This document shows, one piece after another, positions 1 through 30,475 of a stretch of DNA of 30,475 nucleotides. The first letter of the stretch is position 1. Each line of letters starts with the position of its first letter. The stretch lies in IMG/VR virus record IMGVR_UViG_3300050131_000058, positions 1-30,475 of that record, one strand, 5' to 3'. This DNA is from a virus. The position numbers were made by a program, and so were the translations under genes. A model generated the notes under the pieces. The model was not told where the DNA came from and made no database searches. It worked only from the letters and a program-made list of their open reading frames with translations.

Positions 1-1
1 G

Positions 2-424
2 AAAGCTAAAAATCCAGAACTGTATCGCCGAATAAATAGGGTGTCGGCGGCTAAGATGAGGGCTTCGGACCCGGAACGCTTTGCTGATACGCAACTTCGG
101 TTCATTCAAAACAACGTGCACAGGCATATGTTTAGCCGCGCTCAAAAGCGGGCGGACGAGCAAGGGCTACCTTTTGATCTGGACATTGAGGATATCGAAA
201 TTCCCGAGTTTTGCCCTGTGCTCGGGATCAAGTTAGAGTGCGACGTGGGCCGGCGACTGTCGCATAATAGGACGTCGCCTTCGTTGGATCGGTTGAGCCC
301 CGAGCGGGGTTATGTGAAGGGCAACGTCAAGGTGATCTCGAACCGAGCCAACCATTTGAAGAACAATGGCACGCTGGAAGAGTTTCGCGCGATCGTCAGC
401 TACCTTGAGCGCGAGCTAGGCTAG
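2..424 (+). CDS. HNH/endonuclease VII-like protein, 5'-truncated by window edge
   Basis: The frame is open from base 2 with no stop, so this is the 3' part of a gene that begins outside the window; the GTG at 41 is probably internal. The C-terminal half has the pattern seen in phage HNH-type proteins: CPVLGIKL, then SLDRLSPERGYVKGNV, then a RANHLKN segment. Members of that group are free-standing or homing DNA endonucleases; the target cannot be predicted. The upstream part is basic and helical, as is usual before this domain. Third codon positions are visibly poorer in GC than in the next gene, which fits a mobile, acquired gene. The stop overlaps the next start (TAGTG). The family call is fairly secure; activity is not established. 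Confidence 0.7.
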   Translation, partial: KAKNPELYRRINRVSAAKMRASDPERFADTQLRFIQNNVHRHMFSRAQKRADEQGLPFDLDIEDIEIPEFCPVLGIKLECDVGRRLSHNRTSPSLDRLSPERGYVKGNVKVISNRANHLKNNGTLEEFRAIVSYLERELG

Positions 425-2580
425 TGGCTATTCCTGGCAAGCCGATCACTGTCCGGCCGAAGGGCGTCAGCGACGCGATTGACGGGTCCAACACCTTTGC
501 CGGCGCCATGCGGTCCCTCGCCAACCTGATCACCGCGCCCTCAACCCCGAACGTCTTTGTGCCGCGGCCCGCCGCCGTCAGCGCCTACAACTTCGCGAAC
601 ATCACTGACCCTGGCGTCCCCAGCGCGATTCTGATCCAGGGCACACGGGTCTACGGCATGGTCCCGTCCGATCGCTTCCCAGGCTACGACGAGCCCTTCT
701 GCTACGACCTGTTCCTGCAAGCGGCCATTCCGATCAGCGGCGTCACCGCCGCCAACTGCCCGGCCTCGATCTCGCCGAACGGCGATTGGGTTCCGCCGGT
801 GATCGTGGCTGTGACCAACGCCCGCATCATCGTCACCCACCCCGGCTTCCCCGGCGGCAACGGCCCCTACTTCGGCTGGTTCGACATATCGAGCTTCAAC
901 AGCACGACACTGAAGGGCAACACGACCAGCGGCTCGCCGATCATCCAGAGCATCCAGACCCCTGGCGGCAACAGCGCGCCCATCGCCAGCGGCGTGCAGC
1001 CGGGGCAGGCCATCGCCGGCGCAGGCATCCCGGCCAACGAGACCGTCCTGTCCGCGACGAACGGAACCTTCGACGTCAGCACGACCGGGACCTACACGGC
1101 CACGTCGCCCATCGTCACCGGCATTCCCAGCACCGCGGGCTTCCAGGTCGGCATGACGGTGGACGGCGTCGGCCCGCCGATCGGCGCGGTGATCCTGACG
1201 GTCGACAGCAGCAGCCAGATCACGATGTCTGGCAACGCCATATCGAGCGGAACCGCGGCGCTGGTCGTCAGTGGCGGCGGGACGATCACCATGTCCGCCA
1301 ACGCCACGGCGACCGCCACCAACGTCGCCCTGACCATCACCGGCGGCACCCTGGCCGCGCCGCTGTGGGGCGCAGGCAACACCAACGGCAACGCGCTCTT
1401 CGCCGTGCCGACCTGTGTCGGCCAGTACAATAGCCGCGCTTGGTATGGCGTCGGCAACTACGCTGTCTACTCTGATGCGCTGAACCCCACCCAGGTCACC
1501 AACGCCAGCCAGGCGCTTCAGATCGGCGACAGCACAAGCATCACCGCGCTGTCTGGCCTACCCCTGACCAGCCAGGTTACCGGCGGTATCCTCCAGGCCC
1601 TGATCGTCTTCAAAGGCGGCGGGCCGCTGACCCAAATTACCGGCGACGCGGCGACCAACAATCTGGCAGACAACGTGATCACCGGCTCGGTTGGCACTTT
1701 GGCGCCGAACACCATCTGCGCCACGCCGAGCGGCCTGGCCTTCATGGCGACGGACGGCCTGCGCATTCTAAGCCTCGCTGCGACGCTCGGAGACCCCATC
1801 GGCGTGAATGGTCGTGGGGTGTCCCTGCCTTTCATCAACACGATTAACCCGTCGCGCATGTGCGCGGCCTTCGGGCAGAACGTCTATCGGATCACTACCA
1901 AGAACATCGGCGCGGCCGCGCAGCCGGAACAGGAATACTGGTACGATTTCAACGAGAAAGCCTGGAACGGGCCGCACTCGTTTCCCTACGCTCTGATCGA
2001 AGCCTACACCGACCCCGGCGGCCTCTATGACTTCATCGGCGCCGGGTACGGCATCGCCGGCATGTTGTGGGGCTCGACCGCGGTTCCGCTCAACTCGTCG
2101 ACCTATGTCGAGAACGGTCAGCCGCTGAACTGGACCTACAGCACCACGCTCCTGCCCGACAACAACGAAGGGGTGATGAACCAGATCATCCAGACCACCC
2201 TGGCCATGGCGCTGAGCAGCGCGGACATCGTGCGGGTGGTGGCGTACAACGAGCAGGGCGGCGCGCTGGACACGGCCTATGTCCAAGGGCTGAACGTGCC
2301 CTCAACGAAGTGGGGCCAGTTCCTTTGGGGCCGGGCCAACTACAGTGCACCACCGGGCTCGGGCGGGGATTGGGGATCCGCTGAATGGGGCGGCTTTAAT
2401 TGGGGCGCGCTGACAGGCTCGTTTTGCCAATACCCGGTTTCATGGCATGGTCCGCTGGTCGAGAAGCAAATGTTCTTCGAGGTCACCGGGACCTCGGCGT
2501 CAGGGCAGGCCATCGGCAACGCCTATGCGAAGTACAGAGCCCTCGGTTATCAGCTCCAGGGAGCGGGAATAGGACCATGA
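424..2580 (+). CDS. Tail hub / DNA-stabilisation structural protein (P22 gp10-like)
   Basis: 718 aa from a GTG that overlaps the previous TAG. The N-terminus (GKPITVRPKGVSDAIDG) and the Trp/Gly-rich C-terminus (WGQFLWGRANY, WGSAEWGGFNWG, then a segment ending AIGNAYAKYRALGY) resemble head-tail stabilisation or tail-hub proteins of short-tailed phages. Residues about 165-300 hold two Ser/Thr/Gly-rich beta repeats of the type PIVTGIPSTAGFQVGMTV...SSSQITMSG, a common inserted Ig-like module on phage structural proteins. It leads a chain of overlapping virion genes (next start ATGA at 2577). Its probable role is to close the portal channel and carry appendages. Assignment rests on overall pattern and position, not on a catalytic motif; a generic virion protein is the alternative. 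Confidence 0.6.
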   Translation: MAIPGKPITVRPKGVSDAIDGSNTFAGAMRSLANLITAPSTPNVFVPRPAAVSAYNFANITDPGVPSAILIQGTRVYGMVPSDRFPGYDEPFCYDLFLQAAIPISGVTAANCPASISPNGDWVPPVIVAVTNARIIVTHPGFPGGNGPYFGWFDISSFNSTTLKGNTTSGSPIIQSIQTPGGNSAPIASGVQPGQAIAGAGIPANETVLSATNGTFDVSTTGTYTATSPIVTGIPSTAGFQVGMTVDGVGPPIGAVILTVDSSSQITMSGNAISSGTAALVVSGGGTITMSANATATATNVALTITGGTLAAPLWGAGNTNGNALFAVPTCVGQYNSRAWYGVGNYAVYSDALNPTQVTNASQALQIGDSTSITALSGLPLTSQVTGGILQALIVFKGGGPLTQITGDAATNNLADNVITGSVGTLAPNTICATPSGLAFMATDGLRILSLAATLGDPIGVNGRGVSLPFINTINPSRMCAAFGQNVYRITTKNIGAAAQPEQEYWYDFNEKAWNGPHSFPYALIEAYTDPGGLYDFIGAGYGIAGMLWGSTAVPLNSSTYVENGQPLNWTYSTTLLPDNNEGVMNQIIQTTLAMALSSADIVRVVAYNEQGGALDTAYVQGLNVPSTKWGQFLWGRANYSAPPGSGGDWGSAEWGGFNWGALTGSFCQYPVSWHGPLVEKQMFFEVTGTSASGQAIGNAYAKYRALGYQLQGAGIGP

Positions 2581-3572
2581 AGCGCCTCGCCTTAGCCCTG
2601 CTGCTGGCCCTGATCGCCGCGCCGGCCCTGGCCGCCAACTGTTCGGGCTACCCCTACGTCCTCCAGAATGGGACGCTCGCCGACGCCAATCAGGTGATGG
2701 CGGACTTCAACAACATCCTGGGCTGCGGCAACAACAACCTCGCCAAGAACGGCGCCAACAGCGACATCACGTCGCTGAGCGGCCTGACGACGCCACTGTC
2801 CAAGGCGCAAGGTGGGACAGGCACAACGACCGGAACGCCGGGTGGCGCGGCGGGCGGCGTCCTGACCGGGACCTATCCGAACCCAGGCATGGCCGCCACT
2901 GGGGTCACGCCAGGGCTATATAATCTGCCGGGGCTGAACATAGGCGCGGATGGGCGGATCACCGCCGCGACCAACAATCAAGCGGCTGGGGGCTCGCTGG
3001 CGGGGACCTACCCCAACCCGACGATCGCCGCCAGCGGGGTTACGCCAGGGACCTACTATGCGGGGTCGCTTGTTATCGGCGCGGACGGGCGGATCACCAC
3101 CGCCGTAGCGACGCCGGCTAGCGGCTCGCTGACGGGCTACTATCCCAACCCGACCATCGCAGCCAGCGGGGTCACGGCTGGGACCTATATCGCGGCCAAC
3201 ATCAACGTCGGCGCGGATGGCCGGATTACCGCGGCCAGCAACATTTCGAACAACTTCACGCCGCGGGCCTGGGTGTCCTTCCTGGGCCAGTCCGGGGCCG
3301 GGGCCTGTACCATCGTCGCGGCCTTCAACGTGTCGGGTGTGTCGCGCACGGCGCTGGGCACCTACGCGATTACCTTCACGTCCTCGATCACGTCGGGCTA
3401 TGCGCCGGTGATCTCCAGCCAGACCAACTCGACGGTTCCGAACGGCACCTTCCTGACCAGCGGCATCGCCAACGGAGTCGCGATGGCGACGACCGGGTTC
3501 TCGGTGGCCTTCAACGTCGGCGGGACCTACGGCGATCCGGCGGTAGCGACAGCGGTGGTGTTCGGCCCATGA
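2577..3572 (+). CDS. Repeat-containing tail fibre-like protein with Sec signal peptide
   Basis: 331 aa; the ATG at 2577 overlaps the previous stop as ATGA, and a longer frame from 2400 is ruled out by that overlap. It begins with a textbook signal peptide (MKRLALALLLALIAAPALA, then AN): basic n-region, Leu/Ala core, AxA cleavage site. After it comes NGTLADANQVMADFNNIL, a motif also found at the start of the next gene and frequent in phage appendage proteins. Three repeats of about 40 residues follow, each with a G(T/Y)YPNP...ASGVT...GADGRIT pattern, then a beta-rich tip with few charged residues. The repeats and context indicate an adhesin or fibre. Export to the periplasm would be unusual for a virion protein. 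The signal peptide is clear; the function is inferred. Confidence 0.65.
   Translation: MKRLALALLLALIAAPALAANCSGYPYVLQNGTLADANQVMADFNNILGCGNNNLAKNGANSDITSLSGLTTPLSKAQGGTGTTTGTPGGAAGGVLTGTYPNPGMAATGVTPGLYNLPGLNIGADGRITAATNNQAAGGSLAGTYPNPTIAASGVTPGTYYAGSLVIGADGRITTAVATPASGSLTGYYPNPTIAASGVTAGTYIAANINVGADGRITAASNISNNFTPRAWVSFLGQSGAGACTIVAAFNVSGVSRTALGTYAITFTSSITSGYAPVISSQTNSTVPNGTFLTSGIANGVAMATTGFSVAFNVGGTYGDPAVATAVVFGP
2859..3242 (+). repeat. Three tandem ~40-aa fibre repeats within the 2577 gene
   Basis: Three degenerate tandem units start at 2859, 2994 and 3126. Each encodes LxGxYPNP, a short ASGVT/ATGVT segment and a closing GADGRIT. They look like repeated beta-structural units of a fibre shaft. 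The later two units are the most alike. Confidence 0.7.
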
Positions 3573-5305
3573 CCCTCGCGCTTCCTTATCCGAACATCGT
3601 CAATGGCACGGACGCCGACGTCTCCCAGATCATGGCGAACGAGAACTATTTGCTGGGCGTCATTGCCGGCGGGCAGACCTATGCGCCGGGGGTCTATCCG
3701 CCGGGGACCTACACCTTCGTAATCGACACCGTGCTCACGACTCCGATTATCATGCTGCCAGGGGCGACGCTGGTCGCCAACAACTGCCACGTCACGCTGC
3801 CCGGCGCCTTCCTCGCCCCCCTGGCCGGCTGTCTTCAAACGATCGGCTCTGGGCGCTTTACCTTTTCCGAAACACCGCTGACCGGCGTACCACCGGAATG
3901 GTGGATCGCATCAGACGTGTCGATCGGCTTGCAGGCCGCCATCAACTCTGGCGCCAGCCGGCTTCGCTTCTCGTCGACCACCTATCTGCTGACCGCCGAG
4001 AAGATCACTCTTGTCTCAAATCAGGCTTGGGTAGGCGAGGGCCTTGGTAGCACGATCATCCGCTGGACTGTGCCGCCGACGACCGACGCCATCACCAGCA
4101 ACAATATTTCGAACTTCACTGCTGCTGGGATTACCTTCGACGGCAACGGCCAGCTTACGTCGACCACGTCGGGCGGCTATCCGGGGCTCCTGCCCATCAT
4201 CAATCTGGAAGTCAGCGTCAACTGCGACGTCAGCAAATGCCAGTTCATCGGCTGGTCGACATGCGCGGTGCTGGCCAATTTCGACGTTGGCGGAAACTAC
4301 AGCAACAACATCATCACGCGAGCGACCGCTTCGTCCTCGCAGAACTACGGAATCCTGATCAGCTCGGGGATCGGCGAGGGAAGCGTTCGCACGAAGGTCA
4401 ACGACAACACCTGCGTCAATTGCCAGATATCCGTGAACATGGCGTTCGCGGATATCCTCGGCAACGACGTGTCCGGCTGGGGGTTCTCTGCGGGCATCAA
4501 TGTTCAGGCGATCAGCACTACGTCTGACCTGAACATAGGTTTCAATATCTGCCACGACAATGCGGTGACGCCGGACACCTTTGGCTACTACGGCGACGGG
4601 ATCGAGCAATGGGCGCGTAATTCGCGGGTGTTCGCCAACGAATGCTATAATTGTAGCGGTAACGGTATCTCTGCTAATGGGCGGTATTCCGTTTACACCG
4701 GAAACACTTGCTATAATAACGGGAATTCCGCGCACAGCGCCGCCGGTATTCTGGTTTACTATCAGGACGCTACTTACAACGGTGCGAACAGCAGCTTTAA
4801 TGGCAACGTCTGCTTCGACAATCGCGGCACGAAATATCAGCTCTACGGCTACCAGGAAGAGGCCGTCGCTATGGCCGGCCTGCGCCTGTCGGGCAACAGC
4901 TTCGCGGGCAACGGAACGGCGCCGATGTCGCTGTTCAACGCTTCGACCGTGGTCGACGGGCTGCAAAGCGGAACCTTCACACCGACGCCGACCGGCGCGG
5001 CGACCTTCTCCGCAGCCAGCGGAACGTGGTGTATTGGCGAGCATACGGTCACCGTCACCTGCGACGTGACTTTGAACGCCACGGCGGACACAGCGGCATT
5101 TGGTCTTGGCTTGGTGAGTTGGGGCGTCGCCACGCCATCCCCAGCCGCCGCCAGCGCCTGCGTGGCGGCTCTGGCAGGATCGGGCATACGATTGTATTTG
5201 TCGGCGGGATCGGGCCTAATTTTGGCCGACCAGTCTGCTGGCGCGGTAACAAACGCCACGCTTTCAGGCAAGCGAGTGGTTATGTCGCTCACGTATCCGA
5301 TATAG
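3569..5305 (+). CDS. Tailspike-like protein with right-handed beta-helix
   Basis: 578 aa; ATGA overlap with the previous gene. The N-terminus (PYPNIVNGTDADVSQIMANENYLLG) shares the NG..AD..Q.MA...LL motif of the preceding protein, probably an attachment module. Residues about 110-470 are rich in short Asn/Gly/Cys turns of the type NNISNFTAAGITFDGNG, GNDVSGWGFSAGI and NECYNCSGNGISANG, the pattern of pectate-lyase/parallel beta-helix spikes. Such spikes bind and often degrade surface polysaccharide. The C-terminal ~110 residues form a separate Ala/Thr-rich domain. There is no signal peptide, unlike its neighbours. DNA at about 4600-4850 is AT-richer with different codon use, suggesting a recently exchanged host-range segment. 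Catalytic residues cannot be named from sequence alone. Confidence 0.7.
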   Translation: MTLALPYPNIVNGTDADVSQIMANENYLLGVIAGGQTYAPGVYPPGTYTFVIDTVLTTPIIMLPGATLVANNCHVTLPGAFLAPLAGCLQTIGSGRFTFSETPLTGVPPEWWIASDVSIGLQAAINSGASRLRFSSTTYLLTAEKITLVSNQAWVGEGLGSTIIRWTVPPTTDAITSNNISNFTAAGITFDGNGQLTSTTSGGYPGLLPIINLEVSVNCDVSKCQFIGWSTCAVLANFDVGGNYSNNIITRATASSSQNYGILISSGIGEGSVRTKVNDNTCVNCQISVNMAFADILGNDVSGWGFSAGINVQAISTTSDLNIGFNICHDNAVTPDTFGYYGDGIEQWARNSRVFANECYNCSGNGISANGRYSVYTGNTCYNNGNSAHSAAGILVYYQDATYNGANSSFNGNVCFDNRGTKYQLYGYQEEAVAMAGLRLSGNSFAGNGTAPMSLFNASTVVDGLQSGTFTPTPTGAATFSAASGTWCIGEHTVTVTCDVTLNATADTAAFGLGLVSWGVATPSPAAASACVAALAGSGIRLYLSAGSGLILADQSAGAVTNATLSGKRVVMSLTYPI

Positions 5306-5314
5306 GACTGGCTC

Positions 5315-5959
5315 ATGAAACACTTTCTGATCGCCCTGCTGGGGCTCCTGATCGCCACGCCGGCCCTGGCCGACCCGAATGGTGCAGGGCCGACGCCGGG
5401 CACCGCTGGGACGCAGAGCGCCGCGGCGGGCTGCATCTATCACGCCTCGCCCACAGCCGCGTCTGAAGGCCAGCAGCGAACCGTGCTTTGCGACGTCAAC
5501 GGCAATCTGCTGACGACGGCGACGGCGAGCCTGACCGGGACGACATCGAACGCCGGTTCCGGGGTGGCCACGTCGAGCACGAACGTCCCGACCGTCTCCT
5601 ACAACTACGGCTTCAACGGCACGACCTGGGATCAGCTTCAGGTCGATGCGTCGAAGAATCTCAAGGTTGTGGCGGCGCCCCTGGCCGTCACGTCCACCGA
5701 CGCATCCGGCACCGTGGCGACGGGCGGCACGTATCAAACCGTGCAGGCTTCAACGGCAGGCCGGAAAGGGTGCCTGATCCAGAACCCGACGACCGCAACG
5801 GAGATCGTCTCCATTAAGGTCGGGACCATGGCTTCGCCCTTTACGGTGCCCGCCGGCGGCACGTTCTCCTGCTCGTCCCCCGGCGGCACGGTGATCACGG
5901 ACGCCATCACCCTCACCGCTGCAACGGCCACCCACGCATTCGCGGCGGTGTTCCAATGA
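5315..5959 (+). CDS. Small appendage-like protein with Sec signal peptide
   Basis: 214 aa, starting 9 bases after the previous stop. The N-terminus MKHFLIALLGLLIATPALA followed by DP is a strong Sec signal peptide. The mature part has four cysteines (GCIYH, VLCDVN, GCLIQ, FSCSS), low charge and much Ala/Thr/Gly, consistent with a beta-sandwich. The segment CDVNGNLL...YNYGFNGTTWDQLQVD resembles accessory structural proteins found beside fibre genes in phages. It overlaps the next gene by ATGA. The function is not known; a decoration, fibre-base or secreted surface protein are all possible. Confidence 0.55.
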   Translation: MKHFLIALLGLLIATPALADPNGAGPTPGTAGTQSAAAGCIYHASPTAASEGQQRTVLCDVNGNLLTTATASLTGTTSNAGSGVATSSTNVPTVSYNYGFNGTTWDQLQVDASKNLKVVAAPLAVTSTDASGTVATGGTYQTVQASTAGRKGCLIQNPTTATEIVSIKVGTMASPFTVPAGGTFSCSSPGGTVITDAITLTAATATHAFAAVFQ

Positions 5960-7395
5960 AGCGTTTCGGCGCGGCCTTTCTCGGCCTGATCGCACTGGCG
6001 CTTGCCGGCTCGGCGGGCGCGCAGACGATCTCGGCGCCCGGCGGCTGCACCCTCCCCGGAGCCTCCACCCTCGGCTGCGTCTTCTCCAAAGCCGCCGTCA
6101 CGCACCAGTTTCTGAACGCCATCGTTGCGGCGGATGGGTCCGTGACCTCGGTGCAGCCCGCCGTCGCCGACCTGTCGGACGGCTCGACGCTGGCGCTGTT
6201 GGCGGGGGCGACGTTCACCGGCAGCACCGTTGTCAGCGGCGCATCCTTCGGCCTGTCGGGGAACATCAGCGCCTCGGGCATCTTCGGAACGACCGGCATC
6301 CGCTACAAGAACGCCGGCGCGACGCTGAACGACACCACGTCGAGCGGGACTATCGCGGCGGCCTACACCGATGTTTGGGGCGGCAACACCCTCACGGCGA
6401 CCAGCGCGACCACGATCACCCAGCAGTATGGATCGTATTTCAACACCGCGACCTGCTCCACCAACGTCACCTGCACGAATAAATACGCGCTGGGGGCGGA
6501 CAGCATAAGTACAGGCTATATTGCGCTTCCGAGTTATGGGTTTATCGGTACTGGTTTAAACGGCTTCGGGGTTCTTGGGACCGGCGAGACCGCGATTGCT
6601 AGCGGCACATCGACTGGCTTTTTCCTGCTCACGGGCTCTGGACAGCGCGACCTTGTCACCGCTCCGTACAGCGCTTTTATTTTTCTGCCGGGGGGGTCGG
6701 GTAGCAATGTTGCCGGAGGGAACTTAACGATCCGACCCGGCGTGACTACTGGTTCAGGTACGGCGGGCTCCCTCATTCTCGCCACATCCTTCCAGGGCGT
6801 CGCCTCCACCGGTACGGCCACGTTCACCAACTCCTCGGCCAACATCGGCTACACCAACAGCTTCGCCGCCAACCAAGCCGTGCAGTTCACGTCCTCGGGG
6901 ACCCTGCCGACCAACTTCGCGCTGGCCACCACCTACTACGTCATCGCCACCGGCCTGAGCGGGAGCAACATCCAGGTCTCCGCGACCATGGGCGGGGCAG
7001 CCATCACGGCGGGATCGGCGGGGTCTGGCACGCAGACGCTGGTCACGGCTCCGGTGCAGCAGGGGAGTGTTGCGCAGGTCACCGTCGCTACGTCTGGCGT
7101 TACCATTATTCCGGCCATCATCGCGGGCGGCTCAGCCCCGGCCCTCACCGGCACATGCACCACGTCCACGCAAGTCGGGGGCAACACGGCTGGCTCGTTC
7201 GCGGCCACCTGCACGGCTCAGACGGTGATTCTGACCTTTGCGACCACGGCCCCGCACGGCTACGTCTGCAACACACACGACATCACCACCGTTGCCGACG
7301 TGTTAAACCAGACCGCGACTTCAACCACGTCTTGCACCGTCTCAGGCACAACGGTTGCGTCGGACGTGATCCTGTTCAACGCCGTGGCCTATTGA
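5956..7395 (+). CDS. Fibre-like protein with Sec signal peptide
   Basis: 479 aa; ATGA overlap with the preceding gene. It begins MKRFGAAFLGLIALALAGSA then GAQ, a signal peptide with predicted cleavage after AGA. Next comes AAVTHQFLNAIVAADGSVTS, a collar seen in many phage fibres, then a long Thr/Ser/Gly beta region including NKYALGADSIS. The mature part contains eight cysteines, several in TC-x-T pairs near residue 170 and in the last 90 residues, suggesting disulfides. The DNA at about 6490-6760 is AT-richer than its flanks, so the central domain may have been swapped. The probable role is host recognition, but the signal peptide is hard to reconcile with cytoplasmic tail assembly. Confidence 0.6.
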   Translation: MKRFGAAFLGLIALALAGSAGAQTISAPGGCTLPGASTLGCVFSKAAVTHQFLNAIVAADGSVTSVQPAVADLSDGSTLALLAGATFTGSTVVSGASFGLSGNISASGIFGTTGIRYKNAGATLNDTTSSGTIAAAYTDVWGGNTLTATSATTITQQYGSYFNTATCSTNVTCTNKYALGADSISTGYIALPSYGFIGTGLNGFGVLGTGETAIASGTSTGFFLLTGSGQRDLVTAPYSAFIFLPGGSGSNVAGGNLTIRPGVTTGSGTAGSLILATSFQGVASTGTATFTNSSANIGYTNSFAANQAVQFTSSGTLPTNFALATTYYVIATGLSGSNIQVSATMGGAAITAGSAGSGTQTLVTAPVQQGSVAQVTVATSGVTIIPAIIAGGSAPALTGTCTTSTQVGGNTAGSFAATCTAQTVILTFATTAPHGYVCNTHDITTVADVLNQTATSTTSCTVSGTTVASDVILFNAVAY

Positions 7396-7442
7396 TGACC
7401 CTCGCGGCGGATAGCAGCGTGTTCGACGCGCGGGCGTTTTGA
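7395..7442 (+). CDS. Possible 15-aa leader or gene remnant
   Basis: An ATG at 7395 overlaps the last base of the preceding TGA and reads MTLAADSSVFDARAF before a TGA at 7440-7442. It begins MTLA, like the tailspike gene at 3569. It may be a leader peptide, a remnant of a deleted gene, or chance. Support is the coupling geometry only. Confidence 0.2.
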   Translation: MTLAADSSVFDARAF

Positions 7443-7467
7443 CGCGGCCCAGCTTTTCGTACAGTAT
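7439..7467 (+). promoter_or_regulatory. Candidate sigma70-type promoter before the 7493 gene
   Basis: TTGACG at 7439-7444 matches the -35 consensus at five of six bases. CAGTAT at 7462-7467 (17-bp spacer) or TACAGT at 7460-7465 (15-bp spacer) could serve as -10; both are weak. It lies in the widest gap of the fibre block and could boost transcription of the lysis genes. It lacks the palindrome found at the two early promoters. Confidence 0.25.
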
Positions 7468-7492
7468 CCCTCACAGCAAATTGGAGAGCCCC

Positions 7493-7966
7493 ATGCTGAA
7501 GTCCCTGCGTAAGCTGATCGCCGCCGGCCTGGCCGTTCTTCTGTTCGCCCCGGCCCTCGCGCTGGCGAACCCGCTGCCCTACATCAACGCGCCGCTGGAC
7601 ACCGTCCAGGCCACGGTCAACGCGGCCATCGCCAACCTCAACTCTGTCTCGCCGCAGTACCAGTACACGGTCGCCTGCACCGGCACGACCACGGCGACCT
7701 GTCAGGGAACCCGGCTGGCCGTCTCGATCACCGGCCTGACCACGGCTGACGCTGGTGCCGTCTCAGCAGCCATGACCGTCACCGACGCCTCGGTGGTCGC
7801 GTCCTCGCAGATCAACTGCTTCGTCAACGGCTACGCCGGCACCGGCGTCCCCTATGACGCCGTGATCATCCCGGCCGCCGGATCCTTCAGCTTCGTGATC
7901 CAGAACAACTCGGCCTCGGCGGCGCTCAACGCCACCGTCGTTTCGATCTGCTACATCTACAACTGA
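7493..7966 (+). CDS. Small secreted or appendage-like protein with Sec signal peptide
   Basis: 157 aa. The ATG at 7493 is chosen because GGAG lies six bases upstream and a typical signal peptide follows: MLKSLRKLIAAGLAVLLFAP then ALALA, cleaved before NP. A TTG at 7439 would add 18 residues and hide the signal. The mature protein has four cysteines (ACTG, TCQG, NCF, ICYIYN) and a compact, low-charge, Ala/Thr/Val-rich sequence compatible with a beta-sandwich. It stands between the fibres and the lysis genes. I do not recognise the family. Accessory virion protein or periplasmic protein are both possible. Confidence 0.55.
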   Translation: MLKSLRKLIAAGLAVLLFAPALALANPLPYINAPLDTVQATVNAAIANLNSVSPQYQYTVACTGTTTATCQGTRLAVSITGLTTADAGAVSAAMTVTDASVVASSQINCFVNGYAGTGVPYDAVIIPAAGSFSFVIQNNSASAALNATVVSICYIYN

Positions 7967-8012
7967 ACCCTTTCCTTCGGCGGGTGTTTCACTGAGGGAG
8001 GGGGCTGCGGCT

Positions 8013-8330
8013 GTGGACGAACCCGTGGCGGAAATGGCCATGCAGCGCATTCAAGATCATATCGACGCCTGCACCCACAACTACGTCGAGATGGGCCGCA
8101 CCTTCGAACAGATCAGGGATAGCATCAAGGACACCAACAAGCTCTTGATGGGCTTCATCGCCGGGGTGATCGCCGTGGTGGTGACCTTCGCAGGCTACAC
8201 CTACGTTCAGCAGCAGGCCCTCGGCGCGCAGCTCGCGCAGTACCGGCAGGCCAGCACCAACGCGATCAGCCAAATTCCAAACGAGACAGTCCGAAAACTT
8301 GGTGCTATCCCTGTAGGCCCACCGCCCTAG
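8013..8330 (+). CDS. Single-TM membrane protein, holin-like
   Basis: 105 aa from a GTG at 8013, preceded by a GGGAGGGGG purine run. Residues 1-42 are amphipathic and helical (AMQRIQDHIDACTHNYVEMG, FEQIRDSIKDTNK); residues about 45-67 form one strong transmembrane helix (LLMGFIAGVIAVVVTFAGYTYV); a 38-residue tail ends in Pro. This layout, cytoplasmic coil plus TM, is shared by XhlA-type holins and by some spanin subunits. It lies 168 bases ahead of an endolysin that lacks an export signal and so needs a holin. That context supports a lysis role. The exact class is uncertain. Confidence 0.55.
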   Translation: MDEPVAEMAMQRIQDHIDACTHNYVEMGRTFEQIRDSIKDTNKLLMGFIAGVIAVVVTFAGYTYVQQQALGAQLAQYRQASTNAISQIPNETVRKLGAIPVGPPP

Positions 8331-8341
8331 GAGCGACGACC

Positions 8342-8497
8342 ATGAAGACCGGAATGGGAATGCCGACGCGGGATAGCTCGCCCTCAGCCGCCGACGCCTC
8401 GACGCGGCTCCCGACCAAGTCGACCACCGTCAACAACGAGACCACGCGCTCGGGAACCGCCGGGACCCCGAAGACGCTCGGACCGCGGTGCGCTTAA
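8342..8497 (+). CDS. Hypothetical 51-aa protein
   Basis: ATG at 8342 has a good ribosome binding site (AGGAG, nine bases upstream) and runs 51 codons to TAA at 8495-8497, abutting the GTG of the endolysin gene. The product is polar and rich in Thr, Ser and Pro, begins MKTGMGMPTRDSSPSA and ends TPKTLGPRCA; no transmembrane segment or known motif is visible. Its place between a TM protein and the endolysin suggests co-transcription with the lysis genes. Coding is supported by the RBS and by exact packing between neighbours. Function unknown. Confidence 0.55.
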   Translation: MKTGMGMPTRDSSPSAADASTRLPTKSTTVNNETTRSGTAGTPKTLGPRCA

Positions 8498-8968
8498 GTG
8501 CGGCCCGTCCCACAGGCGGCCATTGATCTAGCCCGGCAGTTCGAGGGCTTCCGCGCCACCCGGTACTACGACACCGGCGGCAAGCCGACCATCGGCTACG
8601 GCCACCTTCTCTCAGGACCGACCGACCAGCTCTGGGCGGCCATCCTCTCCGACGAGGAAGCTCAAGTTCTTCTGGCCCAGGACATGGATACGCGATCCGC
8701 TCAGCCGCTGGAGACTACGTTTCCGGTCGCGCGGATACTGGCCTTCACGGAGGGTCAATACGCCGCCCTGCTGGACTTCGTGTTCAACGAAGGCATCGGC
8801 CATTTCTCCAACTCGACCCTGTACACGATGATCCGAGGCGGCCAGCCTTACGACAAATGTGGCGAGCAGTTCGGCCGCTGGGTCTACGGCATGGTCAACG
8901 GACAGGAGGTCGTGCTGCAAGACCTCGTGCGGCGCCGGGCGGCTGAAACCGCGCTCTGGAATTCATGA
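8498..8968 (+). CDS. Endolysin, T4-type lysozyme (glycoside hydrolase family 24)
   Basis: 156 aa from a GTG directly after the preceding TAA. The N-terminal third has the family signature: QFEGFRATRYYDTGGKPTIG then YGH, giving the E-D-T catalytic arrangement at Glu16, Asp25 and Thr31. Downstream, ALLDFVFNEGIG and GRWVYGMVNGQEV...LVRRRAAE match the usual GH24 C-terminal helices. GH24 enzymes cleave the N-acetylmuramic acid to N-acetylglucosamine bond of peptidoglycan. There is no signal peptide or signal-anchor helix, so a holin is needed for release. Length is normal for the family. Confident call. Confidence 0.92.
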   Translation: MRPVPQAAIDLARQFEGFRATRYYDTGGKPTIGYGHLLSGPTDQLWAAILSDEEAQVLLAQDMDTRSAQPLETTFPVARILAFTEGQYAALLDFVFNEGIGHFSNSTLYTMIRGGQPYDKCGEQFGRWVYGMVNGQEVVLQDLVRRRAAETALWNS

Positions 8969-9459
8969 TCCAATCCACCGGCGTCTTCCTCGACACATCC
9001 GGCTTCACGGCCATGTTCGTGGTCAAGTACCGGGACCGGATGCGCGATGGCATCCTCAAGCTGCGCGACGTGGGCGAGGCCGGCGAGGCGGAAGACCTAC
9101 CGATCCTGAAGGAATGGAAGACCGCTCGCGCCCTGCTGGCCCGCTACAGGGCCGCTGGCGAGCCCATCCTGAACGGTGAGAAGGTTCTGCTGGGCAAGGT
9201 CTGGCTGGAGACCCTGCCGGGCCAGTGCGGGACGCCCTGGACGCTGGAGGAAGACGACTATGCGATGGCTCACATCCGCACTCGAATTTGCCTGCTTCCT
9301 GCTCCTAATGCTTTTTCTCATTCTGGCGGGGATCGTGTGCTGCTCGGTGTGGGCGTTGTTAATGTGGTCGAGCACCGCATTCTCCATTCTGAAACTAACC
9401 TATCGACTCATCCGAGAACGCATCTCATCGTCGACGTGAAGCGGCCCGATGAAGGGTGA
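8965..9459 (+). CDS. Aspartyl/asparaginyl hydroxylase-like protein (tentative)
   Basis: 164 aa, ATGA overlap with the endolysin. The first 95 residues are charged and helical. The C-terminal part reads RTRICLLPAPNAFSHSGGD, then VVNVVEHRILHSETN, then RTHLIVDVKRPD. This resembles the last strands of the aspartyl/asparaginyl beta-hydroxylase (double-stranded beta-helix, 2-oxoglutarate) fold, in which a His, an Asn-rich turn and an Arg precede HLIVDV.HP. The first metal-binding His found in active members is not obvious here, so the protein may be inactive or a look-alike. It overlaps the next gene by 11 bases and contains a second out-of-frame ORF (9260-9439). Coding is likely; the family is tentative. 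Confidence 0.55.
   Translation: MIQSTGVFLDTSGFTAMFVVKYRDRMRDGILKLRDVGEAGEAEDLPILKEWKTARALLARYRAAGEPILNGEKVLLGKVWLETLPGQCGTPWTLEEDDYAMAHIRTRICLLPAPNAFSHSGGDRVLLGVGVVNVVEHRILHSETNLSTHPRTHLIVDVKRPDEG
9260..9439 (+). CDS. Embedded out-of-frame membrane ORF (59 aa)
   Basis: Starts at ATG 9260, inside the 8965 gene but in another frame, behind a strong GGAGGAAG site with a 6-base spacer. The product starts MRWLTSALEF and has one or two very hydrophobic helices (CFLLLMLFLILAGIVCCSVW, then LLMWSS) and a basic tail (LKLTYRLIRERISS). By hand count about 66 % of its third codon positions are G or C, against about 49 % for the host frame over the same DNA, which suggests dual coding. Embedded membrane genes are common in lysis cassettes. 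It could be a second holin or inner-membrane spanin-like protein; a chance overlap is possible. Confidence 0.4.
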   Translation: MRWLTSALEFACFLLLMLFLILAGIVCCSVWALLMWSSTAFSILKLTYRLIRERISSST

Positions 9460-9940
9460 CGGCATCGAGATCGGCCAGGAGTCGATCAGCGACGCCCTGG
9501 CCAGCGGCCTTGAGGATCTGATCGCTTTCAACTGGGAAGAGGTCTCCGCCGGCCGCGACTACCCCGCGATCGATGTCGACTGGCCGATGGTGCTGATGCT
9601 GGAGCGGCTGGGCAAGCTGGTCGGCGTGTCAGCCCGCAAGAAGGGCAAGCTGGTCGGCTACGCCTCATACTTCGTCCAGAGCCACATGCGCCACAAGTCG
9701 ACGCGCTGGGCGATGAACGACGCGCTCTATATCGACGTCGATCACCGCAAGGGGCGGCTGGCCGTCAGCCTGATCAAGGCCGCGGAAGTCCTGCTGAAGG
9801 ACGACGGCATCCAGTTCATCGTCCAGGGCGACATGATGCCCCTGGATTTGGCGACGGGAAAACCCCGTGCTACGTTCGGTCGCTTGTTGATGTGGCTGGG
9901 ATACCGGCCCTTCGATCAGGTCTATATGAAGAGGCTGTGA
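9449..9940 (+). CDS. GNAT-like N-acetyltransferase
   Basis: 163 aa; overlaps the 3' end of the previous gene by 11 bases. The middle (LVGYASYFVQSH) and ALYIDVDHRKGRLAVSLI followed by a helix, then IQFIVQGDMM, match the central beta-strands and acetyl-CoA pyrophosphate loop region of GNAT proteins, and the end (RLLMWLGYRPFDQVYMK) matches the usual C-terminal strands. Related proteins occur next to ejection-protein genes in several short-tailed phages, with unknown substrates. The canonical (Q/R)xxGx(G/A) loop is replaced by RKGRLA, so cofactor binding may differ. The fold is fairly sure; the substrate is unknown. Confidence 0.65.
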   Translation: MKGDGIEIGQESISDALASGLEDLIAFNWEEVSAGRDYPAIDVDWPMVLMLERLGKLVGVSARKKGKLVGYASYFVQSHMRHKSTRWAMNDALYIDVDHRKGRLAVSLIKAAEVLLKDDGIQFIVQGDMMPLDLATGKPRATFGRLLMWLGYRPFDQVYMKRL

Positions 9941-9946
9941 GCGATC

Positions 9947-10972
9947 ATGGGTGGCGGTACGCAGCAGGCTCCGACGCCCTACCAGCCCGCCAATCAGGCC
10001 GGGGCGGACGCCGGGTTCCAGCAAGGCACGAACCAGCTCGCGACCGCCGGCAGTCAGCTCTACAGCACCGTCGCGCCGCAGCTTCAGCAGATATCGCAGA
10101 ACGTCCAGAGCAACCCCTACTACCAGCAGGCCCAGCAAGGCGCGGGCAACGCCGCCAATCTGGCCACCACCCAGGTCGCGCCGCAGCAGTTCGCCGGCGC
10201 CCAGCAGGACACTCAGCTAGGCGGTCTGGCCGCGCTCGGCGGCATCCAGGGCTACAATCAAGCGCAGTCCCTGATTCCGGGTACGACGCAGCCCGAGCTA
10301 CAGGCTGGCCGGCAAGTTCTGAACACCGCCTTCGATCCGCAGCGGGCGCTATATAATCAGCAGCAGCAGCAGAACCAGGATCAGGGCAACGCGATCAACG
10401 CCCAGAACGGTGTGGCGGGCTCTCCCTTCGGCGCTGGTCTGTCGGCGCAGAACAACCAGAACTTCAATCTCAACTGGCAGAACCAGCAGCTTGGTCGCCA
10501 GACGCAAGGGCTCAGCGCCTATGACAGCGCGGCGACCACGGCGGCCGGCAACATGGCCACGCTGACCAATGCCGGCTCGGGCGCGCTGAACGCCGGGATC
10601 AATACCGCCACCGGAGCCAATGCCGCGGCGTCGGACCTGGGCACGGCTGGCCTGAACACCGTGGCGGGCGCGGCGCAGCTTCCGCAAGAGGTCTACCTTC
10701 AGCAGCAGCAGGCGGCCCTGGCGGCGCTCGGTGCTCAGGTGCAGGGCACGAACGCCTCACAGGCGATGACCCAGCAAGGCGTGGCCGATCAGGGCGCCTA
10801 CCTGAACATTGGTCAGACAGCCAGCCAGGGTGCGACCAACGCAGCCCAGGTCAACAATCAGGCCAGCGCCGCCGCAGCGGCTGGGTTCGGCAATCTATTC
10901 GGCGACATCACCGGTATGTTCAGCTTCGGCGGTGGTGGTAGCTCGCCCTTCGCCGCCCTGGCCGGGGCGTAG
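9947..10972 (+). CDS. Internal virion (ejection) protein, Gln/Ala-rich
   Basis: 341 aa, six bases after the previous stop. The composition is dominated by Gln, Ala, Asn and Gly (for example NQQQQQNQDQGNA, QQQQAALAALGAQVQG), with long helical stretches and no cysteine. The end, AAAAAGFGNLFGDITGMFSF followed by Gly/Ser, is a short apolar Gly-rich tail. The N-terminus starts MGGGTQQAPTPYQPANQAGA. Such proteins are stored in the capsid and injected with DNA to form a trans-envelope channel (P22 gp7/gp16/gp20-like set). It is the first of three large consecutive genes of this type. Assignment is by composition and position. Confidence 0.6.
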   Translation: MGGGTQQAPTPYQPANQAGADAGFQQGTNQLATAGSQLYSTVAPQLQQISQNVQSNPYYQQAQQGAGNAANLATTQVAPQQFAGAQQDTQLGGLAALGGIQGYNQAQSLIPGTTQPELQAGRQVLNTAFDPQRALYNQQQQQNQDQGNAINAQNGVAGSPFGAGLSAQNNQNFNLNWQNQQLGRQTQGLSAYDSAATTAAGNMATLTNAGSGALNAGINTATGANAAASDLGTAGLNTVAGAAQLPQEVYLQQQQAALAALGAQVQGTNASQAMTQQGVADQGAYLNIGQTASQGATNAAQVNNQASAAAAAGFGNLFGDITGMFSFGGGGSSPFAALAGA

Positions 10973-10975
10973 GCC

Positions 10976-12301
10976 GTGGCCGGTTTTAACGTAGGCGCAT
11001 TCGCGGGTGGCGTCGGGGCCGGGATCGAGCAAGGTCAGGCCATCCGCGAGCGCTATCAGCAGCAGATCGAGAAGCAGCGCGTAGACAAGGCCAACGCCCT
11101 GGCCTTCCAGGTCATGAGCGGCGGCGCGGACAAGCTGGCTCAAGGTGGTGGTGCGCCGCCTGCGCCTGCTCCGGGAGGCCAGCCGCCACAGGGACCCCCG
11201 CAAGGGCCGGCTCTCGGAACGCCGACGATGAGCACGAACGGCCTTTCCGTTCCGCCGCCCCCGCCCCCTCCCGGCGGTGGTCAGCCGTCGCCTTCTCCGC
11301 AAGGCGTACCGCGTCCCATGCCTATGCCGGGCGTGCAGCCTATGAACCCACCTCCCGGTGGTCCGCCTCCCGGTGGTCCGCCTCCCGGTGGCCCGCCTCC
11401 CGGTGGCCCGCCGCCAGGACAGCCTGCGCCGCCAACCCAAGGCGCGGCTCCAGCCCCCGGTGGACAAGCAGGCCCCAACCAGGACCCGGAGAGCCCGTTC
11501 TACGGCGTGGACGTCCAGAAGGCTGGGCAGCAGTACAAGGCGCTCACGGACATTGCGCACCAGCACTATAAGGACACCTTGCAGTCGGTGGTGCAGCAGA
11601 TGAAGCAGTCCGGCCAGAAGCCTGACCCGCTGGCCGCGATGAAGGCCGCTGATGTGATCCTGGAGAAGCAGGCCCTGGACCCGGACCTGAAGGCCCTGAT
11701 CCAGGCCAACGCCGGCATGACCAAGGCGCAGATGCAGTTCATGCTGGGCTCGCGTCGAGCCGATCAGGGTGACGAGAAGATCACCGAGACAGCTAAGAAG
11801 GATGAAGAGGCTCACGGTGATCGGCAGGCCGCGCTGAAGACCAGCCTGCAACGGGTGGCCATGGCGCAGTCCGGCGCGGATCGGCGCGCGCAGCTCGGCG
11901 CTGCTACCAAGCTCCAGGCCGAGAACATCATCCAGGCTGGGTCGAATGGTCGCACTCAGGCGGTGATCGACGCGCGCCAGGCGGCGCAGGACGCCGGCCT
12001 GAACGAGAAGGAGTGGCAGACCCAGCTTGAGGCCCAACTTAAGGAAGAGGGCATGGACAGCAACTTCGTCTCGAAGCTGTTCGCGGCCAGCCCGACCGGC
12101 AAGGCTCCGTCCGCGCCCGTTCGTAAGCCGCTGCCGTCTGCGCCGCGACGTGGCGGTGGAGGCTCGTCAGGCGGTGGCGGGGGCGCCAAGCCACTACCAG
12201 CCGCCACCTTAGCGCAGTGGAAACAAGTCCCGCCTGCCAACCGGGCGGCGGCTAAGCAGCACTTGCAGAGCCAGGGCTACGACGTTTCAGGGCTTCAATA
12301 G
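10976..12301 (+). CDS. Internal virion protein with proline-rich linker
   Basis: 441 aa from a GTG at 10976, three bases after the preceding TAG. It begins MAGFNVGAFAGGVGAGIEQG and a charged helix, then a Pro/Gly region at about residues 60-165 containing four exact PPGGP-type units, then a long charged helical domain (residues about 170-370) and a Gly/Ser linker with a basic C-terminal patch (PLPAATLAQWKQVPPANRAA). This is the build expected of an ejection-channel or core protein with a flexible hinge. It has no catalytic motif. The position between two other such genes supports the call. I do not know a precise family. Confidence 0.55.
   Translation: MAGFNVGAFAGGVGAGIEQGQAIRERYQQQIEKQRVDKANALAFQVMSGGADKLAQGGGAPPAPAPGGQPPQGPPQGPALGTPTMSTNGLSVPPPPPPPGGGQPSPSPQGVPRPMPMPGVQPMNPPPGGPPPGGPPPGGPPPGGPPPGQPAPPTQGAAPAPGGQAGPNQDPESPFYGVDVQKAGQQYKALTDIAHQHYKDTLQSVVQQMKQSGQKPDPLAAMKAADVILEKQALDPDLKALIQANAGMTKAQMQFMLGSRRADQGDEKITETAKKDEEAHGDRQAALKTSLQRVAMAQSGADRRAQLGAATKLQAENIIQAGSNGRTQAVIDARQAAQDAGLNEKEWQTQLEAQLKEEGMDSNFVSKLFAASPTGKAPSAPVRKPLPSAPRRGGGGSSGGGGGAKPLPAATLAQWKQVPPANRAAAKQHLQSQGYDVSGLQ
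11351..11410 (+). repeat. Four tandem 15-bp units encoding PPGGP
   Basis: Four perfect or single-mismatch copies of cctcccggtggtccg lie head to tail; the last two carry ggc in place of ggt. They sit in the proline-rich hinge of the 10976 gene. The near identity at DNA level points to recent slippage expansion. Confidence 0.9.
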
Positions 12302-12310
12302 GGGCGTCAC

Positions 12311-15300
12311 ATGGCTGGCGCCGACCTGTCGCAATTCATGGCGCCGCCAAAGGCAAAAGCGCCGGGCGGCCCCGACCTGTCCCGCTTCATGGGGTCGTCG
12401 CAAGCCTATCTTCCGACCAGCGAGTTCGACCCCACGATGGAACGGGCTGGTCTGCGACCGACTGGCGACTACCGCCCGCCGGAGCGGGAGAACCAGCTTC
12501 GTGCGCAAGGGGCCGGCACGGTCGCTCCTGGCCACACGTCGCCCCATTCGCGCGGGACGCCGGACGCGCCAGGAGCGCACGACTTCGTTCCGGCCGGCGG
12601 CGACTGGAACACGGCCCTGACCAAGGCGCGCACGGCTCCCGGCGTAGCGCGAGCCTTCATTGAGGGGGCACAAGGCGGCCAGGGGCGGCATATCCACGTC
12701 GACATGGCCCCCGGCCCTGATCTGTCTCAGTTCATGAAGCCCTCCGGCGGGGCCGATCTGTCGCACTTCATGCAGCCGGGCGGTGGCCGGGATATGTACG
12801 AAGGCCCGGTCGACCCGGCCAAGATGCGCACGCTCGCGGGTGTTCCACCCAAGAAGGACCGCGGCTATCTCAGCGGCATGTCCGAGCGCGCCGGCAGCGC
12901 CATGCCGATGGCCGGTCACCAGTTCATGGAAGACGCGCGCACCGCCTACGCACCGGAGTCTCCAGAGGAAAAGGCGCACGACCGCGATCACCGCGGGGAG
13001 CTTCAGGATACGCCGCGCCTGCGCGCCGCCGACCGGCTGGGCGGCGACGCATGGAACGTCGTGGCGTCGCCCGCCACGGCGGCGGTCAAGGCGCTCGGCA
13101 ATCTGAACCAGCAGGACGCGGAAGTCGTCTCGGGCTTTGGCCTATCGATGATACCCCTTGGCCGGGCCGCCAAGGGTATAGAGGCCGAACGCGAGGCGTC
13201 CGCACCCATGGAGACCGAAGCGTCGCGCGCGGCTGCGGACGCCCACGCTGCGGCGCGCGCGGACCTACGAAACGCCAAGACCCCGGAAGAGCAAGCGGCG
13301 GCCAGGGCGCGGATGCGCACCGCCGGCTCTTATGTCGATCCGGCCAAGGTGCGAGCGCCGAAGCCGCCGAAGGGCTCCGCGGCGGGGCCGCGATTGCCGG
13401 GGGTAGGCGTGGTCGGCGACGAGAAGGACCCCGCCGAGCGCGTCGACAGCGCCCTGTTCCGAAACGGCAACCACGCCACCGACGACAAGATCGCCGCGGT
13501 CCAGGCGGTCAAGAAGCTGCCGAAGAACCTGCGTGACGCCAAGGTCCAGGCCAAGGCGCTGGAGGAAGTCGAGCACAGAGGGCTGGTCGATCCGAAGGCC
13601 AAGCTGTCTGCGGAGACCAAGCAACTGGAGGCAGTCCGCAAGCCGTGGGCCGAAGAACAGCGCAACGGGATCAACGAGATTCGCAAACGCCTAGCCGCCA
13701 AGGGTATGAGCGAGGCTGAGATCGAAGAGTATGCGCCGGATAGCGGCTATGTGCCGCGGCGGGTCCAGGGCAAGTCGGCAGGCTTCGACGCCGCCGATCC
13801 CGACGCGCAGAGCCGCAACCCGCTGCGGATCGGCAGCGGACGGTCTCTGACCAAGCAGACCGGCTCCATGCGTGAGCGGACCCAGATCGTGCTGGAGGAC
13901 GCCACCGGCCAGCGGCGGTTCGAGCACCGAAACAAGACCAACGAAGAGTGGAAGCCGGGGATGCAGGTTCGCGATCCTCTGACCGGCAAGCCCATGACGG
14001 TGAAGCAGGCGACGGTCAAGGAGATCGAGGGCGCCGGCGCGCGGGACACCAAGGGCAATCTGCTCACCTACCACAAGAACCCACTGGCCAATACGATCGA
14101 CGAGGCGCTGAAGGTCAAGCGGGTCCTGCGCAACATGGACGTGCTGGAAGAGTTGACCAAGAACCTCCAGGGGCAAGGGCTGGCCCATCACGTCGAGTGG
14201 CACTATCCGGCCGGCGAAGCCGAAGAAGGCGCGGCCTCCCGGACCTGGGCTCGGGCGCGCAGCCCTAAGCCCACACCGCAGGGCTTTGAGGAACTGCCGC
14301 ACATCCCGCAGCTTAAGGGCTGGGCCTTCGATCCAAAAGTGGCGGAAGTGCTGAAGGATTACTATCCGCCGAAGGGCCGGTTCGACGCGCTGGACGAGAG
14401 CTTCGCCGTGGTCAACCGCGCGCTGAACGCCTCGCTGTTCGTGACGCCGTTCCCGCACATCAAGAACGTCTCGACCATGGGCTTCATCGGCCGGGGCTGG
14501 GACTGGCTCCCGGTCGGCGGCAACTATGGCCGGCTGATGCGGACGGGCCGGGAGGCGGCCAGGGAGGTTCTGACGCTCGGGCCGAAGTACCGGGAATTCC
14601 TACGCGACGGCGCGAGCCTGCGCGCCGGTGACGAGGCCACCCGAAACTTCCACCAGAAGCTCCTGGAGATGACGTCAGAGCAACTGGCCAAGGATCCGCG
14701 CGCGGCCAAGGCCATGGGCTTCGCCAACCCTGTCGAGGCCGCCAAGGCGCTCTATAGCGCCTCGCACAAGTTCCTCTGGAACGCCAACGACATGGTGATG
14801 TTTCAGCGCTACCTGGAGCTTAAAGAGAAGGGCATGTCGAACCGCCAGGCGATCAAGGAGACCGAGCGCTGGGTCGCCAATTACCGCATTCCGTCGCGGG
14901 TGCTGGGCAAGCGGTGGACCGCCGAGTTGTTCAAGAACAGCAATGTCCTGAACTTCGGCCACTACGGCTATGGGAAGTTCCGCGCCATCGGCGAGATGAT
15001 CAAGGGCCTGACGACCGGGACCAAGGAAGAGCGGCTGGACGCCGCCGGCAAGGTGGCCATGGTCGGCGTGCTGGGCCTGATCATTCAGCCGCTGCTGACG
15101 GCCATTGCTCAGCACGTCACCGGCAATCAGAATGCCAAGGTGCAGGGCGGCGGCGAGATGACCGTGATCAACAATCTGACGGACCCGGAGAAGGACTGGA
15201 CCCAGAAGGCCGCATCGATCGTCGAGCCGGCGCCGCTGATCGACGCTGAAGCCGAGTCGCCGGTGCTGGGCGGCAACCGGAATATCTTCACCGGCAAGAA

Positions 15301-15568
15301 CACTGTCGAGCCGGGCTCGACGCCGCTCGGCCAGGCGGCGCAGGCCGGCGAGTGGCTGGCCGGGAAGTTCTACCCCGCGCAGCTTGGCATGGAACTGATG
15401 AAGCCGGGCGGCGCGGAACAGGCGCTGGGCCAACTGGCCGGGGTCAGTCTGCCGCCGGACAGCAGCGCCGCGGGCAAGGCCAAGGGCAAAGCCTATGATC
15501 GCTCCCGCGCCAAGAGCCGGGAGAAGAAGGACACGATCGAGCGCATGATCAGGGACCGGCTACAATGA
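12311..15568 (+). CDS. Large internal virion/ejection protein with possible M15-like peptidase segment
   Basis: 1085 aa; AGGGG lies six bases before the ATG. Four copies of DLS(Q/R/H)FM occur at about residues 5-10, 22-27, 137-142 and 149-154. Between them, residues 75-131 read HTSPHSRG...GAHDF...RHIHVDM, resembling the H-x6-D and HxH ligands of M15/VanY-type zinc peptidases that cut peptidoglycan peptides; this is tentative. Residues about 400-760 are charged and helical, with Tyr/Pro-rich YAPDSGYVPRRVQG. Residues about 700-930 (FVTPFPHIKNVSTMGFIG, WVANYRIPSRVLGK) look like a membrane- or DNA-interacting domain, and a hydrophobic stretch follows at about 915-935. It is likely the major channel protein injected at infection. 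The next gene starts inside its stop (ATGA). Confidence 0.6.
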   Translation: MAGADLSQFMAPPKAKAPGGPDLSRFMGSSQAYLPTSEFDPTMERAGLRPTGDYRPPERENQLRAQGAGTVAPGHTSPHSRGTPDAPGAHDFVPAGGDWNTALTKARTAPGVARAFIEGAQGGQGRHIHVDMAPGPDLSQFMKPSGGADLSHFMQPGGGRDMYEGPVDPAKMRTLAGVPPKKDRGYLSGMSERAGSAMPMAGHQFMEDARTAYAPESPEEKAHDRDHRGELQDTPRLRAADRLGGDAWNVVASPATAAVKALGNLNQQDAEVVSGFGLSMIPLGRAAKGIEAEREASAPMETEASRAAADAHAAARADLRNAKTPEEQAAARARMRTAGSYVDPAKVRAPKPPKGSAAGPRLPGVGVVGDEKDPAERVDSALFRNGNHATDDKIAAVQAVKKLPKNLRDAKVQAKALEEVEHRGLVDPKAKLSAETKQLEAVRKPWAEEQRNGINEIRKRLAAKGMSEAEIEEYAPDSGYVPRRVQGKSAGFDAADPDAQSRNPLRIGSGRSLTKQTGSMRERTQIVLEDATGQRRFEHRNKTNEEWKPGMQVRDPLTGKPMTVKQATVKEIEGAGARDTKGNLLTYHKNPLANTIDEALKVKRVLRNMDVLEELTKNLQGQGLAHHVEWHYPAGEAEEGAASRTWARARSPKPTPQGFEELPHIPQLKGWAFDPKVAEVLKDYYPPKGRFDALDESFAVVNRALNASLFVTPFPHIKNVSTMGFIGRGWDWLPVGGNYGRLMRTGREAAREVLTLGPKYREFLRDGASLRAGDEATRNFHQKLLEMTSEQLAKDPRAAKAMGFANPVEAAKALYSASHKFLWNANDMVMFQRYLELKEKGMSNRQAIKETERWVANYRIPSRVLGKRWTAELFKNSNVLNFGHYGYGKFRAIGEMIKGLTTGTKEERLDAAGKVAMVGVLGLIIQPLLTAIAQHVTGNQNAKVQGGGEMTVINNLTDPEKDWTQKAASIVEPAPLIDAEAESPVLGGNRNIFTGKNTVEPGSTPLGQAAQAGEWLAGKFYPAQLGMELMKPGGAEQALGQLAGVSLPPDSSAAGKAKGKAYDRSRAKSREKKDTIERMIRDRLQ

Positions 15569-15921
15569 AGATCACGATCGAGACCATCCCGCACGACCAG
15601 CAGCGCTACGAGACCATCGGCGACTGGCTGTTCGACGGCGACGATCTGCACATCAAGGTCTCGGCGCTCGGCGATGCGCGCATGGAAGCCCTGGTCGGTA
15701 TCCACGAGCTGATCGAGGCCCTGGTCTGTGACAAGGCGGGGATCGCCGAGGCCGACGTGTCGGCCTTCGACATCGCGCACCCGGAACTGGACGACCCTGG
15801 CGGCGATCGCCGCGCGCCGTATCACACCCAGCACGTCTTCGCCGAGTGCATTGAGCGGCTAATCGCGCAAGAGCTTGGGGTGAATTGGGGTGACTACGAC
15901 ACGCGGGTCCAGGCCCTATGA
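15565..15921 (+). CDS. Conserved phage hypothetical protein (HELIEAL motif)
   Basis: 118 aa; ATGA overlaps at both ends link it to the ejection protein and the ATP-grasp gene. It starts MKITIETIPHDQQRYETIGDW. The centre has GIHELIEALVCDKAGI, followed by VSAFDIAHPE, then APYHTQHVFAECIERLIAQELG. HELIE is HExxE rather than the HExxH of zinc proteases, but the extra acidic residues and two later His could still bind a metal. I recognise the pattern as recurrent in phages but know no function. The tight coupling suggests it works with, or is made in proportion to, the PurD-like protein. Confidence 0.6.
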   Translation: MKITIETIPHDQQRYETIGDWLFDGDDLHIKVSALGDARMEALVGIHELIEALVCDKAGIAEADVSAFDIAHPELDDPGGDRRAPYHTQHVFAECIERLIAQELGVNWGDYDTRVQAL

Positions 15922-17249
15922 AGGTCCTGATCGTCGACTATTGGGGCACGGACGGAATGCTCGACATCGTCATGCGCGCCCAGCGCGACGGTCACACCGT
16001 CCGCTGGGCGTTCAAGCGCGGCGACCGTAACTCAGAGATCGGAAAGGGGCTGACCACCCGCGTCGCCGACTGGCGAGAGCACACCCGCTGGGCCGACATC
16101 ATCATCCTCGCCGACAACACCAAGTATCTGCGCGAGATTGACGCCCTCAGGAAGGGGTCCGCTGGCGCCAAAGTCGTCGGAGCCACTGTAGAAAGTGCTG
16201 CTTGGGAACTGGATCGCAAGACGGGACAGGAGACGTTCAAACGCGGGGGCATAGCTGTACCGCCCTACCGCGAATTTAGCGACTACGATGCGGCCATCGC
16301 CTATGTGAAACGCGAGAACCGGGCCTTTGTATCGAAGCCATCCTATGACGAGCCAGACAAATCCCTGTCGTACGTCGCGAAGTCGCCGGCGGACCTCGTC
16401 TATATGCTCGAACGGTGGAAAAAAGCTAACAAGCTCAAAGGGGCTTTCATCCTTCAGGAGAAGATCAGCGGCTGTGAGATGGCTGTCGGCGCGTTTGTAG
16501 GTCCTCATGGGTTCAACTCCGGTTGGTGTGAGAACTGGGAATTCAAGTCGCTGATGGCCGGCGACCGCGGCCCGAACGTCGGTGAGATGGGAACGGTGGT
16601 CCGCTTCGTCAGCAAGTCCAAGCTGGCCGACAAGGTGCTGAAGCCGCTGGAGGACAAGATCGTCCGCAGCGGCCACACCGGATATGTCGACGTGAACTGC
16701 ATCATCGACGAGGACGGCGACCCCTGGCCGCTGGAGTTCACAATGCGGTTCGGATGGCCTACCTTCAACATTCAACAGGCCCTGGTCGAAGGTGATTGTA
16801 TCGAATGGTTGGCAAGCCTCTTAGACGGGCGCGACTCGAAGCCCTTCGCGCACAACAAGATCGCGACGGGAGTGGTGATGGCTCTGCCCGAATTCCCATA
16901 TGGGAAGACCCCGATGGAGAACATCCTGGGAGTGCCGGTCTACAACGTGAACCCCGACCGGCCGCACGACCGCATACACCCCATCGGCTTGATGAAGGGC
17001 GAAGCCTGGCAAAACGACCCGGACGGCCAGATGCAGAAGAAGCCCACCCTGTTGGCGGCGGGCGACTACCTGCTAGTGGCAAGCGGAACGGGCGAAACCG
17101 TGCGCCAAGCAAGGGGTTCAGCCTACCGGACCCTGGAGAAAATTCAGGCCCCGGCCTCGCCGTTCTGGAGGCCGGATATAGGGCAGCGCTTGAAGGCCCA
17201 GCTTCCCGAGATCCAGGCGCAGGGCTACGCGACCGGAATGAACTTCTAG
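15918..17249 (+). CDS. PurD-like ATP-grasp ligase
   Basis: 443 aa; ATGA overlap with the previous gene. The layout follows phosphoribosylamine-glycine ligase: an N-terminal Rossmann-like part (MKVLIVDYWGTDG; ADIIILAD), the ATP-grasp lysine region (FVSKPS at 137-142), FILQEKISGCEMAVG, then GDRGPNVGEMGT at about 215-226 (PurD: GDxGPNTGGMG), then LEFTMRFGWPT at 272-282 (PurD: EFNxRFGDPE). In the last motif the metal-binding Asn is Thr and DPE is WPT, so purine synthesis is doubtful. ATP-grasp enzymes join a carboxylate to an amine; here the substrate could be a nucleotide, a protein or a DNA base. The segment at about 16160-16520 is AT-richer than its flanks. Confidence 0.75.
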   Translation: MKVLIVDYWGTDGMLDIVMRAQRDGHTVRWAFKRGDRNSEIGKGLTTRVADWREHTRWADIIILADNTKYLREIDALRKGSAGAKVVGATVESAAWELDRKTGQETFKRGGIAVPPYREFSDYDAAIAYVKRENRAFVSKPSYDEPDKSLSYVAKSPADLVYMLERWKKANKLKGAFILQEKISGCEMAVGAFVGPHGFNSGWCENWEFKSLMAGDRGPNVGEMGTVVRFVSKSKLADKVLKPLEDKIVRSGHTGYVDVNCIIDEDGDPWPLEFTMRFGWPTFNIQQALVEGDCIEWLASLLDGRDSKPFAHNKIATGVVMALPEFPYGKTPMENILGVPVYNVNPDRPHDRIHPIGLMKGEAWQNDPDGQMQKKPTLLAAGDYLLVASGTGETVRQARGSAYRTLEKIQAPASPFWRPDIGQRLKAQLPEIQAQGYATGMNF

Positions 17250-17281
17250 GCAGCGCCGACCAGTTCGAGCGGCTGCTGGGC

Positions 17282-17512
17282 ATGAGCCTGAACTTCGCCG
17301 AGCGCGTGATGAAGATGAAGCTGGCGCCCGACCATAAGCACTTCGCGCGGGTGCTGGGCATCCAACAGTCGATCGCTTCGTCCCTGCTGACGGTGACGGC
17401 CAGGGTCAACGCCGGCAACCTTCGCCCGACCAACGACGACGGCCTGGCCGCGCTGCTGGCCGAGATCAATCGGAGCGAGAGCGTGGTCACGGCGGCGGAC
17501 GTGCTCAACTAA
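17282..17512 (+). CDS. Hypothetical 76-aa helical protein (start uncertain)
   Basis: ATG at 17282 gives 76 aa: MSLNFAERVMKMKLAPDHKH, then FARVLGIQQSIASSLLTVTA, ending VTAADVLN. It is helical, without Cys or Trp. The frame stays open upstream and the residues just before this ATG (ELLGSADQFERLLG) also look protein-like, yet there is no ATG, GTG or TTG between 17238 and 17281. The true start may be a rare codon, or translation may be coupled to the end of the ATP-grasp gene 32 bases earlier. The ATG used here has no clear ribosome site. The TAA overlaps the TAG of the convergent gene. Function unknown. Confidence 0.5.
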   Translation: MSLNFAERVMKMKLAPDHKHFARVLGIQQSIASSLLTVTARVNAGNLRPTNDDGLAALLAEINRSESVVTAADVLN

Positions 17513-18009
17513 GGCCGGAACACGGCTTTGATCCGCTTCCACAGGCTGGCGCGCGTTTCGTTCCGGTGATCGTTCAGCGCCTTCAACTGCTGCATCTCAG
17601 GCCGCTGCATCTCGCGCTCGGCCTGGCCGCCTGCAAACCCTTGAGGCGGAATATGGGCGTCGAACAGCCCCGGTGGCGGTGCAAACTGCACGCCAGGGCT
17701 TTGGTCCTGGGTCTTCCAACAGTTCTGATCCGGGGTCACGAAGCACGTCGAGGCCAGCGGGATGCGGACGTTCTTGGCAGACGCGAACACCTTGCACGAC
17801 GAGCCGTCGAAGAAAACCACCGGCGGAAGCTCGCCCATGCCCAGCGGCATAACGACGAAGTAGTCCGGCAGATCGATCACGTCGACCATGGTCCCGAAGG
17901 TCAGCGTCCCGCGCGTGGCTGTCGCATCAAAAGGCTCTATGTCCAGCAGCCAAGGCGGGATTTTGTCCCCCGCCTGGAACCGGGTGCGGGTCAGGACTTC
18001 GTCCGTCAT
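17509..18009 (-). CDS. Hypothetical protein, last gene of the replication operon
   Basis: 166 aa; ATGA overlap with the prim-pol gene. The N-terminal 90 residues are beta-rich (GTLTFGTMVDVIDLPDYFVV, then MPLGMGELPPVVFFDGSSC). The C-terminal third is Pro/Gln/Arg-rich (GVQFAPPPGLFDAHIPPQGF) and ends in a basic helix (RASLWKRIKAVFRP). Three cysteines occur (SSCKVF, TCFV, NCWK). No family recognised. It is the last gene of the leftward operon, its stop meeting that of the rightward module, with no room for a terminator between them. Confidence 0.55.
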   Translation of the reverse strand: MTDEVLTRTRFQAGDKIPPWLLDIEPFDATATRGTLTFGTMVDVIDLPDYFVVMPLGMGELPPVVFFDGSSCKVFASAKNVRIPLASTCFVTPDQNCWKTQDQSPGVQFAPPPGLFDAHIPPQGFAGGQAEREMQRPEMQQLKALNDHRNETRASLWKRIKAVFRP

Positions 18010-19892
18010 GTGATTTCCTTCCTGATCAGATAGTGGACGCCGTGAACGGCGCGGCTTTCAACAACGCCCATGGCGGTCGCATGGTCGATGCACTTGTTCC
18101 AGGTCCGGCGCCGGTTGCTCGGATCGGGGATAGCCTCTTCGGTCACGTCCTTGAAAGCATCCTTGGCATCCTCAGTCGGGATCATCCGCAGCCCCTCGAC
18201 CACCTTGCCGGCGTCGACATCGGCGAACTCCAGCGCCTGCATGAACAGCGACATATGGTTCGGCGCCCGGCTTCTGCCCATGACCGGCTCGCCCATGGAC
18301 ACGGTCATCGATGTGACCGGGCGGCCCTTGGCGTCCGTTCCCAGATGCACCGGGACCAGGGTGTAGGAGCCCAGCACGCGCTGCTCGGCGTTGCGGGCCT
18401 TGATCACTTCGATCCGGCGCACCGCGTCTCTGCCCTCGCGGAATATCTCGATCAAGCCGTTCGGCGAGGCGGTCAGCGCGCCTGCGCCGCGCGCGCCGCG
18501 GCCTTCCTTGGGCGGGTGATGGCTGGCGATGAAGGTCAGGCCCAGCATGTCGGCTATGGTGTTCAGGTTCGTCCAGGCGCGGCTGGCCTCGGAATTGGAA
18601 TTCTCGTCCAGCAACAGCCCACTGGCCGACAAGGTCTCCAGCACCACCATGCGCAGGGGCACGCCGAACAGAAGTTGCATCCGCGCGGACTCTTCCTTCA
18701 GCGCCAGGACCAGCTTGTCCAGCACCCCGCGCCCGGTAAGGTCCGGGACCTTCAAGGCGGTGATCGGAAGCGTGTCGGTCTCCTCCAGCGCTGCCAGCCG
18801 CAGCGGCCAGCCCGAACCTTCAGAGCCCGAGAACAGCACCACCGTCCCGCCGATTTCATCAGGCTTGATTCCGAAGAAGGGCTTGCCGGTGGCCAGGCAT
18901 CGGGCCAGCTCGACGATCACGAAGGTCTTGCCGGCCTGGGATGGCCCGATCAGCAGAGCCGTCCCATCGGCCGCCAGGACGCTGTGAAACAGCCAGTGGG
19001 TCTTGGCGATGTCGTAGGCGTCATTGTGCCGGTGCGCGGGGAACAGGTCGTTGAGCGCGGGCTGCGGCGGCGGGTCAACATGAACGCCTGCGAAGGCGAC
19101 AGAGGGGTGCTCAGAGCCGGGCGGGTTCTGGCCGTAGCGGTAGGCGTGCTGGACCTTACCGGCCAGCGTGTCCATCGTGTGCGGCTTGGGGCGGCGGTCG
19201 TTCCAGTGATCCAGCATAAGCTGGAGCGCCGTATCCTCGCTGACCCCGAAGTCCTTCAGCCGGGCCGCTACTGCGTACGATCCGAAAAGAGGCGCTGTGT
19301 CGCGCAGCCAATCTCGTCCACGAAGCACCGCAGCTTCGTCGTCCAGCTCAACGGGCGGCGCACCGGAGGGCAGATCATCTCGTACGCCTGCCTTTCGATC
19401 CTGCGTTTTATCGCCGCATCGAGCAACGAACGCTGCCGAAGCAGTTCTGATTTTTCCGTTTCGGACAAGCCGGTAAGGTTGACCTTCACAGACTGACCCC
19501 ACTCCAACGACGTAGCCGCCGGCGGAACGGATATCGAGTCCGGGGGCGATTCGTCCTGCGGAGTTGGGGACGTCGGGCCCTTGGTAGTAGACATGCAGCC
19601 CTCCTGAAGGGGTTTCAACGGTGTAGGTGTCCTGATCTATGCCGAGCGCTTCCAGGCTGGCCAGCCCCGGCTTGCCGTCCTTCACGTCCACGTCGAGGAC
19701 CAGAAGACCGCCGCCGCACAGCACGCCGATGTTGAACGCTCGCTCACCCCAGGCCCGCTTGATGATCTCCGGGTCTCGCGTAGCGAGTTCCTGCCAACGC
19801 TCGATCGCCGGGCGCTTGGTTCCAGGGATCAGCGGGAAAACCCGGAAACCCCTGGCCGCTAAGGACAGCGCTGATTCGAGGAAAGGCGTCAC
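18006..19892 (-). CDS. Bifunctional prim-pol / RepA-like ATPase (primase-helicase)
   Basis: 628 aa from a GTG at 19892, chosen because it overlaps the upstream TGA as GTGA; a GTG at 19910 would add six residues. The N-terminal prim-pol domain shows FRVFPLIPGTKRPAI, LDVDVKDG (acidic metal residues), TPSGGLHVYY and GLDIRSAGGYVVG, the last a hallmark of this family; it makes primers and copies DNA. The C-terminal RecA/RepA-like ATPase has Walker A GPSQAGKT (about residues 316-323), a Walker B-like RMVVLETLSASG with Glu in place of the usual Asp, and SHHPPKEGRGARGAGAL. Together these supply priming and probably unwinding at the fork. A same-strand ORF within it (19268-19618) is judged a shadow. 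Confidence 0.85.
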   Translation of the reverse strand: MTPFLESALSLAARGFRVFPLIPGTKRPAIERWQELATRDPEIIKRAWGERAFNIGVLCGGGLLVLDVDVKDGKPGLASLEALGIDQDTYTVETPSGGLHVYYQGPDVPNSAGRIAPGLDIRSAGGYVVGVGSVCEGQPYRLVRNGKIRTASAAFVARCGDKTQDRKAGVRDDLPSGAPPVELDDEAAVLRGRDWLRDTAPLFGSYAVAARLKDFGVSEDTALQLMLDHWNDRRPKPHTMDTLAGKVQHAYRYGQNPPGSEHPSVAFAGVHVDPPPQPALNDLFPAHRHNDAYDIAKTHWLFHSVLAADGTALLIGPSQAGKTFVIVELARCLATGKPFFGIKPDEIGGTVVLFSGSEGSGWPLRLAALEETDTLPITALKVPDLTGRGVLDKLVLALKEESARMQLLFGVPLRMVVLETLSASGLLLDENSNSEASRAWTNLNTIADMLGLTFIASHHPPKEGRGARGAGALTASPNGLIEIFREGRDAVRRIEVIKARNAEQRVLGSYTLVPVHLGTDAKGRPVTSMTVSMGEPVMGRSRAPNHMSLFMQALEFADVDAGKVVEGLRMIPTEDAKDAFKDVTEEAIPDPSNRRRTWNKCIDHATAMGVVESRAVHGVHYLIRKEIT

Positions 19893-20635
19893 AGCGTGCA
19901 CACGCGGCACGCGCCGACCATGCGGCGCTTGTCCATCATGTTCAGGCTGCGCTGCGGTATCCGGCCCGCTTCAAACTCCAGACGAAGCTCGCGTAGGGAG
20001 GCAGGCCATGTGTCGCGGCTTGGACTGCGCAAGGTGTGATCACCGCCACGCAAAACCTGGACCGTCAGTTCAAGCTCTTCGCCTTCTGCGTACAAGTCCG
20101 GGTGGTTCAGCCAGAGCAAATACCACTCGCCCAGCTTCTGCCAGAAGCAGAGCGCGCAGTCCGTCCGCTCAGGGATCGTGACGTCCTTCTCCACGAGGTA
20201 GGCCAGGACGTCGTCGAGCGTCCAGCCCCACCGCTGCATGGGGAAGTCCATGGTGATCTCGCCGACGCTCGGAAAGACCATCCCTGGCCGCCCCTCTTCA
20301 TCGGAGCGCAGGCCGACGTAGGATGTGCAGGGCGTCTGTGTCGCCAGCCAGTTGTAGTAGGGCTCCAGCTTCAGCATCCGCGTGCACCAGCGGGCCATGT
20401 GGTTCGGGAGCATCGCCTCCTGGCGGATCATCCCCTGGAGACTCTTGGCGCCGTGAACCGGGATCAAGGGCTTGCCCAGAAGCCTCGCGATCTTCTTCCA
20501 GTGCGCGATCATCGCGGGAAGTTCATTGCCGGTCGGTGTGATGACGTAGACGTAATCGCGTGGCTCGACCTCGGCTAAGCGGAGCGCCATCGCCACGGAG
20601 TCCTTCCCTCCCGAAAGGGCGACGACGTGCTTCAT
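19889..20635 (-). CDS. PAPS-reductase-like PP-loop protein
   Basis: 248 aa. The PP-loop motif SGGKDS is at residues 8-13, followed by a helix and VITPTGNELPAM, typical of the phosphoadenosine phosphosulfate reductase/adenine-nucleotide alpha-hydrolase fold. Later motifs include GLRSDEEGR, MDFPMQRWGWTLDDVLAYL, DCALCFWQKLGEW and a terminal CRVCTL; the two Cys pairs could bind metal or carry sulfur. Family members activate substrates by adenylation for sulfur or amine transfer; phage members have no agreed role, and DNA or tRNA modification is often suggested. It starts one base after the wHTH stop and overlaps the prim-pol start. Confidence 0.8.
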   Translation of the reverse strand: MKHVVALSGGKDSVAMALRLAEVEPRDYVYVITPTGNELPAMIAHWKKIARLLGKPLIPVHGAKSLQGMIRQEAMLPNHMARWCTRMLKLEPYYNWLATQTPCTSYVGLRSDEEGRPGMVFPSVGEITMDFPMQRWGWTLDDVLAYLVEKDVTIPERTDCALCFWQKLGEWYLLWLNHPDLYAEGEELELTVQVLRGGDHTLRSPSRDTWPASLRELRLEFEAGRIPQRSLNMMDKRRMVGACRVCTL

Positions 20636-20636
20636 C

Positions 20637-20867
20637 TCAGGTGACGATCAGGCGATAGGTGCCTTTGATCGCACCCGGCTTGACCGTCAGCCCGTGTGCC
20701 TTCAGGCGCCGGTTCAGCCGGGTCACATAGGGACCGAGCCATTGCTGGCTGGCCGTGGGGCCAAGGTTGGCGTCGATGGCCTCGCACAACACGGCGAAGG
20801 GCACGTCGCCCTCACCGGCCAGGGCGTCGTAGAGCTGCTGGCAGCGCTTGGGAAGCTCGATGGTCAT
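20637..20867 (-). CDS. Small winged-helix DNA-binding protein
   Basis: 76 aa; the ATG at 20867 overlaps the polymerase TGA as ATGA, so the longer frame from 20924 is not used. The sequence MTIELPKRCQQLYDALAGEG, then PYVTRLNRRLKAHGLTVKPG and a closing GTYRLIV follow the OmpR/PhoB C-terminal winged-helix plan: helix 1, a recognition helix ending in RLNRRL, and a beta-hairpin wing ending G.YRL. There is no receiver domain. It may bind phage DNA to regulate transcription or assist replication. A second protein of this type is encoded at 27393-27758. Confidence 0.65.
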   Translation of the reverse strand: MTIELPKRCQQLYDALAGEGDVPFAVLCEAIDANLGPTASQQWLGPYVTRLNRRLKAHGLTVKPGAIKGTYRLIVT

Positions 20868-22867
20868 TTGATGTATCTTGGTCCTTCCCAGGTTGACGCG
20901 GAGATCGGACAGTCGTCCATCCACTCGATCGGTTGCAGCAGCAGGTCCAGGTATTCTTCCTTGGATCCGAAGCCTTCAGGGACTTCAGACAGGCCCTCGT
21001 CGTGGATGGTGAGCACGAGCGGATAGCCCGTCGCCTCGACCCGGAACATGCCCTCGACCAATATGTCGCGGGCGATGCCTGAGACGACGTGGGCGCACTG
21101 TGCGCCGCCGTAGAGGTCTTTCTGCATCCACCGGCCGCCCTCCGACGTCCAGTAGGACACGGTGTTGCGGTTCAGCACGACCTCGTCATCGTCGATGATG
21201 ATCGTCTTGGACTTCCAGGCCAGTGTCGGGCTCGGGTAGTGGATCACCCGCCCGCTGGGTAGTTTGCAGTAGAGGAAGCCCTTGTCGGCGACATAACGAA
21301 TGCGGTCGTTGAGGACAGAGACCACGCAGCCGCGGGAGCCAACGGCTTCAATAGCCGCCTCCTGGAGTACCGCCCATGAGGAAACGATGGCTGGATTGAC
21401 GTCCCGCCAGCCAGCAACAATCTGGCGTATACGCGCGTCCGGGAGTCGCACTCCATACTTCGCACCCATTTTCTTGAACGCACCCAGCGACCCTTGATAT
21501 CCGCAGGCAAGCTCGGGAACCTTCCCTTGTTCTTGCCGCTGCGCGCGAGAGACATCCTCCACAGGGATCTCAATGATTTGCGCCGCCGTGACTTTGTAGA
21601 GGTCAGGACCTGTTCCAGAATCATATCGCCGGAATGCATCGAGCTTGTCCTTCTGTCCGGCCAGCCATGCGTTGACCCGCCCTTCGATGTTGGAGAAGTC
21701 CCCGCCGACGAGGCGGTAGCCTGGCCGGGCGATCACGGCCGTTCGCGCGCAGATCGACAGCAGCTCCAGCGGCGCCGGGAACAGCAGCTCCATCTCGTCG
21801 ACCATCTCGGCCGGCCGCTTGCCGCTCTTCAGGATGCCAACCGCCAGGGTGACATCCGCCGCATCCTCGTCGGTCTCGACCCGTTTCATGTTGTGGAACT
21901 GGACGCCGGCCCCGGCCCATCGGCCTTGAATGGTGGCGTGGTAGCGTAGGGAGCCTCGCACGCGGCCATCACGGCAGACGCTGTCCAGCATGGCCTTGAA
22001 CTTGAACGCCTTGGCTGACGACGCCCGCAGCTTGATCACTTCCTCGATCTGAGGCTGGTCGAGCACTTCGGCGCCCAGGATCAGTTCCTCGTGCTCGCCG
22101 GCGGCGATGCTGGTGCAGGGCACGCCCTGGCTGTTGATCCATGCCGCGATCTTGGCGGCCTCGGTGACGCGCTTCACCGCGCCGCTGGTCAGCCTCCAGA
22201 TGCGCTGGTTGGCGCGCTTAGTGGCTTCCTCTGCGCAGGCCAGGGCTGCGCTCACCATATCCACGTCGATCTGAACGCCGCGGTCGTTGATGTGCTGGTC
22301 AAGCTCCCACACCCGGCGCTCGCGCTCCGTGAGGGGCGGCAGCAGCTTGTCGATCGCACTCTCGGTCAGGACGTCCTGGTCGCAGTAGGCTTGCAGCCGC
22401 TCGATCTCTTCGGGGCTCTCGTGCCACGTCAGCGGGTCGAGGGTCTTCGGCTTGCACATTTTCAGCATCAGCCGATAGCCCTCGGTGTCCTTCTGGACCT
22501 TGGTCCGCAGGGCCTTGGCCAGATTGTCGAGCGAGGCGGGCAGGCCACAGGCGGCAGCGCGGGCCAGGGTGCAGTCTTGCATCTCCGGGGTGATGCGCAG
22601 CTCGTGGTCGGCCTTCTCGTTCCACATGGCGCGCTCGAACGTCGCGTTGTGGCAAACGAAGCGGGCTCCTGCCCGCAGGCGCTCGTCCACGTCTCGACAG
22701 AAGGCGCCCCAGCGCTCAGCCCGGCGAACAGCTTCGCCTTCCGGCTGATAGCTGAAGCAAATGATCTCAGTGGTCGGGTCCTCAGAGTACCGATGCGCGC
22801 CGACCTTCGGGAGGTCAGCAGCCGACCGCGACTCAAAGTCACCATGTACGGTCGGCTGCTGGGTCAT
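20864..22867 (-). CDS. Family A DNA polymerase with 3'-5' exonuclease
   Basis: 667 aa from the ATG at 22867, whose first base is the last base of the DUF2815 stop (TGATG); a GTG one codon earlier is possible. The exonuclease motifs are GDFESRS (Exo I, D-x-E), VCHNATFE (Exo II) and YCDQDVLTE (Exo III). The polymerase motifs are GGDFSNIEGR (motif A), RQEQGKVPELACGYQGSLGA (motif B with the Arg/Lys of the fingers) and LTIHDEGL (motif C). It should replicate the phage genome with proofreading. There is no 5' nuclease domain, as usual for phage enzymes. DNA around 21400-21640, covering motif B, is AT-richer than the rest. Confident call. Confidence 0.95.
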   Translation of the reverse strand: MTQQPTVHGDFESRSAADLPKVGAHRYSEDPTTEIICFSYQPEGEAVRRAERWGAFCRDVDERLRAGARFVCHNATFERAMWNEKADHELRITPEMQDCTLARAAACGLPASLDNLAKALRTKVQKDTEGYRLMLKMCKPKTLDPLTWHESPEEIERLQAYCDQDVLTESAIDKLLPPLTERERRVWELDQHINDRGVQIDVDMVSAALACAEEATKRANQRIWRLTSGAVKRVTEAAKIAAWINSQGVPCTSIAAGEHEELILGAEVLDQPQIEEVIKLRASSAKAFKFKAMLDSVCRDGRVRGSLRYHATIQGRWAGAGVQFHNMKRVETDEDAADVTLAVGILKSGKRPAEMVDEMELLFPAPLELLSICARTAVIARPGYRLVGGDFSNIEGRVNAWLAGQKDKLDAFRRYDSGTGPDLYKVTAAQIIEIPVEDVSRAQRQEQGKVPELACGYQGSLGAFKKMGAKYGVRLPDARIRQIVAGWRDVNPAIVSSWAVLQEAAIEAVGSRGCVVSVLNDRIRYVADKGFLYCKLPSGRVIHYPSPTLAWKSKTIIIDDDEVVLNRNTVSYWTSEGGRWMQKDLYGGAQCAHVVSGIARDILVEGMFRVEATGYPLVLTIHDEGLSEVPEGFGSKEEYLDLLLQPIEWMDDCPISASTWEGPRYIK

Positions 22868-23559
22868 CACGCGAACGGATCGATCACAGGCGCCGAAGCC
22901 TTCTCGCCCGCACCGAACGCGGCGTCGGCGTTGATGTCGCCAGCCTCGACGCTGACGCCCGCGAAGGCTTCCTGCGGGTTCGCAGAGCCCGTGCCGCCAA
23001 GGTTCGTATCGTCGGCGACGATCATCACGGCCTGGAGGCCGAAGGTCGGCCCCTTGTTGGCCTGCTGCTCGAAGGTGTAGCAGCGCACGGTGACGATGGC
23101 CCAGACGCCGGAATAGACCTTGTCCCCTTCGACGATCGGCGCGAGGCGCTGGTCGACGCAGGGGACCTTCTGGTTGGCGTTGGCGCCGATCCGCATCGCG
23201 CCCCTCTCGTAGCCGGCATAGCGATCGGCCTCGCCCGGCTGGCCCTTGCCATCGATGTCCTGGTCCCGGATGGGCTTGAACAGCTTCGGGCCGCCCGGCT
23301 TACCGGCGTCCGGCCATTTGGCCAGGGCCACGTCCCGCATCTCGTTCTGGAGAACGCTGATGTCGACGCCGGCCGGGAACAGCAGCACCGCGCCGTAGTT
23401 GCCGTCCGGCTTCTGCTGCGTGGGCTTGGACGGCTTCAGGATGTTGGCGAAGGACAGCCGAACCGGGCCGGTGCGGATGTCGCCGTTGGCCAGCTTGACG
23501 CAGGGGTTCTTGGCCCACTGAGCCTTCACCCACTCGTCGGTCATATTGGAGTCGCGCAT
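22867..23559 (-). CDS. DUF2815 family ssDNA-binding protein
   Basis: 230 aa. The ATG at 23559 is preferred over the Met five residues later because AAGGA lies eight bases upstream. Features of the family include VRLSFANILKPSKP near the N-terminus, GNYGAVLLFPAGVD, YERGAMRIGANANQ, VYSGVWAIVTVRCYTFE, NKGPTFGLQAVMIVADD, and an acidic tail (residues about 190-230). DUF2815 proteins adopt an OB-fold similar to phage T7 single-stranded DNA-binding protein. They are nearly always encoded beside family A polymerases and DUF2800 nucleases, as here. The protein probably coats single strands at the fork and contacts partners through its acidic tail. Confidence 0.88.
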   Translation of the reverse strand: MRDSNMTDEWVKAQWAKNPCVKLANGDIRTGPVRLSFANILKPSKPTQQKPDGNYGAVLLFPAGVDISVLQNEMRDVALAKWPDAGKPGGPKLFKPIRDQDIDGKGQPGEADRYAGYERGAMRIGANANQKVPCVDQRLAPIVEGDKVYSGVWAIVTVRCYTFEQQANKGPTFGLQAVMIVADDTNLGGTGSANPQEAFAGVSVEAGDINADAAFGAGEKASAPVIDPFA

Positions 23560-23582
23560 AAATTCATTCCTTGCATGAGCGA

Positions 23583-24824
23583 TCAGGTTTGCACGTCGCC
23601 GAAAGCGCGTGCAGCGGCGTCGATCGCGGGACGCCGATCACTGTCAGGGGCGATGGTCAGCCCCGAGCTATCCTTGAGGGTGTTGGCCAGCTTGAAGCTG
23701 TCGATCTCGTCCTTGGTCGCGCCGGCGCCCTTCAGCAGCTTCTCGACGTCGCCGATGGTCGCCAGCTTGCGCGGGCGGATCAGATCCTCGTCCAGGCCGT
23801 ACAGCAGGCCCAGGTCCGCCGCGATCTCTTCCTCGTCAGCGACCCACTTGGCCCGGCCGATCTTGTCGACGACCTTCCAACCAGGGACGGCAGTCCCGCC
23901 CAGCAGCAGCGCCTCCAGATATTCACGGCACTGGTTGCTCCAGGCTTGCAGTAGGTCGATGCCCTTGACGATCTCGGCCAGGCGCTCAGGGACCAAGGTT
24001 TTGGGATCAGGCAAGGCGTCCACGGTCAAATCCTCGATCTTGACATCGGTGAAGGGAGAGACGGCTTCGGCTTGCTTGGCGGGACAGATCGCCGCGGCGT
24101 CGCACCAGCGACACCAGGAGCCGGTTTCGAAGTCCGCCACGACGAACTGATCGACGTTGCAGACTTCCTGTACCCGCTTGGCGTCCTCGATCGCGTCGGT
24201 GACTTCTGCCTTGAACTCCAGCAGTTCAGCCAAGTCCATCGGCCACTCGCGCACGGCGCCAATCTCGTCAGCGTCGCGAGCGCGGGGCTGAACGATCCGC
24301 AGAATGACCTCGCTCAGCTTCCATTCGTTGGCGAAGGCGGCGCCCGCCGCATAGAACTTAAGCTGGGCGTTATCCTCGGCGCTGACGCTGACGCCCTGGC
24401 CGTGCTTGTAGTCGAACACGACAAGGCGGCCCGTCTCCGGGTGATAGACCATGGCGTCGTTGGTCCCGAACACTTCGCCGGGCTCAGCGCTGTCGATGTC
24501 CAGCGTAAAGCCCTGCTCGACGTAAAGCTGGGCGGTGCGGGTCTGTGCGACTTCTCGGGTGACGACGTTCAGGTAGGTGACGACGGCGTCGCACATTTCC
24601 TGAGTGACGATCCAATCCGGCCAGCCTTCCATGGGCGAGCCCAGGAAGTGCGCCGGATGCAAATCCTCTGCCAGACACGCCGCAGCCAGAGCGTGGGCCG
24701 CGCTGCCCTCGTCCGCGTATTTGGACGAGGGCTTGGCGGGTACGGTCTCCAGCAGGGCCACAGAGCCTGCGCAGTTCATCCACCGGCTGGCGGATGAACC
24801 ACCGAAGCGGGAGTGGGCGGCCAT
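23583..24824 (-). CDS. DUF2800 Cas4/RecB-like nuclease
   Basis: 413 aa. It shows the PD-(D/E)XK layout: EGSAAHALAA (residues about 39-48), VFGTNDAMVY (Asp123), LVVFDYKHGQGV (Asp138 and Lys140) and NAQLKFYA. Four cysteines, Cys18 in RWMNCAGS and Cys238, Cys241 and Cys247 in SWCRWCDAAAICPA, match the iron-sulfur arrangement of Cas4 and AddB nucleases, one near the N-terminus and three after the nuclease core. Such enzymes resect DNA ends for recombination. The last 150 residues are helical. It lies 23 bases upstream of the DUF2815 gene and three downstream of the 176-aa gene. Confidence 0.88.
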   Translation of the reverse strand: MAAHSRFGGSSASRWMNCAGSVALLETVPAKPSSKYADEGSAAHALAAACLAEDLHPAHFLGSPMEGWPDWIVTQEMCDAVVTYLNVVTREVAQTRTAQLYVEQGFTLDIDSAEPGEVFGTNDAMVYHPETGRLVVFDYKHGQGVSVSAEDNAQLKFYAAGAAFANEWKLSEVILRIVQPRARDADEIGAVREWPMDLAELLEFKAEVTDAIEDAKRVQEVCNVDQFVVADFETGSWCRWCDAAAICPAKQAEAVSPFTDVKIEDLTVDALPDPKTLVPERLAEIVKGIDLLQAWSNQCREYLEALLLGGTAVPGWKVVDKIGRAKWVADEEEIAADLGLLYGLDEDLIRPRKLATIGDVEKLLKGAGATKDEIDSFKLANTLKDSSGLTIAPDSDRRPAIDAAARAFGDVQT

Positions 24825-24827
24825 GGC

Positions 24828-25358
24828 TTAGGCCGCCAGCGCTGCGAGGATCGCCGGATACTGATCGGCGGTGGCGGCGCCCAGGTTGGGAACGCCGGCC
24901 ACCTTGGTCAGCAAGTCCTGCGCGCCTTGGGCAGACCGGCCGTCACCCTTCAGCCACTCAGACAGAGCGGCGCGAAGCTGGGCGATGGTGATGGTCGAAG
25001 GCTCGTCCTGAGTGACCTCCCGAACCTGCTCGGCGAAGGGGTTAGGTCGCTCCGGCTCCGCCGGGCTAGAGAACGGGTCACGAGCCAGCGGTGTATGCTT
25101 GCTTGCCGCGGCGTTGTCAGCCTCGATCTGGGCTTTGGTGCGGCGGGTCCGCTTGGCGGTCTCAGCCGCCCCGGCCGCGACAGTGCGCTCGGGGCCGTCC
25201 GTGTAATTGACGGCGCCCGGCTCCAGGCTGATCTCGCCCGGCTCGCCCTTGTGGACGTGAACGACGCGCGTCTCCTGGACCGCGTCGGCCAGCTCCATGA
25301 GCGTCGCCTTCAGGTCGTTGGCGTCTTCAGCTTCGATGTTCAGAACAATTTTCGCCAC
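24828..25358 (-). CDS. Hypothetical early protein, first gene after promoter P1
   Basis: 176 aa from a GTG at 25358 with AGGAGA eight bases upstream. It starts MAKIVLNIEAEDANDLKATL, a beta-alpha unit, followed by an extended charged linker with the basic patch AKRTRRTKAQIEAD and a helical C-terminus (TITIAQLRAALSEWLKGDG). The basic Arg/Thr patch may touch nucleic acid. No family recognised. As the first gene downstream of promoter/operator P1 and just ahead of the nuclease gene, it could be an accessory recombination protein; this is inference. Confidence 0.6.
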   Translation of the reverse strand: MAKIVLNIEAEDANDLKATLMELADAVQETRVVHVHKGEPGEISLEPGAVNYTDGPERTVAAGAAETAKRTRRTKAQIEADNAAASKHTPLARDPFSSPAEPERPNPFAEQVREVTQDEPSTITIAQLRAALSEWLKGDGRSAQGAQDLLTKVAGVPNLGAATADQYPAILAALAA

Positions 25359-25394
25359 GGTAGTCTCCTGGTTGATGATGGGGCCACTGATTGG

Positions 25395-25407
25395 AGTTGC
25401 ACCAACT
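25395..25407. other. Short inverted repeat in the 5' leader of the replication operon
   Basis: agttg-cac-caact forms a perfect 5-bp stem with a 3-base loop, about 50 bases downstream of the predicted P1 start and 37 bases before the GTG at 25358. It could be a minor RNA hairpin or a second operator. The stem is short, so chance is possible. Confidence 0.3.
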
Positions 25408-25455
25408 TTACTGCCTGATGGCGTGCCGATCTGACCGGCCCAGCGTCCACGATAA

Positions 25456-25491
25456 CTTCTAAGATGTTAGAAGCGGCTTAGCAGAAGTCAA
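25456..25491 (-). promoter_or_regulatory. Promoter P1 with overlapping operator palindrome
   Basis: On the - strand TTGACT (25491-25486) is followed by a 16-bp spacer and TAACAT (25469-25464). The perfect palindrome cttctaa-catc-ttagaag (25473-25456) covers the -10 box; written as TCTA-N6-TAGA it matches the P2 site in spacing and register. The TGA stop of the Mom-like gene (25490-25488) lies inside the -35 hexamer. Transcription should start near 25457 and run through the replication genes to 17509, with a leader of about 100 bases. A repressor bound at the palindrome would block RNA polymerase. Confidence 0.7.
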
Positions 25492-26072
25492 GCCTCTAAA
25501 TGGATGACAAACTTGTGCTTGTAGAACGAGCCGGCTTTGCGGTTCCCTAGTCGCTCCATCTCCGCTTTGACGCGGTTCTTGGTCGCCTTCTGCGCTACCT
25601 GCCGGTTCTCGCTATCCAGCCATCGGGGATAGGGTCCCGTGCGGCCGATGTAGTCCCAATTCGTAGCGCGGTAGATTGCGCCGGTGTGGCCCTGGCTCTC
25701 GTCGGCATAGGTAACTAAGGAGGCGAAGCGCGCGTCTTTTCGAATCATACGGATCGACGCGCCTAGCAGGAAGCTCGCCCCACACTTCGGAACCATAGGC
25801 TGCACGGCCAGCCGCGTGAGGGACAGCACCCGCCTCCACTCTGGCCGGTTCACGCTCTCAGCGGCCACCCGCGTCGGTGGGAGCCACATGGCTACGCCCC
25901 AAAGGTTGATCCCATGCCGGAGATAGAGCCCGTGGCCGTAAACCTGCGTGTTTGAACAGCCGCCGCTATAGTGCTCGCGCTGGATGAGCGCCTTGGCCAT
26001 CCAATGCGGGATGTCGCGGACTTCCCAATCCGCCGCACGAAACTTCTCCGGTAGCTGGTCCAGATAGGTCAT
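25488..26072 (-). CDS. Mom-like adenine-modification protein
   Basis: 194 aa; ATGA overlap with the helicase gene. The sequence follows the Mom family (phage Mu Mom, a GNAT-like fold): QREHYSGGCSNTQVYGHGLY, WGVAMWLPPTRVA, RVLSLTRLAVQPMVPKCGAS followed by FLLG, TYADESQGHTGAIYRATNW, and a basic C-terminus with KHKFVIHL. His34-Tyr35 and Asp124 fall in the most conserved blocks. Mu Mom converts adenine in DNA to N6-(methylcarbamoyl)adenine, protecting it from restriction; a similar role here is likely. The gene is somewhat AT-richer than its neighbours, suggesting acquisition. It is the last gene before promoter P1. The family is confident; the exact chemistry is inferred. Confidence 0.85.
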   Translation of the reverse strand: MTYLDQLPEKFRAADWEVRDIPHWMAKALIQREHYSGGCSNTQVYGHGLYLRHGINLWGVAMWLPPTRVAAESVNRPEWRRVLSLTRLAVQPMVPKCGASFLLGASIRMIRKDARFASLVTYADESQGHTGAIYRATNWDYIGRTGPYPRWLDSENRQVAQKATKNRVKAEMERLGNRKAGSFYKHKFVIHLEA

Positions 26073-27406
26073 GCCGTTATCTCGCTGAGGGTCCCGAGCT
26101 TGATCAGTGACGCCGTCTTGCGCGCCACGGTCTCAGCCACCTGTTCGTCGATCGAATTGGCCAGGGTGATGAAGCGGGCGTGAACGGCCCTGTCCTGGCC
26201 AATCCGGTGAACCCGCATCAGCGCCTGGGCATTGCCGGCCGGCGTCCAGTCGCTCTCGAACATGATCACGTCGGCGGCGGCGGTGAGTGTAAGTCCAGTT
26301 CCGGCAGCTTTAATGTTTCCGAGCAAAACTCGTGCAGAGCCGTCTTGAAAGCATCTAACAGCGCGCGATCGAGCGACGTCGGAAGTTGACCCGTCAATGC
26401 GAACGACCTCAATTCGCCCGCGGTCAAGACCACTGGCGATACTATCGAGCGCTCGCCGATGGATACCGAACACAACAACCTTATCCATACCATCCCGAAG
26501 CTCCTCCAACAGCAGCTCCACAAAAGCGGGAGCCTTCGCCTCGCCGACCAGCCGGCGCAATGTCGCTATGTGCTGCGCGTCCAGGAACGACAGACCGCCC
26601 TTGTCGACGGCCTCCCGGATCGCTTGTTCAAGATTCGGATACTGGCGCAGCAGCTCACGGATTTCCGTGGTGTCGCCGTCGACCACCGTCGTCGTCAGCC
26701 AGATCGGCGGCAGTTGCAGGTTCACGTCCTTCTTGGTCCGCCGCAGCGAGAACGACGCAATCGCCTGCTTCAGCTCTGGGACCATGGCCTCGCGGCAGGC
26801 GTAACTGCTTGAAAAGGTCCCGACACGCTTGGTGAAATAGCGGTCGGTGAAGATGCGATGGCTCAGCGGTGTGGCCTTGCAGAACCGCATGGCGGACCAG
26901 ATATCGGCCACGTCGTTCGGGTTCGGCGTGCCGGTCAGGAACCAGACATGCGCCGCCCAGCGGGCCAGGCCGTGCTTGCCATCGCACTCGGCGCCCAGCA
27001 GCGCGATCGTCCGCGCCGCACTCTTGGACTTCAGGTAGTGGCTCTCGTCGAGGATCAGGAAGTCGAACAGATCGCCCTCCATCCGCTTCGCCCAGGCGCT
27101 GGCCATCTCGTAGCTCAGCAGCAGCACGTCGACCTTGTGGCGCAGCCAGAGGTTCAGATCTTGGATATCACGGCCCTTGATCACCTTACGCGGCCGGCGC
27201 GCGAACTTCTTGATCTCACCGGCCCACGTCTCGCGCACGGCGGCCGGGCATACGATCAGGCCGCGGCGCAAGCCGGCGTCGTCCATGGCGCGAATGGCTT
27301 GGGCGCTCTTGCCGATCCCCATATCGTCGAACAGCGCGCCGCGGTCCTTAGAAGCGAGGAAGGCGGCGCCGGTCTCCTGGTAAGGGAACAGATCAAGCGG
27401 CGGCAT
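26069..27406 (-). CDS. SNF2-type superfamily 2 helicase
   Basis: 445 aa. The ATG at 27406 (MPPLDLFPYQETGAAFLASK) is used; the longer frame from 27556 overlaps the wHTH gene and adds an unlikely Arg/Ser-rich leader. Motifs in order: DDMGIGKSAQA (Walker A), LLSYEMASAW (Ib), LILDESHYLKS (II, DESH), FLTGTPNPND (III), VVVFGIHRRAL (IV), LLGNIKAAGTGLTLTAA (V) and QALMRVHRIGQDRAV (VI). This is the phage group of short SNF2-like ATPases that translocate on duplex DNA, found beside replication genes. There is no separate nuclease domain. DNA at about 26260-26580, covering motifs IV-V, is AT-richer than its flanks. Confidence 0.92.
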   Translation of the reverse strand: MPPLDLFPYQETGAAFLASKDRGALFDDMGIGKSAQAIRAMDDAGLRRGLIVCPAAVRETWAGEIKKFARRPRKVIKGRDIQDLNLWLRHKVDVLLLSYEMASAWAKRMEGDLFDFLILDESHYLKSKSAARTIALLGAECDGKHGLARWAAHVWFLTGTPNPNDVADIWSAMRFCKATPLSHRIFTDRYFTKRVGTFSSSYACREAMVPELKQAIASFSLRRTKKDVNLQLPPIWLTTTVVDGDTTEIRELLRQYPNLEQAIREAVDKGGLSFLDAQHIATLRRLVGEAKAPAFVELLLEELRDGMDKVVVFGIHRRALDSIASGLDRGRIEVVRIDGSTSDVARSRAVRCFQDGSARVLLGNIKAAGTGLTLTAAADVIMFESDWTPAGNAQALMRVHRIGQDRAVHARFITLANSIDEQVAETVARKTASLIKLGTLSEITA

Positions 27407-27758
27407 CGAGCACCGCTTGCACGCGCTGACGTGCTTCCGGCGCGAGCATGAAGCCCTCGCCGCGCACAGACTTGACGGACTTCGGACCCAGGCCCTTGCG
27501 CAAGTAGTATATCCAAATGTCGATGATCTTCGGGAAGGGCTCTTCGTCCATGCCACCGTAGAGCGCGTTCATCATGAAGTCGCGGCTTAGGACGGATCGC
27601 GCGCCCAGGAGCATCAGCAGCACGCGCGTCGGCGTCGGACGCAAATGGAAGTGCAGCCGCAGCTTCATATAGTCGTCGGCGCTGGCCAGCTCGCAAAGGG
27701 TCCGCTTGAGTTGGATGATCTCTTCCTCAAGCTCTTCGTAGGTCGGCTTACGCGACAT
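27393..27758 (-). CDS. Coiled-coil plus winged-helix DNA-binding protein
   Basis: 121 aa. Residues 1-25 form an acidic coiled coil (YEELEEEIIQLKRTL). Residues about 38-105 follow the OmpR/PhoB winged-helix plan: LRPTPTRVLLMLLGARSVLS, then PFPKIIDIWIYYLRKGLG as recognition helix, then KSVKSVRGEGFML as the wing hairpin. There is no receiver domain. The coil suggests dimer formation. It overlaps both neighbours (ATGTCGCGTAA upstream, 14 bases downstream). Such stand-alone winged-helix proteins in early operons may regulate transcription or replication initiation; the target is unknown. Confidence 0.7.
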   Translation of the reverse strand: MSRKPTYEELEEEIIQLKRTLCELASADDYMKLRLHFHLRPTPTRVLLMLLGARSVLSRDFMMNALYGGMDEEPFPKIIDIWIYYLRKGLGPKSVKSVRGEGFMLAPEARQRVQAVLDAAA

Positions 27759-28197
27759 TTTTGAGCGCCGCGCGGATGGCCCTGTCCTCGCCGCTGGCCA
27801 TATAGGCGGCCAGCGCCGCCTCGCGCCGTTCGATTATGGTTGAGTGCTCGCGCCGCGGGTAGCGCATACCGTCCAGGTATCCCGAGCCGACGAACGGTAT
27901 GGTCACCTTAACCGAGCCGATAAAAGCTGTACGCTTGCTATCGGCGCACGCCTTGCACGTCGCGCAACCGGCCGAATTGAAGTAGTGGCCGCACGCCTGC
28001 TTCGTGAAGACAGGCAGCCGCGCGCCGGGATTGCTCTTGCTCGGCAGCGAGTGCCGCTTGTTCTTCGCCTTAGCACCCTTGGCCGCCACCGGCGCTCGCA
28101 GCACCGTGGCCAGGGCGCGAGCCGCGCGCTCCCATGAGCACGGATCGCCCAACAAGGCCGCTCTGTCGAACAGCGCGAGCGCTTCAGTTTTTGTCAT
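27748..28197 (-). CDS. Hypothetical protein with Cys-rich putative zinc finger
   Basis: 149 aa. The ATG at 28197 is chosen because GGGAG lies seven bases upstream; a TTG at 28212 would contain that site. After a helical, basic N-terminal half (ARALATVLRAPVAAKGAKAK), residues near the middle read QACGHYFNSAGCATCKACAD, four Cys and a His in zinc-knuckle spacing (C-x8-C-x2-C-x2-C). A Tyr/Arg-rich part follows (GSGYLDGMRYPRREHSTIIE) and a helical end. Nucleic-acid binding is plausible. I do not recognise a family. Confidence 0.6.
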   Translation of the reverse strand: MTKTEALALFDRAALLGDPCSWERAARALATVLRAPVAAKGAKAKNKRHSLPSKSNPGARLPVFTKQACGHYFNSAGCATCKACADSKRTAFIGSVKVTIPFVGSGYLDGMRYPRREHSTIIERREAALAAYMASGEDRAIRAALKNVA

Positions 28198-28675
28198 CGT
28201 CCAGTCTCCCAAATACCTGCCAACCGTAAGCCGCGATCAAGCTGGCCTCGGCCCTTCCGTCGTCCATCTTTCGCTTGAACAGCGTCGCGTGTTCCGGCCA
28301 CCGCTCAGCCGCCAGCGCCCGTGCCGCATCCTTGTTCGAGGGTACGCCCATGGCGCCTTTCCACCTTGCCGGCGCCACACGTTCGATCCGGTAGCCGAGA
28401 GCTACCGCAGCGCCGATGATCACACCGACGCCATAGCCGAAGGTGAATGCCGCGGGGCCGGACTGTCCAGGCATCCCGCCAACCTGCTCGATCAGCAGGA
28501 TCTCAGAATGAATCCGCGCCGTGCGTAGCAGGCTGAACACGCCGTCTTCGCTAATCACCTTGCGATCACGGCCGTTGACCGGCGCCTGGCGCGTCGGCAT
28601 GTCGCGCACACTCAGCGCCCGCCCGTCTGTCCAGGCTAAGCCACCGGTGAGGCCGGGATCAACGGCGAGGATCAT
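28184..28675 (-). CDS. RuvC-like Holliday junction resolvase
   Basis: 163 aa from ATG 28675, which overlaps the stop of the microgene (ATGA); the longer frame from 28843 is rejected because it covers that gene. The RNase H-fold acidic residues are visible: Asp6 in MILAVDPGLTGGLA, Glu63 in EILLIEQVGG, and Asp139 and Glu143 in DDGRAEASLIAAYG. LGYRIERVAPARWKGAMG and the NKDAARALAAERWP helix match RuvC. It would cleave four-way junctions and branched replication intermediates before packaging. Length is normal for phage members. Confident call. Confidence 0.88.
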   Translation of the reverse strand: MILAVDPGLTGGLAWTDGRALSVRDMPTRQAPVNGRDRKVISEDGVFSLLRTARIHSEILLIEQVGGMPGQSGPAAFTFGYGVGVIIGAAVALGYRIERVAPARWKGAMGVPSNKDAARALAAERWPEHATLFKRKMDDGRAEASLIAAYGWQVFGRLDDDKN

Positions 28676-28737
28676 TTGCGGCCTGCCACTAATAGCAGCC
28701 AAGCGGCGACGGCGCAGCCGGCGGAAGCCCAGATCAT
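28672..28737 (-). CDS. 21-aa membrane microprotein
   Basis: Codons from ATG 28737 to TGA 28674-28672 encode MIWASAGCAVAAWLLLVAGR plus a final Lys: one short hydrophobic helix with a basic C-terminus. Its ATG overlaps the TGA of the upstream gene as ATGA, and its own TGA overlaps the RuvC ATG as ATGA, the junction used throughout this operon. Double coupling of this kind is unlikely by chance and closes a 58-base gap that would otherwise stand empty. It is likely translated by reinitiation. The role is unknown: a small inner-membrane effector, or a coupling device that keeps RuvC translated. Confidence 0.55.
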   Translation of the reverse strand: MIWASAGCAVAAWLLLVAGRK

Positions 28738-29063
28738 TGTCCTGGCTCCGCTTCAATCCACAACGGCGCATAGCGCCCACGCGGGACCGGCCACGGTTGC
28801 TCAGGGTCCAACATGGTCCGCTCGTCCACCAGCGCAACCGCATGGCCGTGGCGGGGATCGGCGGCGCTGATCAGGTGCAGGACGCGAGCGAAGACGTGAT
28901 GTGTGGCGAGGTCCGCCACGATGGCGCGTGACTGCGGCTCGCAGTCACAGCCCGGCAGGCCGTAGGCAATCTCTTCATGTGTGCAGGGCGCCGGGTGCGG
29001 CGCTTCCTGGTGCGCGCGCAGGACCTGGGTCAGCAGCGCGGCGGATATGGCCAGGGCGATCAT
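28734..29063 (-). CDS. Hypothetical protein with hydrophobic N-terminus, first gene after promoter P2
   Basis: 109 aa. The first 20 residues (MIALAISAALLTQVLRAHQE) form a short hydrophobic helix, possibly a membrane anchor or weak signal peptide. Then come CTHEEIAYGLPGCDCEPQSR (three Cys and a His, perhaps metal-binding) and an acidic, Trp/Pro-rich C-terminus (PWPVPRGRYAPLWIEAEPGQ). It is the first gene downstream of promoter P2 and has only a poor ribosome site. No family recognised. Confidence 0.5.
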   Translation of the reverse strand: MIALAISAALLTQVLRAHQEAPHPAPCTHEEIAYGLPGCDCEPQSRAIVADLATHHVFARVLHLISAADPRHGHAVALVDERTMLDPEQPWPVPRGRYAPLWIEAEPGQ

Positions 29064-29085
29064 GGGCGCGGGGATCCAAAGGAGA

Positions 29086-29129
29086 AGCCAGAGCGTCTAA
29101 TTTAATAGACGCTCTGGCTCAAGGGTCAA
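29086..29129 (-). promoter_or_regulatory. Promoter P2 with large overlapping palindrome
   Basis: On the - strand TTGACC (29129-29124), a 16-bp spacer and TATTAA (29107-29102) form a sigma70-like promoter. A perfect 14-bp inverted repeat, agccagagcgtcta with a 6-base AT loop and its complement (29086-29119), is centred on the -10 box; the inner part is TCTA-N6-TAGA, as at P1. The TGA of the upstream HTH gene (29128-29126) lies inside the -35 box. The site should drive 29063 through the Mom-like gene. Without a T-run it is a poor intrinsic terminator, but the strong hairpin could also end upstream transcripts. Confidence 0.7.
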
Positions 29130-29359
29130 GCGAACATTTCCAGGGCGGTTACAGCCTCGATCGCTTGGTCACGGATCAGGCGGGCGTATTGCAGCAGCGC
29201 GCGGATCTGGACCGCGTTCAAGTGCTCAGCGTAGACGCCTTTGCAGATGCTCTGAACATGCTGACGGCTAGTCCCGATAACCTGGGCCAGCTCGTCGTCG
29301 GTCAGGCCCAGAGCATTCTTGGCCCGCCGCAGCATGGAATAGGCGGGGTCAACGGCCAT
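29126..29359 (-). CDS. Small Cro/CI-type helix-turn-helix regulator
   Basis: 77 aa. Residues about 12-50 (NALGLTDDELAQVIGTSRQH, then VQSICKGVY) fit the XRE/Cro helix-turn-helix: helix 2 DDELAQVIG, turn TS, recognition helix RQHVQSIC. A helical tail (IRALLQYARLIRDQAIEAVT) may make dimers. There is no protease or inducer domain. The gene ends inside the -35 box of promoter P2, so it is the prime candidate to bind the TCTA-N6-TAGA palindromes at P2 and P1; this is inference from position. It overlaps the upstream gene by 11 bases. Confidence 0.75.
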   Translation of the reverse strand: MAVDPAYSMLRRAKNALGLTDDELAQVIGTSRQHVQSICKGVYAEHLNAVQIRALLQYARLIRDQAIEAVTALEMFA

Positions 29360-29660
29360 TGGGCTGCGCCTTCGCTATAGCCGCCCGGATCGCTTCAATC
29401 CCGACGTTTGGGTGCATCCCGTTCGGCCATAGCCCAGTCGAGAAAGGCGCGCGAGATAGAACATCCTCGGCCAGGGTCAGCGCGGCCAGTAGGTCCGGCG
29501 CCGCCGCGATCAGATCGCAGTTTGCCTCGCACTCTGCATCCGTGAGCCCACGGCTGATCACCTGGGCGACATGCGTGTTGCGGCCGGCGTAGATGATCGG
29601 ATAATGCGACGCGGGTTTGATGTTGCGGCCCCATGGCCCCGGCGTGTGATTAGTCGTCAT
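29349..29660 (-). CDS. Small phage protein of the HTPGPW type
   Basis: 103 aa from ATG 29660 (MTTNHTPGPWGRNIKPASHY); the longer frame from 29810 covers the upstream gene and is rejected. The motifs PGPW near the N-terminus, PIIYAGRNTHVAQV, and ECEANCDLIAAAPDLLAAL followed by a helix are a pattern very frequent in small phage early proteins of unknown function. It overlaps its neighbours by 11 bases on each side. No enzymatic motif is visible. Confidence 0.65.
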   Translation of the reverse strand: MTTNHTPGPWGRNIKPASHYPIIYAGRNTHVAQVISRGLTDAECEANCDLIAAAPDLLAALTLAEDVLSRAPFSTGLWPNGMHPNVGIEAIRAAIAKAQPNGR

Positions 29661-29817
29661 AACCTTCAACCTCCATCTCCAGGGCCTCTTTCTTGTGATG
29701 CAGCGCGCACAAGGCCTCCATGACGTTGGTGTTGTCGTTCGACACCACGTCATCCAGCATATCCAGAACGTCCTGCAACAGCGCCCACAGCCGGGCGATC
29801 TCTTCATCATTCGTCAT
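29650..29817 (-). CDS. Hypothetical 55-aa acidic coiled-coil protein
   Basis: ATG 29817 follows a strong AGGAGA site six bases upstream and overlaps the preceding stop as ATGA; TAA lies at 29652-29650. The product is acidic and helical: MTNDEEIARLWALLQDVLDM, LDDVVSNDNTNVMEALCALH, then HKKEALEMEVEGYDD. Heptad-like Leu spacing suggests a dimer. Acidic small early proteins are often DNA mimics or inhibitors, but nothing specific shows that here. Too short for usual ORF cut-offs, yet supported by RBS and coupling. Confidence 0.6.
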   Translation of the reverse strand: MTNDEEIARLWALLQDVLDMLDDVVSNDNTNVMEALCALHHKKEALEMEVEGYDD

Positions 29818-30014
29818 AGCGGATCTCCTGGCCCCACGACTTCACAGCGCAATTCAAAGCCCTGCCGGTTTTCCGGCTTCGGCAAATGGATCACCTGATA
29901 GACGGTCGAGCTGTACTCTTTCGTCTTGTAGACGCCGACCTCGCGGCCGAGTTGGCGGGCCAGATGAACCGCAGCCGTGTGCGCTTCTTTCCAGTCACTG
30001 AAGCTAGTAGCCAT
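29814..30014 (-). CDS. Hypothetical 66-aa early protein
   Basis: MATSFSDWKEAHTAAVHLAR starts a helix, then GREVGVYKTKEYSSTVYQVI forms strands, then PKPENRQGFELRCEVVGPGD. A compact alpha-beta protein with many charged residues and one Cys. It overlaps the upstream TM gene by 11 bases and the downstream gene by ATGA. No family recognised beyond similarity in style to other small phage early proteins. Confidence 0.6.
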   Translation of the reverse strand: MATSFSDWKEAHTAAVHLARQLGREVGVYKTKEYSSTVYQVIHLPKPENRQGFELRCEVVGPGDPL

Positions 30015-30183
30015 GCGCCAGCGCTCCCAGCATGAGGATCAGCGCCAGGACCACGGCCCAGATGACGCCGGACAGAACGAAGTAGCCCGCCAGGCGATAC
30101 GCCGCGGGCCAGGGCCGCCGATACGGCAGGACTTCAAGGCCGTTGCGAAATTCGATCAGCTTCGGGTTTCCATCGGTTCTCAT
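30004..30183 (-). CDS. 59-aa single-TM membrane protein
   Basis: ATG 30183 with GGTGGAG immediately upstream; TAG at 30006-30004. It begins MRTDGNPKLIEFRNGLEVLP, then a basic YRRPWPAAYR stretch, then one hydrophobic helix (LAGYFVLSGVIWAVVLALIL followed by MLGALAHGY). The positive-inside rule predicts a cytoplasmic N-terminus. It is the first gene after the hairpin at 30254-30275. Early phage membrane proteins of this size may affect superinfection or host physiology; no motif allows a choice. Confidence 0.6.
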   Translation of the reverse strand: MRTDGNPKLIEFRNGLEVLPYRRPWPAAYRLAGYFVLSGVIWAVVLALILMLGALAHGY

Positions 30184-30293
30184 GGCTCCACCGCGATGAA
30201 ATATTGGCTCATAATCCTAGTCCCTTTCCAGACAGAGCGACGATCGCTTAACACTAGCGGCCCGAAAGCCGCTAGGCTTGAACGGTCGCGAGG
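30184..30293 (-). other. Intergenic region between the repeat gene and the small-gene operon
   Basis: About 110 bases with no gene. It holds the hairpin at 30254-30275 and, on the - strand, TAGGATTAT (about 30211-30219), a possible but weak -10 without a good -35. No TCTA-N6-TAGA palindrome is present. A promoter for the 30183 gene is expected here but I cannot place it. Confidence 0.4.
30254..30275 (-). terminator. Hairpin downstream of the repeat gene, terminator-like
   Basis: ctagcggc-ccgaaa-gccgctag is a perfect 8-bp inverted repeat with a 6-base loop, located 18 bases past the stop of the right-hand partial gene. The stem is GC-rich, but on the - strand it is followed by TGTTAAGC rather than a T-run, so termination may be weak or need Rho. 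An operator role is the alternative. Confidence 0.45.
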
Positions 30294-30475
30294 CTAGGCG
30301 AAAATCCGCAGGAAGATTTTCCTTTGCTCCGCTTGCTCGGCAGCCCATGCGGCAGCCCATGCGGCATCCCGTGCGGCAGCCCGTGCGGCAGCCCATGCGG
30401 CAGCCCGTGCGGCATCCCGTGCGGCAGCCCATGCGGCAGCCCATGCGGCATCCCGTGCGGCAGCCCGTGCGGCAG
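30294..30475 (-). CDS. Ala-rich repeat protein (AAWA/AARA/AARD), 5'-truncated by window edge
   Basis: On the - strand the frame GCC GCA TGG GCT is open from the window edge to TAG at 30296-30294. It encodes repeats of AAWA, AARA and AARD followed by AAEQAEQRKIFLRIFA. This arrangement, an Ala/Trp/Arg/Asp tetrapeptide helix ending in a basic segment, is known from phage and bacterial proteins annotated as Imm5-like or hypothetical. The frame was chosen over two others open on this strand because it alone gives the known composition and a non-repetitive, charged C-terminus. The start lies to the right of the window. The function is unknown. Confidence 0.7.
   Translation of the reverse strand, partial: AARAAARDAAWAAAWAAARDAARAAAWAAARAAARDAAWAAAWAAEQAEQRKIFLRIFA
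30337..30475. repeat. 12-bp tandem repeat array, about 11.5 units to the window edge
   Basis: Units of gcggca(g/t)ccc(a/g)t follow without gaps. Only two positions vary, giving three unit types: A (AAWA), B (AARD) and C (AARA). Their order from left is A A B C, A C B, A A B C, with a partial unit at the edge, so a 48-bp higher-order block (30337-30384) recurs at 30421-30468. It lies inside the right-hand partial gene. Confidence 0.9.

Follow-up and report, generated by a model that had tools for sequence, protein, structure and literature searches.

Particles of tailed phages are taken to assemble in the cytoplasm, and we know of no mechanism for the maturation of virus parts outside it in a case such as the one described here. 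Phage proteins that use the host Sec pathway include the spanins and the superinfection-exclusion lipoproteins. SAR endolysins and the fOg44 endolysin use it as well (PMC6116005). The proteins analysed here resemble these in being phage-encoded and, as predicted, sent through host Sec; the known examples, however, have envelope roles in lysis or exclusion, whereas the leadered proteins here look like virion appendages. In Escherichia phage SU10, the N-terminus of the short fibre docks on the nozzle protein (PMC9509320). Our locus would resemble SU10 in a short-tailed particle, a fibre N-terminus that binds the tail nozzle and a modular receptor-binding tip; it differs in that about half of the orthologues carry a Sec leader, often together with a cysteine pair, whereas we found no export signal mentioned for SU10 (PMC9509320). 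Phage fibres with Collar (PF07484) or Peptidase_S74 (PF13884) domains are comparable in that these domains are present in orthologues of the fibre gene studied here, but in our case a Sec leader is found at the start of such fibres or of their leadered neighbours. In the searchable literature, beyond whose reach most subscription papers lie, we found no report of or precedent for Sec-exported tail fibres.

The window, that is the whole stretch of DNA that was analysed, is a linear IMG/VR virus record of 30,475 bases. An earlier note had described five consecutive appendage genes in it, four of them with Sec leaders, and all five open reading frames are confirmed. They follow a tail protein gene and are referred to by their first base:

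424..2580, + strand: tail protein, 718 aa, the locus marker; nozzle-like by position ("nozzle" is a label given here)
2577..3572, + strand: gene 2577, leadered tail-fibre/adhesin gene of 331 aa; three shaft repeats of ~40 aa, C-terminal tip variable
2577..2633, + strand: predicted Sec/SPase I leader of gene 2577, MKRLALALLLALIAAPALA; score 6.67, predicted cut after residue 19
2640..2642, + strand: Cys22 of gene 2577, first of the conserved pair, both-or-none with the second Cys in 74 leadered relatives
2652..2711, + strand: docking motif of gene 2577 at the mature N-terminus, PYVLQNGTLADANQVMADFN; 146 distinct relatives
2724..2726, + strand: Cys50 of gene 2577, second of the conserved pair
3569..5305, + strand: gene 3569, leaderless, tailspike-like, 15 Cys; N-terminus with the same kind of motif, MTLALPYPNIVNGTDADVSQIMANENYLLG
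5315..5959, + strand: gene 5315, leadered protein, 214 aa, 4 mature Cys
5315..5371, + strand: predicted Sec leader of gene 5315, MKHFLIALLGLLIATPALA
5956..7395, + strand: gene 5956, leadered protein, 479 aa, 8 mature Cys
5956..6021, + strand: predicted Sec leader of gene 5956, MKRFGAAFLGLIALALAGSAGA, from the scorer and a reading of the sequence; the scorer's own cut is after residue 17
7493..7966, + strand: gene 7493, leadered, adhesin-like, 157 aa, 4 mature Cys; N-terminal helix 37-52 and beta-sandwich
7493..7567, + strand: predicted Sec leader of gene 7493, MLKSLRKLIAAGLAVLLFAPALALA

The starts of 2577, 3569 and 5956 form ATGA overlaps with the stop of the preceding gene, which supports these start codons. 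Within gene 2577, three imperfect direct repeats of ~130 bases (2847-3243; 71-73% identical, ~40 aa each) are probably the fibre shaft. Elsewhere in the window, a small HNH-endonuclease-like ORF (by eye) lies immediately 5' of the tail gene at 41-424, a slot that holds a different small ORF in locus L006. A one-helix membrane protein 5' of the endolysin (8013-8330), with a similar protein in L049, is a possible holin, a 1085-aa virion-like protein (12311-15568) has DLS(Q/R/H)FM motifs recurring close to its N-terminus, and positions 15918-17249 encode an ATP-grasp ligase-like protein, PurD-like by eye.

Leaders were called with a rule-based Sec/SPase I scorer, not SignalP, built on a basic n-region, a 10-residue uncharged hydrophobic core and a small-x-small site. 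All three elements are present in 2577, 5315, 5956 and 7493, which score 6.67, 6.42, 6.12 and 6.49, respectively, in agreement with the earlier note, as is the lack of a leader in 3569; the scorer finds none in the other 26 plausible window genes either. As a control, 9 of 208 non-gene ORFs from all six frames pass the scorer, with a top score of 4.86. The counts of 4, 8 and 4 mature cysteines given previously are right for 5315, 5956 and 7493; mature 2577 has an odd number, three (C22, C50 and one more). The leader DNA of 2577 and 5315 is ~88% identical over 40 bases (2595-2634 versus 5333-5372) in genes that are otherwise unrelated, which would fit the copying of a leader cassette from one to the other. 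Across the loci, leaders resemble each other more within genomes than between genomes, so leaders may move as cassettes; the excess is small and, the 2577/5315 pair excepted, may reflect base composition, so that copying within genomes is suggestive at most. Lipoproteins processed by SPase II were rejected, as just 1 of 53 scored leaders has a lipobox-like site.

In order to place gene 2577 amongst its relatives, we took 146 distinct docking-motif proteins from 218 IMG/VR loci; the first part of mature 2577 (PYVLQNGTLADANQVMADFN) is a module common to many uncultured phages. By a core-hydrophobicity rule, 74 of these proteins are leadered, 71 are leaderless and one (L187) is unclear, although it appears leadered and has both cysteines; the automatic classifier mis-scored a few weak cases such as L107 and L119. 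The leaderless proteins begin a few residues N-terminal to the docking motif, their start lying 7 residues before the motif proline in 39 of 71 and 8 in 11 of 71. In leadered proteins, the cut predicted by a program blind to the motif falls 6 residues before the same proline in 40 of 53 and 7 in 7 of 53. A small second residue leads to removal of the initiator methionine by methionine aminopeptidase, and since Ser, Ala, Pro or Thr is the second residue in 61 of 71 leaderless proteins, their methionine should be removed. Predicted cleavage and methionine removal would thus yield the same N-terminus, 6-7 residues ahead of the motif.

The two forms differ in their cysteines. One cysteine just before the motif and another 27-28 residues further on occur together in 44 of the 74 leadered proteins and are both absent from the remaining 30, with no protein carrying a single one, while among the 71 leaderless proteins none has both, 4 have only the downstream cysteine and 67 have neither (Fisher p 1.6e-17). 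After clustering at 65% identity the contrast stands at 17/22 leadered versus 0/33 leaderless (p 3.9e-10). Total mature cysteine counts follow the same line: an even-cysteine bias is known for exported bacterial proteins (PMC7678975), and the even:odd ratio is 40:5 for leadered docking proteins, 50:6 for other leadered non-redundant proteins and 90:11 for leadered proteins in total, compared with no bias in leaderless docking proteins (16:22) or the upstream tail protein (39:49). Paired and even cysteines, the signs of an oxidising compartment, are thus found in the leadered proteins. Docking-motif conservation is similar in leadered and leaderless proteins, at 0.81 and 0.82 bits in search-fixed columns and 1.71 and 1.59 bits in free columns; as several motif columns were set by the search pattern, this similarity rests on the free columns. 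Taken together, the constant cleavage position, the cysteine pair and the even-cysteine bias make the leaders look functional, and the suggestion in the earlier note that such proteins are exported and form disulfides is strongly supported by these sequence signatures. Its check of whether homologues lack leaders came out divided: relatives of 5315 (16/16 loci), 5956 (2/2) and 7493 (3/3) are all leadered, those of 5315 despite differing lengths and N-terminal parts, whereas about half of the 2577 relatives lack both the leader and a complete cysteine pair.

To follow the history of the leader we used the tail gene that precedes the fibre gene. The related contigs tested numbered 50; 40 of them encode a homologue of its 718-aa product, and an N4-gp56 capsid (TIGR04387) is above cut-off in 40 of 50, the window itself being a 30-kb fragment. 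Seven of the 50 had been chosen for their relation to 5315 or 5956 instead of by motif. A docking-motif gene lies at most 150 bases 3' of the tail-gene homologue in 155 loci, 87 leadered and 68 leaderless, where overlapping records of the same contigs are included, so that loci are not independent events. As both forms occupy the same slot after the tail gene, they are by position the same gene. When the leader state is mapped on a tree of 91 upstream tail proteins, 6 changes are required, of which at least 4 fall on well-supported branches; with shuffled labels the number is ~29. The leadered L116 and the leaderless L135 adjoin on this tree and have nearly the same mature N-terminus, and two leaderless proteins sit within leadered, cysteine-paired groups, L184 without either cysteine and L008 with one retained. 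On the supported branches the cysteine pair shifts with the leader in 2-3 of 4 cases and never the opposite way; with 4-6 events, an independent-pairs test of leader versus cysteine changes has too few for significance. By these patterns the leader is an optional add-on that has been gained and lost repeatedly, together with the paired cysteines.

The phages form a large, uncultured group. The 718-aa tail protein has no match in the PDB or cultured phages and no detected sequence homology to solved structures; neither its gene nor 5315 nor the 1085-aa virion-like protein yielded a cultured relative, and artificial consensus queries of the docking module found nothing among cultured phages. Mid-fibre matches in KBNP1711, Kp2 and Littlefix were rejected, since they reflect mainly a shared GLTTPLS-QGGTG linker and have no leader. 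In 299 genomes the module was found in 3, a Caulobacteraceae MAG and two more of its family, all leadered and on contigs that may be misbinned.

That 2577 orthologues are true fibres is argued by their domains. Tail Collar (PF07484) is above cut-off in 6 contigs with leadered orthologues and Peptidase_S74 (PF13884) in 4 contigs with leaderless ones, in each case in frame with the motif; the window's own 2577 has no Pfam match and hence neither domain. The layout is fibre-type, with a conserved N-terminal part, a variable C-terminal tip and adjoining tail genes. The structural model of 2577 shows an extended segment and a helix at 37-57, with pLDDT ~80 for residues 21-50 only and poor values elsewhere; C22 and C50 are a putative disulfide pair. 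For 7493 the model is a helix and a beta-sandwich (mean pLDDT 81), with weak PDB matches to the phi297 and LKA1 tailspikes and the R1 pyocin fibre, its significant matches being mostly unnamed viral proteins. The term "appendage" used in the earlier note therefore holds by homology for 2577, leans on a weak tip resemblance for 7493, and applies to 5315 and 5956 by position only. No relatives of the spike 3569 were confirmed.

Further leadered genes lie downstream in 18 of 27 leadered loci (30 genes; 5 in the antisense control) versus 3 of 20 leaderless loci, counts that take in a few one-helix membrane proteins such as that of the window's 8013 gene. The leadered proteins of locus L005 include one of 1059 aa with Peptidase_S74 and a GDSL-type esterase; lysophospholipase L1-like (SGNH/GDSL) esterases of Rhizobium phages P10VF and RHph_Y65 are 25-27% identical to the latter but, unlike it, have no leader. 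A second widespread leadered family, with a mature N-terminus such as ANLSQITGPQDPSQLNATINALI (L153, L080, L043, L182, L030), is encoded ~1.3-2.3 kb beyond the upstream tail gene. The family, which has similarity to the beginning of 7493, possibly represents another docking module, and our searches found no cultured relatives of it. A similar leaderless docking-motif companion, searched for up to 9 kb downstream with one pattern, occurs only in the window, L005 and L035 out of 21 leadered loci, and on this search a universal leaderless companion gene was rejected.

We consider it somewhat probable that these observations describe a receptor-binding module whose fibre-like proteins bear an optional Sec leader and are exported and then docked. 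The module would belong to an uncultured short-tailed phage of a group in which N4-gp56-type capsids predominate. Sec would export the leadered proteins, signal peptidase I would remove their leaders and their cysteines would be oxidised to disulfides, a step that the sequences strongly support; for the leadered virus parts, maturation outside the cytoplasm is very probable. The cut would expose a docking segment identical to that of leaderless orthologues after methionine removal; since both forms share this mature N-terminal segment, they are likely built for the same partner, in all likelihood the tail protein encoded just upstream, by analogy with the short fibres of SU10. The mature fibres would then stay in the periplasm until lysis brings them together with virions, to which they would attach. 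If a periplasmic fibre docks on the upstream tail protein, docking would have to occur at or after lysis, for which we see about an even chance, given that an exported fibre could reach particles assembled in the cytoplasm at lysis only. Likely gains would be disulfide-hardened fibres and the keeping of sugar-binding or sugar-cutting proteins from cytoplasmic precursors. Amongst the options of the earlier note, the best fit is late joining of fibres after lysis: the cut leaves the leaderless N-terminus, and conservation of the docking motif is about the same in both forms. Its option of decoys or a superinfection block is less likely, and that of a leader retained for another purpose is disfavoured. 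The odd cysteine count of gene 2577 itself speaks on the other side.

An unlikely but more serious competitor is that the exported proteins are soluble and not part of the virion, being periplasmic and freed at lysis to block receptors, coat debris or act on the surface sugars of neighbouring cells. Such a role would fit genomes that carry several leadered genes of widely differing bodies, one of them for a GDSL-type esterase, and in the window, L005 and L035 the leaderless docking-motif protein could serve as the virion fibre and leave the leadered one another function. The window is where this reading has most in its favour, as its leaderless spike bears a motif of that kind. Across the group, however, constraint on the docking motif and the mature N-terminus is about as tight as in orthologues without a leader, the gene keeps its place behind the tail gene, and 18 of 21 leadered loci have no second leaderless docking gene within the 9 kb and one pattern searched. 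Weak or saturable export, with a cytoplasmic share assembling normally and an exported share having a second function, is less likely still: it would account for a docking motif kept alongside export signatures, but the leaders are strong, a retained leader would bury the N-terminus that is exposed in leaderless orthologues, and the cysteine pair points to an oxidised working form. Very improbable is an uncleaved membrane or virion anchor, since, although N-terminal hydrophobic segments can anchor proteins, small-x-small sites lie at constant distance from the motif, the cysteine pair and even-cysteine bias are tied to the leader, and the lipobox-like site is confined to the single scored leader noted above. 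Equally improbable are neutral leftovers captured with host secreted-protein genes and tolerated, as the slight within-genome likeness of leaders might suggest, since leaders persist in deeply diverged relatives with structure and cleavage position intact and are accompanied by cysteine changes.

Returning to exported fibres that dock late, the broader proposal would be that in one lineage of tailed phages the fibres pass through the Sec and disulfide-forming machinery of the host and are joined to completed virions only when the cell bursts, the leader having been gained and lost during evolution; we put this forward tentatively, at slightly less than an even chance. If true, a common environmental phage group would have a new route of assembly, in which fibres pass the periplasm; disulfide-stabilised fibres would be open to phages, and phage fitness would be tied to the host Sec and Dsb enzymes. 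The natural pairs of leadered and leaderless proteins offer a means of testing why export pays.
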